Shown here: piece after piece, positions 1 to 64,000 of the stretch | Numbering within the stretch: the stretch's first letter is position 1 | How the letters are laid out: each line of letters begins with the position of its first letter | Assembly (NCBI RefSeq): GCF_001713355.1 | Contig: NZ_CP016448.1 | Coordinates: 1,922,001-1,986,000 of the forward strand | From: Methyloversatilis sp. RAC08 | GTDB lineage: Bacteria > Pseudomonadota > Gammaproteobacteria > Burkholderiales > Rhodocyclaceae | Length of the DNA: 64,000 bases | Direction: 5' to 3' | Notes under the pieces: generated by a model | The model's database searches: none | Told to the model about the DNA's origin: nothing | The model's input: the letters and a program-made list of their open reading frames with translations, nothing else | Made by a program: the position numbers and the translations under genes

Positions 1-459
1 GGCTTCGAGGCCGAATACCTCGGCGATGCCCGGCTGACGCGCGAAGGCGACCCGGCGACATTCGAGGTCGAGAAGGCGCAGTTCGAAATGGGCAAGGGCG
101 ACCGGCTGATTCCGGCGCCCCCGGCTGTACTGGTCGCCTATGTACCGCGAGCCCCCGAGAAGGAGATCGAAGGCAGCGTGGCGCGCATCGTCGGCGGCGT
201 GGCATCGGCCGGACGCCACAACGTCGTGCTGCTGAACCGCGGCGCGAACGATGGTGTCGAGGTCGGCCACGTGTTCGCCGCCTTCGTCGCCGGCAAGAAG
301 ATCACCGAGCGTCTCGACCAGCAGATCAACACCTTCCAGATGCCGGATGAGCGCTCGGGCGTCGTGTTCGTGTTCCGGGTATTCGACACCATTTCCTATG
401 CGCTGGTGATGGATGCCAAGCGCCCGATCACCGTCGGCGACCGCTTCCGCAAGCCCTGA
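1..459 (+). CDS. C-terminal part of a protein upstream of dprA (LysM-type candidate), 5' end outside window
   Basis: The frame is open from base 1 and ends at the TGA at 457-459, so only the last 152 residues are present. The fragment is a soluble beta-rich-looking domain with no visible membrane segment. In betaproteobacteria the gene immediately before dprA often encodes a long LysM peptidoglycan-binding protein, and the length and position fit the tail of that family. No LysM repeat is visible in this fragment, so the assignment rests on context only. It lies 29 bp before dprA on the same strand. Confidence 0.55.
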   Translation, partial: GFEAEYLGDARLTREGDPATFEVEKAQFEMGKGDRLIPAPPAVLVAYVPRAPEKEIEGSVARIVGGVASAGRHNVVLLNRGANDGVEVGHVFAAFVAGKKITERLDQQINTFQMPDERSGVVFVFRVFDTISYALVMDAKRPITVGDRFRKP

Positions 460-488
460 ACGCCGACGGCTCGATCGCGCGGTCGCCG

Positions 489-1577
489 GTGGAGCGCGTA
501 TCCGATGCGTCGCTCGCAGCCTGGCTGCGGCTCACGCTGACACGCGGACTCGGGCTGGAAGCACAGCGCCGTCTGCTGTCTGCATTCGGTCCGCCGGAGC
601 GGGTGTTCGCGGCGTCCGGCCCGGCGATCGCCGCGGCGGTCGGCGACAGGGCGGCCCGCCTGCTGGCCGCCTTCGATGACGATGCGGCGATCGCACGTAC
701 GCTCGACTGGGCGCACCAGCAGGGCAATCACCTCGTGACGCTTGCCGACGCCGCGTATCCGCAAGCACTGCTCGAAATAGCCGACCCACCGACGCTGCTG
801 TATGTGAAAGGCCGCGTCGAGTTGCTGAACCGGCGTGCGCTGGCCATCGTCGGTGCGCGCAACGCCACCGCACAGGGCGCGCAGACGGCCGAACAATTTG
901 CGCGCGAATTGTCGCGCGGCGGCCTGACCATCGTCAGCGGCCTCGCGCTAGGCTGCGACGCTGCAGCCCACAACGGCGCGCTCGACGGTCCGGGTTCGAC
1001 CATTGCGGTGATCGGCACCGGTGCCGACCGCATCTACCCGCCGCGCAATCAGGAACTCGCGCGCCGCGTGGCGGCACAGGGTGCCGTGCTCAGCGAGTTT
1101 CCGCTCGGCACGCCGGCGCTGCGGGAGAACTTTCCGCGCCGCAACCGCATCATTTCCGGCCTTTCTCGTGGTGTGCTGGTGGTCGAGGCGGCAGCACGCA
1201 GCGGCACGCTCATCACCGCCCGTCTTGCCGGCGACCAGGGACGCGAGGTGTTCGCGATTCCGGGGTCCATCCACTCGCCGCTGTCCAAGGGCTGCCACCA
1301 GTTGATCCGCCAGGGGGCCAAACTGGTGGATGACGCGCGCGACATCCTGTCCGAGTTGCAGCCGGAGGTGGCTCCTGCCGGCGCTGCCGCCGCAGCACCG
1401 TTGGCTGACGACATCTCGGGGCTGCTCGATGCAATGGGCTTCGATCCGATCGGAATCGACCTGCTCGCGCAACATACCGGCTTGACGGCAGACACCCTCT
1501 CCGCCATGCTGCTTTCGCTGGAACTCGAAAGGCGGGTTGCGTTGCTGCCCGACGGGCGATTCCAGCGAATCAGGTGA
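489..1577 (+). CDS. dprA: DNA-processing protein DprA
   Basis: The 362-residue product matches DprA/Smf, which binds incoming single-stranded DNA during transformation and loads RecA. A SAM-like N-terminal region is followed by the Rossmann-fold core with IVGARNAT near residue 119 and GLTIVSGLALGCDAAAH shortly after, then the conserved GVLVVEAAARSGTLIT stretch. The last ~65 residues form the winged-helix DML1-like domain (LLDAMGFDPIGIDLLAQHTGL). The start is GTG. smg follows at 79 bp, a common betaproteobacterial arrangement. Nothing in the core appears broken. Confidence 0.93.
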   Translation: MERVSDASLAAWLRLTLTRGLGLEAQRRLLSAFGPPERVFAASGPAIAAAVGDRAARLLAAFDDDAAIARTLDWAHQQGNHLVTLADAAYPQALLEIADPPTLLYVKGRVELLNRRALAIVGARNATAQGAQTAEQFARELSRGGLTIVSGLALGCDAAAHNGALDGPGSTIAVIGTGADRIYPPRNQELARRVAAQGAVLSEFPLGTPALRENFPRRNRIISGLSRGVLVVEAAARSGTLITARLAGDQGREVFAIPGSIHSPLSKGCHQLIRQGAKLVDDARDILSELQPEVAPAGAAAAAPLADDISGLLDAMGFDPIGIDLLAQHTGLTADTLSAMLLSLELERRVALLPDGRFQRIR

Positions 1578-1655
1578 TACGGTTCGGGTCCGCCCGAGCC
1601 GGGTGACAAACCGCCGGTGGGCTTTGCCGCCAACCGGCACGCGCGGAGCCGAATC

Positions 1656-2117
1656 ATGATCGACGTTCTGGTCTATCTTTTCGAAACTTACGCGCATCTG
1701 GACAGCTATCCCGAGCCCAACCAGCTCGCACGCAAGCTCACGGCTGCCGGTTTCGAGCAGGACGAAATCGAGGAAGCCATGGGTTGGCTGTCCGGTCTTG
1801 AAAGCGCCGGTGGCGCAGACAAGCCGAAGATTGCCGAAGAAAGCCGCTCCATCCGGCTGTACTCGGCAGCGGAGCAATCGCGGCTCGACACGGAATGCCG
1901 CGGCTTCCTCTCATTCCTCGAAGATGCCGGTGCGATCAACGCCCTGACCCGTGAAATCGTGGTCGAGCGTGCGCTGGCGCTGGAGGATGACGAGGTGTCG
2001 CTGAGCCAGCTCAAGGTGATCGTGCTGATGGTGCTGTGGAACCAGCAGGCAACCACCGACACCCTGGTCCTCGAGGAGCTGCTGTCCGACGAAGACGAGC
2101 CGCGCGCCCCGCATTGA
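1656..2117 (+). CDS. smg: Smg family protein (DUF494)
   Basis: The 153-residue protein begins MIDVLVYLFETY, the typical start of the Smg/DUF494 family. I therefore prefer the ATG at 1656 to a longer open frame beginning at 1617. It is acidic and helical (LVYLFETYAHL, QLKVIVLMVLWNQ), soluble and without a catalytic signature. The molecular role is not established; the family is consistently encoded beside dprA, as here, and topB follows 148 bp downstream. Confidence 0.88.
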   Translation: MIDVLVYLFETYAHLDSYPEPNQLARKLTAAGFEQDEIEEAMGWLSGLESAGGADKPKIAEESRSIRLYSAAEQSRLDTECRGFLSFLEDAGAINALTREIVVERALALEDDEVSLSQLKVIVLMVLWNQQATTDTLVLEELLSDEDEPRAPH

Positions 2118-2265
2118 TCCGGCGCGCGACGCGACGGGCTTGGCGAGCTCCCGCGTATTCGCTTGCCTGTTCGGAATTTTTGTCCCTATCATGCGCCGCT
2201 TTCACGCCGCTTGATCCGGCGCGCACCCGGTGCGCCGCAGTCGGCGATCGGGTCATCGGGCAGGC

Positions 2266-4929
2266 ATGGGCAAAAAACTGATCATCGCGGAAAAACCGTC
2301 GGTCGCGCAGGACATCGCGCGCTCCGTCGGCGGATTCACGCGCGAAGGTGACTACTTCGAAAGCGACGACTACGTGTTGTCGTCCGCTGTCGGCCATCTG
2401 CTGGAACTGGCCGTGCCCGAGGAATACGAGGTCAAACGCGGCAAGTGGTCGTTTGCCCATCTTCCTGTCATCCCGCCCCGGTTCACGCTCAATCCGATCG
2501 ACAAGACCGCGGAGCGACTGCGCCTGCTGACCCGGCTGATCAAGCGCAAGGACGTCGACAGCCTCGTGAATGCCTGTGACGCGGGCCGCGAGGGCGAACT
2601 GATCTTCAATTACATCGTCGAGCACAGCAAATCGACCAAGCCGATCGAGCGCCTGTGGCTGCAGTCGATGACCACGACGGCGATCCGCGACGGCTTCGTG
2701 AAGCTGCGCAGTGCGCAGGAAGTCGAAGGTCTGCGTCAGGCCGCGATGTCGCGCGCCGAGAGCGACTGGCTGATCGGCATCAACGGCACACGCGCGATGA
2801 CCGCCTTCAACTCGAAGACCGGCGGCTTCCATCTGACGACGGTCGGCCGGGTGCAGACACCGACATTGGCCATCGTCGTGCGACGCGAGGAAGAAATCCG
2901 TCGCTTCAAGTCGCGCGACTACTGGGAAATCGAAGGTCGTTTCGGCGCCGTGGCCGGTGAGTACGCCGGCCGCTGGATCGACGAGAAATTCAAGCGGCCG
3001 GAAGGCGACGAGCACGCCCGCGCCGAACGCGTTTGGGACGAGGCGAAGGCGCGTGCCATCCAGGCCAAGTGCGCCGGCAAGACCGGTACGGTCGAGGAAG
3101 AGGCCAAGCCATCGACGCAGTTGTCGCCGCTGCTGTATGACCTCACGTCGCTGCAGCGCGAGGCCAACGGGCGCTTCGGCTTTTCTGCCCGCGTCACGCT
3201 GCAGATCGCGCAGGCGCTGTATGAAAAGCACAAGGTGCTGACCTATCCGCGTACCGATGCACGCGCGCTGCCGGAAGACTATCTGCAGACGGTCAATGAC
3301 GTGCTCGCGCGCCTGCCGCAGACCTATGCACCGCATGCCAACGAAATCGTGAAGCAGGGCTGGGTCAAGCCGAACAAGCGCATCTTCAACAACGCCAAGA
3401 TTTCCGATCACTTCGCCATCATTCCGACCGGCACCGAGCCGAAGTCGCTGTCCGAAGCCGAAGCGAAGATCTACGACCTGGTGACGCGCCGCTTTCTCGC
3501 GGTGTTCTTTCCGGCCGCCGAATACCAGATCACGACCCGGATCACCCGCGTCGAGGGCGAAGCCTTCAAGACCGAAGGCAAGGTGCTGGTGAATGCCGGC
3601 TGGCTGGCCGTGTATGGCAAGGAAGCGGCACTGGTCGATGACGAGGCGAAGGCCAAGGGCGAAACCGTTGCGGCCAGTCTGGTACCGGTCAGGCCGGGCG
3701 AGACGGTCAAGGTCGAGGACATGCTGGTAAAGGCGCAGCAGACGCGCCCGCCGGCGCGCTACTCGGAAGCGACGCTGCTGTCCGCGATGGAAGGCGCCGG
3801 CAAGACCATCGACGACGAGGAACTGCGCGCGGCGATGGCCGGGCGCGGTCTGGGCACGCCGGCGACGCGAGCGCAGATCATCGAAAACCTGATTCTCGAA
3901 AGCTACATGCTGCGCGAAGGCCGCGAGCTGATTCCGACCGCCAAGGGTTTCCAGCTGATGATCGCGCTGCGCGGCCTGAAGATCGACGAACTCAGTTCGC
4001 CCGAACTGACCGGCGAGTGGGAATACAAGCTGTCGCAGATCGAGCGCGGCGAGCTGTCGCGCGAAGCCTTCATGGGCGAAATCGCAGACATGACGCAGCG
4101 CATCGTGCATCAGGCGAAGAGCTACGAAAGCGACACCATTCCGGGCGATTTCGCGACGCTGGAAGAAAAGTGCCCGCGCTGCGGCGGTGTCGTGAAGGAA
4201 AACTACAAGAAGTTCCAGTGCCAGAGCTGTGACTTCGCGCTGTGGAAGATCGTCGCCAGCCGCCAGTTCGAAACGCACGAAATCGACACCCTGCTGCGCG
4301 ATCACAAGGTCGGACCGCTGACCGGCTTCCGCAACAAGATGGGCCGGCCGTTCAATGCGCTGATCAAGCTCAATGACAAGATGGAACCGGAGTTCGACTT
4401 CGGCCAGCCGCGCGATGACGAAAACGCCGAGCCGGTCGATTTCTCGTCGCAGACGCCGCTCGGCGCGTGCCCGAAGTGCGCGGCAAAAGTGTACGAACAG
4501 CCGATGTCCTACATCTGCGAAAAGGCGGTCGGTCCGGAAAAGTCCTGCGACTTCCGCTCGGGCAAGATCATCCTGCAGCAGCCGATCGAACCGGAGCAGA
4601 TGCAGAAGCTGCTGGAGGCCGGCCGCACCGATCTGCTGAAGGGATTCGTGTCGTCGCGCACCAAACGCAAGTTCTCCGCCTTCCTGGTGCGCCAGCCGGA
4701 CGGCAAGGTGGGCTTTGAATTCGAGCCGCGTGCGGTCAAGCCGAAAGCCGGGGCCAAGGAGGCCAAGGCGGCAACGCCAGGCGCCGACGTGGCGGAAGGC
4801 GAATCGCCTGCCGCAGCGCCAGTGAAGAAGGCGGTCGCAAAGAAGGCTGCCCCGACCAAGGCTGCAGCGAAGAAGACCACGCCGAAGAAGGCTGCCCCGA
4901 AAAAAGCCACTGCAAAGAAATCCGCCTGA
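2266..4929 (+). CDS. topB: DNA topoisomerase III with Lys/Ala-rich tail
   Basis: The 887-residue type IA topoisomerase starts MGKKLIIAEKPSVAQDI, the Toprim start. The acidic Toprim motif NACDAGREGELIF lies near residue 103, and the active-site Tyr region is KVLTYPRTDARALP. Two C-terminal zinc-finger-like cassettes follow (CPRCGGVV...CQSC, and CPKCAAK ending ...SCDFRSG). The last ~35 residues are a Lys/Ala/Pro repeat resembling histone H1 or AlgP tails, probably for non-specific DNA binding. The ATG at 2266 is chosen because the family starts at MGKK; upstream in-frame codons add only Arg-rich sequence. It relaxes or decatenates DNA. Confidence 0.93.
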   Translation: MGKKLIIAEKPSVAQDIARSVGGFTREGDYFESDDYVLSSAVGHLLELAVPEEYEVKRGKWSFAHLPVIPPRFTLNPIDKTAERLRLLTRLIKRKDVDSLVNACDAGREGELIFNYIVEHSKSTKPIERLWLQSMTTTAIRDGFVKLRSAQEVEGLRQAAMSRAESDWLIGINGTRAMTAFNSKTGGFHLTTVGRVQTPTLAIVVRREEEIRRFKSRDYWEIEGRFGAVAGEYAGRWIDEKFKRPEGDEHARAERVWDEAKARAIQAKCAGKTGTVEEEAKPSTQLSPLLYDLTSLQREANGRFGFSARVTLQIAQALYEKHKVLTYPRTDARALPEDYLQTVNDVLARLPQTYAPHANEIVKQGWVKPNKRIFNNAKISDHFAIIPTGTEPKSLSEAEAKIYDLVTRRFLAVFFPAAEYQITTRITRVEGEAFKTEGKVLVNAGWLAVYGKEAALVDDEAKAKGETVAASLVPVRPGETVKVEDMLVKAQQTRPPARYSEATLLSAMEGAGKTIDDEELRAAMAGRGLGTPATRAQIIENLILESYMLREGRELIPTAKGFQLMIALRGLKIDELSSPELTGEWEYKLSQIERGELSREAFMGEIADMTQRIVHQAKSYESDTIPGDFATLEEKCPRCGGVVKENYKKFQCQSCDFALWKIVASRQFETHEIDTLLRDHKVGPLTGFRNKMGRPFNALIKLNDKMEPEFDFGQPRDDENAEPVDFSSQTPLGACPKCAAKVYEQPMSYICEKAVGPEKSCDFRSGKIILQQPIEPEQMQKLLEAGRTDLLKGFVSSRTKRKFSAFLVRQPDGKVGFEFEPRAVKPKAGAKEAKAATPGADVAEGESPAAAPVKKAVAKKAAPTKAAAKKTTPKKAAPKKATAKKSA

Positions 4930-5062
4930 CGCGGGCGAACGGACGGCGGGTGCGACGCTTCTCCGAGGTGGCGCGCGCGACGCGTTTGATCGCGTCATGC
5001 GGCATGGTCCCGATCGGGATCGCCGGCCGAGCCCGCAGCGGATCGATGGATGCCAAAAAAAT

Positions 5063-5087
5063 GCCCGACTCGAGGCCTGAGTCGGGC
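5063..5087 (-). terminator. Rho-independent terminator of the entericidin gene
   Basis: A perfect 9-bp stem (5063-5071 with 5079-5087, GCCCGACTC/GAGTCGGGC) has a 7-nt loop. On the minus strand it is followed by a run of seven T residues. It lies 26 nt after the stop codon of the entericidin-like gene and is the clearest intrinsic terminator in the window. Confidence 0.88.
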
Positions 5088-5113
5088 AAAACGGGAAGGG
5101 GTGAAGCGTGGAG

Positions 5114-5257
5114 CTACATCTTCTTCTGCACGTCGCGCGCGGTGTCCTGCACCGCCTCGCCGCCGGACTCGATGTCCTTGCCGGCGCCGGCAATCGTGTT
5201 GCAGCCTGCCAGTGCAAGACCGGCACTCAGAATAAGTATCGTCATCAGCTTGTTCAT
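5114..5257 (-). CDS. Entericidin A/B family lipoprotein
   Basis: This 47-residue lipoprotein has a short hydrophobic signal and the lipobox LAGC at residues 16-19, followed by NTIAGAGKDIESGGEAVQDT, the classic entericidin body. It would be lipidated at Cys19 and membrane-anchored. Family members are small envelope lipoproteins linked to stationary phase or stress; the exact role is unclear. I use the inner ATG at 5257, which places the signal peptide correctly. An intrinsic terminator follows. Confidence 0.92.
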   Translation of the reverse strand: MNKLMTILILSAGLALAGCNTIAGAGKDIESGGEAVQDTARDVQKKM

Positions 5258-5311
5258 GCTCGTCTCCGTTGGGGAAGTGGGTATTGCGTTCAGAAAACCT
5301 GCCTGTGACAC

Positions 5312-5710
5312 TCAGATCGTGCTGCGAAGCTGCGACACAGCCGGCACGATTTCACCGTCTTCGCCCGCATCAGCCGGGTCATCCTCTGTATCGGTCGTCA
5401 ACATCAGGCCGTCGTCCACCGCCTGCAAGCGGTAGGCGGGTACCGCCAGACGCAGGCCGGCGTTGCCGGAGCGCGACACGCGCACCATCGCATAGCGTGC
5501 GCTGCGTTCACCGTGGCGCCCGGATATGGTCTGCTCGACCACGCCGAGCGTGACCCCATCCGCATCGAACACCTCGCGGCCATCAAGCCGCGACATCGCA
5601 GATACGCTGTCGGGTGTGGCTGCTGCGCCGCGTCCCATCTGGAAGGCGGTCAGCAGCCCCGCACTCAATAGAGCGCCGAACAGCGCCGACATCAGCAATC
5701 GAATCGTCAT
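5312..5710 (-). CDS. Exported PRC-barrel-like hypothetical protein
   Basis: The 132-residue protein has an N-terminal hydrophobic segment (MTIRLLMSALFGALLSAG), so it is secreted or membrane-anchored. A small beta domain follows containing SRLDGREVFDADGVTLGVVE and SARYAMVRVS, which resembles a PRC-barrel fold. The tail is acidic (DTEDDPADAGEDGE). The ATG at 5710 is chosen because GGAGAA lies just upstream; an earlier ATG would spoil the signal. Function is unknown. It is 54 bp upstream of the entericidin gene on the same strand. Confidence 0.6.
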   Translation of the reverse strand: MTIRLLMSALFGALLSAGLLTAFQMGRGAAATPDSVSAMSRLDGREVFDADGVTLGVVEQTISGRHGERSARYAMVRVSRSGNAGLRLAVPAYRLQAVDDGLMLTTDTEDDPADAGEDGEIVPAVSQLRSTI

Positions 5711-5875
5711 GATGCGTTTCTCCGTCTGCATGACACGACTGCAGTATGTGCAGCGGCCATGCCGTCGCCTGTCGTCCGCATGGAGGGTTGGCTGTAGGAC
5801 GATTCCCGCATCGACTCACGTGCGCGTGGCCCGTCTCGGGTACGCTCGCGCTCTGATCCCTGTCCTGGAGAACAT

Positions 5876-6454
5876 ATGATGGCTATGCTGGTACTCGGTC
5901 TGGCGCTGCTGCTCGGCGTGCACTCGACGCGGCTTATTGCCCCCGGCCTGCGCGATGCGGGTGTCGCGCGCCTCGGTCTGCTGCCGTGGAAAGTCCTTTA
6001 TGCGGCGCTGTCCCTGATCGGGCTGGCGCTTATCGTGCAGGGCTATGGCGACGCGCGCATGGCGCCGACGCTGCTGTGGGCGCCGCCGGTATGGACGCGT
6101 CACCTGGCCGCGCTGCTCACGCTGCCGGCCTTCGTGCTGATGGCCTGTGCCTATGTGCCGGGCACGCGCATCCGCGCAAAGCTTGGCCATCCGATGGTGG
6201 CCGGCGTGAAGATCTGGGCGTTCGCCCACCTTGTCGCCAACGGCACGCTGGCCGACCTGCTGCTGTTCGGCAGCTTTCTGGTGTGGTCGGTCGTCATGTT
6301 CGCCACGTTGCGCCGGCGCGACCGCGCGGCAGGTGTGCAGCGCCCGGGCAGCGCACCGCGCGATGCGATCGCCATCGTCGTCGGTGTCGCAGGCTGGGCG
6401 GTGTTCGCCGGTTGGCTGCACCTCGCGCTGATCGGCGTGAAGCCCTTCGGCTGA
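5876..6454 (+). CDS. NnrU family membrane protein
   Basis: The 192-residue protein has about five or six membrane-spanning segments. It starts with the NnrU-type sequence LVLGLALLLGVHSTRLIAPGL and carries PWKVLYAALSLIGLALIVQGYG. NnrU proteins are inner-membrane proteins originally linked to nitric-oxide or denitrification metabolism and related to heme-pathway membrane proteins; substrate and mechanism are unresolved. The start follows TGGAGAACAT. No denitrification gene is visible nearby. Confidence 0.85.
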   Translation: MMAMLVLGLALLLGVHSTRLIAPGLRDAGVARLGLLPWKVLYAALSLIGLALIVQGYGDARMAPTLLWAPPVWTRHLAALLTLPAFVLMACAYVPGTRIRAKLGHPMVAGVKIWAFAHLVANGTLADLLLFGSFLVWSVVMFATLRRRDRAAGVQRPGSAPRDAIAIVVGVAGWAVFAGWLHLALIGVKPFG

Positions 6455-6464
6455 ACGTACGCCT

Positions 6465-6893
6465 GTGATCACCCTGCACATCGAGCGGCTGCGCCCGGGC
6501 GACGATCTGCGGCGCAGCCTGGAAGCCATCGCGCGCCGGCAGGACATCGGCGCCGCCTTCGTGCTGTCGGCGGTGGGCAGCCTTGCACCCGCCATGTTGC
6601 GTCTGGCCGGTCGCGACACGGCCACCATCATCGACGGCGACAGCGAGCTGCTGACGCTGTCCGGCACCGTGAGCCGGCACGGCGTTCATCTGCACATGAT
6701 GGTGGCCGACGCCGACGGGCGCGTCACCGGTGGTCACCTGCTGGCGGGCAGCATCGTGCGCACCACGATGGAACTGGTGCTCGGCATCGCCACCGGCTGG
6801 GACATCCGGCGCGAGATCGACCCGGCAACCGGTTTCGAGGAAATGGTGGCCGAGAACCTGCACGAACTGCTCGGCGCCCGTGGCCCCGATTGA
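6465..6893 (+). CDS. PPC domain (DUF296) protein
   Basis: This 142-residue single-domain protein has the PPC/DUF296 fold. It begins ITLHIERLRPGDDLRRSLEA, contains GAAFVLSAVGSLAPAMLRLA, and ends in the HLLAGSIVRTTMELVLG region typical of the family. Bacterial stand-alone PPC proteins are small trimers of unclear function; the name comes from plant AT-hook proteins, but no AT-hook is present here. The start is GTG at 6465, 10 bp after the NnrU gene, so the two are probably cotranscribed. Confidence 0.82.
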   Translation: MITLHIERLRPGDDLRRSLEAIARRQDIGAAFVLSAVGSLAPAMLRLAGRDTATIIDGDSELLTLSGTVSRHGVHLHMMVADADGRVTGGHLLAGSIVRTTMELVLGIATGWDIRREIDPATGFEEMVAENLHELLGARGPD

Positions 6894-6977
6894 GCACACT
6901 GCCTGCAAATGAGGCGTCGTGCCCACATCCTTGCTGGCGGCGGCGCTGCCCTCGCCATACAGCTTTCGCCCACAGCC

Positions 6978-7000
6978 TTGTCCACAGAAACTGTGGATGG
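6978..7000. promoter_or_regulatory. Inverted DnaA-box-like pair, copy 1
   Basis: TTGTCCACA (6978-6986) faces TGTGGATGG (6992-7000) with five bases between. The forward half matches a common DnaA-box variant; the reverse half differs from consensus (TGTGGATAA) in its last two bases. Confidence 0.45.
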
Positions 7001-7126
7001 ACTGAGTGACCCGGATGCACGAGCGACCACCTCAATTGTCCGCACCCTGCCTCAATAATGAGCAACCCTATTGACACCGTTGCAGCGTGCGGCGCTCCGG
7101 CCGGTGTTACCGCGTGATGAAGCATC

Positions 7127-7149
7127 TTGTCCACAGATACTGTGGATAA
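7127..7149. promoter_or_regulatory. Inverted DnaA-box-like pair, copy 2
   Basis: TTGTCCACA (7127-7135) faces TGTGGATAA (7141-7149), whose reverse complement TTATCCACA is the exact DnaA-box consensus. The pair ends 71 bp before the preferred start of the helicase gene, a position where bound DnaA could influence transcription. Confidence 0.55.
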
Positions 7150-7220
7150 CCGGCATGCCGCGCACGGCGATCGGCACACGCCGTGTAAGCTCGCACCGAT
7201 CTGACGACAGGACGCAACAC

Positions 7221-8912
7221 GTGGCAAAGGTGGTACCCGATGGCTGGCGCGAAATGGATGGCGGCAACGACGCCGGCGATGCCATCCGTCCGGGTGCCGC
7301 AGCAGAGCGCGAACGCGCCACGCTGGCGCTGCTCGAGCGTGCGCTGCCGGCGGCCTACACCGTCTATCACGGCGTGCACTGGACACGTCTGGATCAGGGC
7401 TATTCGATCTACGGCGACATTGACTTCGTCATCGTCAATGCCGCCGGCAACCTGCTCGCCATCGAACAGCGCAGCGGCTATCTCGAAGAAGGTCCGCACG
7501 GCCTGCTGACCCGCCACCGCGGACGCGACCGCAATGTCGCGGTCGGCATCGCACGCTCACGCCATGCGCTGCACACCCGTCTGGCATCGCGTCTGGGCGG
7601 CGCCGATGTGGCCGTACCCACCCTCGAATACCTGCTGTACTGCCCCGACCACTTCGTGCGCCAGGCGCATACCGCCGGCATCGAGCCGGAACGCATTGTC
7701 GATGCGGCGCTGCGCGACACACTGGCAGCGCGCATCCAGTCGATTCTTCCTCCGGGCGAGCACGGCGCGCGCGCCGCCGAAGTGCATCGTTTCCTGCGCG
7801 ACGAAATCAAGCTCGAAGCCGACGTCAGCGCGCGCATGGGCATGGCGCGCGAGCGCGTGACCCGGGTTGCCGGCGGCCTGTCGCAGTGGGCGCGCGCGCT
7901 CGACTTCACGCCCTACCGGCTGCGCGTCGTCGGTACGGCCGGCTCGGGCAAGACGCAGCTCGCGCTCGCCGAGTACCGCGCGGCAGTCGAAGCCGGCCGG
8001 CGTCCGCTGTATGTCTGCTTCAACCGGCCGCTGGCCGATCACCTGGCGCGCATCGCGCCCGAGGGCGGGCTGGCGTGCACCTTCCACCACCTGTGCGAAC
8101 GCGTGCTGGCCGAACACGGCGAGCGGCCCGACTACGCACGCCCCGACGCGTTCGACGCGCTGATCGCGCGCGCCGGCGAACTCGACGTGCCGGATGCCCT
8201 GCGTTTCGACACCGTCATCGTCGACGAGGGCCAGGACTTTTCCGCCGACTGGGCGACCCGGCTCTGGCGCCATGCCGCAGACGAGGCGCGTCTGATCTGG
8301 CTGGAAGACCCGATGCAGAACCTGTACGGCCGCACGCCGATCGATCTTCCCGGCTGGGTGACGCTGCGTGCGCGCAGCAATTTCCGCAGCCCGCGCCCGG
8401 TCGTGCACATGCTGCAGACGCTGCTGCAGGACGTGCTGCCCGAAGCCGCACAGATCGAGGCGGCATCGCCGTTCGATGCCGACGACGTCGAGAGACTGGT
8501 GTATGACGCCGAGCATCCGCTGACCCAGCGCGTCAAGGAGGCGATCCGCCTGTGCTTTGCCGCCGGCTTTCGCACCGAGGACGTCGCCATCGTCAGCTGG
8601 CGTGGCCGCGAACAGTCGGAACTGCTGCGTCACGACCGGCTCGGCGCCAACGCGCTGCGCAGCTTCACCGGCCAGTACGACCTGCTCGGCCAGCCCGAGT
8701 ACTCCGAGGGTGATGTGCTGATCGAATCGGTCTACCGGTTCAAGGGTCAGTCGGCGCCGGCGGTCATCCTGGCCGAAGTCGACTTCGATGCGCTCGACGA
8801 GCGCACGCTGCGCAAGCTTTTCGTCGGCGCCACGCGCGCCATGATGAAGCTGGTGCTGGTGGTCAGCGAACGAGCCGGACGCACGCTCGACGAACGCCTC
8901 GGGCGGAGCTAG
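7221..8912 (+). CDS. UvrD-like superfamily 1 helicase with degenerate NERD-like N-terminus
   Basis: The preferred GTG start at 7221 has AGGAC upstream and gives 563 residues. The N-terminal part resembles a NERD nuclease domain, with GDIDFVIV at residues 65-72. The expected E-x-K is E-Q-R (82-84), so the catalytic Lys is replaced. A superfamily 1 helicase core follows: Walker A GTAGSGKT, Walker B DEGQD, a NFRSPRPV motif and a C-terminal RFKGQSAPAVI plus LFVGATRAMMKL. It probably acts on DNA or RNA in an ATP-dependent manner without cleaving it. The btuC-like gene begins 6 bp after its stop. Confidence 0.75.
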   Translation: MAKVVPDGWREMDGGNDAGDAIRPGAAAERERATLALLERALPAAYTVYHGVHWTRLDQGYSIYGDIDFVIVNAAGNLLAIEQRSGYLEEGPHGLLTRHRGRDRNVAVGIARSRHALHTRLASRLGGADVAVPTLEYLLYCPDHFVRQAHTAGIEPERIVDAALRDTLAARIQSILPPGEHGARAAEVHRFLRDEIKLEADVSARMGMARERVTRVAGGLSQWARALDFTPYRLRVVGTAGSGKTQLALAEYRAAVEAGRRPLYVCFNRPLADHLARIAPEGGLACTFHHLCERVLAEHGERPDYARPDAFDALIARAGELDVPDALRFDTVIVDEGQDFSADWATRLWRHAADEARLIWLEDPMQNLYGRTPIDLPGWVTLRARSNFRSPRPVVHMLQTLLQDVLPEAAQIEAASPFDADDVERLVYDAEHPLTQRVKEAIRLCFAAGFRTEDVAIVSWRGREQSELLRHDRLGANALRSFTGQYDLLGQPEYSEGDVLIESVYRFKGQSAPAVILAEVDFDALDERTLRKLFVGATRAMMKLVLVVSERAGRTLDERLGRS

Positions 8913-8918
8913 CGGCAC

Positions 8919-9941
8919 ATGTCCATCCGTGCTGACGCCATGCCGCCCCCTGCGTCCGTGCACACCCGCGCGCCGCGTCGCCGCACGCTGGCGTTGCCGC
9001 TGCTCGCCGTCGGCCTGCTGCTGTCGATCGCGCTGTCGCTGTCGCTCGGCAGCATACCGGTGAGCCTGGCGCAACTGTGGCAGATCGCGACCGGTGGCGA
9101 TGCCGGGGTGGCCGGCGACGTGGTGCTTGGCCTGCGGCTGCCACGCGTGCTGGCGGCCGCAGCCTGCGGCGGCCTGCTCGCGCTGGCCGGCGCACTGATG
9201 CAGGTGCTGCTGCGCAATCCGCTGGCCGACCCCTACGTGCTCGGCATTTCCGGCGGCGCCTCGGTCGGCGCGCTGCTCGCCATGACAGCCGGCCTGGCGG
9301 GCGCGCTGTTCGAACTGTCCGCCTTTGCCGGCGCGCTGGCGGCGATGGCGCTGGTGTTCGGCCTGGCCCACGGCGAGGGCGGGCGCACGCCGACCCGGCT
9401 CCTGCTGACCGGGGTCATCGTGTCGGCCGGCTGCGGTGCGGCGGTGTCCTTCATGCTGACGGTGGCGAACGAGCAGTCGCTGCGCGGCATGCTGTTCTGG
9501 CTGATGGGCGACGCCGGCGTGGCCGCGCCGCCCGCGGCTGCGCTGTGGACGCTGGCTGCCGGCGTGCTGGTGTGCGTGCCGCTGGCGCGCGACCTGAACC
9601 TGCTGGCACGCGGCGACCTCACCGCGCAAACGCTCGGCGTACCGGTGCTGCGCCTGCGCCTGGCGATCTACCTGATCGCGTCGGCGCTGACCGCGGTCGC
9701 GGTGACCACGGTCGGCGCGGTCGGCTTTATCGGTCTGGTCGTGCCGCACCTGATGCGGCTGGCGCTCGGCAACGACCAGCGACTGCTGCTGCCGGCCAGT
9801 GCGCTGGCCGGCGCGCTGCTGCTGCTGCTGGCCGATACTGCGGCGCGCACCCTCATTGCGCCGGCGCAACTGCCGGTCGGCGTGCTGACGGCGCTGCTCG
9901 GCGTGCCGGTATTCCTGTTCCTGCTGCATCGCCGCCGATGA
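8919..9941 (+). CDS. btuC: FecCD/BtuC-type ABC importer permease
   Basis: The 340-residue, roughly ten-helix permease of the FecCD/BtuC family has the diagnostic GLRLPRVLAAAACGGLLALAG and LLRNPLADPYVLGISGGAS near residues 67-115, and VGFIGLVVPHLMRL near the C-terminus. With the next two genes it forms a complete type II importer. Vitamin B12 is the likely substrate because of the BtuF-like binding protein; heme or siderophore cannot be excluded. It starts 6 bp after the helicase stop and no cobalamin riboswitch precedes it. Confidence 0.82.
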   Translation: MSIRADAMPPPASVHTRAPRRRTLALPLLAVGLLLSIALSLSLGSIPVSLAQLWQIATGGDAGVAGDVVLGLRLPRVLAAAACGGLLALAGALMQVLLRNPLADPYVLGISGGASVGALLAMTAGLAGALFELSAFAGALAAMALVFGLAHGEGGRTPTRLLLTGVIVSAGCGAAVSFMLTVANEQSLRGMLFWLMGDAGVAAPPAAALWTLAAGVLVCVPLARDLNLLARGDLTAQTLGVPVLRLRLAIYLIASALTAVAVTTVGAVGFIGLVVPHLMRLALGNDQRLLLPASALAGALLLLLADTAARTLIAPAQLPVGVLTALLGVPVFLFLLHRRR

Positions 9942-10717
9942 GCGCCACCTCGCCCCTGCTCGTCGCGCGCGGTGTCACCGTCGGCATCGACGGCCGCACC
10001 CTGTGCGCCGCGCTCGATCTCGACATCCGGTCCGGTGAAATGCTCGCCGTCATCGGCCGCAACGGCATCGGCAAGTCCACCGTGCTGAGCACGCTGGCCG
10101 GGCTGCGCGCACCGCTCGCCGGCAGCCTGACGCTGGATGATCTGCCGCTCGCCTCGATGGCGCCGCGCGAGCTGGCGTGCCGGCGCGCGCTGCTGGCGCA
10201 GTCGCACGAAGACGCCTTCGCTTCGACCGTGCTGGACACCGTGCTGGTCGGTCGCCATCCTCACATCGGCCGCTGGTCGGACGACAGCCCGCACGACATG
10301 CAGGTCGCGCTCGACGCGATGGCCCGCGTATCGCTCACCGGCTTCGAGGCGCGCGATGTGCGCACGCTGTCCGGCGGCGAACGACAGCGTGTGGCCATCG
10401 CCGCGCTGCTGGCGCAGGACGCACCGCTGTGCCTGCTCGACGAGCCGGTCACCCATCTCGACCTCGATTACCAGATGGACACGCTGGCGCTGTTCGCCGG
10501 CATGGCGCATGACGAGGGTCGCGCCGTGGTGGCCGTGCTGCATGATCTCAATCAGGTGCTGCGTTTCTGCGACCGCGTGCTGCTGCTGACCGGCGGCGGC
10601 GAGTGGATCTGCGGCGCCGTCGACGCGGTGCTGCAGCCGGACACGCTGTCGCGCGCGTTCTGCCATCCGCTGCGTGAGCTGCGCGACGGCGAGCGTCGCT
10701 ATTTCGTGCCGGCATGA
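9938..10717 (+). CDS. btuD: ABC importer ATP-binding protein
   Basis: The ATG at 9938 overlaps the btuC stop (ATGA). The 259-residue ATPase carries Walker A GRNGIGKST, the signature LSGGERQRV, Walker B LCLLDEPVTHLDLDYQ and the switch His in AVLHDLNQVLRF. It energises the permease encoded upstream. Overlaps on both sides imply coupled translation of the three-gene transporter. Confidence 0.85.
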   Translation: MSATSPLLVARGVTVGIDGRTLCAALDLDIRSGEMLAVIGRNGIGKSTVLSTLAGLRAPLAGSLTLDDLPLASMAPRELACRRALLAQSHEDAFASTVLDTVLVGRHPHIGRWSDDSPHDMQVALDAMARVSLTGFEARDVRTLSGGERQRVAIAALLAQDAPLCLLDEPVTHLDLDYQMDTLALFAGMAHDEGRAVVAVLHDLNQVLRFCDRVLLLTGGGEWICGAVDAVLQPDTLSRAFCHPLRELRDGERRYFVPA

Positions 10718-11595
10718 TGCGCCTGGCCTGGCTGCTGCTCGGACTGATGCTTGCCGCCGCCCCGGCGCGCGCCGGTGTCAGCGTGACCGACGACACCGGA
10801 CGCCGCGTCGTGCTGCCGGCAGCCGCACAGCGCATCGTCAGTCTGGCGCCACATGTGACCGAACTGCTGTACGCCGCCGGCGCCGGCGGAAAGCTGGTCG
10901 GCGCTGTCGAATACAGCGACTATCCGCCGGCCGCGCAGGCGTTGCCGCGGGTCGGCAGTTCCAGTGCCGTCGACATCGAGGCGGTCGCAGCGCTGAAGCC
11001 CGATCTGGTCATCGCCTGGCAGAGCGGCACCCGGGTCGCGCAATACGGTCAGCTCGACCGGCTGGGCATTCCGGTCTTCGTCAGCGAACCGCGCTCGCTG
11101 GATGACATTCCGCGCACGCTCGAACTGCTCGGCCGGCTGGCCGGTACAACGAAGGACGCGGAGGCCGCGGCGCTCGACTTCCGCACGCGACGCGACAGGC
11201 TGGCGGCGCGCTATGCGTCCCGCCCACCGGTCGGCGTGTTCTACCAGATCTGGGACCGGCCACCGATGACGGTCAACGGCCAGCACCTGATCAGCGCCGT
11301 GATGGCGCTGTGCGGCGGGCGCAATGTGTTCGCCGATCTGGCCATACTCGCGCCGACGGTGACCGAAGAGGCGGTGCTCGCCGCAGCACCCGAGGTCATC
11401 GTCGCCAGCGGCACGGCCGATGCGCGGCCCGCGTGGCTGGACGCCTGGCGGCGCTGGCGCAGCCTGCCGGCCGTCGCCCGGGACAACCTCTACTTCATTC
11501 CGCCGGAACAGCTGCAGCGCAATACACCACGCGTTCTCGACGGCGCGGCGCAACTTTGCGAACAGCTGGAGCAGGCGCGCGCGAAGCGACGCTGA
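10714..11595 (+). CDS. btuF: BtuF-like periplasmic cobalamin-binding protein
   Basis: The 293-residue protein has a signal peptide ending near AAAPARA (residues 15-21), then the class III binding-protein fold: VSVTDDTGRRVVLP, QRIVSLAPHVTELLYAAGAG, and VGAVEYSDYPPAAQALPRVG. The EYSDYP stretch and the FYQIWDRPPMTVNGQHLISA region are typical of BtuF rather than of iron-siderophore binders. It delivers cobalamin to BtuCD in the inner membrane. It overlaps btuD by 4 nt. Confidence 0.82.
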   Translation: MMRLAWLLLGLMLAAAPARAGVSVTDDTGRRVVLPAAAQRIVSLAPHVTELLYAAGAGGKLVGAVEYSDYPPAAQALPRVGSSSAVDIEAVAALKPDLVIAWQSGTRVAQYGQLDRLGIPVFVSEPRSLDDIPRTLELLGRLAGTTKDAEAAALDFRTRRDRLAARYASRPPVGVFYQIWDRPPMTVNGQHLISAVMALCGGRNVFADLAILAPTVTEEAVLAAAPEVIVASGTADARPAWLDAWRRWRSLPAVARDNLYFIPPEQLQRNTPRVLDGAAQLCEQLEQARAKRR

Positions 11596-11658
11596 AACCG
11601 GGAAGCGGTCGCGCAACGCGACGGCCACACCCGGAAACAGGCGCAGCCTTGAGCCTTG

Positions 11659-13029
11659 CTACCTGCTCCGCTCCGCCCGCGCCGCCAGCCAGACCAGCGC
11701 CAGCACCGGCACGCCGAGCAGTGCGGTGCCGGTGAAGAAGAACTCGTAGCCGCGTGCGTCCACCACGACGCCGGAAAAACCGGCGATGAATTTGGGCAGC
11801 AGCAGCATCAGCGAACTGAACAGCGCGTACTGCGTGGCCGAATACGCCACATTGGTCAGCCCGGACAGATAGGCGACGAAGGCGGACGACGCGATGCCGG
11901 CCGACAGGTTGTCGGCCGAGATCGCGAAGATGAGACCGCTGACGTCGTGGCCGCGACCGGCCAGCCAGACGAACAGCAGATTGGTGACCGACGACAGCAG
12001 CGCACCGAGAAACAGCGTCTTCATGACACCGATGCGGGCAGTGAGCACGCCGCCGATCACCGCGCCGGCGATCGTCATGCCCACGCCGTACACCTTGGCG
12101 ACCGTCGCCACCTCGTCCTTCGTGTAGCCCATGTCGACATAGAAGGCGTTGGCCATGATGCCCATGACCACGTCGGAAATGCGGTAGGTGCCGATGAGCG
12201 CCAGCAGCAGCACGGCCTGCCAGCGGTAGCGTCGGATGAAGTCGAGCAGTGGCGACAGTGCGGCACCGTGCAGCCAGGCAGCAAGCCGCAGCAGCGGGCC
12301 GTGCAGGCCCTCGCGCATCAGCCAGTCCCGGGCGCGCGCCTCGCGCTGCACGGTTTCGGCCGACACCACCACCTCGGGTTCGCGGATCAGCAGCGTGGTC
12401 ACCACGCCGACCGACATGCTGGCCGCCATCACCAGGTAGGCGAAGCGCCAGGGCGCGTGCTCATAGACCAGCTCGGTCGCATCGACCGACGCCGCCAGCC
12501 ACAGCACACCGGCCGAGGCGACGATCATCGCGATGCGGTAGCCGCCCTGGTAGGTCGCTGCCATCGCGCCCTGCAACCGCTGCTCGACCGCCTCGATGCG
12601 GTAGGCGTCGAGCGCGATGTCCTGCGTCGCCGAGGCGAAGGCAACCGCCAGCGCACAGTACGCCATGCGGCTCAGGTTCTGCGCCGGATCGGTTGCGGCC
12701 ATGCCGAGCAGCGCCAGCGCGATGGTGAGCTGCGACGCCAGCAGCCAGCTGCGGCGCCGACCGAGCAGTCCGGTCAGCAGCGGCAGTGGCAGGCGATCGA
12801 CCAGCGGCGACCACATCCACTTGAAGGCGTAGGCGAGACCGATCCAGCTGAAATAGCCGATGGTAGAGCGATCGATGCCCGCCTCGCGCAGCCAGTACGA
12901 CAGCGAGCCGAGCACCAGAATCAGCGGCAGACCGGCGGAAAAGCCGAGAAACAGCATGCCGGCGACGCGCGGGTGGGCATACACCTTCAGACTGTCGAGC
13001 CAGCCGGCATCAGTGGATTGCAGGGTCAC
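11659..13029 (-). CDS. AmpG-like major facilitator permease
   Basis: The 456-residue MFS protein with about 12-14 membrane helices has AmpG signatures: FSAGLPLILVLGSLSYWLREAG near residue 30, the stretch around KWMWSPLVDRLPLP, and DIALDAYRIE near residue 135. AmpG imports anhydromuropeptides released from the wall for recycling and beta-lactamase signalling. No beta-lactamase or ampD lies nearby, so the substrate is inferred from family only. It is convergent with btuF, 63 bp away. Confidence 0.82.
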   Translation of the reverse strand: MTLQSTDAGWLDSLKVYAHPRVAGMLFLGFSAGLPLILVLGSLSYWLREAGIDRSTIGYFSWIGLAYAFKWMWSPLVDRLPLPLLTGLLGRRRSWLLASQLTIALALLGMAATDPAQNLSRMAYCALAVAFASATQDIALDAYRIEAVEQRLQGAMAATYQGGYRIAMIVASAGVLWLAASVDATELVYEHAPWRFAYLVMAASMSVGVVTTLLIREPEVVVSAETVQREARARDWLMREGLHGPLLRLAAWLHGAALSPLLDFIRRYRWQAVLLLALIGTYRISDVVMGIMANAFYVDMGYTKDEVATVAKVYGVGMTIAGAVIGGVLTARIGVMKTLFLGALLSSVTNLLFVWLAGRGHDVSGLIFAISADNLSAGIASSAFVAYLSGLTNVAYSATQYALFSSLMLLLPKFIAGFSGVVVDARGYEFFFTGTALLGVPVLALVWLAARAERSR

Positions 13030-13116
13030 GGGCGAGGCGCAGGGCGGGGAACAAGGCCGGAAGATACCAGCCCCGCCGACCCACCGCGCAGCGGTGCCGG
13101 TCGAACGACAGTGAGG

Positions 13117-13974
13117 TCAGGCGTATTCCGGGAAGAACAGCCCCATCACCGCGGCCATAGAACTGCTTGCTTCGGCGCATGCGCCTTCGAAAGCCTGCGG
13201 TTCCAGCCGGGTCATGCTCCACGCCTCGGGTAACACGGTGGCCACAATCCGCGCCGAATCGAGCAGTTCGCCGTCGTGACCGACCGCGCAGCGCGCAAAA
13301 TGCAGCAGGCAGGCTTCGAACTCGTGCGGCGCGCCGCGTGCCGGGTCTATCTGCGCGCCAATGGCGGTCGAAAAGCTGGTCGGCAATTGCCATGATCGCA
13401 GCAGTTCGGCACCAACAGCGGCATAGTCACATCCGATGACGTCGCGTTCGATCAATTCCGGCGCGGCGCCGGACGCCCGGCACTCCGCCAGCGCAGCCTC
13501 GGCCAGTTGAGGAACATGCATGTACATCACCATGTGGCCGATGTCGGCCAGCAGGCCGCCGACGAACAGGCGTTCGGCATCGAGCAGGCCACAGCTCTTG
13601 GCGGACGCGCGCGCCAGCAGCCCGCGCATCGCGGACGCGCGCCAGAAGCGGGCGACGTCCATGCGCTCGGGGCGCATGCCGGAGAAGACGGCGGTCACCG
13701 TGGTGGCCAGAACGATGTCGTGCACCTGCTGCATGCCGAGCACGCTGACCGCGCGCGACATGGTTTCGACCTTGCCTGGAAAGCCGTAGAACACGCTATT
13801 GACGACGCGCAGCACGCGCATCGTGATTCCGGGATCCGCCACCACCACTTTCGCGAGGTCGAGTACCGAACCTTCCGGGTCGTCGAACACCTGTTTCACG
13901 CGATGGTAGATGGCCGGCAGGGTCACCAGTTCTGTCGTGCGCTGCGCCAGTTCCTGTGCGGTATGGGAGGACAT
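13117..13974 (-). CDS. HDOD domain signalling protein
   Basis: The 285-residue protein carries an HDOD domain from about residue 20 to 215: VTLPAIYHRVKQVFDDPEGS, VVADPGITMRVLRVVNSVFYG, LGMQQVHDIVLATTV, and the HD-like IGHMVMYMH. HDOD proteins are degenerate HD-type domains used in signalling; they usually lack phosphodiesterase residues and act by protein contacts. No second domain is attached. The ATG at 13974 is the best family start. The partner is unknown. Confidence 0.83.
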   Translation of the reverse strand: MSSHTAQELAQRTTELVTLPAIYHRVKQVFDDPEGSVLDLAKVVVADPGITMRVLRVVNSVFYGFPGKVETMSRAVSVLGMQQVHDIVLATTVTAVFSGMRPERMDVARFWRASAMRGLLARASAKSCGLLDAERLFVGGLLADIGHMVMYMHVPQLAEAALAECRASGAAPELIERDVIGCDYAAVGAELLRSWQLPTSFSTAIGAQIDPARGAPHEFEACLLHFARCAVGHDGELLDSARIVATVLPEAWSMTRLEPQAFEGACAEASSSMAAVMGLFFPEYA

Positions 13975-14085
13975 GTCGGGTGTCGGAACGGTGGCAGTTA
14001 GCTGAATTCGGCAATCTTGCCGAAAACTTGAGTTACCGGCGCTGGCGCGGGGCCCGCCGAGGGGTCTTCCCGCTTCGCGCACGGC

Positions 14086-14388
14086 TCATGATCGCCTGCT
14101 GTCGGAACCCAGTCGGTGCTGCAACTGCTGCAGCAGTCGCCAGCCCCCCCACAGCCGCAGGCCCCAGCGCCAGACGCGACGCGGCCGCAGCAGGAAGATG
14201 CCTACCGCTGCCGCGGCGATGGCTTCAGGATGCATCCGCACCCACTGCACACCTTCGCGCACCGTGTCGCCAAAGCGCAATGCCGGCGACAGCGCGGCCG
14301 ATTGTTCCACCGCAATGCTGCGCAGCGTGCGCGAGCGCTCCAGCAGCCGCTCGCGCGTCAAAGCAAGGCGCATGCGTTGCGGATTCAT
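14086..14388 (-). CDS. YqjK-like small protein
   Basis: This 100-residue basic protein has Arg-rich helices (RMRLALTRERLLERSRTLRS) and a short hydrophobic stretch (AIAAAAVGIFLL). It overlaps the YqjE-type gene by 4 nt, and the order DUF883 - YqjE - this gene matches the yqjD-yqjE-yqjK cluster of enterobacteria. That supports a YqjK-like call although the sequence itself is weakly conserved. Function is unknown. Confidence 0.6.
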   Translation of the reverse strand: MNPQRMRLALTRERLLERSRTLRSIAVEQSAALSPALRFGDTVREGVQWVRMHPEAIAAAAVGIFLLRPRRVWRWGLRLWGGWRLLQQLQHRLGSDSRRS

Positions 14389-14765
14389 GGCTGCAGACTA
14401 TCGCGGTCGCGTTTCAGTTCGTCGAGCGACGATGCGAACAGGCGCGTGCCCTCCGCCATGCGTGCCCGCGCGACGACCGCCGCGAGCACCCCGAGCGTGA
14501 TGAACAGCGTGGAAAACAGCGTCAGCGCCAGCAGGCGGTGGCTGTCCCACAGAAGCACCGTCAACAATACCGCCAGAAAGGCGATGCCGAAGGTGAGAAA
14601 GGCGATGGCCAGCGCGCCATACACCAGCAGTTCGGTCAGACGTAGCGCTTCATCGCGCGCCTCGACCGTGACCAGTTCCAGCCTGACATGAACAAGTTCG
14701 ATCAGGCTGGAGAAGAACCCCTTCAGCGATACGGCAAGACGCTCGGGCCGTTGCGGTTCCGACAT
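14385..14765 (-). CDS. YqjE / phage holin family membrane protein
   Basis: The 126-residue protein has two adjacent membrane helices (YGALAIAFLTFGIAFLAVLL and LALTLFSTLFITLGVLAAVV) preceded by a helix containing LIELVHVRLELVTVEARDE, as in YqjE/holin-superfamily III proteins. It lies between the DUF883 gene and the YqjK-like gene. The trio is likely an inner-membrane, stationary-phase or stress set. Confidence 0.78.
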   Translation of the reverse strand: MSEPQRPERLAVSLKGFFSSLIELVHVRLELVTVEARDEALRLTELLVYGALAIAFLTFGIAFLAVLLTVLLWDSHRLLALTLFSTLFITLGVLAAVVARARMAEGTRLFASSLDELKRDRDSLQP

Positions 14766-14770
14766 CGCGC

Positions 14771-15091
14771 TCAGCGACGACCGATCAGCAGCCCGATCAG
14801 CAGCCCGGCGCCGGCCGCAACGCCGATCGCCTTCCACGGGTGATCATGCACGTAGTCATCGGTGACGCGCGCCACTTCGCGCGACTTTTCCTTCAGCGCG
14901 GCTTCGGCGTCGGCCAGCTTGTGCCGTGCGGAGGTCAGGTTTTCCTGCATGCGCACGCGCAGTTCGCCAACTTTTTCGCCCGCCTGATTGGCCGTGACCT
15001 TCAGCAGTTCTTCCGCGTCTGCGATCACCACCTTCAGGTCCGCAATCAGCTTTTGCTTGGTTACCGTTGATTGATCGATGAGTTCGGACAT
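14771..15091 (-). CDS. DUF883 (YqjD/ElaB) membrane-anchored protein
   Basis: The 106-residue protein has a long amphipathic helix rich in Glu, Lys and Ala (IADAEELLKVTANQAGEKVG) and ends in the DUF883 C-terminal anchor with DDYVHDHPWKAIGVAAGAG followed by LLIGLLIGRR. Enterobacterial YqjD and ElaB associate with ribosomes at the membrane in stationary phase; the same role is inferred here. The YqjE-type gene starts 5 bp downstream. Confidence 0.87.
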   Translation of the reverse strand: MSELIDQSTVTKQKLIADLKVVIADAEELLKVTANQAGEKVGELRVRMQENLTSARHKLADAEAALKEKSREVARVTDDYVHDHPWKAIGVAAGAGLLIGLLIGRR

Positions 15092-15142
15092 TGATGTTCT
15101 CCTTGTTGAATGGGGTGTCTTTAAAGACACGAAGTTAACCCC

Positions 15143-16177
15143 TTAAGTTGCCTCGCGCAACGCACCCGTGTGGGCCGGTACCCTTGAAGCACGTAGGCCA
15201 CCGGCTACGCTGATCAGGCCGAGACCCGCCAGCAGCATGGCCCAGGTCTGTGCCTCAGGCACCGGCGCGAGTGCGGACGCAAACGCGGCAGCGACCTGCT
15301 GGTGAGCGGCCGTGGTGATATGCACGCCGTCCCAGAACAGATATCCGGCACCATTTCCATCGACGCAGGACACGCTTTCGACGCAGGCGTCGGTTGCGTT
15401 CGTGAAGCCGAACGCCTGCGGATCGGCATTGGCCGCGGTGGTCAGCGCGAAAGTATCGGCGGTGAAGAAGCTCGCATCCGGCAGCGCAGCGTCGAGACTT
15501 GCCAGCAGATCGGCCAGGGCGGCGTTGTGCCCGAGCGAAATCTGCGTCGCCACCAGCGAAATGAAGGGATCGTCATCGGCAAGCTCGGGCACCAGACCGA
15601 GATTGGGCAGGTTCGGGATCAGGAAATTCTTTGCACCTGCGGCATACAACGTGGTGACCGAGGTGTAGAGATTGCCGATGGCGTTTGTCACGTAGTCCTG
15701 CGGATCGACCGATCCCGGTGTCGCTTCGGACAGCAGGAAGTAATCGTTCGGGCCGGCCCAGATGAAGTACAGATCGCTCGCGCTGGCCGTTCCGCCGCTG
15801 GCGCCCAGGTAGCCATTGACCTGCGCAATGACGCCGGTGCCGTTGAAAAAATTCGGCGGGAACAGCGAATCGTCGTCATCGATGAAGTTGTCCGAGCCAC
15901 CGCCGACCGGTGTGCCGGTTCGCGCGCCTGCCACGGCAAAGTTCGACAGTCCGGCGCCGAGCATGTCGGCCAGATACTCGACCGCCGTGATGCCATTCGA
16001 CAACCGCCCTTCGAAGTACGGGACGGGCGGATAGAGGTTTCCGGTCAGCGAGTAGAGATTGCCGTCATCCGACAGGCTGTCGCCGAAGGCATAGATGCGG
16101 TCATAGGCCGAAGCGGACAGCGGCAGCGCGAACGGCGCGGTCAGCAGGGCGAACAACACGGCACGGCTGGTCTTCAT
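15143..16177 (-). CDS. Secreted GDSL-family esterase with PEP-CTERM-like tail
   Basis: The 344-residue protein has a signal peptide ending near LPLSASA and then block I of the GDSL/SGNH family, YAFGDSLSDDGNLY, near residue 29. The Gly/Asn blocks are SNFAVAGARTG and IWAGPNDYF, and the catalytic Asp-His block is FWDGVHITTAAHQ. The C-terminus shows VPEAQTW, a hydrophobic segment and Arg residues, a variant PEP-CTERM sorting signal with Ala in place of the second Pro. It is likely a lipase or esterase delivered to the cell surface. It lies 48 bp downstream of the exonuclease gene on the same strand. Confidence 0.83.
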   Translation of the reverse strand: MKTSRAVLFALLTAPFALPLSASAYDRIYAFGDSLSDDGNLYSLTGNLYPPVPYFEGRLSNGITAVEYLADMLGAGLSNFAVAGARTGTPVGGGSDNFIDDDDSLFPPNFFNGTGVIAQVNGYLGASGGTASASDLYFIWAGPNDYFLLSEATPGSVDPQDYVTNAIGNLYTSVTTLYAAGAKNFLIPNLPNLGLVPELADDDPFISLVATQISLGHNAALADLLASLDAALPDASFFTADTFALTTAANADPQAFGFTNATDACVESVSCVDGNGAGYLFWDGVHITTAAHQQVAAAFASALAPVPEAQTWAMLLAGLGLISVAGGLRASRVPAHTGALREAT

Positions 16178-16225
16178 GAGGCACTCCTGTGATGAACGGA
16201 AAACCGATGAGTCGCGGCTGGCGAA

Positions 16226-17020
16226 TCAGGTCGAACTGACATCGTAGTCGACAATCAACGGCGCATGATCACTGAATCGTTGATCCTTGAAGACCCTTGC
16301 TGCGCAGGCCTTTGCCGCGATTCCCGGGGTCGCGATCTGGTAGTCGATGCGCCACCCGACGTTGTTTGCGCGCGCCTGGCCGCGGTTGCTCCACCAGGTG
16401 TAGCAGTCGTCGGTCGCGTCGGGGTGCAGGCTGCGATACACATCGACCCAGCCGCCCTGCCCGAGCAGTGTGCTCATCCACGCCCGCTCTTCGGGCAGGA
16501 AACCTGAATTCTTCAGATTGCCCTTCCAGTTCTTGAGGTCGATTTCCCGATGCGCAATGTTCCAGTCGCCGCAGATGACGATCTCGCGGCCGCTGGCGCG
16601 CAGCGCGGCCAGATGCGGCACAAACGCGTCCAGGAAGCGGAATTTCGCCTGCTGCCGCTCCGGTGCGCTGGAGCCGGACGGCAGATAGAGCGAAATGACC
16701 GTCAGGTCGCCGAAATCGGCTTCCACGTAGCGGCCTTCGTCATCGAATTCCTGCTCGCCGAAACCGGTGATCACGCGAGAGGGTGACCGCCGCGCGTACA
16801 GCCCCACACCGCTGTAGCCCTTCTTCAGCGCGTAGTGGAAATGGCCGGGCAGGCCGCCGAGAGCGGCTGGCGCGCGCATCGTGTCATCGAGATCGGCCGC
16901 CTGCGCCTTGAGTTCCTGCACCGCCAGCACGTCGGGCGATTCGCCCGCCAGCCAGGGCCACACACCCTTTGTCGTGGCCGAGCGGATACCGTTGAGGTTG
17001 AGCGACACGATACGTAACAT
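16226..17020 (-). CDS. xthA: Exodeoxyribonuclease III
   Basis: The 264-residue EEP-fold nuclease is close to the usual XthA length. It begins [15 protein letters not shown] and contains LAVQELKAQ (metal-binding Glu), YLPSGS, GDWNIAH (Asp/Asn pair) and [12 protein letters not shown] (catalytic His near the C-terminus). It repairs abasic sites in DNA. The ATG at 17020 is chosen because the family starts at MLRIVS. It is divergent from pyrE with only about 30 bp between starts. Confidence 0.93.
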
Positions 17021-17051
17021 GGTCGGTTCATCCGATTCGTTGGGAAAATCC

Positions 17052-17693
17052 GTGGATTCTAGACGTTCATTCGTGCAGTTCGCCTGCGAAACCGGCGTGC
17101 TGCGCTTCGGCAGCTTCACCACCAAGGCGGGCCGCCAGTCACCGTACTTTTTCAACGCCGGTTTGTTCAACAGCGGCGCGTCGGTGCTAAAGCTTTCCGA
17201 GTTCTATGCCGAAACCATCCTGAACCGTGCGCCTGCGTTCGACATGCTGTTCGGACCGGCCTACAAGGGCATCGTGCTGGCCGCCGGTGCGGCGATGCAG
17301 ATGGCGCAACGCGGTCGCGACGTGCCATTCGCGTTCAACCGCAAGGAAGCGAAGGACCACGGCGAAGGCGGCACGTTGATCGGCGCGCCACTCAAGGGTC
17401 GCGTGCTGATCATTGATGACGTGATCAGCGCCGGTACGTCGGTGCGCGAGTCGGTCGAACTGATCCGTGCCGCCGGCGCGATCCCGGCCGGCGTCGCCAT
17501 CGCGCTCGACCGGATGGAGCGCGGCAGCGGGGCGTTGTCAGCGGTTCAGGAAGTGGAACGTTCATACGGCATGCCGGTGGTGGCCTGCGCCAGTCTCGAT
17601 GATCTGGTGGGCTATCTGCAGCTCACCCCCGGCATGGAGAGCAATCTGGCGGCGGTACAGGCGTACCGCACGCAATACGGAGTCGGCACCTGA
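17052..17693 (+). CDS. pyrE: Orotate phosphoribosyltransferase
   Basis: The 213-residue product from a GTG start matches Pyr[22 protein letters not shown] and [10 protein letters not shown] near the N-terminus, [10 protein letters not shown], the catalytic loop [14 protein letters not shown], and the PRPP-binding [14 protein letters not shown]. It makes orotidine monophosphate from orotate and PRPP in pyrimidine synthesis. The DUF4124 gene begins 2 bp after its stop. Confidence 0.95.
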
Positions 17694-17695
17694 AG

Positions 17696-18316
17696 ATGAT
17701 CACCCTGGAACTGCGTCACCTGCTGCCCGCCCTGGCTCTGATCGGCCTGATGCTCGCCCCGTTCGCCGAGGCGCGCGTCTATTGCTGCAAGGACGCGCGC
17801 GGGCATCAGGTGTGCGGCGACGTGCTGCCGGAATCCTGTGCCGACCGCAGTTACCGCGAGTTGAACAAGCAGGGCGCGACGGTGAAGCAGGTCGATGCGC
17901 CGATCAGTGCGGAACAGCGCGCAAAGCGCGACGCCGAGGCGCAAAGGGCCAGCGCGGAAGACCGCGCGCGCGAGGAACAGCGTCGGCGCGACGCCACGCT
18001 GCTCAATACCTATTCCAGCGAGCGCGACATCGACATGGCGCGCAAGCGCCGGGTGACCGACATCGAGGAGCTGCTTGTGCAACTGCGCGACCAGCAGCAG
18101 ACGCTCAGGCAGCGGCACGTCAATCTCGAAGCGGACGCCGCACGCTTCGTCGGCAAGCCGATACCGCCGGGCATCAAGGACCGGCTGGACACCAACGCGC
18201 AGGACATGCGCCTGCTGGCCGAGAACATCGCAGCGAAAGAGCGCGATCTGATCGAGACACAGCAGCGCTTCCAGGAGGATCTCGTACGCTTCCGCCAGCT
18301 CGCCGGCCAGAACTGA
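17696..18316 (+). CDS. Secreted DUF4124-like coiled-coil protein
   Basis: The 206-residue protein has a signal peptide (hydrophobic LLPALALIGLMLAPFAEA) and then a short Cys-containing module, RVYCCKDARGHQVCGDVLPE, resembling DUF4124. A long charged coiled-coil region runs from about residue 70 to the C-terminus. It is periplasmic by inference. Function is unknown. Its 2-bp spacing from pyrE suggests cotranscription, and the yifB-type gene converges on it with 9 bp between. Confidence 0.65.
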   Translation: MITLELRHLLPALALIGLMLAPFAEARVYCCKDARGHQVCGDVLPESCADRSYRELNKQGATVKQVDAPISAEQRAKRDAEAQRASAEDRAREEQRRRDATLLNTYSSERDIDMARKRRVTDIEELLVQLRDQQQTLRQRHVNLEADAARFVGKPIPPGIKDRLDTNAQDMRLLAENIAAKERDLIETQQRFQEDLVRFRQLAGQN

Positions 18317-18325
18317 ACGAGCGAT

Positions 18326-19825
18326 CTATCTTGCCGGCACGTCGAGCGCGCGCCGGTACTGGATCGCTTCGGCCACATGCGCCGGGGCGATGCAATCCAT
18401 CCCGGCCAGATCAGCGATCGTCCGCGCCACCTTGAGACAACGGTGATAGGCGCGCGCCGACAGGTTCAGCGTCGTCATCGCCTGACCGAGCAGCGTGCGC
18501 GCCGGATCGCTGAGCATGCAGTGCAGATCGATGTCGGCCGCCTCCAGCGACTGGTTCGGCCGCGCCTGACGCGCAAGCTGCCGGCTGCGTGCAGCCAGCA
18601 CACGCGCCCGCACCACCGCTGTCGCTTCGCCGGGCCCGGTGCGCAATTCGTGCTCGGCCAGCGGTGCAACGGTCACCAGCAGGTCGATGCGGTCGAGCAG
18701 CGGACCCGACAGGCGGCTGCGGTAACGCGCCACCTGTTCGGGTGTGCAGCGACAGTGCGCCGACGGATGACCCAGATAGCCACACGGGCACGGATTCATC
18801 GCCGCGACCAGCTGAAAACGGGCCGGAAACCGTGCCCGGTGGGCGGCGCGGGCAATCGTCACATGGCCGGTTTCCAGCGGCTCGCGCAGCGCTTCGAGCA
18901 CGCGGCGGTCGAACTCAGGCAGTTCGTCGAGAAACAGCACGCCGTGGTGCGCCAGCGAAATCTCGCCCGGTCGCGGTACCGCACCGCCACCCACCAGTGC
19001 AGCCGCGCTGGCCGAATGGTGCGGCGCGCGGAACGGCCGGTGCGTCAGGCGGGCGGCATCGAACAGGCCGGCGCCGGACAGCACGGCCGCTGTTTCGAGC
19101 GCCTCGGCCTCTTCAAGATCGGGCAGCAGGCCGGGAAGACGTGCCGCCAGCATCGACTTGCCGGTGCCGGGCGGGCCGCTCAGCAACAGCGAATGATTGC
19201 CCGCAGCGGCGATTTCCAGCGCTCGGCGGGCCTGCAGCTGGCCCCGCACATCGGCCAGATCCGGCCAGACCGGTGCTGCGCGCTGCGCCGGCGCACTCGC
19301 GCGGGGCAGCGCCTCGCGACCGCACAGGTGGGCGCACACGTCGAGCAGCGAGCGGGCGGCACGCACATCGACGCCGGCCACCGTGACCGCCTCGGCTGCC
19401 GATTCCGCCGGCAGCACGAAGCAGCGACCGGCGTCGCGCGCGCCAAGGGCCATCGGCAGCGCGCCGCGCACCGGGCGCAGCGCGCCGGTCAGCGACAGTT
19501 CGCCGGCAAACTCGTGGCGGTCGAGCGTGGGCGCGGCGAGCGCACCGGACGCGATCAGGATGCCGAGCGCGATCGGCAGGTCGAATCGGCCGGATTCCTT
19601 CGGCAGGTCGGCCGGCGCCAGATTGACGGTGATGCGCCGGGCCGGAAATTCAAAGCCTGAACAGAGTATGGCCGCACGCACGCGGTCGCGCGCTTCGCGC
19701 ACTTCCGCATCGAGCAGACCGACCAGCGAGAACGCGGGCAACCCGTTTGCGACGTGCACTTCGACCGCCACCTCCGGTGCGTGCAGGCCGGCCAGCGCAC
19801 GGCTGCGCAGGATGGCGAGTGACAT
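18326..19825 (-). CDS. comM: YifB/ComM family Mg-chelatase-like AAA+ ATPase
   Basis: The 499-residue protein is of the ComM/YifB family. It has an N-terminal Lon-protease-like fold (LPAFSLVGLLDAEVREARDR, ITVNLAPADLPKESGRFDL), an AAA+ core with Walker A GPPGTGKSM and Walker B GVLFLDELPEFD, and the Cys-rich MNPCPCGYLGHPSAHCRC. ComM is a hexameric helicase that promotes branch migration during natural transformation, which fits with dprA elsewhere in this window. Start codon and length agree with the family. Confidence 0.92.
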   Translation of the reverse strand: MSLAILRSRALAGLHAPEVAVEVHVANGLPAFSLVGLLDAEVREARDRVRAAILCSGFEFPARRITVNLAPADLPKESGRFDLPIALGILIASGALAAPTLDRHEFAGELSLTGALRPVRGALPMALGARDAGRCFVLPAESAAEAVTVAGVDVRAARSLLDVCAHLCGREALPRASAPAQRAAPVWPDLADVRGQLQARRALEIAAAGNHSLLLSGPPGTGKSMLAARLPGLLPDLEEAEALETAAVLSGAGLFDAARLTHRPFRAPHHSASAAALVGGGAVPRPGEISLAHHGVLFLDELPEFDRRVLEALREPLETGHVTIARAAHRARFPARFQLVAAMNPCPCGYLGHPSAHCRCTPEQVARYRSRLSGPLLDRIDLLVTVAPLAEHELRTGPGEATAVVRARVLAARSRQLARQARPNQSLEAADIDLHCMLSDPARTLLGQAMTTLNLSARAYHRCLKVARTIADLAGMDCIAPAHVAEAIQYRRALDVPAR

Positions 19826-19889
19826 GTGATCGTCATGTGATGCAATGGGCGAAGTCTAGCGCACACCCTGACCCGTCATGCCATCGGAA

Positions 19890-20288
19890 TCAATCGTTCG
19901 GGCCACTTCGACGCCGGGCCGTCACTTCGATCTCGATCTTCATGCGCGGATCGGCCAGACCGGCGGACAGCATGGTGGCGGCCGGCCGTACGTCTCCGAA
20001 GTGGCTGCGCAGCACCGGCCAGCACTGCGGAAACGACGCTGCATCGGGCACGATGTAGGTCACGCGCACGACGTCCGCCAGCGTCGCACCGGCCTGCGCA
20101 AGCGCGCCTTCGATGTTGCGGAAGCACTGTTCGGTCTGCGCGACGAGATCGTCGGCGATCGTCATCGACGCATAGTCGAAACCGGTGGTACCGGACACGA
20201 AGATCCAGTCACCGTCGACCACGGCGCGCGAGTAGGCCGCCTGCGCCTCGAAAGTGGAACCCGAATCGATCAATCGGCGCGTCATCAT
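19890..20288 (-). CDS. RidA family protein
   Basis: The 132-residue YjgF/RidA-like protein has AYSRAVVDGDWIFVSGTTG, a QTEQCFRNIEGALAQAG helix and VVRVTYIVPDAASF. The C-terminal motif normally containing Arg near GxxxxxEIE is present as MKIEIEVTARR. RidA proteins deaminate reactive enamine/imine intermediates; this divergent subgroup may have another substrate. The DUF202 gene lies 23 bp upstream on the same strand. Confidence 0.82.
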   Translation of the reverse strand: MMTRRLIDSGSTFEAQAAYSRAVVDGDWIFVSGTTGFDYASMTIADDLVAQTEQCFRNIEGALAQAGATLADVVRVTYIVPDAASFPQCWPVLRSHFGDVRPAATMLSAGLADPRMKIEIEVTARRRSGPND

Positions 20289-20311
20289 CTCTCCCGCTTC
20301 AGAACAGGCGC

Positions 20312-20680
20312 TCAGGCAGCCCGGTACAGCATGACCGCCAACCCGGCGCCCAGCGCCGCCACGACCAGATTGACCCAGGCGCCCCAGCGGGCGCCGTAGC
20401 CGGGCGGAAATTCGGCCGGCGTCAGCGTGCCGAGCAGGCGCAGGTATTGCCGCGAAGACCATGCAGCCACCGCTGCGCCAAGCGCGATGAACGCCAGCCC
20501 GAACCACAGCGATGCGCCGGACAGTCCGGCTCCATGCTGTGCCGGCGACACCAGCCGGATCAGGATGCCGGCGCGTTCGACGACGAAACCGAAGGCGATC
20601 AGCGCCAGACTGGTGCGGCTCCAAGCCAGCAGCGTGCGCTCGGCGGCAAACAGCACGCGCGGGTCCTTCAGGTCAGACAC
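20312..20680 (-). CDS. DUF202/YidH family membrane protein
   Basis: The 122-residue protein has three predicted membrane helices. It starts with LKDPRVLFAAERTLLAWSRT, the hallmark of the DUF202 family, followed by SLALIAFGFVVERAG. Function is unknown. It is divergent from the aminotransferase gene. Confidence 0.85.
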   Translation of the reverse strand: MSDLKDPRVLFAAERTLLAWSRTSLALIAFGFVVERAGILIRLVSPAQHGAGLSGASLWFGLAFIALGAAVAAWSSRQYLRLLGTLTPAEFPPGYGARWGAWVNLVVAALGAGLAVMLYRAA

Positions 20681-20970
20681 GATTGTTCGTCCTCACGGCT
20701 TGTGATGCGGCAGGCTACCCGGCGCGCAGCCTGCCCGCACGATGACTGCCAGACCGGACGTTAGCAGACCGGGCCAACGCTGCCCTGACAGGTTGCGCGG
20801 GCCGGTCGAGCGGACCGGCCCGTGGTGATTTAGAATCGCGGGCCTTCGAGTACGCACGGCGCGGCCACCCGCCGACCGACGACCCGTCGAATCGTCACAG
20901 GCACTGCCCTGCCGCCGCCACGAGCGACGGCGCGGTCCTGTCACACCACCTCATCTATCCGGAGAACACC
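20681..20970. other. Divergent intergenic region upstream of the aminotransferase gene
   Basis: This 290-bp gap between divergent genes contains a strong 9-bp hairpin (20799-20807 with 20813-20821, GGGCCGGTC/GACCGGCCC, 5-nt loop) with no T-run on either side. Ten bases after it is a TAGAAT hexamer that could be a -10 element, but no convincing -35 lies at the right distance. I see no small gene or RNA. Confidence 0.35.
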
Positions 20971-22098
20971 GTGCCCAGCCTGTTGCCCAACGTCGACCCC
21001 CAGGGGCTGCTCGAATATTCGGTCGTGTATACCGACCGCGCGCTGAACCACATGTCGCAGTCCTTCCAGGGCGTCATGAAGGATATTTCGCGCGTGCTCA
21101 AGCAGGTCTACAACGCGAAATCGGCGGTCGTCGTGCCGGGCAGCGGCACCTTCGGCATGGAAGCGGTGGCGCGCCAGTTCGCCACCGACAAGAAGGTGAT
21201 GGTCATCCGCAACGGCTGGTTCAGCTTCCGCTGGACGCAGATTTTCGACATGGGCCACATCCCGTCCGAATCCGTCGTTCTGAAGGCGCGCCAGCCGGTG
21301 CCCGGCTCGCAGAAGGCGTTCGCGCCGCCGCCGATCACCGAAGTGGTCGCCGCCATCCTCGAACACAAACCGGCCGTGGTGTTCGCACCGCAGGTCGAAA
21401 CATCGGCCGGCCTGCAGCTGCCGGACGACTACCTGCGCGAAGTGGCCGCCGCGGTGCGCGAGGTCGACGGCCTGTTCGTCCTTGACGCCATCGCCGCCGG
21501 CACGCTGTGGGTGGACATGGGCGCACTGGGCATCGACATCGTCGTCAGCGCGCCGCAGAAGGGCTGGAGCGGCTCGCCGTGCGCCGGCCTGGTCATGCTG
21601 GGCGAGCGCGCCCGCGCGCGCATCGATTCGACCACCAGCACCAGCTACGCCGCCGACCTGAAGAAGTGGCTGCAGATCATGGAAACCTATGAAGGCGGCG
21701 GCCATGCCTATCACGCCACGCTGCCGACCGACGGTCTGACGCAACTGCGCAATGTCATGCTGGAAACCGAAAGTTTCGGTTTCGACAAGGTGAAAGCCAA
21801 CCAGATCGAGCTGGGCCGCCAGATCCGCGCACTGATGGAAGCGCGCGGCTTCGAAAGCGTTGCCGCCGAAGGTTTCAAGGCGCCGTGCGTCGTGGTCAGC
21901 TACACCAGCGATCCGGAAATCCAGAACGGCAAGAAGTTCATGGCGCAGGGTCTGCAGATCGCCGCCGGTGTGCCGCTTCAGGTCGACGAACCGGCCGATT
22001 TCCGCAGCTTCCGCATCGGCCTGTTCGGTCTGGACAAGCTGCAGAACGTCGAACGCACGGTGCAGAACTTCAAGGCGGCGCTGGACAAGGTCGAGTAG
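20971..22098 (+). CDS. Class V aminotransferase (alanine/serine-glyoxylate type)
   Basis: The 375-residue PLP enzyme of the AGXT/serine-glyoxylate branch has VVVPGSGTFGMEAVARQF (phosphate-binding region, about 53-70), FVLDAIAAGTLWVDM and SAPQKGWSG with Lys197 as the Schiff-base residue. FRIGLFG lies near the C-terminus. It would transfer an amino group to glyoxylate or pyruvate-type acceptors. Glycolate salvage linked to RuBisCO oxygenation is a possible role but is inferred. It converges with hoxJ. Confidence 0.83.
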   Translation: MPSLLPNVDPQGLLEYSVVYTDRALNHMSQSFQGVMKDISRVLKQVYNAKSAVVVPGSGTFGMEAVARQFATDKKVMVIRNGWFSFRWTQIFDMGHIPSESVVLKARQPVPGSQKAFAPPPITEVVAAILEHKPAVVFAPQVETSAGLQLPDDYLREVAAAVREVDGLFVLDAIAAGTLWVDMGALGIDIVVSAPQKGWSGSPCAGLVMLGERARARIDSTTSTSYAADLKKWLQIMETYEGGGHAYHATLPTDGLTQLRNVMLETESFGFDKVKANQIELGRQIRALMEARGFESVAAEGFKAPCVVVSYTSDPEIQNGKKFMAQGLQIAAGVPLQVDEPADFRSFRIGLFGLDKLQNVERTVQNFKAALDKVE

Positions 22099-22126
22099 TC
22101 GTCGCAAGGACGTCCGTCGGAGGCCG

Positions 22127-23503
22127 TTACGCGGCGACCTCCGACGGGCCGGCCAGCGCGCGCGGCAGGTCCAGCACGAATTCCGCGCCACCCTCCGGGT
22201 GGTTGCGGGCGGACAGCACGCCGCCGTGCTGTTCGACGATGCCGTAGCTGATCGACAGGCCGAGGCCGGTACCCTTGCCGACCGGCTTGGTCGTGAAGAA
22301 GGGCTCGAAAATGCGCGACAGGTACTCGTCGGGTATGCCCGGTCCGTTGTCGCGCACGCTCATGCGCACCCGGTCGCCCTCGTTGGTGCAGCTCAACGTG
22401 AGCTCGGCGACACGATCTTCCGCACCGGCTGCGTCGTAGGCGTTCTGCAGCAGATTCATCACCACCTGCTGCAATTGACCGGCACTGCCCGTGACCACGC
22501 AGGGTTCGCGCGCCGCCCAGTGCAGCGCGACGACCTCGCTGGTGCCCTTCTGTATCCAGTGGATGGCCCGTTCGATCACCGCATTGAGATCGACGGCGCT
22601 GCGCCCTTCCGGATCGACGGCGGAAAAGCGCTTCAGCCCGTTGACGATGTCGGCAGTGCGCTGCGCGCCTTCCATCGTGCCTTCTATCAACGACGGCAGA
22701 TCCTTCAGCAGATGCTCGATGCGCAGCCTGACGCGCAGCGCGCCCAGTTCCTCGTCGGACGCTCCCGCGTGCACGGCGTCGATGTAGCTCCCCATGCGTT
22801 CGCTGTACTTCTTCAGCGCATGCACGTTGCCGAGCACGAAGCTGATCGGGTTGTTCAGCTCGTGCGCGACACCGGCCACCAGGCGACCGAGCGAAGCCAT
22901 CTTTTCCGAATGCAGCAACTGCTGCTGCGCCAGCTTCAGCGCTTCGTGCGCCTCGCGCAGCTCATGGTAGGCGCGCTTCAGTTCGGCCGTCGGCCGGCCG
23001 ACGAGCACGGTGCCGGCACGCCGGCCGTTGCGCGTGAAACGCGGCGTCAGATTGGTGTCCACCGGCACCCCGGCGCCCGCGGCGTCGCGCAGGTTCAGCT
23101 CGACCGCCTCACCCCGGCGCGACGGGTTGGCGTCATCGAGCACGCCGCGCATGCGGGTGCGGCTTTCGTCGTCGGCCAGCAACGCGAACACCGGCGTGCC
23201 GCGCAGCGCGTCGTCACTGCAACCGACCAGTTCGCACAGCGCGGCGTTGGTTTCCTCTATCTCGCCGCGCTCGTTGCACACCAGCAGCACGTCCGACATC
23301 GCCGACATGACGCTGAAGATGAACTGCTGCGACTGTTCCAGTTCGACGTTCTTCTGCTCGAGCGCGATTTCGTCGCTGACCAGCTGGGAATACACCTCGT
23401 CCATGCGCTGGATCACGTCCAGCCAGGTTGCCTCGTCCACGCCTTCGATGTGGGCACCTGCGAGCAAGGCGCTGGTGTTGGCGGACTTCGGGTGGTCGGT
23501 CAT
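22127..23503 (-). CDS. hoxJ: H2-signalling sensor histidine kinase HoxJ/HupT
   Basis: The 458-residue soluble kinase has no membrane segments. A PAS domain lies at about 55-180 ([20 protein letters not shown]), then a coiled linker, the H-box [20 protein letters not shown], and ATPase boxes [20 protein letters not shown] and GKGTGLGLS. The [18 protein letters not shown] stretch is specific to the HupT/HoxJ subgroup that phosphorylates HoxA/HupR and docks on the regulatory hydrogenase HoxBC. All nucleotide-binding glycines look intact. The ATG at 23503 is preferred. It is separated from hoxC by the nickel module, unlike the contiguous hoxABCJ order of Ralstonia. Confidence 0.85.
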
Positions 23504-23584
23504 CGCGGCAGGCAGGGAGGCGTCAGCAGCGCATGGTAGCGCCGACGGCGTTCGCTCCGCCAACCCGTCGAATCGTGCCCGCGG

Positions 23585-25711
23585 TCAGAAGCGCGCGCTC
23601 AACGTGAGGCGCAGGCTGCGCGGCTCGACCGGATGGAAGTGGCGATCGTCGACACCGCCCGCCACCTCTCCACGCAGGCGCGAGGTGTAGAAGTACTCGA
23701 TGTCGCTGTCGCCGCTGTCGAACAGGTTGAACACGTCCAGCATCAGTCGCACGTCGCGGCTGAGCCGGTGGCCGACGCGCAGATAGGCCAGCGTGGTCGA
23801 GCCCGAACGGACCGAATCGTCTTCGACCAGCGGGCGCGGGCCGACGTGGCGCAATTGCAGGTGCCCGAACCAGCCGTTTGCCAGCGGATTGTCGTCGGTC
23901 AGACTCAGGCCGGCCGCGACGACGCGGTCGACCGCGCCCGGCACGTGGTTGCCGGCCGGGTCGTCCTCGGTGAAGCGGGCGCGCGACGCGGCGATGTCGA
24001 GGTCGAACAGCAGCCACGGACGCACCGTCCAGCGGTTGTTCCACTCGATGCCGCTGCGCCGGCTGGCCCGGTTGGGCTCGGTTTCACCGGCGTCGCCGAC
24101 GAACAGCAGTTCCGAATCCAGCTTCAGCGTCCACACCGCAAGCGAACTTTGCAGCCCCGGCACGAGCTCCGTGCGCACGCCGACTTCGCCACCCTTGGTG
24201 CGCACCAGCGCATCGACCGGATCGGCCGGCAGCCCGCCCCGGGCGGTGACGCGTGCCGTGGTGCCGCGGGCGTCGTTGCTGTGGAAGCCGTAGCCGTAGT
24301 TCACGAAATACTCGGTGCGCGCCCAGGGCCCGAAGATGAACGACAGCTTGGGCGACGCGATGTGGTCGTTCGCGTTGCCGCTGTTGGCGGCGATCGAACT
24401 GCTGACGTCGAAGTCGTAGCGGTCGAGGCGCAGCCCGACCAGGCTGCGCAGCCAGGGCGTCCATTGCACGCTGTTTTCGCCGTACAGGCCGAAGCTGGTC
24501 TGGCGTACGTCGCTCTGCTGCGTCACACCGGTGGTGCGGCGCGCGACCGTGGTGTAGAGCCCGACCGGGTTCAGACGGTCGTGCCGCATCTGCACGCCCA
24601 GCGTGTTGGTCATCGGCCGACCGGCGAGCTGGCCGTCCCAGCTGCGGCTCATCGCCACGCCGAACACGGTGCGCTGTTCCGACTGCCGGAACTGGTCGCC
24701 GTCGGCCGGGTTTTCGAGGAAATAGGTGAAGTTTGACCAGAGGTCCAGTTCGGACCGGATCGCGTAGGCGTTGAAGCGGAAGGCGCCGTCGTCCCGGGCG
24801 CGCTGATGGTCGATCGACAGGCTGTAGCGCTGGGTCTTGCCGCCGTCGGTCGGGTCCACCGTGCCGTAGCGGCCGATCAGGCCGGACTGCACGGCGCGCA
24901 GCGGAATCTGGTCGGTCGAGTCCCAGCGCGCGGTATAGGCCATCGCGGTGACCGAGGTACGGTCCGCGCCCTCGCCCAGCGTGTAGCGCAGTACGCCATT
25001 GATGCGGCGGAAGTCTTCCGGATTGTCCCAGGGGCCGTCGTTGCGCGAGGTCTCCAGCGCATAAAGCAGCGTACCGGCGCCAAGCGCGTGCGAATTCATC
25101 AGCAGGCCGCGCCGGTAGCCATCCTGGCCGATGGTCAATTCAGCCGTGCCGTAGTCGAGACGATCGACCAGCCGCAGCCGCGCAGAGCCGGCCGACGCGA
25201 AGTCACCCTCTTCCGCATAGTACGGTCCCTTGCGGTAGTCGATGCGACCGACCAGCTCCGGTATCAGCCAGTTCAGGTCGGTGTAGCCGTGGCCGTGCGC
25301 ATGCGTCGGCATGTTGGCCGGCATGCCATCGATGTAGGTGGCGAAGTCGGTGCCGTGGTCGAGGTTGAAGCCACGCAGGAAGTACTGGTTCGCCTTGCCG
25401 CCGCCACTGTGCTGCGTGACGATCACCCCGGGCACGAATTCCAGTACCTCGGCCGGACGCAGCGTCGGCCGGCTTTCGATCAGGCGCGCCGTGACGCGGC
25501 CCTGACTGGCCGCGTCGGACGTGCCGACCGCGTTGTCGTAATGGCCCTCGACCGTCACCGTTTCCAGATGGTGGGCAGACGGCGATGCTTCGTGCGCCAG
25601 CGCGGTGCCGCACGCCCCGATGACGGGCACGCACAGCAGCCGGAACACGCCCCGCGCCACTGCGGCCGAGGCGCGCAAACCCATCCCGGACAGGTCTTTC
25701 ACTGTGCTCAT
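23585..25711 (-). CDS. TonB-dependent receptor, probable nickel uptake
   Basis: The 708-residue outer-membrane receptor has a signal peptide ending near CGTALA. Its plug domain contains SRPTLRPAEVLEFVPGVIV, NQYFLRGFNLDHGTDFATY and the His-containing PTHAHGHGYTDLNW. A 22-strand-type barrel follows, ending LRLTLSARF. A NikR operator sits 7 bp before the ATG at 25711, and His-rich HEASPSAHH follows the signal peptide; together these indicate nickel as substrate. An ATG at 25684 is an alternative start. A longer form from 25765 would translate through the operator and is less likely. Confidence 0.82.
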   Translation of the reverse strand: MSTVKDLSGMGLRASAAVARGVFRLLCVPVIGACGTALAHEASPSAHHLETVTVEGHYDNAVGTSDAASQGRVTARLIESRPTLRPAEVLEFVPGVIVTQHSGGGKANQYFLRGFNLDHGTDFATYIDGMPANMPTHAHGHGYTDLNWLIPELVGRIDYRKGPYYAEEGDFASAGSARLRLVDRLDYGTAELTIGQDGYRRGLLMNSHALGAGTLLYALETSRNDGPWDNPEDFRRINGVLRYTLGEGADRTSVTAMAYTARWDSTDQIPLRAVQSGLIGRYGTVDPTDGGKTQRYSLSIDHQRARDDGAFRFNAYAIRSELDLWSNFTYFLENPADGDQFRQSEQRTVFGVAMSRSWDGQLAGRPMTNTLGVQMRHDRLNPVGLYTTVARRTTGVTQQSDVRQTSFGLYGENSVQWTPWLRSLVGLRLDRYDFDVSSSIAANSGNANDHIASPKLSFIFGPWARTEYFVNYGYGFHSNDARGTTARVTARGGLPADPVDALVRTKGGEVGVRTELVPGLQSSLAVWTLKLDSELLFVGDAGETEPNRASRRSGIEWNNRWTVRPWLLFDLDIAASRARFTEDDPAGNHVPGAVDRVVAAGLSLTDDNPLANGWFGHLQLRHVGPRPLVEDDSVRSGSTTLAYLRVGHRLSRDVRLMLDVFNLFDSGDSDIEYFYTSRLRGEVAGGVDDRHFHPVEPRSLRLTLSARF

Positions 25712-25717
25712 GTTCTT

Positions 25718-25745
25718 GTATGAAGATTTAAGGCAATCTTCATAC
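25718..25745. promoter_or_regulatory. NikR operator
   Basis: This is a 28-bp inverted repeat of the form GTATGA-N16-TCATAC, with half-sites at 25718-25723 and 25740-25745; the arms extend inward as AGATT/AATCT. It matches the known enterobacterial NikR operator layout. It lies directly in front of the TonB receptor gene and 116 bp from the nikR stop codon. Confidence 0.88.
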
Positions 25746-25760
25746 GCGAAAAGCGTGCCA
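25746..25760 (-). promoter_or_regulatory. Candidate sigma-54 promoter of the nickel receptor gene
   Basis: The minus strand reads TGGCACGCTTTTCGC, an exact -24 TGGCACG with GG-N10-GC spacing. The predicted start site (about 25734) falls inside the adjoining NikR operator, which would explain nickel repression. The -12 half is weak (TCGC instead of TTGC). Confidence 0.5.
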
Positions 25761-25860
25761 GTCATGGCGCCACGCGGGACCGGCGGTCCGGCGAGACAGT
25801 CGGGGTGGAGGTGGTCAGTGCGCTGCCGTTTCGATCGGTGCGGCGGCAGCGGCGCTTGCG

Positions 25861-26361
25861 TCAGGTGCTGGGCTTGATATGCACGTGGCCATGCCCGCCG
25901 CGTTCGTGCCGCCGCGCATAGCTGTGCCCGCCCGGTCCCGTGTGGTGGTGGCCGGCATCCAGTTCGACGCTGATCAGGTTGATCTTGCCGTGATGCACGC
26001 CGCGCTCGGCGCACACCGCATCGGCGAACTGCCGCACCGCTGCGATCTCGCCCTTCAGGATGACGGTTTCAAGGCAGTGGTCGTGGTCGAGGTGGGCGTG
26101 CATCGACGACACCGTGAGATCGTGGTGCGCGTGCTGCAGGCTGATGATGCGTTCGGCCAGGTCGCGCTCGTGGTGATTGAACACGTACGACAGGCAGGCC
26201 ACGCAGTGCGTCGCGCTGCCGGTCTGCTGCGCCGTGCGGTCCAGTTCGGCGCGGAACAGGTCGCGCACCGCCTCGGAGCGGTTACCGTAGCCGCGCTGCG
26301 CGATCCAGTCGTCGAACTGGGCGGCCAGCTGGTCGTCGAGGGATATGGTGAAGCGCTGCAT
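25861..26361 (-). CDS. nikR: Nickel-responsive regulator NikR with His-rich tail
   Basis: The 166-residue protein has a ribbon-helix-helix domain (QRFTISLDDQLAAQFDDW, residues 2-19, then GYGNRSEAVRDL) and an ACT-like metal domain. The high-affinity nickel ligands are present as His77, His88, His90 and Cys96, matching E. coli His76, 87, 89 and Cys95 with an offset of one. The C-terminus carries about 30 extra residues with eight His, absent from standard 130-140-residue NikR. The stop of the Fic-type gene lies 1 bp before its ATG, so the two are translationally linked. It would repress nickel import when nickel is plentiful. Confidence 0.92.
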   Translation of the reverse strand: MQRFTISLDDQLAAQFDDWIAQRGYGNRSEAVRDLFRAELDRTAQQTGSATHCVACLSYVFNHHERDLAERIISLQHAHHDLTVSSMHAHLDHDHCLETVILKGEIAAVRQFADAVCAERGVHHGKINLISVELDAGHHHTGPGGHSYARRHERGGHGHVHIKPST

Positions 26362-26362
26362 G

Positions 26363-27775
26363 TCATGGCTCCGGTGAGGTCGTATCGATCGACGTGCCGT
26401 TCGTGGCCAGCCAGTCGGCAAATTCCAGCGGACGCAGGCCGAAACGGACGGCGTTTCCTTCGTGCAGCGAGCGGAACTCCTGCAGCACCAGTTCAACGAA
26501 GCGCGCGCGTTCTGTTGCCGCCACGTCAGCCGGCATCACGGTGCGTGCTGTCGCTGCGTTCGCCGGCAGACCGCCCAACACGACCGCGCGCACCGCTTCG
26601 GTCAGCGCCTTGCGATGGCGCAGGCGGAAGGTGTCGGGCGGCACCAGTTGCTGTTTTACCGCCACGTATTGCTGGCACGAGCGGGCGTATGCCTGGACGA
26701 ACACGTCGCGCAGCAGCTCGATGCGGTTCAGCTCGTAGACCGCGATCATTGCATCGACATAGGCCTGCTGCGGCACGTCGATGAAGGACAGCGGGCACAG
26801 ATTGGTGCGGATCAGCGGAATGTTGGCGGCCAGCCGCGACACCCGCTTGTTCACGTCCTCGAAGGGCTGCAGATAGGGCAGATGCACCATCAGGAAGAAG
26901 GCCTGCTCGAACGGGTCGAGAATGTCGGCGGCGATGTCGGTGACGATGCCGAACAGCTCGTCGAGCTGCTGCGGCAACGCCAGCGGCCGGTACACGCAGC
27001 CGCTGATCTCGACCGCCCGGCTGCGCACCCGGCCGCCTGCCTGCGGATCGCGCAGCAGGCCGTCGGACAGCAGCGCGTGCAGCGACAGCAGCGTTTCGCG
27101 ATCGATGCCGATGCGGCCCGCGCCATGCACCAGATACTCGATGGCCGCCTTGTGGTTCAGGATCATCTGCGTTTCGAGCGCGTCCTTGCCCTCGGCGATC
27201 TCGCCCAGTTCGATCAGGCGTTCGGTATCGAGCCGCGAATAGGTGTTGCCCTCCAGTTGCGACGAGGCCCAGGACAGGTCGATCAGCAGCCGGTTCAGGA
27301 TGTCGCCGGCAAAGGTGCCCGCCGCCGCTTCGCCGACCGGTGAGCGGCCCAGCACGTGCAGTTGCGCGCGCAGCGGCTCCGGCAGATAGAAGGTGTCATT
27401 GGCGCGATAACGCTCGACGAAGCCGATGTCGTAACCGACCGGGCGACGCAGATGGAGCGGCCGGCGCACCAGATCGCGCAACTCGGCGCCTTCGGCCGAC
27501 AACGTCACATAGGGGGCCGGGGCGGCGGCTGGCAGAGGCTCCATCGCCGCCAGCGCGGCGCCGACGGGCGCCGGGAAATACTTCAGCGCCCGCGCCTCGC
27601 CGCGCGTCAGGACGCGGCACTGCGCGACCAGCTCGGCCAACCGGCGCTGCAACGTGCGCCGCGCCACGCCCTCGCCCAGCGCGCGCAGCAAGCCGTCCAC
27701 ACCGACGCCCTCCGGATGGCGAGCGATCTGTGCGGCAAGCGTGTGCGGATCGATGGACGAGCGGGGCCGGGTCAT
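26363..27775 (-). CDS. Fic-fold protein with N-terminal winged helix and degenerate motif
   Basis: The 470-residue product has a HTH-like N-terminus (about 8-62), a Fic N-terminal region and a Fic core. The inhibitory helix motif S-x3-E-G-N is at 171-177 (SSQLEGN). The catalytic motif, normally HPFx[DE]GNGRxxR, reads QPFEDVNKRVSR at 303-314: the catalytic His is Gln303 and both Gly are replaced, while Asn and the two Arg remain. AMP transfer is therefore doubtful; a regulatory role is more likely. nikR follows after 1 bp. The ATG at 27793 would add six residues; neither start has a clear ribosome site. Confidence 0.75.
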   Translation of the reverse strand: MTRPRSSIDPHTLAAQIARHPEGVGVDGLLRALGEGVARRTLQRRLAELVAQCRVLTRGEARALKYFPAPVGAALAAMEPLPAAAPAPYVTLSAEGAELRDLVRRPLHLRRPVGYDIGFVERYRANDTFYLPEPLRAQLHVLGRSPVGEAAAGTFAGDILNRLLIDLSWASSQLEGNTYSRLDTERLIELGEIAEGKDALETQMILNHKAAIEYLVHGAGRIGIDRETLLSLHALLSDGLLRDPQAGGRVRSRAVEISGCVYRPLALPQQLDELFGIVTDIAADILDPFEQAFFLMVHLPYLQPFEDVNKRVSRLAANIPLIRTNLCPLSFIDVPQQAYVDAMIAVYELNRIELLRDVFVQAYARSCQQYVAVKQQLVPPDTFRLRHRKALTEAVRAVVLGGLPANAATARTVMPADVAATERARFVELVLQEFRSLHEGNAVRFGLRPLEFADWLATNGTSIDTTSPEP

Positions 27776-27800
27776 TTGAGTGGCGCAATTCATTTATCGC

Positions 27801-27814
27801 GCCAATATATTGGC
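27801..27814. promoter_or_regulatory. Perfect 14-bp palindrome upstream of the Fic-nikR pair
   Basis: GCCAATATATTGGC is a perfect palindrome 26 bp from the preferred start and embeds a TATATT hexamer usable as a -10. Additional TGGCGC/GCGCCA half-sites flank it on both sides. It is a candidate operator for the winged-helix domain of the Fic protein. Confidence 0.55.
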
Positions 27815-27889
27815 ACAAAACGGGAAATCGCGCCAACCGGGATATGGCGCGATCCGATGCGCCCCGCGTCCCGCGTCCCGCTTGCACAC

Positions 27890-29344
27890 TCAATGCACCG
27901 TACACACCATGCACGGATCGAAGGACCGCACGATGTGCTGCACCGCGACCGGTGTCGTTTCGCCCTCGCGCACCGGCGCGCCTTCGAGTGCCGCTTCCAG
28001 CGCGCCAGGGCGGCCGGCGGCGTCGCGCGGCGAGAAGTTCCAGGTGGTGGGCGCGACGATCTGGTAATTGGCGATGCGGCCGTCGCGCACCGAAACCCAG
28101 TGGCCCAGGCTGCCGCGTGCCGCCTCGCCGAGACCGGCGCCGCTGCCTTCGTCCGGCAGCCGGCCCGGCGTGCAGAAGGGCTCGCCCGGCCGCACCGCGC
28201 GCAGCCAGTCTTCCATCATGAGCACCACACGCGCCAGTTCGAGCAGGCGGGCGACGACGCGGGTGTAGACGGTGCCGCCGTGGCGGCCGACCAGATCGAC
28301 GATGAGCGGATCGCCGCTCGCCAGCTGGCGAGCGATGGCGCCGGTTTCGACCACCTCGCCGGCCAGCCGCGGCGCCTTGTTCCAGGTATAGGCGCCGGCC
28401 TTGTCCGGCTCCGGCAGCGTAACGCCGCTGCGCGGATGCTGCGGGCCGTCGGCGTCGCGCAGCCAGGCGTGCGTGGCGTCTTCGCGGATGGCGGCCGGGT
28501 CGAGCGGCGACAGCGCGCCGGCGTGCCACACGCCGGCGCCGAGTGCGCTGCCGCCGTCCGGCTGCGGGTAGGCGCCGTAACTGAGGAAGCGGCCGGGTCC
28601 GGCGCCGAGTGCGGCCAGCTCCGCGTCGCGCGCGACGGTCAGGAAGAAGCGCAGGTCGCCGGCCAGCGGATCGGTGCCGTGATGCCAGGCATCGAGTGCC
28701 GCTTCCGAATCGAGCGCGGCAACCTGTTCCAGCGGCGCCGCATAGGCGCGGGTTTCGAGGAAGCGGCGGAATTCGCGCACGCGCGCCAGCAGACGCACCC
28801 GTTCGGCGGCGTCAATGGCGCGCGTCGAACCGCCGGGATCGATGCTCTGGGTGTGCGGCCACTTGCCGGCCAATGTGCCGAGCAATGTGAACCAGCGCTG
28901 GCGCGCGGCAATCGCGGCGCGCACCTGTTCGCCGGTCTGCGGCGTGAAGCGGCGCACCGCCTCGGCATGCCAGGGCCGGTCGGCATAGACCGGACGCACG
29001 AAATCCGGCATGAAGAACAGATAGAAATGAGTCAGGTGATCGGCCAGGTTTTCGGTGGCGAGGATGACATTGGTCACGTGCTGGCCATTGGCCGGCATCG
29101 TGATGCCACCGAGCGCGGCCAGCGCGCGCGCCGCCGCCACCGACTGCGACACCGAACAGATGCCGCAGATGCGCGGTACATACACCAGCGCGTCGTGCGG
29201 CTCTCGCCCGCGAAGTATCTGCTCGAAGCCGCGATACATCGGCGCATTGACGTGCGCCGATGCGACGCGGCCATCGGCGATGTCGAGCGTGACTTCGAGA
29301 TCGCCTTCGACGCGGTTGAAGGGGCCGACGAGGAGGCGGGTCAT
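27890..29344 (-). CDS. hoxC: Regulatory (H2-sensing) [NiFe]-hydrogenase large subunit HoxC
   Basis: The 484-residue large subunit has the N-terminal nickel motif RICGIC (Cys60, Cys63) and ends exactly at DPCMVCTVH (Cys478, Cys481). There is no C-terminal extension to be removed. That unprocessed end is the hallmark of HoxC/HupV sensors. It pairs with HoxB to bind H2 and modulate HoxJ. The ATG at 29344 has AGGAAG upstream. It is separated from hoxB by a PEP-CTERM gene on the other strand, so either long readthrough or its own promoter is needed. Confidence 0.9.
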   Translation of the reverse strand: MTRLLVGPFNRVEGDLEVTLDIADGRVASAHVNAPMYRGFEQILRGREPHDALVYVPRICGICSVSQSVAAARALAALGGITMPANGQHVTNVILATENLADHLTHFYLFFMPDFVRPVYADRPWHAEAVRRFTPQTGEQVRAAIAARQRWFTLLGTLAGKWPHTQSIDPGGSTRAIDAAERVRLLARVREFRRFLETRAYAAPLEQVAALDSEAALDAWHHGTDPLAGDLRFFLTVARDAELAALGAGPGRFLSYGAYPQPDGGSALGAGVWHAGALSPLDPAAIREDATHAWLRDADGPQHPRSGVTLPEPDKAGAYTWNKAPRLAGEVVETGAIARQLASGDPLIVDLVGRHGGTVYTRVVARLLELARVVLMMEDWLRAVRPGEPFCTPGRLPDEGSGAGLGEAARGSLGHWVSVRDGRIANYQIVAPTTWNFSPRDAAGRPGALEAALEGAPVREGETTPVAVQHIVRSFDPCMVCTVH

Positions 29345-29606
29345 GAGAACTTCCTGAAGAGCGTGCGGCAATTGTCGAAACGCTTTACACCACTACGCAG
29401 GGATGCGTCGATCCCTGCCGACACAGACCCGCCTTTTAGCCATGCATTCCGCGCCGGCTGTTGCATCCGGCGTCGGCGCAACAAGTCTGGCGCGATCCCT
29501 GCTTTCATCCAGGTTGCTGTCGACGACGTGCCTACCCGCACGCTCATGACGCGTCCGGCCTCGACGGATCGGGCGTGTATCCACCTCCGCGGAAGGAAAG
29601 AACGAC
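29345..29606. other. Divergent region between hoxC and the PEP-CTERM gene
   Basis: This 262-bp region includes a perfect 8-bp hairpin GCAGGGAT/ATCCCTGC (29397-29404 with 29411-29418) and a second ATCCCTGC within the sigma-54-like element at 29488-29503. I found no GG-N10-GC element pointing toward hoxC. Confidence 0.45.
29488..29503 (+). promoter_or_regulatory. Candidate sigma-54 promoter of the PEP-CTERM gene
   Basis: TGGCGCGATCCCTGCT matches TGGCACG-N4-TTGCW at all but two positions and keeps GG-N10-GC. A start near 29514 would leave a ~93-nt leader. RpoN control of PEP-CTERM genes through PrsK/PrsR is known in Zoogloea-type bacteria. Confidence 0.6.
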
Positions 29607-30260
29607 ATGTCTGCACACCGACCGAGCACCCCGTTTCATCGCCGCGCCGCGCTGGCTGCACTGATCGGCGGTCTGGCGATTGCTCCCGCCACCCACGCGG
29701 CCAGCTACACCTTCGACGTGCTGTATCAGGGCGCGGGTGTGGCCGCTCTTGCCGCCGGCAGCGACGATCCGGAGGGCACCGTGCTCTACGACGGCGACAC
29801 CTTCGTCTGGACCCTGTCCATCGCTGACGATCGTTACTGGGAAGTGCTGGAATCCGGTGATTTCTTTCCGTTGATGGCCTTCGGCGTCAGCGAGGCCGGC
29901 GACCGCACCGTGAATTACATGTTCTCGCTCTACAACGACGCGGCCGAGGTATTCAGCGATACGGCGGCCGATGTGGTGAATTCGTCGGTCCATGTCGGTA
30001 CCAACACCATCTCGCTCGACGCCGGCCTCAAGTTCGACAGCATGCGTCTCGAACTGACGCTGATCAGTGCGACGGAAGACGGCGACCCCTCCGTCGCGAT
30101 CACGACCTCGCCCTATGGGCTGCTGCCCATCTTCGGCGCACCGGAACAGAACACGTTCTATCCGGGCATCGTGCTGGCGCCGGTACCGGAGCCGCAACCC
30201 TGGGCACTTGCCATTGCAGGCCTGATCACGCTGGGCGCACTGAGCCGCCGCCGGCGCTGA
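29607..30260 (+). CDS. PEP-CTERM surface protein
   Basis: The 217-residue protein has a signal peptide (AALAALIGGLAIAPATHA), a beta-rich central region and a canonical PEP-CTERM signal: VPEPQPW, one hydrophobic helix and the Arg cluster SRRRR. Exosortase would cleave and anchor it during export. The central domain is not one I recognise. The ATG has GGAAGGAAAG upstream. It lies antisense inside the hydrogenase gene string, between hoxB and hoxC, which suggests insertion of a foreign cassette. Confidence 0.85.
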   Translation: MSAHRPSTPFHRRAALAALIGGLAIAPATHAASYTFDVLYQGAGVAALAAGSDDPEGTVLYDGDTFVWTLSIADDRYWEVLESGDFFPLMAFGVSEAGDRTVNYMFSLYNDAAEVFSDTAADVVNSSVHVGTNTISLDAGLKFDSMRLELTLISATEDGDPSVAITTSPYGLLPIFGAPEQNTFYPGIVLAPVPEPQPWALAIAGLITLGALSRRRR

Positions 30261-30280
30261 ATTCCGCACCCGCGCCAGCG

Positions 30281-31276
30281 TCATTTCAGCCGTGTCCGCC
30301 GCGCAACCGGCGGCACGACGACGTGGTCCGACACCGCGTTCACCTTGACCCGCTTCGGCGTCGCCGACTTCGACAGTGACGCCAGCGCGACGAACCAGGC
30401 CTTGGGCATGTCGGTCGGCAGGCCGATCGGGATGCCGGCGATCTTCGGCGTGGCGTGGAAGGGGTGGCCGGGTTCCTGGAAGCCGGGTTCGGTGCAGCTG
30501 ATGCAGGCGTAGCCGCCGCGGGTGCAGGAGCCTTCGCCGTTCCACGGCCGGGTGTTGCAGTCGGCGTGCGCCTGCGTGCCCTTGCAGCCCATGTTCTCCA
30601 TCATGCAGCCGAGGTCCGAGGGCTTCTCGGCGCTGGCCTTGAATTCGTAGTACTCGTTGCGCGTGCAGCCGTGGTGCACCAGCTGGTCGGCGTAGAAGCG
30701 CGGCCGGCCCAGCGTGTCGAGGTCGGTTTCGGTGAAGCCGTCGGCGGCCAGCGCCATTAGCGTGTCGAGCACCCAGCTCGGATGGGTCGGGCAGCCGGCG
30801 ATATTGATCACCGGCAGGCCGCCGTGCGCGCGGAAACCGGCACCGAGCAGGCCGCCGCGCACGTCGTCCTCGTACTGCAGGCCGCAGGCGTCGGTCGGGT
30901 TGTCGCCGCCGGCGGTGACACCGCCCCAGGCGGCGCAACTGCCGATGGCGATCACGTGACGTGCCTTCGCGGCGAGGCGACTCACCCACTCAACCATCGG
31001 AACGCCGGTGCCGGCCATGACATGGAAGCGGCCGGTGCCGTTCGGCCCGCGCAGCAGCGACCCTTCGACGCACAGCGCGTCCAGCGGCAGATCGCCATCG
31101 AGGATGCGGCCGAGCAGCGCGGTCACTTCGTTGCCGCTGTCGAGCGACAGCGACGGATGCCACAGCAGATCGATGCCGGCATCGCGCAGCTGGCCGTGGA
31201 AATCGTCGGTGTCGGCGCACAGCAGCGACATGCTGCAGCCGCCGCAGCCGCCGGACTGCAACCAGAGCACGTTCAT
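30281..31276 (-). CDS. hoxB: Regulatory [NiFe]-hydrogenase small subunit HoxB
   Basis: The 331-residue small subunit has no twin-arginine signal: it begins MNVLWLQSGGCGGCSMSLL, with Cys11 and Cys14 as proximal-cluster ligands, so it stays in the cytoplasm as HoxB/HupU do. Further cluster cysteines are visible in IGSCAAWGG, INIAGCPTHP and the medial/distal block CTRGGYACISCTEPG. GSCAAWGG has Gly where the O2-tolerant membrane enzyme has a sixth Cys. It overlaps hoxW by 4 nt. Confidence 0.9.
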   Translation of the reverse strand: MNVLWLQSGGCGGCSMSLLCADTDDFHGQLRDAGIDLLWHPSLSLDSGNEVTALLGRILDGDLPLDALCVEGSLLRGPNGTGRFHVMAGTGVPMVEWVSRLAAKARHVIAIGSCAAWGGVTAGGDNPTDACGLQYEDDVRGGLLGAGFRAHGGLPVINIAGCPTHPSWVLDTLMALAADGFTETDLDTLGRPRFYADQLVHHGCTRNEYYEFKASAEKPSDLGCMMENMGCKGTQAHADCNTRPWNGEGSCTRGGYACISCTEPGFQEPGHPFHATPKIAGIPIGLPTDMPKAWFVALASLSKSATPKRVKVNAVSDHVVVPPVARRTRLK

Positions 31277-31767
31277 GCATTCACTCCTTCGGTGTGCTCG
31301 CCGCGGGCGACGGTGTCGTGCAGCCAGCCGCGCGCCCGGGCGAGCGCCTGTTCGAGATCGGCCGCGGCCCGCGCATCCGGCTGCTCGCCCAGTTCCCAGC
31401 GGCGGCCGCGGATGGCCAGTACATCACAGCGCGGCGGTGCTCGCCGCTGCGTATCGACGAACACCTGCAGCAGTGCCTCGGGCGACAGCGCGTGGCTGGT
31501 GATCCGGCGCTCGCGCTGCGGCTGCACACTGCGCACGTCAAAGGCCGCGTCCAGCCCGAGCGCCGCATCGACGAACAGCACGCGTTCGCGCCCGACCAGA
31601 TCGAGCGCATGCTCGATCTGAAGCTGGTAATCGGTCAGGCAGTCCACGCTGCCGGCAGGCAGGGCGCGTCCGGCGTACGCCGCCAGAGCATCGACCAGCA
31701 TGGGGCCGAGCGCGTCGTCGCCGCGGCTCGGGTTGCCCCAGCCCAGCACCAGCAGCGGCGCCGTCAT
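31273..31767 (-). CDS. hoxW: Hydrogenase maturation protease for the soluble hydrogenase
   Basis: The 164-residue M52-family endopeptidase begins LLVLGWGNPSRGDDALGP, with the metal-binding Asp near residue 18, and has a second acidic ligand in LFVDAALG. It overlaps hoxH by 4 nt, so its target is most likely the 43-residue extension of HoxH. HoxC has no extension, and HoxG has its own protease HoxM. Family and position agree with HoxW. Confidence 0.87.
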   Translation of the reverse strand: MTAPLLVLGWGNPSRGDDALGPMLVDALAAYAGRALPAGSVDCLTDYQLQIEHALDLVGRERVLFVDAALGLDAAFDVRSVQPQRERRITSHALSPEALLQVFVDTQRRAPPRCDVLAIRGRRWELGEQPDARAAADLEQALARARGWLHDTVARGEHTEGVNA

Positions 31768-33284
31768 TGCGCCGCCTCGGCATCGTGCGCCGCGCCGTCG
31801 CGCAGCAGTTCGCCGGTCGAACTGCGCAGCACGTGGTCGAGCACGCGGCCGTCGGCCGCGCGCAGGCTCACCGCCAGCGGCATCTGGCCGAGCGCATGCG
31901 TGGCGCAGGACAGGCAGGGATCGTAGGCGCGTACCGCCACCTCGATGTGGTTGAGCAGGCCTTCGGTGATCGCTTCGCCATCGAGGTAGCGCAGCGCCAC
32001 CGCGCGCACCGCCTCGTTCATCGCCTGGTTGTTGTGCGTGGTCGACACGATGAGGTTGCAGCGGGTGACCAGATCGTCGTCGCCGACTTCATATTCGTGG
32101 ATCAACGTGCCGCGCGGCGCTTCGATGATGCCGATGCCCGAGCGCTGGTGCGTGCCCTCGGCCTGCAGCGGACCGCCGGTGATCAGCGCGTCGTCGAGCA
32201 GCGCGGCGACCGTTTCGACGCCGTGCAGCAGTTCGATCATGCGCGCCCAGTGGGTAGCCAGCACCGTGTGCACCGGCTGCCCGCCGTGCGCAGCGACGAA
32301 GGCCTGGCGTGCCTCTTCGGCGCGCGGCGTCGGGATGAAGTCGCAGTTCTGCACGCGCGCCAGCGGACCGACGCGGTACCAGCCGTCATCCACGCCGAGG
32401 TCGCGGCGGTAGGGAAACTTCATATAGGTCCAGGGTTTGACCGCCTCGTCTATCAGTTCCCGGTAGCACTGATCGTCGAAACCGTCGACCGCGATGCGCC
32501 CGTCGGCTTCGCGCAGGCGCAGCACGCCGTCGTACAGCTCCATCGCGCCGTCGCGGCCGACCAGCGACATCATCGCCGCCGGCGTGTCGGCGAAGTCGGC
32601 GTAGCGGGCCGGCAGGCTTACGTGGAGCCGGCGGGCGAGCGCCACCGCGTCCTGCGCCCAGGCCAGCACCTGCGGCAGTTCGGCGCGCAGCGCGTCGCGC
32701 TCGGCCGGGTCGACCGCGCGGTTCATGCCGCCGGGTATCGAGCCGGTGCCGTGAATGCGCTTGCCGGAGGTGATGCGGATCACCTCCTGCCCGAACTTGC
32801 GCAGCATGACGCCCTGGCGCGCGGCGTCCGGGAAGGCGGCGGCCACGCCGACGATGTTGCGGCGGTCGACCTCGGCGTCGAAGCCGAACAGCAGATCGGG
32901 CGAGGCGAGGTGGAAGAAGTGCAGCGCGTGACTCTGCACGATCTGCCCGTAGTGCATGAGCCGGCGGATGCGGTCGGCCGCCGGCGGCACCGGCCAGCCG
33001 CCGACCACGCGGTCGAGCGCCTTCGACGCCGCGAGGTGGTGCGACACCGGGCAGATGCCGCACAGCCGCTGCACCATGACCGGCACTTCCCAGTATGGCC
33101 GGCCTTCGATGAATTTCTCGAAGCCGCGGAATTCGACGATGTGCAGCCGCGCCTGGCGCACGCGATTGTCGTCGTCGAGCAGCAGCGTCACCTTGCCATG
33201 CCCTTCGACGCGCGACAGCGGGTCGATGGCGATGCGGCGCAATCCTTTGGGGTCGGGAGCGATTTCGAGCGAGCGCGTATTCAT
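31764..33284 (-). CDS. hoxH: NAD-reducing hydrogenase large subunit HoxH
   Basis: The 506-residue catalytic subunit has RLCGIC (Cys75, Cys78) and C-terminal DPCLSCATH with about 43 further residues, which HoxW would remove after the His once the NiFe(CN)2CO site is built. Typical HoxH sequences include RIAIDPLSRVEGHGKVTLLL and RHIVEFRGFEKF-like text near residue 50. It oxidises H2 in the cytoplasm and passes electrons through HoxY to HoxFU, which reduces NAD. Confidence 0.94.
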   Translation of the reverse strand: MNTRSLEIAPDPKGLRRIAIDPLSRVEGHGKVTLLLDDDNRVRQARLHIVEFRGFEKFIEGRPYWEVPVMVQRLCGICPVSHHLAASKALDRVVGGWPVPPAADRIRRLMHYGQIVQSHALHFFHLASPDLLFGFDAEVDRRNIVGVAAAFPDAARQGVMLRKFGQEVIRITSGKRIHGTGSIPGGMNRAVDPAERDALRAELPQVLAWAQDAVALARRLHVSLPARYADFADTPAAMMSLVGRDGAMELYDGVLRLREADGRIAVDGFDDQCYRELIDEAVKPWTYMKFPYRRDLGVDDGWYRVGPLARVQNCDFIPTPRAEEARQAFVAAHGGQPVHTVLATHWARMIELLHGVETVAALLDDALITGGPLQAEGTHQRSGIGIIEAPRGTLIHEYEVGDDDLVTRCNLIVSTTHNNQAMNEAVRAVALRYLDGEAITEGLLNHIEVAVRAYDPCLSCATHALGQMPLAVSLRAADGRVLDHVLRSSTGELLRDGAAHDAEAAQ

Positions 33285-33288
33285 GGCT

Positions 33289-33822
33289 TCAGTCGTAGCG
33301 GATCAGGCCGGGTGCCGGCACCGGCGTGCGACCGGCGATCAGGTCCTGCAGCAGTTGCCAGAAGGCATCGGCCGGCGGCGGACAGCCGGGCAGCGCGTGG
33401 TCAATATGCACCACCTCGTGGATGGGCAGCACGCGGTTCAGCGGCAGCGGCAGCTCCGGGTCATCCGGCACCTCGCCGTACACCGACTGCAGGATGTCGC
33501 CGACGTCCAGGTGATTGCGCAGCGCCGGCAGGCCGCCGGTGATGGCGCAGGCGCCGACCGCCACCAGTACCTTGCAGTGCGCGCGAAAGGCGCGCAGCAC
33601 CTCGACGTTCTCGGCGTTGCACAGGCCGCCCTCGACCAGACCGATGTCGCAGGGGCCGACAGTCTTGATGTCGGTCAGCGGCGAGCGGTCGAATTCGACC
33701 CGCTCGATCAGTTCGAACAGCCGCTCGTCGATGTCCAGCAGCGACATGTGGCAGCCGAAGCAGCCGGCCAGCGACACGGTGGCGACGCGCAGCTTGCGCG
33801 GCGATGGGGAGCTCGCATTCAT
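33289..33822 (-). CDS. hoxY: NAD-reducing hydrogenase small subunit HoxY
   Basis: The 177-residue short small subunit lacks the distal-cluster domain, as expected for HoxY. Proximal-cluster cysteines are seen in LAGCFGCHMSLLD, VGACAITGGLP and ALPGCPPPADAFW. The ATG at 33822 overlaps the hoxU stop (ATGA), and hoxH starts 4 bp beyond its stop. It carries the FMN/Fe-S relay between HoxH and the diaphorase module. Confidence 0.92.
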   Translation of the reverse strand: MNASSPSPRKLRVATVSLAGCFGCHMSLLDIDERLFELIERVEFDRSPLTDIKTVGPCDIGLVEGGLCNAENVEVLRAFRAHCKVLVAVGACAITGGLPALRNHLDVGDILQSVYGEVPDDPELPLPLNRVLPIHEVVHIDHALPGCPPPADAFWQLLQDLIAGRTPVPAPGLIRYD

Positions 33823-34511
33823 CCGCGCGTGTCCTCCGTGTCGAAGCGGCGCCGGCCGATCGGCACCGCGAAGCCGACCCGCTTGGGCAGCAGCGCGCCG
33901 ACCGGGCAGATGTGGGCGGCGCGGTCGCCCACCGACAGCGCGCTGTCGCCGAGGCGGCCGCTCGGGCTGTCGATCAGCAGCCGGGTGGCGATGCCGTGGC
34001 CGCCGATGGCGAACACCCGCTTGCCGTCGATTTCGTCGCTGGCGCGCACGCACAACTGGCACAGGATGCAGCGGTTGGGTTCGAACAGCACGTCCGGGTG
34101 GCTGGCATCGACCGGCCGTTCCGGATTCAGCGTTTCGAAATGCAGGTCGGTCATGCCGGCGCGTTCGGCCTGCACCTGCAGCAGGCAGTTGCCGCTCTTT
34201 TCGCAGCCGGGACAGAAGTGATTGCCCTCGACGAACAGCATCTGCAGCAGGCGCAGCCGCTGTGTGGCCAGCGACGCGGTGCGGCATTCGACCTTCTGGC
34301 CGGCCACCGCCGGCGTCACGCAGGCGGCCACCGGGCGGCCGTCGGCCAGCACGGTGCACAGCCGGCACGAAGCGCTGGCCGACACCTCGGCGCTCCAGCA
34401 CAGGTAGGGAATGTCCAGCCCGGCGCGCGCTGCGGCGGCCAGTATCGTGTCGCCCGGCTGCAGCGCGACCGGCTGGCCGTCAAGCTCGAAGGTCGGATCG
34501 ACGGCGCTCAT
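33819..34511 (-). CDS. hoxU: NAD-reducing hydrogenase diaphorase subunit HoxU
   Basis: The 230-residue protein is homologous to the N-terminal part of complex I NuoG. A plant-ferredoxin-like [2Fe-2S] motif (PYLCWSAEVSASASCRLC) lies near residues 35-52. The His-containing [4Fe-4S] motif HFCPGCEKSGNC and C-terminal ferredoxin-type cysteines (NRCILCQLCVRAS) follow. It moves electrons from HoxY to HoxF. It is linked by 4-nt overlaps on both sides. Confidence 0.93.
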   Translation of the reverse strand: MSAVDPTFELDGQPVALQPGDTILAAAARAGLDIPYLCWSAEVSASASCRLCTVLADGRPVAACVTPAVAGQKVECRTASLATQRLRLLQMLFVEGNHFCPGCEKSGNCLLQVQAERAGMTDLHFETLNPERPVDASHPDVLFEPNRCILCQLCVRASDEIDGKRVFAIGGHGIATRLLIDSPSGRLGDSALSVGDRAAHICPVGALLPKRVGFAVPIGRRRFDTEDTRG

Positions 34512-36343
34512 GCCGGCGTGTCCGTGTGCAGATGCGCGCCCGCGTCGGTCCGGCCGGTCACGCGGCGCGCAGACGACAGTTCGGCGTCGAGGTCGACGTC
34601 CGGCTGGAACTGCGGCGCGGTCGAGCGCTGCGCATAGGCGTCGCCGAAATGCCGCATCGTGTCGCGCAGCGGATTGCAGGCCGACGCGCCCAGGCCGCAG
34701 TGGGTGCCGCTGTGCAGCACGGTGTCGAGGTCAAGCAGGCGCTCGATGTCGAAGGCCGAAGCCCGGCCGGCGCCGCGCGCGTGTGCCAGCTTGTCCAGCC
34801 GCCGCACCACCAGTTCGGTGCCGACGCGGCAGGGCGTGCACAGGCCACAGCTCTCGTGCGCGAAGAAGCGGGCGAAGTGGCGCGCCACCTCGAACAGGTC
34901 GCGCGTGCGGTCGAACACCATGAAGGCGCCAGCGCTGGGCACGTCCTCGAAGGCGATGGCGCGGTTGAATTCGGACGCCGGCACGCAGGCGCCGGACGGT
35001 CCGCCGACCTGCACCGCCTGTACGTCGCCGGCGCCGCAGTCTGCGAGGATCTGCGCGATGGTCGTACCCAGCGGGTATTCGTACAGGCCGGGCCGCGCGC
35101 AGTCGCCGGACACCGAATGGATCTTGGTGCCGGTCGATTGCGCGGTGCCGATGCCGGCCCACCAGGCGCCGCCGCGGCGCGCGATATGGGCGACCGCGCA
35201 GAAGGTTTCGACGTTGTTCACCACCGTCGGCCGGCCGAGATAGCCGGCCTGCACCGGGAAGGGCGGGCGGATGCGCGGCGTGCCGCGTTTGCCTTCGAGC
35301 GATTCGATCAGCGCCGATTCTTCGCCGCAGACGTAGGCGCCGGCGCCCAGATGAATCGCGATGTTGAAATCGAAGCCAGCGACGCCGCACGCATCGCGCC
35401 CGAGCAGGCCCTGCGCGCGGCGGCGCGCGAGCACTTCTTCGAGCTGCGGCAGCAGGAAGCGGTACTCGCCGCGCAGGTACACGAAGCCCTGCTGCGCGCC
35501 GATCGCGCGCGCCGCCACCGTCATGCCGTCGAACACCGCGTCGGCGTGAACCGCCAGCAGCACGCGGTCCTTGAAAGTGCCGGGCTCGCCCTCGTCGGCA
35601 TTGCAGACGACGACGCGCAGGTCGCCGGCCGCGTCGCGGCAGGCCTGCCACTTGCGCGCGGTCGGAAAGCCTGCGCCGCCGCGGCCGCGCAGGCCGGACC
35701 GCGCCACTCCGTCGAGCAGGGCCTGCGGCGACCGCGCGAGCACGGCCGGCAACGTCGGCGCGTCGGCGGCGAGACCGCTCAGCAGCAGGTCTGCTCGCTG
35801 CACACCATCGACCACCGCGAACCACGCCGCCGGCCACTGCTCGACCGGCGTGCCGGCCAGCAGCAGATCGGCCAGTGCATCGACGCGCGCCGCGTCCAGT
35901 CGCGTAATGACCTGATGGTGATTCACCAGCAGCGCCGGCCCCTGGTCACACAGCCCGGTACAGGAACAGCGATCGACGCTGAAGAGCCCCTGCGCGTCCA
36001 CCTCGCCCGGTACGACGCCGAGGCGTGCGCACAGCTGCGCCAGCAGCGCTTCGCTGCCCAGCATGCGGTCGGTGATGTTGTCGGAGAACAGCAGCCGCGT
36101 GCCGCCGACCGGGCGGGTGTGGAAGAAACGGTAGAAGCCGGCCACGCCTTCAACGTGGGCCAGCGTCAGACCGAGCGCGCCGGCGATGTGGGCGAGCAGC
36201 GGGCGCGGCAGGTAGTGCGTGACTGCCTGCGTTTCGCGCAGCACCTGCACCAGCGCGTGCGGATCACGCTGCCAGCGGTCGAGCACGGCGTCGGCGGCTG
36301 TCCGTGCCGCCCCGCCGAGGACTTCCGCGTTGTCGCCCATCAT
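34508..36343 (-). CDS. hoxF: NAD-reducing hydrogenase diaphorase subunit HoxF
   Basis: The 611-residue NuoE-NuoF fusion binds FMN and NAD. The N-terminal NuoE-like part has only the second Cys pair clearly (CTGLC near residue 130); the first is lost, as is also the case in Ralstonia HoxF from memory. The NuoF part shows GLRGRGGAGFPTARKW, CNADEGEPGTFKDR, GAGAYVCGEESALI and the [4Fe-4S] motif ESCGLCTPCRVG. It reduces NAD with electrons from H2. Its start overlaps the stop of hoxA, an unusual coupling of a regulator and an enzyme operon. Confidence 0.93.
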   Translation of the reverse strand: MMGDNAEVLGGAARTAADAVLDRWQRDPHALVQVLRETQAVTHYLPRPLLAHIAGALGLTLAHVEGVAGFYRFFHTRPVGGTRLLFSDNITDRMLGSEALLAQLCARLGVVPGEVDAQGLFSVDRCSCTGLCDQGPALLVNHHQVITRLDAARVDALADLLLAGTPVEQWPAAWFAVVDGVQRADLLLSGLAADAPTLPAVLARSPQALLDGVARSGLRGRGGAGFPTARKWQACRDAAGDLRVVVCNADEGEPGTFKDRVLLAVHADAVFDGMTVAARAIGAQQGFVYLRGEYRFLLPQLEEVLARRRAQGLLGRDACGVAGFDFNIAIHLGAGAYVCGEESALIESLEGKRGTPRIRPPFPVQAGYLGRPTVVNNVETFCAVAHIARRGGAWWAGIGTAQSTGTKIHSVSGDCARPGLYEYPLGTTIAQILADCGAGDVQAVQVGGPSGACVPASEFNRAIAFEDVPSAGAFMVFDRTRDLFEVARHFARFFAHESCGLCTPCRVGTELVVRRLDKLAHARGAGRASAFDIERLLDLDTVLHSGTHCGLGASACNPLRDTMRHFGDAYAQRSTAPQFQPDVDLDAELSSARRVTGRTDAGAHLHTDTPA

Positions 36344-37788
36344 CCCTCCAGCCCGAAGCGCGCCATCTTTCCACGCAGACCGACGCGCGACAGCCCCAGT
36401 TCCTTGGCGGCGCGCGTCTTGTTCCAGCGGTGACGCAGCAGCGTTTCGCGCAGCACCATGGCTTCGATGGCATCCAGCCGCTCGGCCAGCGTGCCGCTGG
36501 CCGGCAGCGGGGTGGCGCTGGCGGTGGCGGTCAGGCCGGCCTGACCGTGCAGCACGCGCAGCGACAGCGACTGCGCCTCAATGCGTTCGCTGTCGCTCAG
36601 CGCCAGCGCGCGCGCCAGTTCATTGCGCAGCTCGCGGATGTTGCCGGGCCACGGATAGCCCATCAGACAGGCCATCGCCTCGTCGCTCAGCGAGGCGCCG
36701 GGGCGGCCCAGTTCGATGCCCACCTCTTCGACGACGCGACGGGCGATCGGCTCGATGTCGCCGACGCGTTCGCGCAGCGGCGGCACGGTGAAGGTGGCGC
36801 CGGCGATGCGGTAATACAGATCCTCGCGGAACAGGCCTTCGCGCACCCGCTGTTCGAGCTCGCGGTGGGTGGCGGCGATGACGCGCACGTCCACCGGCAG
36901 CGCGCGCGTGCCGCCGACCGGCCGCACCTCGCCTTCCTGCAGCACACGCAGCAGGCGCACCTGGAAGGCGGGCGAGGTTTCGCCGATTTCGTCGAGGAAC
37001 ACGGTGCCGCCATCGGCGCGCTGAAACAGACCGATGTGGTCTTCGTAGGCGCCGGTGAAGGCACCGCGCTTGTGACCGAACAGTTCGGATTCGAGCAGTG
37101 TTTCCGGTATCGCCGCGCAGTTCTCGACGACGAAGGCGCCGCCGGCGCGCGGGCTGGCGTAGTGGATGGCGCGCGCCAGCAGTTCCTTGCCGGTGCCGGA
37201 TTCGCCTAGCACCAGCACCGACAGGTCATAGCGGGCGACGCGCGCCGCCATCTCGCACACCGAATCCAGCGGGCTGCCGGCCGAGCGTTCGATGCGGTCG
37301 AAACCGAAGGTGCGGCGCGCGCGCTCCAGCTTGTGCGCGGCGCGCTGGCGCAGCACCGGTGTGGCGGTGCGCAGTTCGAGGTCGAGGCGGGCGGTTTCCT
37401 GCTGCAGCGTCTGTGCCTCGGCGGCGTTGCGCACGGTGGCCAGCAGGTGGTCGGGCACCCATGGTTTCAGGATGTACTGGTAGATGCCGGCGTCGTTGAT
37501 GCCGGCGATGATGTCTTCCGAATCGGTGTAGCCGGAAATGACGATGCGCACGACGTCGGGCCAGCGCTCGCGCACCTCTTTCAGGAACAGCACGCCGGTC
37601 AGGCCGGGCATGCGCTGATCGCACAGGATGACGTTCACCTCGTGCCGCTCCAGCTGCTGGCGCGCGTCGTCGGCACCGCTGGCGGTGAGCACGGAGAAAT
37701 CCTCTTCCAGCGTGCGGCGCATCGCGTCCTGCGAACGCACTTCGTCGTCAACCACCAGCACCGTCGGAAGGCGCGGTGCGGCGTTCAT
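36340..37788 (-). CDS. hoxA: Sigma-54 response regulator HoxA/HupR
   Basis: The 482-residue NtrC-type activator has a receiver domain with phospho-acceptor Asp57 in ILCDQRMPG. The AAA+ domain has Walker A GESGTGKE, the sigma-54 contact loop GAFTGA and Walker B GGTVFLDEIGE. A C-terminal Fis-like HTH follows (WNKTRAAKELGLSRVGLRGK). HoxJ phosphorylates it; in Ralstonia the unphosphorylated form activates hox promoters. It overlaps hoxX and hoxF by 4 nt each. Confidence 0.93.
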   Translation of the reverse strand: MNAAPRLPTVLVVDDEVRSQDAMRRTLEEDFSVLTASGADDARQQLERHEVNVILCDQRMPGLTGVLFLKEVRERWPDVVRIVISGYTDSEDIIAGINDAGIYQYILKPWVPDHLLATVRNAAEAQTLQQETARLDLELRTATPVLRQRAAHKLERARRTFGFDRIERSAGSPLDSVCEMAARVARYDLSVLVLGESGTGKELLARAIHYASPRAGGAFVVENCAAIPETLLESELFGHKRGAFTGAYEDHIGLFQRADGGTVFLDEIGETSPAFQVRLLRVLQEGEVRPVGGTRALPVDVRVIAATHRELEQRVREGLFREDLYYRIAGATFTVPPLRERVGDIEPIARRVVEEVGIELGRPGASLSDEAMACLMGYPWPGNIRELRNELARALALSDSERIEAQSLSLRVLHGQAGLTATASATPLPASGTLAERLDAIEAMVLRETLLRHRWNKTRAAKELGLSRVGLRGKMARFGLEG

Positions 37789-39527
37789 TGCGCAGCGACC
37801 TCACGGTGGGTGGCGAGATGGCGCGGCGTCCAGGCATGCGGCAGCTTGTGCACGAAGTGGTGGCGTGCGATGTGGAAGCTGGGGTCAAAGCCGTAGAAGT
37901 TGCGGTGCATGCGGGACAGTTCTTCCTGGCGGTAATCGGCGAGCGGACATTCGGCTTCGTCGGCTGCGCGCTCGGTCTGCTTGCGCATCACGCGATCGCG
38001 CAGATTGTACGACGCAGCCAGCAGGCGGGCTTCCCGCACCGCCGCATCGAGCGCGTCGCCGGCCGGCATGTCGAGACAGCGGTCGATGAAGCCGATGCGC
38101 AGCGCCTCGGGCGCCGACAGCGGCAGCCGGCGCTGCATCAGCGTGCGTGCGCCATCTGCGCCGAGCCGTCGCGGCGCCAGATAGGTCCAGTATTCCGAGC
38201 CATACAGATTGCCCATGTTCCTGTAGTGCGGATTCATCATGACGCCGCGCTGCGCCCAAACCTCGTCGGCCGCCAGCGCGAGGAAGGCGCCGCCCGCACC
38301 GGCGTTGCCGCGCAGCAGCGACACGGTGAGGCGGTCGGTCGTCGTGATGATTTCCAGCGCGACGTCGTTCATCGCGTTGATGTTGCGCCACGATTCGTCG
38401 GCCGCGCTGTCGCCGTCGCGGTGGGCCGCCGCCTCGATGCAGTTCAGATCGATGCCGTTGCTGAAGAAACCGTCGCCACCGGCAATCAGCAGCACCTGCG
38501 TGTCGCGCCGCTTCACTTCGACCAGCGCGTCGCGCAGGCGCAGGCACTGTGCGGTCGACATCGCGCCATTGCAGAAATCGAAACTCAGCACGCCGACGCG
38601 GGCGTCCGCCTCGCCGCGCTCGGTATAGCGCAGCTCGCCCCACTCATCGGCCGCCCGCATGAGCGGCACTGGACGTTCGGGCAGCGTGGCTGCCTCTGCC
38701 GCAAAGGCCTGCGTCGCCGGCAGTTTGATCGGCGACGCGGCATCGCCGGGCAAGACCGACACGCGCCCTATCCAGACGCCACCATCGACGGTCCGGCGCA
38801 GCAGCGCACCTTCGCGCTGCGCCACCACATCGCCCGGCTCTCCACCGAGGCCGGCCAGCGCGTCCGTACTCGCCGGGTGTGCGTCGAACAGCCGGCAGGG
38901 GCGGCCGAACAGCGTGTCGACGACGCCCGGCTGGCCGTCGGAGGCGCGCATCTTCGCCAGCACCGTGGCGCTGTCGTCGCTCGACCAGTCGATGGCGCGG
39001 CGCGACTGCGGCAGCACGCCGCGCCAGCCGTCGGCAGCGGGCGCCAACGGCTGCGGCGCATCGCCGGCAGCGAAGCGTGCGAGCGCCTGCAAGGTCGCCG
39101 CGACCGCCGCCTCGGTCACCTCGCGCCGGTAGATCGCGCCCTTGGACGCCGCACGCAGCGGGAAACAGGCGTGCGCCCACACCGGGCCGGCGTCGAAATC
39201 GCCATCCGCCTGCAGCACGGTGACGCCCCATTCTCGCCGCCCTTCCAGAATCGCCCAATCGAGCGCGGCCGGGCCGCGATCGCCGGGCGGACCCGGGTGC
39301 ACGACGAAACACGGCACGGCGCGCCACACCGGCTCCGGGGTGCGTCGCTTCAGGAAGGGCGCCAGCACGAGGTCAGGGCAGAACAGCGCGATCGCCTCTT
39401 CGGTCACCGCGTCGGCGATATCCAGTTCGACCGACAGCGTGTGACCGAGCGCCGTCAGTTCGACGTACAGGCGCTGGCTCAGGCTGTTGAAGCTGTGGCA
39501 CAGCAGCAGGATGCGCAGCGCATGCAT
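37785..39527 (-). CDS. hoxX: HoxX, CO-ligand synthesis from formyl-tetrahydrofolate
   Basis: The 580-residue two-domain maturase has an N-terminal formyl-THF transferase-like part (ILLLCHSFNSLSQRLYVEL, VVHPGPPGDRGPAALDWAI) and a C-terminal crotonase-like part (LLIAGGDGFFSNGIDLNCIE, LRGNAGAGGAFLALAADEVW, MNPHYRNMGNLYGSEYW). HoxX makes the active-site CO under aerobic conditions. That suits this aerobic hydrogen oxidiser. Its ATG shares a base with the hypE stop (TGATG). Confidence 0.93.
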   Translation of the reverse strand: MHALRILLLCHSFNSLSQRLYVELTALGHTLSVELDIADAVTEEAIALFCPDLVLAPFLKRRTPEPVWRAVPCFVVHPGPPGDRGPAALDWAILEGRREWGVTVLQADGDFDAGPVWAHACFPLRAASKGAIYRREVTEAAVAATLQALARFAAGDAPQPLAPAADGWRGVLPQSRRAIDWSSDDSATVLAKMRASDGQPGVVDTLFGRPCRLFDAHPASTDALAGLGGEPGDVVAQREGALLRRTVDGGVWIGRVSVLPGDAASPIKLPATQAFAAEAATLPERPVPLMRAADEWGELRYTERGEADARVGVLSFDFCNGAMSTAQCLRLRDALVEVKRRDTQVLLIAGGDGFFSNGIDLNCIEAAAHRDGDSAADESWRNINAMNDVALEIITTTDRLTVSLLRGNAGAGGAFLALAADEVWAQRGVMMNPHYRNMGNLYGSEYWTYLAPRRLGADGARTLMQRRLPLSAPEALRIGFIDRCLDMPAGDALDAAVREARLLAASYNLRDRVMRKQTERAADEAECPLADYRQEELSRMHRNFYGFDPSFHIARHHFVHKLPHAWTPRHLATHREVAAQ

Positions 39528-40603
39528 CAGCAGATGCGCGGCAACTGCTCTCCGCTCAGCCAGTCGACCACGCGCCGGCCGCCGAAGCGGGTGTTCATCT
39601 GCACGAAGTGGTGCGCGTCCTCCTGCACGACACCGATGCGTACCGCGTCCGCGCCGTACGGATGCGCACGCATCGCGGCCAGCGCGGCGTCGGCGTGCTC
39701 GGCCGGCACGATGGCGATGAGCTTGCCTTCGTTGGCGACGTACAGCGGGTCCAGCCCGAGCAGTTCACAGGCCGCATCGACTTCCGGCTTGACCGGTATC
39801 GCTGCTTCGTCGAGCAGCATGCCAACGCCGGACTGGCGGGCGATCTCGTTCAGCGTGGTGGCGACGCCGCCGCGGGTCGGGTCGCGCAGCGTGCGAATCG
39901 CCGGGCACACCGCCAGCATGTCGGCGACCAGGCCATTCAGCGCCGCGGTGTCCGACACGATGGTGGTTTCGAACTCCAGCGATTCGCGCTGCGACAGCAC
40001 CGCCACGCCGTGATCACCCACGGTGCCCGACAGCAGGATGACGTCGCCCGGCCGCGCGTTGGCGCCCGACACGTCGATGCCGTGCGGCACCACGCCGACA
40101 CCGGTGGTGCTGATGAATACGCCGTCGCCCTTGCCCTGCTCCACCACCTTGGTGTCGCCGGTCACCACCGCGACGCCGGCTTCGCGCGCGGCGGCGGCCA
40201 TCGACTGCACGATGCGCTTGAGGTCGGCCAGCGGAAAGCCTTCTTCGAGAATGAAGCTGGCCGACAGCCAGAGCGGGGTGGCGCCCATCATCGCCACGTC
40301 GTTCACCGTGCCGTGCACGCTGAGTGCACCGATGTCGCCGCCGGGAAAGAACAGCGGCGAAATGACGTGCGCGTCGGTCGCCATCACCAGGCGGCTGCCC
40401 TGCGGAATGGCCAGCGATGCGCCGTCGTTGCCCTGGCGCAGGAAGGGGTTGTCGAAGGCGGCGAGGAAGATTTCCTCGATCAGTTGCGCGGCGGCGCGAC
40501 CGCCGGCGCCGTGGCCCATGTCGATGCGGCCGTTGCGGATGTCCAGCGGCCGCACATAGCCGGCGCGCACCGTGCCTCCCTTGCTGTCGTCTCTCGCGTT
40601 CAT
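39527..40603 (-). CDS. hypE: Hydrogenase maturation protein HypE
   Basis: The 358-residue PurM-like enzyme has MGHGAGGRAAAQLIEEIF near the N-terminus and ends with LPRIC; the terminal Cys carries the thiocyanate made by dehydration of a carbamoyl group. The ATP-binding SGTVGDHG and DPTRGGVATTLNEIA motifs are intact. It supplies CN ligands to the HypCD complex. Linked to hypD by a 4-nt overlap. Confidence 0.95.
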   Translation of the reverse strand: MNARDDSKGGTVRAGYVRPLDIRNGRIDMGHGAGGRAAAQLIEEIFLAAFDNPFLRQGNDGASLAIPQGSRLVMATDAHVISPLFFPGGDIGALSVHGTVNDVAMMGATPLWLSASFILEEGFPLADLKRIVQSMAAAAREAGVAVVTGDTKVVEQGKGDGVFISTTGVGVVPHGIDVSGANARPGDVILLSGTVGDHGVAVLSQRESLEFETTIVSDTAALNGLVADMLAVCPAIRTLRDPTRGGVATTLNEIARQSGVGMLLDEAAIPVKPEVDAACELLGLDPLYVANEGKLIAIVPAEHADAALAAMRAHPYGADAVRIGVVQEDAHHFVQMNTRFGGRRVVDWLSGEQLPRIC

Positions 40604-41739
40604 GCTGTCACCACCGGAATGTCCTTGAATCTCCCGTACGCATAGTGAGCCGCGCACGCCCCCTCGCTCGACACCATGCACGAGCCCACCGGGTTTTCCG
40701 GCGTGCACACGGTGCCGAATATCCTGCAGTCGGTCGGCTGCTTGACGCCGCGCAGGATGGCGCCGCACTCGCAGGCCTTGTTGTCGGCCACCGGCCTGTA
40801 GCCGAGACCGAAGCGGCGCTCGGCGTCGAATTCGGCGAAGGCGGGGCGGATCTTCAGCGCGCTGTACGGCACTTCGCCCAGGCCGCGCCATTCGAAGCTG
40901 GGCCGCAGTTCGAACACTTCGGACACCTTCTGCTGCGCGGCGAGGTTGCCGTCGCGGTCGACCGCGCGGGTGAACTCGTTCTCGACGTGGGCGCGGCCGT
41001 CGTTCACCTGACGCACCAGCATCAGGATGGCCTGCATCACGTCGAGCGGTTCGAAGCCGGCGATCACGACCGGCTTGCGGTATTCCTCGGCGAAGTGCTC
41101 GTACGGGCCCGAGCCGATGACGATGCTCACGTGCGCCGGGCCGATGAAGCCGTCGATCGGCACCGTGCCGTACTGGCGTACTTCCGGCGACTCCAGGATG
41201 TGGGTGATGGCCGATGGCGTCAGCACGTGACAGCACAGCACGCTGAAATTCTTCAACCCCTCGCGCTGCGCGCGCAGGATGGCCAGCGCGGTCGGCGGCG
41301 TCGTCGTTTCGAAGCCGATGGCGAAGAACACCACCTGGCGTTCCGGGTTGTCGCGCGCGACGGTGAGCGCGTCGGCCGCCGAATACACCATGCGGATGTC
41401 GCCGCCGCGCGCCTTGGCCTTCGTCAGCGACAGGCTGTCGGACGCCGGCACGCGCATCGTGTCACCGTAGGTGCACACGATGACCTCGTGTTCGAGCGCC
41501 AGCTTGATCGCCATGTCGACGCGGCCGATCGGCAGCACGCACACCGGGCAGCCCGGGCCGTGGATCATGCGCACATTGACCGGCAGCAGCTCGCGTACGC
41601 CATAGCGCGAGATGGCGTGCGTATGGCCGCCGCAGAACTCCATGAAACTGTACTGGCGATCGCCGCGTGCTTCGATGGCCAGGCGGTCGGCGATCTTGCG
41701 GGCGACTTCGCCGTCGCGGAATTCGTCGATGTATTTCAT
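40600..41739 (-). CDS. hypD: Hydrogenase maturation protein HypD
   Basis: The 379-residue Fe-S protein is the scaffold on which Fe(CN)2CO is built. Motifs seen are MEFCGGHTHAISRYG, MIHGPGCPVCVLP, FFAIGFETTTPPTA and the C-terminal Cys cluster region CECGAILRG...CRIFG...CMVSSEGACAAHY. The ATG at 41739 is placed by the overlap with hypC. Confidence 0.95.
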   Translation of the reverse strand: MKYIDEFRDGEVARKIADRLAIEARGDRQYSFMEFCGGHTHAISRYGVRELLPVNVRMIHGPGCPVCVLPIGRVDMAIKLALEHEVIVCTYGDTMRVPASDSLSLTKAKARGGDIRMVYSAADALTVARDNPERQVVFFAIGFETTTPPTALAILRAQREGLKNFSVLCCHVLTPSAITHILESPEVRQYGTVPIDGFIGPAHVSIVIGSGPYEHFAEEYRKPVVIAGFEPLDVMQAILMLVRQVNDGRAHVENEFTRAVDRDGNLAAQQKVSEVFELRPSFEWRGLGEVPYSALKIRPAFAEFDAERRFGLGYRPVADNKACECGAILRGVKQPTDCRIFGTVCTPENPVGSCMVSSEGACAAHYAYGRFKDIPVVTA

Positions 41740-41978
41740 GGCGCCGGCTCCGCCGCAGCCATCGCCGCCGACATTTCGCCGAACAGCGCCAGCGTGCGCT
41801 CGGCCTCTTCCGGGTCGATCATGCCTATGGCGTGGCCGACATGGACGATGACGTAGTCGCCGACCTGCGCCTCGGGCACCAGTTCGATCGACACGTCCTT
41901 GCGGATGCCGCCTAGGTTCACCAGCGCGCGTTCGTCCGCGCGCAGTTCGACCAGAAGGGCTGGGATGGCTAGACACAT
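41736..41978 (-). CDS. hypC: Hydrogenase assembly chaperone HypC
   Basis: The 80-residue protein begins [12 protein letters not shown], with the essential Cys2, and contains VGDYVIVHVGHAIGMID. I use the ATG at 41978 because HypC must start MC; earlier in-frame codons lie inside hypF. It binds HypD and carries the iron centre to apo-large subunits. HoxL is a second HypC-type protein in this window dedicated to HoxG. Confidence 0.94.
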   Translation of the reverse strand: MCLAIPALLVELRADERALVNLGGIRKDVSIELVPEAQVGDYVIVHVGHAIGMIDPEEAERTLALFGEMSAAMAAAEPAP

Positions 41979-43108
41979 GACAGGGACTCCGTGAGCACGC
42001 CGGGTGACAGGTGGATCTGCTGTGCGACCGCCCACGCCTGGCCGAGTGCCAGACCGGCATCGCCACATGAGGTGGCTTGCGGCCGCAGCACGCGCAGCAC
42101 GCGGCGCTGCAGCCGCAGCGTGACGCGGCGGGTCAGCAGCGCATTCATGAAACAGCCTCCGCCGAGGCAGACGGTATCGACCCCGGCGTGCTGCGCGGCG
42201 TTGATTGCCCAGTGCGCGAGGCCGTCGGCCAGCGCCACGTGGAAGAACGCGGCGGCTTCGTCTGCGCGGTCGCGCGGCCAGTCGAGCAGGCGGGCGAGCA
42301 GCGGACGCAGGTCGAGCATTCTGTCGCCCGCGACCTCGACGGCGCTGTCCAGCGGCGGCTCGCCGTGTGCCGCGAACCAGCGCTGCGCGGCCGATTCGAG
42401 CGCTATGGCGGCTTCCGCCTCATGCGACTGGCGCACGCTGAAGCCGAGCGCGCCAGCGGCGGCGTCGAACCAGCGGCCGGTGCTGGTGGTCGGCGGGCTG
42501 TTCAGACCGCTGTCCAGCATGCGGGCGACGGTGCGCGCGGCCTGCGCGCCGACTGCAGCGGTGTAGCGCGCTTCGATTTCGGCGTCGCGACCCAGGGTCT
42601 GCATCGCGGCGGCGGCCATGCGCCACGGCTCGCGCGCGGCGACGTCGCCACCGGCCAGGCGCAGCGGCCACAGGTGGCCGAGCCGGCGCCAGTCGCCGGC
42701 GGCGACCCACAGCAGTTCTCCGCCCCAGGCGAGACCGTCGGTGCCCAGGCCCACGCCGTCGAGCGCCAGCCCGATCACCGGTTCGGTCAGGCCGTGTTCG
42801 GCCATCACGGCGGCGATGTGCGCGTGGTGGTGCTGCACGCCGATGGCCGGCACGCCGAGCCGGTCGGCCAGCGCGACCGCCCGCTGCGTGCTGTAGAAAT
42901 CCGGGTGCAGGTCGTGCGCGATCGCTGCAATCGGCGTGGTTGCCTGCGCGAGCAAGGTGTCCAGCGAACGGTCGAGTGCCACGCAGGCCTGCGGGTCGCC
43001 GAGGTCGCCGTGCAGCGGCGACCAGACGGCGCGGCCATCCTCGAACAGGCAGGCGGCATTCTTCAGCCAGGCGCCGGCCGCCAGCACGGTGGGGAGCCGC
43101 GGGCTCAT
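41969..43108 (-). CDS. hypF: Short HypF: carbamoyl-transfer (Kae1-like) part only
   Basis: The 379-residue product corresponds to the C-terminal half of ordinary ~750-residue HypF. It begins at the Kae1-like domain ([10 protein letters not shown], residue 12 on), has the metal motif HHHAH at 93-97 and [12 protein letters not shown], and ends with the [10 protein letters not shown] region. The acylphosphatase, zinc-finger and YrdC-like domains are missing; the preceding bases belong to hypB with a 4-nt overlap. From memory, Ralstonia HypF1 is similarly short. The carbamoyl-adenylate step would then need another protein. Confidence 0.88.
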
Positions 43109-44070
43109 GAAGCGGTGCTCCGCACGATGTCGTCGATGTGCGCCTGCAGGCCCGCCACCGCGTCGACCTTCAGTCGCGCGTCGATCCACGCCAGCCAGTC
43201 GCCCATGCCTTCGCCGGTGGTGGCCGATACGCGGATCACTTCGATGGCCGGATTGACGCGGCGCGCGAAGGCGATGCAGCGCTCGACGTCGAAATTCAGG
43301 TAGGGCAGCAGGTCGATCTTGTTCACCAGCATGAGCGTGCTGGCGGCGAACATGTCCGGGTACTTCAGGGGCTTGTCCTCGCCTTCGGTCACCGACAGGA
43401 TGGCCACCTTGGCCGCCTCGCCCAGATCCCACATCGCCGGGCACACGAGGTTGCCGACGTTCTCGATGAACAGCAGGCTGCGGCCGTGATGGTGGTGGTC
43501 GTGCAGCCGGGCGAAGGCCTCGGCCACCATGGGCGCGTCGAGGTGACAGCCCTTGCCGGTGTTGATCTGCAGCGCCGGCGCGCCGGTGGCGCGGATGCGG
43601 TCGGCGTCGAACGAGGTCTGCTGGTCGCCCTCGATCACCGCCACCGGCAGACCGGGGGCGCGCGTCTTCAGCGCTTCGATGGTGGCGCACAGCAATGTGG
43701 TCTTGCCGGAGCCGGGGCTGGACACGAGGTTCAGCGCGGTCACGCCGTGCGCCGCGAACTGCGCGCGGTTCTGCGCCGCCACGCGGTCGTTCTCGCCGAG
43801 GATGTCGGTTTCCAGCCGTATCGCGCGCGCCTGGCTCATGCCGGGCACCGACACCTTCGCCGCGCCGGCGCCGAAATGCAGGTCGCCGCTGGCCGGGTCC
43901 ACCGCGACGTGCGAGGCCCCCGCATGCGCCAGTTCCGCCCGGCGGATCGCCGGCGCACCGGACTTCGCCCGCCGCGCCGCGGGTGAATAAGGACTGGGCG
44001 GATGCGCGTGCCCGTGCCCTTCCATCGTCACCTGGCTGCCGTCACCGGCACATCCACACACTACGCACAT
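43105..44070 (-). CDS. hypB: Nickel-insertion GTPase HypB
   Basis: The 321-residue protein has an N-terminal nickel motif MCVVCGCAG and a short His-rich stretch (GHGHAHPP). The G-domain has P-loop [19 protein letters not shown] and the guanine motif NKID. With HypA it loads nickel into the large subunits. A further HDHHHHG patch near residue 195 could hold extra nickel. It is separated from hypA by 141 bp containing a REP-like palindrome, the largest gap in this maturation block. Confidence 0.95.
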
Positions 44071-44117
44071 ATCGGTCTCCTCAGTCCTTGCCCGGTCCAG
44101 GCCGGGTCTTCATTTCC

Positions 44118-44200
44118 TGTGGGAGCGAGCGTGCTCGCGACGACGCGAAAAATCCTGCAGCGCCGTGCAGGCGCCCGTCGCGAGCAAGCTCGCTCCCACA
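44118..44200. repeat. REP-like palindromic element between hypA and hypB
   Basis: The 25-bp arms (44118-44142 and 44176-44200) pair with one mismatch. They begin with TGTGGGAGCG and are separated by 33 bp that contain a smaller CTGCAG/GTGCAG stem. The arm sequence resembles dispersed REP/REPIN elements of Pseudomonas and related genomes. On RNA it would form a long hairpin within the transcript. Confidence 0.82.
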
Positions 44201-44211
44201 AGAACCGCTTC

Positions 44212-44556
44212 TCAATCCTCTACCTGCATGTCGATCACCTTCAGTTCGGTACCGCCGGTCGGCTGCAGCCGGTAGCCGCCGCAATGCATGCAGGCATCGC
44301 CACGCTGCGCGATCTGCACGGTGAGGCTGCAGTCCATGCACCAGGCTTCGCCCGGTGGTTCGTCGATGTCGATCTGCGCGCCGTCGAGCAGCGTGCCGGG
44401 CGCGATGGCTTCGAGCGCGAAGCGCAGTGCGCGCGACTCGACGCCGGCGAGCTGCCCCGCCTCCAGCCGCAGATGCGTAACGCGGGCGAAACGCTCGCGC
44501 GCTGCGGTGCGTTCGACCAGCTGCAGGATGCCCCCGGCAAGGCTGGCTTCATGCAT
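44212..44556 (-). CDS. hypA: Nickel metallochaperone HypA
   Basis: The 114-residue protein starts MHEASLAGGI, so His2 and Glu3 of the nickel site are in place. The zinc site is CMDCSLTV...CMHCGGY. The start at 44556 is chosen to give MHE; it overlaps the hoxV stop by 8 nt. It passes nickel to HypB and the hydrogenase large subunits. Confidence 0.94.
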   Translation of the reverse strand: MHEASLAGGILQLVERTAARERFARVTHLRLEAGQLAGVESRALRFALEAIAPGTLLDGAQIDIDEPPGEAWCMDCSLTVQIAQRGDACMHCGGYRLQPTGGTELKVIDMQVED

Positions 44557-45628
44557 CGACCACCTCCACGGCGTCGACCAGCTCATAGCGCACGCAGGGG
44601 TCCCAGGCGGCCATCAGCAACGCGACACGGCGCGCACAGTCGGGCTCTGCTGGGTCCAGTTCTTCGAGCGCAGTCGCCACCGCACCATCGGCATCGAAAT
44701 TCCATTCGGTCGGCGCCAGCACGTGGCAGGCCTCGATGCGCGCGTCAGCGCCGTGGCCATCAAGCCGAACGTGATGGATGAGCAGTCCGCGTGCCATTTC
44801 AGCCCAGGCCAGCCCCTCGCCCGGCGCCAGCGCGAGACGGCCGCTGCGCAGGCGGTGTTCGCCGCCGGGCAAGGCAAGGCGCACCAGTTCGGCCAGTCGC
44901 GCGGCGAGGCGATCGGACGCGGATGCAGGCGGGGCGTCATCGTCCAGCCGCGTCCAGCAGCCGGTTTCGGCACAGGCGCCGTCGATCCGCGGGCGACGGG
45001 TGAAGGCGGGGTCCTCCGTCATCCTGACGGCGAGTGCGCGCAGCGCCGCTTCGCTGGCATGCACGTGCAGCGGCGCGGCAGCGGCCACCGGTGCGTCGGC
45101 CAGCGCAGCCCCATCGCGCAGCAGTCGCGCCAGCCAGGACGGCGCGGCATCGCGCCAGTCGGCGAAGGCCTGCTGCGGCGCGCGCTCGAAGGCGGTTAGC
45201 CAGCGCGCCGGCGCGACACCGAGCAGATGATGCTCGAGCCAATCCGGCATGTTGTCGGCACAACCGTCGTCGCGCAGCATCGGACAGCTGGCGAGCGCGC
45301 GCTGCGCGTCGGCCGACGGCCCGGCCGTCAGCAGCACCGGCCAGTCGAGCAGGACGCGGCGCAGGTGTTCGCGCAGTGTTTCGCCGTGCAGGGTGTCCGG
45401 CTGCTGCGCATCGACGCCTTGCGCGGCGCCGACCGCAGCCCGCGCGCACAGCCGGTGCGCGTGGCTGCACAGGCTGAACACGGCGCCGAGCAGATCGGGC
45501 AGCGACTGCGCCGGGCGACCGACGGCGAGGCGCGCCGCCCAGTCCGGACGCTGACCGCTCAGCGCGGCCGGGCGCGGGGCACCCGGCTGCACGCGCAGCA
45601 CACCGGCCAGTGCGTCGAGCGACATCAT
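44549..45628 (-). CDS. hoxV: Hydrogenase scaffold HoxV/HupK
   Basis: The 359-residue protein is a degenerate relative of hydrogenase large subunits. It keeps the C-terminal half-motif DPCVRYELVDAV and GLLIHHVRLDGH...VLAPTEWNFDADG, but lacks the N-terminal RxCGxC and the second C-terminal Cys. It therefore cannot hold a NiFe site and matches HoxV/HupK, an assembly intermediate for the membrane enzyme. The ATG at 45628 overlaps the hoxT stop. Confidence 0.85.
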   Translation of the reverse strand: MMSLDALAGVLRVQPGAPRPAALSGQRPDWAARLAVGRPAQSLPDLLGAVFSLCSHAHRLCARAAVGAAQGVDAQQPDTLHGETLREHLRRVLLDWPVLLTAGPSADAQRALASCPMLRDDGCADNMPDWLEHHLLGVAPARWLTAFERAPQQAFADWRDAAPSWLARLLRDGAALADAPVAAAAPLHVHASEAALRALAVRMTEDPAFTRRPRIDGACAETGCWTRLDDDAPPASASDRLAARLAELVRLALPGGEHRLRSGRLALAPGEGLAWAEMARGLLIHHVRLDGHGADARIEACHVLAPTEWNFDADGAVATALEELDPAEPDCARRVALLMAAWDPCVRYELVDAVEVVDA

Positions 45629-46131
45629 GGCGTGCGGCTCCGCCCGAACAGGAAGCCACGGCGGGCCGGGCGTTCCGGCTGTTCCGCCGCATCCTTCGCC
45701 ACCTCGGGCAGCGGTTCGCGCAGCCGAGCCAGCACCGCCTGCGCGGTGGCGACGGCGGTGTCCTGCGAAGCGAAATCGAACATCGGCGAAAACAGCGAAC
45801 AGGCGTCGAAGGTGCCGATGGCGGCTTCGTGTGCGCCGATGAAGTCGAAGCGCTCGCGCCCGAGCGCCAGCCGGCGCGTGACGCCGATGCGCCCAAGGTC
45901 GTCCTCGCGCGCCAACGGCAGGCGCACCAGGTTCATGAACCACGGCGTCAGCAGCACGCCGCTGGCCGCCGGCGGCAGGTCCGGCTCTGACGCACAGGGC
46001 TCGAAACCCACCGCCTCGACGCGCAGCGCCGCATTCACGATCGGCAGCCCGGCCATGCGGGTGTCGGCGATCTGACGGAACAGCGCTTCGAGGGCGCTGA
46101 TACGGTAGGCGAGCATCGGGTCGGCGGTCAT
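45625..46131 (-). CDS. hoxT: HybE-family assembly chaperone HoxT/HupJ
   Basis: The 168-residue protein of the [NiFe]-hydrogenase assembly chaperone HybE family has AALRVEAVGFEPCASEPDLPP, GVLLTPWFMNLVRLPL, and a GRERFDFIGAHEAAIGTFDAC block. It is thought to help small-subunit assembly before Tat export. Order after hoxR and before hoxV matches Ralstonia. Confidence 0.87.
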   Translation of the reverse strand: MTADPMLAYRISALEALFRQIADTRMAGLPIVNAALRVEAVGFEPCASEPDLPPAASGVLLTPWFMNLVRLPLAREDDLGRIGVTRRLALGRERFDFIGAHEAAIGTFDACSLFSPMFDFASQDTAVATAQAVLARLREPLPEVAKDAAEQPERPARRGFLFGRSRTP

Positions 46132-46169
46132 GTCGGTCGCTCAGGTGCGGTGAGGTGAGGCGATCAACC

Positions 46170-46391
46170 TCAGTCGATCACCATGAACTGGTCGGCATCG
46201 CCGTCGCACTGCGGGCAGCGCCAGTGCGGCGGCAGGTCGGCGAAGGCGGTGCCCGGCGCGATCTGCCACACCGGGTCGCCCTGCTGCGGGTCATACACCC
46301 ACCAGCAGATCTTGCATTCGAGCTTCGCATTGTCCGGCAACTTGCCGGCGTCGCCGAGATAGCTGCCTTCGAAGCGCACATTGGCCGACAT
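46170..46391 (-). CDS. hoxR: Rubredoxin-like HoxR/HupI
   Basis: The 73-residue rubredoxin has two CxxC knuckles, CKICWWVYDP and CPQCDGDADQF. In membrane-bound hydrogenase operons HoxR aids maturation of the oxygen-resistant Fe-S relay. The ATG at 46391 is 2 bp after the hoxQ stop. Confidence 0.92.
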   Translation of the reverse strand: MSANVRFEGSYLGDAGKLPDNAKLECKICWWVYDPQQGDPVWQIAPGTAFADLPPHWRCPQCDGDADQFMVID

Positions 46392-46393
46392 GA

Positions 46394-47287
46394 TCAGTCG
46401 CCTTCCACCCAGGCCAGCACTTCGGTCAGACGCTCGAACGAGTCCTCCATATCTTCCTTCGCCGCCAGCGCGACTTCCGGCAGCGCGGACACTTCGACCG
46501 TATTCAGGATGACCACGTCCTGCGAGTTGTAATACACGACGCGCCAGGTGTTGGGCACGCGCGTATTGGTGATGCGGCAGTTGCCATAGCCGCGCGACAG
46601 GATGAGCACGCGGCCGGTGCCGAGGTGGTGGTCCATGAAGCCGATGTCTTCGACCGACATCGGCAGCAGCGTCAGGTTCACCACGTGCGCCGGCTTGCCG
46701 GGCTGCCAGCCGCGCCACTGGTCGCCGATCTCGGCCAGCAGCGCCGGTGCATTCTGCACATTGGGCGGCAGCGCGCCCTGCCAGCGCGGCGCGGCGATCC
46801 ACAGGTCTTCGGTGGCCGAGGTACGCAGCACCTGCGGAATGGCACCGACCTCCATCGTGTCGGACACGACGCGGCCGCCATCGCTGACGATGACGCGCCA
46901 GACGCCGGCGAACACCGACTCCTGCACCGCCACGTGGTGGGCCGCATCTCCGTCGGTGCGCACCTGCGCGCTGACCTCGCCCTCGCCCATGACCTGGTTG
47001 ATCAGCTTCAGATCCTCGGGCGGCAGACGGGTCAGGTCGATGCTGCGGTTGCGGCCGTCCGCGCGCGTCTCGCCGAGGCAGGCAAGAACGTCGCGCAGCG
47101 CCAGATGTGCCTGTTCGTGGCCGACCAGCTCTTCCGGCTCGGGCAGGATGGGCGGACGGAAGGTTTCCATGCCCTGCGGCATGTTGAGGTAGTGCAGCGC
47201 TTCGTCTTCGATCTGGGTGCCGGGGCCGATGACGGCGACAGGAATGGGAAATGCGGGAAACTCTTTCACGTGCCGTACTCCGCTCAA
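46394..47287 (-). CDS. hoxQ: Hydrogenase accessory protein HoxQ/HupH
   Basis: The ~297-residue HupH-family protein contains IPVAVIGPGTQIEDEALHYL and the GRVLILSRGYGNCRITNTRV block ending in NTWRVVYYNSQD. With HoxO it guards the Tat-bound small subunit during cluster assembly, which matters for O2-tolerant enzymes. The start is uncertain: TTG at 47287 overlaps the hoxO stop, whereas a GTG at 47269 gives 291 residues. Confidence 0.87.
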   Translation of the reverse strand: MSGVRHVKEFPAFPIPVAVIGPGTQIEDEALHYLNMPQGMETFRPPILPEPEELVGHEQAHLALRDVLACLGETRADGRNRSIDLTRLPPEDLKLINQVMGEGEVSAQVRTDGDAAHHVAVQESVFAGVWRVIVSDGGRVVSDTMEVGAIPQVLRTSATEDLWIAAPRWQGALPPNVQNAPALLAEIGDQWRGWQPGKPAHVVNLTLLPMSVEDIGFMDHHLGTGRVLILSRGYGNCRITNTRVPNTWRVVYYNSQDVVILNTVEVSALPEVALAAKEDMEDSFERLTEVLAWVEGD

Positions 47288-47778
47288 TGACAGGAAGAAT
47301 CGGATGCGCTGCCATTGCGCACCGGAATGCCGATGGTGGGCGCGCGCGACGCGGGCATCGCGAGCGCTTCGCCGACGCGCTCGACATAGACCTGCCAGTC
47401 GAGCATGCCGGACAGCACGGTGACGTACTGGCCGTCGCGCACGAACACCAGCGCCGGCCAGCGGATCGAGCCGTAGCGTTTGGCGATCGCGTCCTCGTGT
47501 TCGCGCGTGGCGACGCCGATGGCGAAGCGCTGCGCGAAGTGCCGATGCAGTTCGGGCAGCACGACGGCGAGGTCCAGCGCCTCGGGGAAGCGCACCGGGT
47601 CGCCGGCCAGCAGGATGACGCGGTCGCCGCCAGCGGCCGCCCAGTCGGCGACGTTGTCGGCGGTGAGCCAGTTCGCGCCGTGTGCGCTGACCAGACGGTC
47701 GATCAGCGGCGACACGGCTGCCGGCGCGGCGACCGGCAGCGTTACGACCGTTTCCGATGATGCGGTTTCGATGTTCAT
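47284..47778 (-). CDS. hoxO: Thioredoxin-fold chaperone HoxO/HupG
   Basis: The 164-residue thioredoxin-fold protein lacks a CxxC redox pair, as expected for HupG/HyaE. It has RVILLAGDPVRFPEALDLAV and RWPALVFVRDGQYVTVLSG. It binds the twin-arginine leader of HoxK to hold back export. The ATG overlaps the hoxL stop. Confidence 0.88.
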   Translation of the reverse strand: MNIETASSETVVTLPVAAPAAVSPLIDRLVSAHGANWLTADNVADWAAAGGDRVILLAGDPVRFPEALDLAVVLPELHRHFAQRFAIGVATREHEDAIAKRYGSIRWPALVFVRDGQYVTVLSGMLDWQVYVERVGEALAMPASRAPTIGIPVRNGSASDSSCH

Positions 47779-48140
47779 GCGCTTTCTCCCTGCGTGGTGT
47801 GCTGCGAGTTTTCCGGTGCGGTGTACTGCACTTCCGCGCGGGCGCCGGACAGCGCCCGCAGTTGTTCGCTGCTCATCGCCGACGGCAGCGCGAAGGCGGC
47901 ATCGCCATCGCCGGCTTCGCCCTGCATGACGGCTTCGATCAGGTCCAGCGTGGCGTCGACTTCGCGTGCGCGCTCGACCGTAATGCGTTCCTGCGCGCTG
48001 TCGAGGAACACCATCAGCCAGTCGCCGACGGCCACGTCGCCGACCAGCGCGCTGCGCACGCGGCGTTCGCCCAGCCGGCCCGCGCAGCGCGCGCGACCCG
48101 GCTCGACCGCCGTCACCTGCATCGGTATGCCCAGGCACAT
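47775..48140 (-). CDS. hoxL: HypC-family chaperone HoxL/HupF
   Basis: The 121-residue protein starts MCLGIPMQVTAVE, with Cys2, and contains VGDWLMVFLDSA. It is longer than HypC by about 40 residues, which is typical of HupF/HoxL. It is a dedicated chaperone of the HoxG precursor. It lies 3 bp after hoxM. Confidence 0.92.
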   Translation of the reverse strand: MCLGIPMQVTAVEPGRARCAGRLGERRVRSALVGDVAVGDWLMVFLDSAQERITVERAREVDATLDLIEAVMQGEAGDGDAAFALPSAMSSEQLRALSGARAEVQYTAPENSQHTTQGESA

Positions 48141-48143
48141 GGT

Positions 48144-48821
48144 TCAGCGCTCGACGGGGTTCGGAAAGAAACGCGCGTCGCCGCTGCGGCAGGCGAGCGC
48201 TTCCGGCGGACGCTCATCCTCGTAGCGCGCCAGTTCGAGCTCGGCGAAGGTGATGCACTCGCGCACGGTCAGCGGCGTGGTGCGCGGCACCGGTCGTGCG
48301 CCCCAGCGGCGCAGCGCATCCAGCCCCAGCGCCAGCGCACCTTCCATCGCGCGGCGCACCGTGGGTCGCAGGCTGCCGCCGTAGTCCTCCAGCTCTTCCG
48401 GCTGACAGCCGATCAGCAGCACTTCGCGCGGGTACCGCCCGGTCAGCTGCGCCAGCATCAGCACTTCCTGGAAGCCGGTCTGGTGCAGGCTCATCTTCTT
48501 CGCGCCCAGGAAGCGCGGTACGTCGTCGTCGGCGATGCACTTGAGCGTGCCCGGTTCGAGGCTATAGTCGATGGCGTCGAAGATGAGCAGGCAGTCGGCC
48601 GCCTGCACGTGCTGCACGAGGTAGAGGCCCTGCGTGCCGCCATCGATCAGCTGCACCTCGGGGCCTCCTTCCGGTGCGAAATCGAATTCGAAGCGATGCT
48701 GCAGCGCTTCGACGCAGCGCACGCCGAAGCCCTCGTCGGCCCACAGTACATTGCCGATGCCGAGTACGACGATGCTGTCACGGGGTGGGTGACAGCTGCT
48801 TGCGGACGGATTCGGGGTCAC
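48144..48821 (-). CDS. hoxM: Hydrogenase maturation protease HoxM/HupD
   Basis: The 225-residue protease starts at a GTG with AAGGGA upstream. It has VVLGIGNVLWADEGFGVRC (metal Glu), LLIFDAIDYSLEPGTLK (metal Asp) and LSLHQTGFQEVL-like SLHQTGF with the metal His. It removes the 15-residue tail after DPCLACSTH of HoxG. The C-terminus runs about 30 residues beyond HybD-type enzymes. Confidence 0.9.
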   Translation of the reverse strand: MTPNPSASSCHPPRDSIVVLGIGNVLWADEGFGVRCVEALQHRFEFDFAPEGGPEVQLIDGGTQGLYLVQHVQAADCLLIFDAIDYSLEPGTLKCIADDDVPRFLGAKKMSLHQTGFQEVLMLAQLTGRYPREVLLIGCQPEELEDYGGSLRPTVRRAMEGALALGLDALRRWGARPVPRTTPLTVRECITFAELELARYEDERPPEALACRSGDARFFPNPVER

Positions 48822-48844
48822 GGTCGAATTCCCTTCGGAAAGAA

Positions 48845-49228
48845 TCAGTGAGCGCCGCGCGGAAGCGTGGCGTGAGGCGTGGCGCGCAGCGCCTTCCAGG
48901 CGTGGAAGCTGTCCCAGGCGGACTGCAGCGCCAGCCAGAAGGCGGCGTCGGTGCCGAACAGCAGGGCGCAGCGAATGGCGGTGTCGGGCGTCATCGCGCG
49001 CTGGCCGTGCACGATTTCGTGCAGGCGGCGGCGCGACATGCCGAGCGCACGCGCGGCTTCGCTCTGCGACAGGCCGAGCGGTTCGAGATAGTTGCGCGAA
49101 AGAAATCGTCCCGGATGCCACGGCGCCCGTACCGGAATGCCGGCGGGTGCGCGTCGCAGCGGTGACCGTCCGGGGCGCAAGGGTGGCACAACGAGCCTGC
49201 CTGGAGACGAGGGGGCAGCGGCCGACAT
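48845..49228 (-). CDS. HigA-like XRE-family DNA-binding protein inside the hydrogenase operon
   Basis: The 127-residue protein has a basic, Pro-rich N-terminus and an XRE/HigA helix-turn-helix at about 46-82 (HPGRFLSRNYLEPLGLSQSE, then AARALGMSRRRLHEIVHGQR). The C-terminal DAAFWLALQSAWDS is the HigA/VapI signature. No HigB toxin lies beside it. It sits 4 bp after hoxZ with AAGGA overlapping that gene and 23 bp before hoxM, so it is made with the hydrogenase. It could be an orphan antitoxin or a small operon regulator. Confidence 0.82.
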   Translation of the reverse strand: MSAAAPSSPGRLVVPPLRPGRSPLRRAPAGIPVRAPWHPGRFLSRNYLEPLGLSQSEAARALGMSRRRLHEIVHGQRAMTPDTAIRCALLFGTDAAFWLALQSAWDSFHAWKALRATPHATLPRGAH

Positions 49229-49232
49229 GGCG

Positions 49233-49961
49233 TCAGTCCTTGAACGTGCGGTGGCCGGAAATCATCGTGCTCACCACGCTGGAGCGACCCATGATGTCCT
49301 CGCGGATCGCCGCATAGATGTGCACGATGATGAACACGATCAGCGCCCACATGCCGAGGTGGTGCCAGGTATGCACATCCTGCGACTGGCCGAACAGCGG
49401 GATGACCCAGCCGAACATGCGTTCCTGCCATGACCCCATCTGCGCGCCTTCGCCGTACAGCGCAAAGCCGGTCACGATCATGAAAACGGTGAGCACCAGA
49501 TAGCCGAAGAACATCGCGAAGCGCGCCAGCGGGTTGTGGCCGACATAGCGTCCGGGACGCGGGCTGATGAAGGCGTACCACTTCAGCATGCCCAGCACTT
49601 CGACCCAATAGGCCTTCGTAAAGAGCGGCACCCAGTACAGCTCGCGCGCATGGTGGTTGCCGACGATGGCCCAGTAGGTGCGGCCGATTAGACCGACAGC
49701 GAGGATGTAGCCGGCGGCGAAGTGGGCGAAGCGGATGTAGCCCATCAGGTAGTTGGCGCTGGCTTCGCCCGGCTGGGTCGGCAGCGGCGAGCCGATGAAG
49801 TAGCCGGTCAGCGCGAGCACCGTGATCGCCAGCGCGTTGATCCAGTGCCACACGCGCACCGGCGCCTCATACACGTAGACCGACTTGATCGAGCGGCCGT
49901 GGGCGACTGCCCCCTCATCGATGCCGGTGGCGTGGGACAACTTTTCTGTAGTGGCGGACAT
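49233..49961 (-). CDS. hoxZ: Membrane-bound hydrogenase cytochrome b HoxZ
   Basis: The 242-residue Ni/Fe-hydrogenase b-type cytochrome has four membrane helices. VRVWHWINALAITVLALTGYF contains the first heme His; further His occur in FAHFAAGYILA and HTWHHLGMWALIVFIIVHIY. It anchors HoxKG in the periplasmic face and passes electrons to quinone. The ATG at 49961 has an internal-methionine-free start. Confidence 0.93.
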   Translation of the reverse strand: MSATTEKLSHATGIDEGAVAHGRSIKSVYVYEAPVRVWHWINALAITVLALTGYFIGSPLPTQPGEASANYLMGYIRFAHFAAGYILAVGLIGRTYWAIVGNHHARELYWVPLFTKAYWVEVLGMLKWYAFISPRPGRYVGHNPLARFAMFFGYLVLTVFMIVTGFALYGEGAQMGSWQERMFGWVIPLFGQSQDVHTWHHLGMWALIVFIIVHIYAAIREDIMGRSSVVSTMISGHRTFKD

Positions 49962-49986
49962 CTGTCGTCTCCCGCGGTTGACTGCT

Positions 49987-50601
49987 TCAGATGCGCGACG
50001 CGAACATGAACAGGCCGGCGACGCCGAGCCCTGCCGCCTGCACGCGCCACACCCAGGCCGGCACGCGCGCCAGCGCAGCGCCCGCTGCGAGACCAGCGGC
50101 ATGCAGCAGTGCAGAACCGAGCATGAAGCCGGCGGCGTAGGCAGCGAAGGACGAACCTGCCGCCCACTCGGCGCCGTGCGCCACCCCGTGCAGCGCACCA
50201 GCGGCAGCGACCAGTGCGAAGCCGGCCGCCGCCGGCAGCTGGCGGCGTGCCAGCAGCAGCACGCCGAACAGTGCGACGCTGAGCGCCACACCGGCTTCGA
50301 TGTAGACACCAGCGCCGGTCTGCACGCCGATGAAGGCACCGGCCAGCAGCGCGAGCAGGAAGAAGGCCGGGCCGGCCAGGCGTTGCGCAGCCGGCAGCAC
50401 GGCGGCCGACCAGATGCCGACGGCGATCATCGCCAGCAGGTGATCGACGCCGGCGAAGGGATGCGCCAGACCGGCGGCCAGGCCGTGTGCGCCGTGACCT
50501 TCATGCGCCTGGGCAATACCGGCTGCCAGCATCATGGCGGCCGCGACGCAGACGCGGCGGACCATGGAGGTGGCCGGGAAAATGGATGGGGACGTATTCA
50601 T
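49987..50601 (-). CDS. hupE: HupE/UreJ family nickel transporter
   Basis: The 204-residue protein has a signal peptide (AAAMMLAAGIAQA) followed by the His motif HEGHGAHGLAAGLAHPFAGVDH at its mature N-terminus. Six hydrophobic helices follow. HupE of rhizobia is a nickel permease, and the HPFxGxDH motif contributes to transport. Embedded between hoxG and hoxZ, it would supply nickel at the time the enzyme is made. Confidence 0.9.
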   Translation of the reverse strand: MNTSPSIFPATSMVRRVCVAAAMMLAAGIAQAHEGHGAHGLAAGLAHPFAGVDHLLAMIAVGIWSAAVLPAAQRLAGPAFFLLALLAGAFIGVQTGAGVYIEAGVALSVALFGVLLLARRQLPAAAGFALVAAAGALHGVAHGAEWAAGSSFAAYAAGFMLGSALLHAAGLAAGAALARVPAWVWRVQAAGLGVAGLFMFASRI

Positions 50602-50637
50602 TGTTTCCTCCTGATGTCTTGTTGTCGTGGGCGCCGT

Positions 50638-52494
<1,857 letters not shown>

Positions 52495-52544
52495 CTTCGT
52501 ATCCTTTGCTGGAACCCGACCTGCCCGCGCGGGCAGGTCCGTGA

Positions 52545-53630
52545 TCAGTGGTCAGCCGTGCTGGCGGGGGTATCGTTCTTGTGCGAGGCGCGCTTGATCG
52601 CCGATACCGCGGCGTGCGCCACCGCGGCTGCACCGACCACGCCGGCGGCCGTCGCGCCGACCTGATCGGCGTTCGCCTCGATGCCGAACTGGTGGATGTC
52701 GGTCAGCCGGTCGTAGAACGAACCCTTGTCCCAGAAGCCGTCTTCCGAACAGCCGATGCAGCCGTGGCCGGCCTTGATCGGGAAGCTGGTGCCCTCGTTC
52801 CACTGCACGGTGGAACAGGCGTTGTAGGTGGTCGGGCCCTTGCAGCCGACCTTGTAGAGGCAGTAGCCCTTGCGCGCCGAGTCGTCGTCCCAGGCCTCGA
52901 CGAACTGGCCGGCGTCGAAGTGCGGGCGGCGGTAGCACTTGTCGTGGATGCGCTGGCTGTAGAACATCTTCGGCCGGCCCTGGCGGTCCAGTTCGGGAAT
53001 GCGGTCGAAGGTGAGCATGTAGGTGATGACGCCGGTCATCACCTCGGCGATCGGCGGGCAGCCAGGCACCTTGATGATGGGCTTGTCGAAGATGACCTTG
53101 TGCACCGGCGTAGCCTGGGTCGGGTTCGGCTTCGCCGCCTGCACGCAGCCCCAGCTGGCGCAGCTGCCCCAGCTGATGATGGCCTTGGCGTCCTTGGCCA
53201 CGTGCTTCAACTGGTCGATGAAGGGCTTGCCGCCGATGATGCAGCTCATGCCGTCCTGGTTCAGCGGCGGGTTGCCCTCGACCGCCAGGATGTAGTTGCC
53301 CTTGTACTTGGTCATGATCTCTTCGAGGATCGCCTCGGCCTGGTGCCCGGCGGCGGCCATCAGCGTGTCGTCGTAGTCGAGCGAAATCATCGATAGCACC
53401 ACGTCCTTCGCCAGCGGATGCGCCGAGCGGATGAAGGATTCGGAACAGCAGGTGCATTCCAGCCCGTGCAGCCACAGCACCGGCGTGCGCGGCTTGGTTT
53501 CCATCGCATGCGCGATCTGCGGCACGAAGGCCGGGCCGAGCCCGAGCGACGTGGCAGTCAGCGAGCAGTACTTGAGAAAGCTGCGGCGCGAAATGCCCTG
53601 CCGGCGCATCACCTCATAGAAGGTTTCCAT
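52545..53630 (-). CDS. hoxK: O2-tolerant membrane-bound hydrogenase small subunit HoxK
   Basis: The 361-residue precursor has the twin-arginine motif RRSFLK at 15-20 and a cleavage site after AHA at 40-42. ECTCCSESF gives mature Cys17, Cys19 and Cys20; GSCASWGC gives Cys115 and Cys120. The extra Cys19 and Cys120 are the hallmark of the [4Fe-3S] proximal cluster that allows turnover in air. A C-terminal hydrophobic stretch ([20 protein letters not shown]) anchors it to the membrane. It begins the hydrogenase operon. Confidence 0.95.
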
Positions 53631-53709
53631 CCTGGTGTCTCCCTGTGCGTCTTGTTGTCATGCCACGCCCCGATCGAACCTCTGGTTCGCGCCGGTGGTG
53701 GGGATGACT

Positions 53710-53725
53710 AACAAGATGCGGGCCA
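53710..53725 (-). promoter_or_regulatory. Candidate sigma-54 promoter of the hydrogenase operon
   Basis: The minus strand reads TGGCCCGCATCTTGTT, matching TGGCACG-N4-TTGCW except for two bases. It lies 80 bp upstream of hoxK, with a predicted start near 53698. A sigma-54 activator, hoxA, is encoded in the same cluster, as in Ralstonia where hoxK is transcribed by RpoN. Confidence 0.65.
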
Positions 53726-53733
53726 GACGGAAA

Positions 53734-53751
53734 TTTTGCGCTGCAGCAAAA
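53734..53751. promoter_or_regulatory. Inverted repeat beside the hoxK sigma-54 element
   Basis: TTTTGC (53734-53739) and GCAAAA (53746-53751) pair across GCTGCA. It lies 8 bp upstream of the -24 element, a place for a regulator; which protein binds it is unknown. Confidence 0.35.
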
Positions 53752-53938
53752 TAGGTATTCAGATCAAGACCTTGTTCCGTATCGAAAAACGCATTCGAGC
53801 GGACAGGTCAGGCGGCGGCTGTCGTCAGGCGACGGTGGAAGGTGGATTTGCGCTTTCCACCAGGCGGCGGAAAGCGCGCTTGCAGCGGGCAGGGATCGCC
53901 GTGAGCAGTCCGGACGCAGCAGCGTGCGCCCGGAGGCG

Positions 53939-54874
53939 TCAGACCGGTGCGCGCAGCAGCTGGTCCTGCACGTGTTTCTGGCCGTGTTCGATCAGGAACT
54001 GCTCGAAGGCGGCGGCCACCGGGGCCAGGGTACGCGCGGCCAGATGGATGACGAACCACTCGCGCTCGATCGGGTTGCGTTCGACCGGCAGCAGCGCCAG
54101 TTCGCCCGATGCCAGTTCGTGCCGGCAGATGTGCTGCGACATGAAGGCAAGACCGAATCCGGCGGCGCACATCTGCTTGATCGCCTCGTTGCTCGACAGC
54201 TCGGAGCCGACGCGCAGATTCAGCTCGGCATCGCGGAACAGCTTTTCCAGCGTGGTGCGCGTACCCGAGCCACGTTCGCGCACCAGCAGGTCTTCCTGCG
54301 CCAGATCCCTCAGCAGCAGCGGGCCGCGCGCCATCAGCGGATGCGACGGCGCGGCGATGAAGGCCATCGTGTGGCGCGCAAACGGCGTGGCCTGGGTTTT
54401 CAGCTCCTTGGGCGCGCGGCCCATGATGACCAGATCGACCTCGTGGCTCGACAGCAGGCGCACGATTTCGTCGCGGTTGCCCACCTTGAGCTTCACTTCG
54501 ACGTTCGGATTGTCGCGCGCGAACACGACCAGCATGCGCGGCACCAGATATTCGGCCGTGGTCACCACGCCGATGCGCAACCGGCGCGACACGACGCCGC
54601 GGTGTGCGGCCATTTCGTCGCCCACCTCGCGCCACAGTTCGAGAATGCGCCCGGCGTAGTCGGCCATCACTTCGCCCGCCGTGGTCAGCCGGATGCCGCG
54701 TCCTTCGCGTTCGATCAGCGGCGTGCCGGCCGATTCTTCCAGCAGCTTGAGCTGGATCGACACCGCAGGCTGCGTGAGATTGATTTCGCTGGCCGCACGC
54801 GACACGCTGCCCAGTCGGGCGACTGCGTGCAGTGCGGAAAGCTGGCGAAGCGTGGCGTTCTTGAGCATGTACAC
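53939..54874 (-). CDS. cbbR: LysR-type regulator CbbR
   Basis: The 311-residue LysR-family protein has an N-terminal winged HTH (NATLRQLSALHAVARLGSVS, ASEINLTQPAVSIQLKLLEE) and an effector domain (LRIGVVTTAEYLVPRMLVVF). It is divergent from cbbL, the standard place for CbbR, which activates the Calvin-cycle operon in response to metabolites such as RuBP or PEP. The short N-terminus MYMLKN leaves two nearby starts. Confidence 0.92.
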   Translation of the reverse strand: MYMLKNATLRQLSALHAVARLGSVSRAASEINLTQPAVSIQLKLLEESAGTPLIEREGRGIRLTTAGEVMADYAGRILELWREVGDEMAAHRGVVSRRLRIGVVTTAEYLVPRMLVVFARDNPNVEVKLKVGNRDEIVRLLSSHEVDLVIMGRAPKELKTQATPFARHTMAFIAAPSHPLMARGPLLLRDLAQEDLLVRERGSGTRTTLEKLFRDAELNLRVGSELSSNEAIKQMCAAGFGLAFMSQHICRHELASGELALLPVERNPIEREWFVIHLAARTLAPVAAAFEQFLIEHGQKHVQDQLLRAPV

Positions 54875-55053
54875 ACTCCCGGACTGGGGATCACAGACAC
54901 CCGACCTTCACAAGCAGCGCGACACCGACCGGCGGATACGTCGCGCTGCAGCACTTTGCCAGAATTCCATCAAATCAAGACCTCTTGTGCTGCACACAGG
55001 CCTCAGCTCCGATGAACTGCTGCGCTGCGACATTCTGCTGCACCTTTGGTTCA

Positions 55054-55066
55054 TAAGCGTAACTTA
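55054..55066. promoter_or_regulatory. Candidate CbbR site 1
   Basis: TAAGCGTAACTTA has the TNA-N7-TNA, T-N11-A form of CbbR recognition half-sites and is a TAAG/CTTA inverted repeat. Confidence 0.6.
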
Positions 55067-55101
55067 ATATCAAAGGGAAAAAAACAAACTTTTCTTATCC
55101 A

Positions 55102-56658
<1,557 letters not shown>

Positions 56659-56700
56659 CCATGGACAAAGCCAGGAGGCAGCGTCGTGCAGGAACAGCCC

Positions 56701-56813
56701 GTGGGAGCGGTGTTGTGTGGGAGCGGCGGCCTCGCCGCGATACGCACGCTGCAATGTGGCCATCGCTGCACTGATCGCGGCGAGGCCGCCGCTCCCACAG
56801 CAGCCGCTCCCAC
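56701..56813. repeat. Nested REP-like palindrome between cbbL and cbbS
   Basis: The 26-bp arms (56716-56741 and 56774-56799) are perfectly complementary and enclose 32 bp. A second pair of 10-bp arms (GTGGGAGCGG at 56701-56710 with its complement at 56804-56813) surrounds them. It shares TGTGGGAGCG with the hypA-hypB element, so the genome probably carries a REP family. It makes up over half of the 214-bp cbbL-cbbS gap. Confidence 0.85.
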
Positions 56814-56872
56814 AGCCCGCTCACATAACAGGCCGCGATGCCACGGAACATCAACTGAACAAGGAGAACAGC

Positions 56873-57292
56873 ATGCGCATCACCCAGGGCACCTTTTCCT
56901 ACCTGCCGGACCTGACCGATTCCCAGATCGCGGCGCAGATCGACTACTGCCTGGACCAGGGCTGGGCGGTCGGCATCGAGTACACCGATGACCCGCACCC
57001 GCGCAACACCTTCTGGGAAATGTACGGCAACCCGATGTTCGACATCCGCGACGCGACCGCCATCCTGCTCGAGGTGAATGCCTGCCGCGCCACCTTCCCG
57101 CAGTACTACATCCGGGTAACCGCGTTCGACTCGACGCACGGCACCGAATCGGTCGTGCTGTCCTTCATCGTGAATCGGCCGGACGCCGAACCCGGCTTCC
57201 GCCTGATCCGCACCGAAGAACCGGGCCGCACCGTGCGCTACAGCATCGAAAGCTATGCCGTGCAGGCGCGTCCGGAAGGCGCGCGTTACTGA
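56873..57292 (+). CDS. cbbS: RuBisCO small subunit, red-type
   Basis: The 139-residue small subunit begins [19 protein letters not shown] and has the long C-terminal extension of red-type enzymes ([20 protein letters not shown] and the tail that follows). The RBS is AAGGAGAACAGC. It assembles as L8S8 with CbbL. The REP-like hairpin in the 214-bp gap may set different mRNA levels for the two subunits. Confidence 0.95.
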
Positions 57293-57306
57293 AGGAGGTT
57301 TGCCTC

Positions 57307-58209
57307 ATGGACGCCGTCACCGCACCTCCGACCGGAATCGAATCGCCGCGCTCGATGTTCGCATCGTCCGGCGTGCAGGCGCTGCTCGACCAGCTCGATG
57401 ACGAGCTGATCGGTCTCGCGCCGGTCAAGAGCCGCATCCGCGACATTGCCGCGCTGCTGCTGATCGACAGGCTGCGCGCCGAACAGGGCCTGCAGTCGAA
57501 GCCGCCGTCTCTGCACATGTGCTTCACCGGCAACCCGGGCACCGGCAAGACCACGGTGGCGCTGCGCATGGCCGAGGTATTGAAGCAGCTCGGCTATGTG
57601 CGCAAGGGCCACATGGTGGCGGTGACGCGCGATGATCTGGTCGGCCAGTTCATCGGCCACACCGCGCCCAAGACGAAGGAAATCATCAAGAAAGCGATGG
57701 GCGGCGTGCTGTTCATCGACGAGGCCTACTACCTGTACCGGCCGGAAAACGAACGCGACTACGGGCAGGAAGCGATCGAAATCCTGCTGCAGGTGATGGA
57801 GAACCACCGCGACGACCTGGTGGTGATCCTGGCCGGCTACCGCGACCGCATGGACACCTTCTTTTCCAGCAACCCCGGCATGGCGTCGCGCATCGCGCAC
57901 CACATCGACTTCCCGGATTACGACCAGGACGAATTGATGCGCATCGCCCAGCTGATGCTGCGCAATCTGAACTACCGCTTCGACGACACCGCCGAATCCG
58001 CGTTCGAGCGCTACCTGGGCCTGCGTCGCCAGCAGCCGCACTTCGCCAACGCGCGCTCGGTGCGCAACGCGCTCGACCGCATCCGGCTGCGCCACGCGAC
58101 CCGGCTGTTCGCCACCGACACCGCACCGACGCGCGACGCGCTGTGCACGTTGTACGCGGAAGACGTGCTGGCCAGCCGCGTTTTCTCGATGAACCGACAA
58201 GACAGCTGA
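57307..58209 (+). CDS. cbbX: Red-type RuBisCO activase CbbX
   Basis: The 300-residue AAA+ ATPase has Walker A GNPGTGKT at 75-82, Walker [13 protein letters not shown] and the arginine-finger region [18 protein letters not shown]. CbbX pulls the C-terminus of the red-type large subunit to release inhibitory sugar phosphates. It begins 14 bp after cbbS. Confidence 0.96.
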
Positions 58210-58210
58210 C

Positions 58211-58906
58211 ATGAACCCCGACACCCTGAACCACATCCGCGCGATCGCCTTCGACCTCGACGGCACGCTGGTCGACAGCGCACCCGACATCTGCGCAGCA
58301 CTCAATGCCGGCCTGATCAAGGCCGGCCTCGCGAGCGCCGATCTCGACACCGCGCGCGGCTGGATTGGCGGCGGCCCGGATCTGCTGATCCGCCGTGCGC
58401 TGGCGCACTTCGGCATCGCAGACAGCGACGGCGCGCTGCAGGCGCAGCTGCGCCAGGCCTTCGATGCAGCAACGCTGGCCGCACCGCTGAAGTACGGCCA
58501 TGTGTATGACGGCATCGCAGACATGATCGAAGGCCTGTACGGCGTGTTTCCGCTCGCCGTGGTCACCAACAAGCCGACCCCGCTGGCGTGCGCCGTGCTC
58601 GGCGCGGCCGGCCTGCTGCCCTTCATGGCGTCGGTCCATGGCGGCGACCGGGCAGAAGAGCTTAAGCCGTCGCCGGCGCCGCTGCTGGCCGCGGCACAGC
58701 GGCTGCACGTTGCGCCGCACGAGCTGCTGATGGTGGGCGACAGTTCGGCCGACCTGCTGGCGGCGCGCGCCGCCGGCTGCCCGGTGGTGCTGGTGGGCTG
58801 GGGATATGGCGCGCATTCGATACCCGAAGGCATCGAGCCCTGGCATGTCGCATCGCCCGCGCAACTGTTGCAGGAAATGATGTCGCGCTGCGCCGAACAG
58901 GGGTAG
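58211..58906 (+). CDS. cbbZ: Phosphoglycolate phosphatase CbbZ
   Basis: The 231-residue HAD phosphatase has motif I FDLDGTLVDSAPDI, motif II VVTNKPT, Lys in EELKPSPAPL and motif IV MVGDSSADLLAARAAG. It removes phosphate from 2-phosphoglycolate made by the oxygenase reaction of RuBisCO. It starts 1 bp after cbbX. Confidence 0.95.
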   Translation: MNPDTLNHIRAIAFDLDGTLVDSAPDICAALNAGLIKAGLASADLDTARGWIGGGPDLLIRRALAHFGIADSDGALQAQLRQAFDAATLAAPLKYGHVYDGIADMIEGLYGVFPLAVVTNKPTPLACAVLGAAGLLPFMASVHGGDRAEELKPSPAPLLAAAQRLHVAPHELLMVGDSSADLLAARAAGCPVVLVGWGYGAHSIPEGIEPWHVASPAQLLQEMMSRCAEQG

Positions 58907-59035
58907 CGCGACCGGGATGGAGAGGGAAGAGCAGGCAGCACCCCGGCCGGACCGCGCCCGCAGAGGCGCGGCCGGACAACCGGGCATAAAAATGACATGC
59001 ACAATGACCGAGCAATGATCTGAGGGGAGACCGAA

Positions 59036-60130
59036 ATGCCGACAGGCGGACGCAGTACGTTGATCCAGTTCCTGATCGAGGAGCGGCGCCGGCACCCGGG
59101 CGCCACCGGCGACCTGAACGGCCTGATTGCCGACATCGCGCTCGCCTGCAAGGCGATCTCGCGCAAGGTTGCGTTCGGCGGTCTGGCCGACGTGCTGGGC
59201 GACCATGACAAGAGCGGATCGGGTCGCGCGATCAATGTACAGGGCGAAACGCAGAAGACGCTCGACGTGCTGAGCAACAACATCTTCCTGCGTGCCAACG
59301 AATGGGGCGGGCACGTCGCCGCCATGGCGTCGGAGGAGCTGGATGACATCCACCTGCTGCCGGGCCACTATCCGCGCGGCAAGTACCTGCTGGCGTTCGA
59401 CCCGCTCGACGGTTCGTCGAACATCGACGTGGACGTGTCGGTCGGCAGCATCTTTTCGATCACGCGCGCCGTGCGGCCCGGCGAAGACGCGACCGGCGCC
59501 GACTTCCTGCAGCCGGGCACGCAGCAGGTGTGCGCCGGCTACGCCATCTACGGCCCGTCCACGATGCTCGTGCTGACGCTGGGCAATGGCACGCACGCCT
59601 TCACGCTCGACCCGGTGCTGGGCGAATGGGTGCTCAGCCACGCCAACCTGACGGTGCCGCGCAGCACGCGCGAATTCGCCATCAACGCGTCGAACAGCCG
59701 CTTCTGGGAACCCGCGGTGCGTCGCTATGTCGATGAGTGTCTGGCTGGAAAAACCGGACCGCGCGGCGAAGATTTCAACATGCGCTGGATCGCCTCGCTG
59801 GTGGCCGAAACGCATCGCATCCTGATGCGTGGCGGCGTGTTCATGTATCCGCGCGACACGAAGGACCCGTCGAAACCGGGTCGTCTGCGCCTGCTGTACG
59901 AGGCGAACCCGGTGTCTTTCCTGATCGAGCAGGCGGGCGGCATGGCGAGCACCGGGCACAGCAGGCTGATGGAGGTGCAGCCGACGTCGCTGCACCAGCG
60001 CATTCCTTTCGTCTTCGGCTCGGCCGAAGAAGTGACGCGCATCGAGGCGTATCACCGCGAGCCGCAACCGGACACCTATGAATCGCCCCTGTTCGGGCGA
60101 CGTGGCCTGTTCGCCGGTCAGAACGGCTGA
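59036..60130 (+). CDS. cbbF: Fructose-1,6-bisphosphatase class 1
   Basis: The 364-residue enzyme has metal-binding [19 protein letters not shown] and the active-site block [20 protein letters not shown] with [17 protein letters not shown]. It regenerates fructose 6-phosphate in the Calvin cycle, with possible sedoheptulose bisphosphatase activity. It is 129 bp after cbbZ, the longest gap after cbbS, and may have its own promoter. Confidence 0.95.
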
Positions 60131-60171
60131 GCGGTGCGCACGGAACAGAATCCAGTCATCACGAGGTTGCC

Positions 60172-61050
60172 ATGTCAGTCAGACACCCCATCGTTGCGAT
60201 CACCGGCTCGTCCGGCGCCGGCACCACATCGGTCACCCGTACTTTCGAAAGCATTTTCCGCCGTGAGGGCGTGGCCGCGGCGGTGATCGAGGGCGACAGC
60301 TTTCATCGCTACGACCGCGCCGAAATGAAGCGTGCCGCTGCCGAAATCGATCCGAAGGAAAAGCCGCACTTCAGCCATTTCGGCGAAGAAGCCAATCTGT
60401 TCGATGAGCTCGAAACGCTGTTCCGCACCTATTCGGAAACCGGTACCGGACGCAGCCGCAAATACCTGCACAACGACGAAGAGGCCGCCCCCTGGGATCA
60501 GCCGGCAGGCACCTTCACGCCCTGGGCCGACCTGCCGCCGAGCGAGCTGCTGTTCTACGAAGGCCTGCACGGCGGTGTGAAGACCGACACCATCGACGTG
60601 TCGCGCTACCCCGACCTGCTGATCGGCGTGGTGCCGGTCATCAATCTGGAATGGATACAGAAGATTCACCGCGACCGCAGCACGCGCGGCTACTCGACCG
60701 CCGCGGTGACCGACGTGATCCTCGGCCGCATGCACGACTACGTGCATTACATCTGCCCGCAATTCACGCGCACCCACATCAACTTCCAGCGCGTGCCGGT
60801 GGTCGATACCAGCGACCCCTTCATCGCGCGCACCATTCCAAGCGCAGATGAAAGCCTGGTGGTGATTCGCTTTTCGAATCCGCGCGGCTTCGATTTCCCT
60901 TACCTGCTGAGCATGCTGCACGACTCCTTCATGTCGCGCGCCAACACGCTGGTGGTGCCGGGCGGCAAGATGGAACTGGCAATGCAGCTCATTTTCACGC
61001 CGATGATCCTGCGTCTGCTGGAACGCCGTCGGCAGCAGCGGGCAGCATGA
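60172..61050 (+). CDS. cbbP: Phosphoribulokinase
   Basis: The 292-residue proteobacterial-type kinase has P-loop ITGSSGAGTTSVT, EGDSFHRYDRAEMK and FYEGLHGGV, then EWIQKIHRDRSTRGYS. It makes ribulose 1,5-bisphosphate from ribulose 5-phosphate and ATP. It lacks the thioredoxin-sensitive cysteines of plant enzymes. It is placed 41 bp after cbbF. Confidence 0.96.
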   Translation: MSVRHPIVAITGSSGAGTTSVTRTFESIFRREGVAAAVIEGDSFHRYDRAEMKRAAAEIDPKEKPHFSHFGEEANLFDELETLFRTYSETGTGRSRKYLHNDEEAAPWDQPAGTFTPWADLPPSELLFYEGLHGGVKTDTIDVSRYPDLLIGVVPVINLEWIQKIHRDRSTRGYSTAAVTDVILGRMHDYVHYICPQFTRTHINFQRVPVVDTSDPFIARTIPSADESLVVIRFSNPRGFDFPYLLSMLHDSFMSRANTLVVPGGKMELAMQLIFTPMILRLLERRRQQRAA

Positions 61051-61102
61051 ACGGCATGATCACCCGACCGGACAGGCGGCGACGAATGCCGCCGCAGCGG
61101 AC

Positions 61103-61927
61103 ATGGTGAGGCGGATCGCCATCGACGGCTGCGGGCGCACCGCGCGCAACGCGCGGGCGGCAATCTGCACGCACCCGGCGTTCTGCGCCAATGGCGGGCT
61201 GGAACTGGTGAACGTGGCCGTGCGCGGCGAGGCTACGCCGGCCTGGGGCAAACACGGCGTCGACATCGTGCTCGACTGTTCGGGCGACGATCCGCGGCGG
61301 CACCTTGCCGCGGGTGCGACCAAGGTGCTGTGCGGCGCGCCGGCCGGCGGCTTCGCGTTCGACGGCCTGGTGGTGTTCGGCGTGAACCACATGCGGATCG
61401 ATGGCTCGCACCGCCTGCTGCACGGCGCGTGCAGCGCCACCCACGGCATCGCGCCGGTGGCGCGCCTGCTGCACTACGCGCTGGGCATCGAGCACGCCGT
61501 CATCACGCCGATGCACGATGTGCAGCACTGCGCCGGCATCGCCTGCGAGCGAGAAGGCAGCGTGGCTGCGCAGCTGCAGCAGGTACTGCCGCGCCTGCCG
61601 GGTGCGCTGGACGAAACACCGCCGGTACATTTGCCGGACTGCGATCTGGTGCTGCTCGGCATGGTGTTCGCCGCCGGGCGCGACACCAGCGTGGAAGAAG
61701 TGAACGCACTGATCCAGTGCGCCAGCTTCGGCGCCTACGGCGACCTGCTGCGCTACTGCGACGGCCCTGACGACACGACCAGCGCAACCGACCTGCATTC
61801 CTGCCTGTTCCAGGCGGCGCTGACCCAGGTGTCGGGCCGCATCGTCAAGGTGTGCGCCGGCTACCGCAGCGAACTGGGTTACGCACGCCGGCTGGTCGAC
61901 ACCCTGGAAGTGATGGCGCGCGTCTGA
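61103..61927 (+). CDS. Shrunken GAPDH-like protein in the cbb operon
   Basis: The 274-residue product resembles glyceraldehyde-3-phosphate dehydrogenase (usually ~335 residues) in order: RRIAIDGCGRTARNARAAI, AAGATKVLCGAP, GACSATHGIAPVARLL with the nucleophile at Cys110, ITPMHDVQH with His138, and KVCAGYRSELGYARRLVDTL. Two segments are missing: about 35-45 residues after the first NAD-binding strand, and most of the S-loop after His138. Normal catalysis therefore looks unlikely. It is an intact reading frame, 52 bp after cbbP. Confidence 0.8.
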   Translation: MVRRIAIDGCGRTARNARAAICTHPAFCANGGLELVNVAVRGEATPAWGKHGVDIVLDCSGDDPRRHLAAGATKVLCGAPAGGFAFDGLVVFGVNHMRIDGSHRLLHGACSATHGIAPVARLLHYALGIEHAVITPMHDVQHCAGIACEREGSVAAQLQQVLPRLPGALDETPPVHLPDCDLVLLGMVFAAGRDTSVEEVNALIQCASFGAYGDLLRYCDGPDDTTSATDLHSCLFQAALTQVSGRIVKVCAGYRSELGYARRLVDTLEVMARV

Positions 61928-61975
61928 TCCTGCCCGGCTGGCCGCAAGGGCAGGTCGCAACCGGCTGCGAATGTG

Positions 61976-63835
61976 TCATCCACCTGTGCTGCCCTGCATG
62001 GCCTTAAGACGCGCAGCGAATCCACGTTCTGCGGAGGCCGTCACCAGCAGGCGCTCGGTCGATCGCGTCATGGCGACATACAGCAGCTTGGCGTCGGCCG
62101 CCACGCGATCCGCGTCGTCTTCGGCCCGCGGCAGCGTGTGGGCGCCGCACACGACCATGAACGGAAATTCCAGGCCCTTGCTGCTGTGCATGGTCATGAG
62201 CTTCACGGTGTCCTCGGACGGGCTGAAACGACGCTTCGATCTCGAATCGGACAGCCAGTGCACCGGAATCGACGCGGCCATCAGGTAACGATGAAGACGA
62301 TCGCCGATGTACTTGTCGGGGCAGGCAATGCACATGTCGGCCCACGCCACGCCGCGTTCCGCATGCATCTTCTTCAACGTGCGCGTGATCAGCGCCATTT
62401 CCTCGGCGTCCGACTCGAGAATGCGCAGCACCGGCGGCGGTCCGCGACGGCCGCTCGACTGCGGTTCGAGCAGCGGCACGTGGTCGTCGTCGGCATCGGC
62501 CGCGGTCAGGTAGGCGCGCGCGAAGTCGTAGGCGAAGCGGATCACGTCCTCGGTGTTGCGGTAGTTGAGCTTGAGCACCGTGCTGCGGCCGCGCGCCTGT
62601 ATGCCCACGCTGGACAGACTGAAGTCCAGACCGCCGCGCTTGCCGTAGATGGACTGCGCATCGTCGTACAGCATCAGGAAGGCGTTGGTTTCCGGATCGA
62701 CCATGCCGACGACGAGGCGCAACCACTCGGGCGCGAAGTCGTGCCCCTCGTCGATCATCACGGCACCGTACTGGGCGCGCGGTATGGCGCCCTTGTCGAC
62801 GGCATCGATCACCGCGGACACGACACGATCGAAATAGTCCTTCCCGGCCGCCGGGCGCTCGACGTGATACGCCCGCAACTGCTCGCTGCACCAGTCGTGA
62901 AAGTGGTACACGCTCACCTTGCCGGCAAGGCCGCGGGTGGCGATGAGGTCGCGCAGGCGAGCCGCCAGCGCGATGTTGTAGCAGAGCACGAGAATGGGTC
63001 TGGCGAGAACGCGCGCCAGATGCAGGCAGCGGTAACCGAGGATGAGCGTCTTTCCGGATCCGGCCACGCCGTGGATGACGCGGTGCCCCTCTCCCAGGCT
63101 GCGCGCCAGCATCTCCTGCTGCATGTCCATCACCCGGACGAGGTCCGGCAGCAGGCCGTCGTCCGAAGCGTCTTCACCCACCTCGGCGAAGAGGTCTGCC
63201 TGCTGATGACCGATGCGCACCTCCGGAAACAGATGCCAGCGTATGCGGTCGATCTGCGGCAGCGTGAGACTTTGCGGGAAGCTCACGTCGAACATGTTCC
63301 ACAACTGCTGCTGGAAGGCTTCGGCATCGCTCGCCTCGCGCATTTCGTCGGCGCAGATCACGCGATGCGGCGGCAATACGTCGCCGAGGTCGGTGGCTTC
63401 GAACTGTTTGCGCGTCATGCCGCTGAGTACGACGCCATAGCCCCACGGCAGCACGAGCTTGCCGCGATGCCGGCCTTCCTGCTGCACCAGCTGCGGATCG
63501 CGTTCCAGATCGCCGATCAGCTGATAGGCGCACTGCCTGACCTGTTCCAGCGGATTGCTCACCACCCTCGGACCGGCCTCGGTCAGAAGCTGCACGGATA
63601 CGCGGTCGATGGACTGCAGGGTGGCCAGGCGCCAGTCCTTCACCTCGAGCAGCAAAAGGCCGCGGCGGGGGTGCAGGACGATGAAATCCGAGTACCGCCG
63701 GCGGGCACCGACCGGCATGTCGTACCAGCACAGGTAGTCGTCTTCGAGCTTGTCTGCGAGACGCTGCGCGAAACGTCGTTCGCCCGCCTGCATGCGCGAG
63801 GCGCAGGCGCCGTATGAAGGAATGAGCGTGGCCAT
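61976..63835 (-). CDS. NERD-domain UvrD-like helicase
   Basis: The 619-residue protein has an N-terminal NERD nuclease-related domain with the catalytic set intact (YSDFIVLHPRRGLLLLEVKD; Asp50, Glu64, Lys66), then a superfamily 1 helicase core: GVAGSGKT, VMIDEGHDFAPEW, LKLNYRNTEDVIRFA, MTMHSSKGLEFPFM and LLYVAMTRSTERL. It is a candidate nuclease-helicase for DNA repair or phage defence; no defence partner is visible. It converges on the cbb operon with 48 bp between. Confidence 0.87.
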   Translation of the reverse strand: MATLIPSYGACASRMQAGERRFAQRLADKLEDDYLCWYDMPVGARRRYSDFIVLHPRRGLLLLEVKDWRLATLQSIDRVSVQLLTEAGPRVVSNPLEQVRQCAYQLIGDLERDPQLVQQEGRHRGKLVLPWGYGVVLSGMTRKQFEATDLGDVLPPHRVICADEMREASDAEAFQQQLWNMFDVSFPQSLTLPQIDRIRWHLFPEVRIGHQQADLFAEVGEDASDDGLLPDLVRVMDMQQEMLARSLGEGHRVIHGVAGSGKTLILGYRCLHLARVLARPILVLCYNIALAARLRDLIATRGLAGKVSVYHFHDWCSEQLRAYHVERPAAGKDYFDRVVSAVIDAVDKGAIPRAQYGAVMIDEGHDFAPEWLRLVVGMVDPETNAFLMLYDDAQSIYGKRGGLDFSLSSVGIQARGRSTVLKLNYRNTEDVIRFAYDFARAYLTAADADDDHVPLLEPQSSGRRGPPPVLRILESDAEEMALITRTLKKMHAERGVAWADMCIACPDKYIGDRLHRYLMAASIPVHWLSDSRSKRRFSPSEDTVKLMTMHSSKGLEFPFMVVCGAHTLPRAEDDADRVAADAKLLYVAMTRSTERLLVTASAERGFAARLKAMQGSTGG

Positions 63836-64000
63836 GCTTGAGGATGACGGCACGAAACATCGCGCATGATAGACGAATGGATCTGCCAGGGTCACCGACG
63901 CGCAGGCGCGCGGCCTGCAGACTTCGTGCCTTCAAAGCAAGGCGCCGCGCCCCGTTCCACTGCCAGGTGCGGTCAGCAAGCGGAGCGTACTCAGGCCACC
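63836..64000. other. Non-coding end of window
   Basis: 165 bp upstream of the NERD-helicase gene. I see no hairpin, promoter consensus or credible gene. Confidence 0.3.

Follow-up and report, generated by a model that had tools for sequence, protein, structure and literature searches.

The window, meaning the whole stretch of 64,000 nucleotides of Methyloversatilis sp. RAC08 DNA that was analysed, carries on its minus strand a hydrogen cluster like that of C. necator. Its genes follow in the order hoxK/hoxG, hyp genes, hoxX, hoxA, a second hydrogenase module, hoxB, hoxC, fic, nikR, a gene for a TonB-dependent receptor, and hoxJ. The relevant genes and sites are listed here.

53710-53725, minus strand: -24/-12 element of the hoxK (MBH) promoter, TGGCCCGCATCTTGTT, GG-N10-GT
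52545-53630, minus strand: hoxK, hydrogen cluster
50638-52494, minus strand: hoxG, hydrogen cluster
36340-37788, minus strand: hoxA, sigma-54 activator with a GAFTGA motif, 73% identical to the C. necator pHG1 homologue
30281-31276, minus strand: hoxB, regulatory hydrogenase small subunit, 78% identical to pHG1 HoxB, without a Tat signal
27890-29371, minus strand: hoxC, regulatory hydrogenase large subunit, 71% identical to that of C. necator
25861-26361, minus strand: nikR, with RHH and nickel-binding domains (Pfam) and a match to the NCBIfam NikR equivalog at 4.5e-61
25745-25760, minus strand: sigma-54 -24/-12 element TGGCACG-CTTT-TCGC-G, GG at 25759-25758 and GC at 25747-25746
25732-25736, minus strand: predicted transcription start near 25734, 12 nt after the -12, inferred from sigma-54 geometry
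25718-25745, no strand assigned: predicted NikR operator GTATGAAGATTTAAGGCAATCTTCATAC, exact match, conserved in congeners, reaching from about -11 to +17 relative to the predicted start
23585-25711, minus strand: TonB-dependent receptor with Plug and beta-barrel domains, ATG at 25711, 49% identical to the receptor of the pHG1 hox region
22127-23563, minus strand: hoxJ-type PAS/histidine kinase, 65% identical to the C. necator pHG1 homologue

The nearest relatives of the receptor are 75-93% identical and all belong to Methyloversatilis. It is likely to be a nickel receptor, nickel as its substrate being inferred. The nikR gene lies about 150 bp upstream of the receptor gene in the same direction, and the nickel-ligand residues of its product are conserved with E. 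coli NikR (1q5v, PDB alignment). On the other side, hoxJ begins 21 bp past the receptor stop and is probably co-transcribed with the receptor, again by inference. HoxK carries a Tat signal and HoxB does not, as expected of a regulatory hydrogenase. The space between hoxC and nikR is occupied by a Fic/DOC-family gene (26363-27793, minus strand). Five congeners (G153, G183, G227, G207, G070) have it too; three others (G244, G273, G297) do not, and in these nikR directly follows hoxC. The hoxC frame of G273 (C8:285632-287107) contains one in-frame TGA, reflecting an assembly error or a pseudogene. In the M. thermotolerans-like G118, hoxJ has been relocated and lies directly upstream of hoxK (L075, 16147-14762) instead of after the receptor gene.

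The palindrome GTATGA-N16-TCATAC at 25718-25745 spans 28 bp without a mismatch, and its arms are perfect over 11 bp (GTATGAAGATT-TAAGGC-AATCTTCATAC). Matches with three or fewer mismatches are no rarity in the window (4 found, against a mean of 6.5 in window shuffles), and only this one has none; it is also the sole zero-mismatch occurrence in the 3.94-Mb genome. An operator and an encoded NikR with an RHH domain and nickel-ligand residues are two of the criteria for a NikR-regulated promoter, and both are fulfilled here. The palindrome is predicted to be a NikR operator at a nickel-gene promoter; nickel-dependent binding and repression are inferred, there being no binding data.

On the minus strand, the 16-mer TGGCACGCTTTTCGCG at 25760-25745 contains an exact TGGCACG with GG-N10-GC spacing. 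It ends on the base with which the operator begins (25745), and it lies 34 bp upstream of the receptor start codon, the strand from nikR to the receptor reading ...ATGAC TGGCACG CTTT TCGC GTATGAAGATTGCCTTAAATCTTCATAC AAGAAC ATG. The sigma-54 consensus is TGGCAYR-N4-TTGCW with GG and GC 10 bp apart. The spacing is met and TCGCG replaces TTGCW, which gives two mismatches to TGGCACGN4TTGCW (TCGC for TTGC, and the final G), and the -12 is accordingly a weaker sigma-54 match. With the -12 at 25746, transcription is predicted to start near 25734, within the operator. An earlier note made from the sequence alone had described a TonB receptor gene preceded by a 28-bp NikR operator, an abutting exact TGGCACG with GG-N10-GC spacing, and a start inside the operator. 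The operator and the receptor held without change, the element held with the imperfect -12 as a qualification, and the start held as geometry only.

By itself, the sigma-54 match is weak evidence. A scan of the window with N4 between the two halves returned 10 matches as good or better, where 16 were expected, so that in a window this rich in GC the match is no rarer than chance would make it. The element becomes convincing because of the comparison across genomes, not because of the match at a single site. An ordinary sigma-70 promoter could be proposed instead, with TATGA(A/T) inside the operator as its -10 and with TGGCACG either accidental or the property of another factor. In its favour, the half-site GTATGAA holds a passable -10 (TATGAA), and the chance-level frequency of the sigma-54 match gives it room. 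Against it, no sigma-70-type promoter pair was found in a search of 25650-25900. The comparisons among congeners and across genera also bear on this alternative.

The upstream regions of all 12 available Methyloversatilis congeners having the receptor were aligned. TGGCA(C/T)(G/A)-N4-TCGCG is retained before 9 of the 12 receptors while the DNA upstream diverges. In an ungapped comparison of four distant genomes (RAC08 itself, G070, G005 and G285), 12 of 17 columns in the element are invariant, compared to 3 of 60 upstream (p=6e-8). The most telling congener is G285: nikR is missing, the receptor gene and hoxC are directly adjacent and the operator is degenerate, but TGGCATGTTTCTCGCG, the sigma-54 element, is still intact; the element is therefore not a by-product of the operator. 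This locus (L087, about 10463-10716) can be regarded as a natural nikR deletion with the sigma-54 element kept. The element has been lost in three congeners: the sister species G244 and G207 have lost both GG and GC and have a changed left half-site, and G118 has lost the -12 and the operator. All three keep HoxA and nikR, so these losses are not explained by loss of HoxA. In G259, the thirteenth congener, the receptor, nikR, hoxC and HoxA are all missing.

The arrangement is not confined to the genus. When only the N10 composite was sought in 399 genomes of the order, allowing up to two mismatches, the sole zero-mismatch match was that of RAC08 itself, which gave the impression of a genus-specific architecture. 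A search with variable spacing overturned this impression. In 399 genomes of the family, TGGCA separated by any 0-30 bases from a following exact NikR operator of 27-28 bp was found 44 times, in 35 genomes. The spacing between TGGCA and the operator is N8 in 28 of the 44 matches, with a probability of 4e-31 under a uniform chance model, in which relatives are treated as independent although they are not. The N10 spacing accounts for another 8 (seven from Methyloversatilis and one without the -12 GC), and the remaining 8, taken to be chance matches, are scattered over spacings 3, 5, 6, 15, 17, 20 and 24. Among the N8 matches, 25 of 28 read TGGCAYR-N4-TTGTATGA, that is, with TTGT at the -12. In this form the -12 GT is made up of the first two bases of the half-site GTATGA, the dinucleotide GT being the one used in the hoxK promoter. 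The sigma-54 distance GG-N10-G is the same in both registers and it is the operator that shifts, by 2 bp. No other single observation argues as strongly for reading of the element by sigma-54 as this fixed -24 to -12 distance across two operator registers.

Genes downstream of the composites encode mainly NicO/HoxN-type nickel permeases and TonB receptors; the three permeases tested scored 63.5, 59.7 and 59.4 bits against Pfam NicO. A position within or close to the hox genes is frequent among the composites; in genus g62, for instance, they come immediately after hoxJ. In the wider order, the N8 form precedes a nickel permease gene beside hoxJ in two more families (G359 and G464), with nikR also adjacent in G359; the remaining wider-order matches look like chance. 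Single cases precede another TonB receptor (G241) and an unidentified exported protein (L116 in G037), which is small, of unknown family and has a C-terminal membrane segment; it might conceivably be a periplasmic component of nickel transport. In many g62 genomes (L103, L107, L108, L113 and others) a near-invariant TCAATACGAACAATGACTTATTGATC abuts the -24 of the permease promoter, and a role as an IHF or activator site can be entertained for it.

Taken with these comparisons, the sigma-70 alternative is very unlikely. The conserved block is exactly TGGCAYR-N4-TCGC, TGGCAYG-N4-TT recurs across genera at fixed spacing, and G285 retains the element without the operator. A second alternative accepts binding by sigma-54 RNA polymerase (Esigma54) and denies it a productive role: the site would be silent or a roadblock, most receptor expression would come from the hox/nikR transcript that starts upstream, and the composite would do no more than tune it. 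The co-directional arrangement of nikR and the receptor gene some 150 bp apart would allow this, and many sigma-54 binding sites in E. coli are intragenic, away from promoters (PMC4591121). Against this alternative, the element stands shortly before the start codon, in promoter position, in most congeners, and precedes different nickel genes in other genomes. It too is judged very improbable. A functional sigma-54 promoter carrying a NikR operator remains the preferred reading.

If the promoter is read by sigma-54, an activator is needed to open it, and the hoxK promoter offers an internal comparison. Its -24/-12 element (CTGGCCCGCAWCTTGTTAGT, GG-N10-GT) is independent of that before the receptor and is conserved across the aligned Methyloversatilis genomes, G207 carrying a variant. 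In C. necator, the PMBH and PSH promoters are sigma-54- and HoxA-dependent (PMC4377017). The genus also conserves an IHF-like CAA-N4-TTG, part of a larger inverted repeat, upstream of the hoxK element (about 53760-53800, minus strand). A palindromic enhancer common to the receptor promoters and the hoxK upstream region was sought and none was found. Dyads common to both promoter sets numbered 4, compared to 0.1 in a column-permuted control, none of them palindromic, and TTG-N5-CAA is absent from both sets.

The distribution of HoxA provides a further line of evidence. With orthologues defined at E<=1e-140 (the best paralogues reach about 1e-86), HoxA is present in 170 of the 399 family genomes and in 29 of the 29 strict-composite genomes (pooled p=4e-12, without correction for shared ancestry). 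Within genus g36, the composite occurs in 6 of 9 HoxA-positive genomes and 0 of 12 HoxA-negative genomes (p=0.0015); within g62, the figures are 12 of 17 and 0 of 4 (p=0.02), a contrast that may in part be due to a missing target gene. Four HoxA-negative g36 genomes (G263, G277, G036 and G742) keep the receptor target and the NikR operator without the element. One of these, G263, has a -24-like TGGCATG 5' of the operator of a NicO permease gene, but CCGT at the -12. NikR operators without the element are also found in HoxA-positive genomes, among others G078, G119, G081 and G731 (receptor).

The composite might be driven by another enhancer-binding protein, for example a nitrogen regulator of the NtrC type or another response regulator, with HoxA co-occurring only by way of the hydrogenase clusters. 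At E<=1e-60, every congener has 12-22 HoxA-like enhancer-binding proteins, the search for an enhancer in common with the hoxK promoter was negative, and G244, G207 and G118 have lost the element with their HoxA intact. These points keep the alternative alive. On the other hand, HoxA accompanies every strict composite and the contrast is repeated within genera, many composites sit in or near hox genes, and the g36 genomes lacking HoxA keep the operator without the element; another activator is consequently considered unlikely. HoxA is probably the activator and is the likeliest candidate, without being proven. Its role is only inferred because no common enhancer site was found and several HoxA-positive genomes are without the element.

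Regarding the interpretive claims of the earlier note, the proposal of a sigma-54 promoter is supported by conservation and by recurrence at fixed geometry. The guess that HoxA activates it is supported by the hoxA, hoxBC and hoxJ homologues in the cluster and by co-occurrence, and is still an inference. A sigma-70-dependent start outside the operator, which would have refuted the proposal, found no candidate in the sequence search at 25650-25900. The earlier note had foreseen neither the recurrence of the arrangement as a class nor its commoner form, in which the -12 dinucleotide is supplied by the GT of the operator itself.

The main reading is that the receptor promoter is a sigma-54 promoter, probably HoxA-activated, that is occluded by nickel-loaded NikR at the -12 and start. 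This is held with high confidence. It rests on the sequence and its conservation, on spacing and gene context, and on the co-occurrence with HoxA; that the promoter is transcribed, bound by NikR and dependent on HoxA is inferred, there being no data on transcripts, binding or mutants. The receptor gene, probably together with hoxJ, would be transcribed from the -24/-12 at 25760-25746, and an activator, most likely HoxA under HoxBC/HoxJ control, would open the promoter in hydrogenase-inducing conditions. Nickel-loaded NikR on 25718-25745 would lie over the stretch from -12 to about +15, which takes in the bases beside the -12, the region that melts and the start site. It would exclude or block Esigma54, by preventing either closed-complex binding or melting. 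Nickel import would then be switched on only if hydrogenase is wanted and nickel is short, because HoxA would open, and nickel-loaded NikR would veto, one and the same promoter. The same promoter may feed the H2-signalling kinase gene hoxJ, creating a nickel-dependent feedback; this is speculation from a gene order that is not kept in all congeners, and can be offered only as a possibility. A bolder reading, which appears probable, is that H2-oxidising betaproteobacteria share a recurrent promoter class, not described before, in which sigma-54 and a metal repressor share or abut the -12, forming an AND gate in two registers that controls nickel permeases and outer-membrane receptors and decays upon loss of HoxA.

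Sigma-54 promoters are normally described as activated from a distance, with repressors overlapping their core being uncommon. If the reading is correct, a metal repressor placed on the -12 and start shows how sigma-54 gains a second, vetoing signal, and hydrogenase induction is tied at single promoters to the supply of its metal. It would also explain how H2 oxidisers avoid importing unneeded nickel, and would provide a natural AND gate (H2/HoxA plus low nickel) for engineering. Dozens of sequenced relatives permit immediate tests.

Several parts of this arrangement have precedents. The NikR signal of E. coli nikABCDE, GTATGAT-N13/14-ATCATAC, has the same consensus and the same 27-28 bp span, so that the published enterobacterial signal matches the operator described here (PMC545781), and the NikR of RAC08 scores 134 bits to E. 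coli NikR. As in classical NikR regulons, the targets are nickel importers, and NikR control of NiCoT permeases has been predicted previously (PMC2667541). What differs from classical regulons is that no sigma-70 candidate was found here and that a -12 element lies against the operator or overlaps it. TonB-dependent nickel uptake in Helicobacter pylori is under NikR control, which resembles the receptor here. Unlike this receptor, the H. pylori nickel receptors are not known to lie in a hox/HoxA cluster or on a sigma-54 promoter. The operator consensus and the control of nickel importers by NikR are therefore known, and NikR on a sigma-54 promoter appears to be new. No report of it was found in the openly licensed literature searched; most subscription journals were outside that scope, which makes this weak evidence of novelty.

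The closest system is that of C. necator pHG1, whose hoxA-hoxB-hoxC-hoxJ-hoxN cluster resembles that of RAC08 (HoxA 73%, HoxB/C 78/71%, HoxJ 65% and the linked TonB receptor 49% identical). The hydrogenase of C. necator is likewise on sigma-54 (PMC4377017), and the hoxK promoter in the window has GG-N10-GT. The two systems differ in that pHG1 has no NikR site upstream of its receptor gene, and no nikR is listed for the part of pHG1 examined. Unlike C. necator, Methyloversatilis and its relatives appear to have given their nickel importers a sigma-54 promoter of their own, with a NikR operator on top of it.
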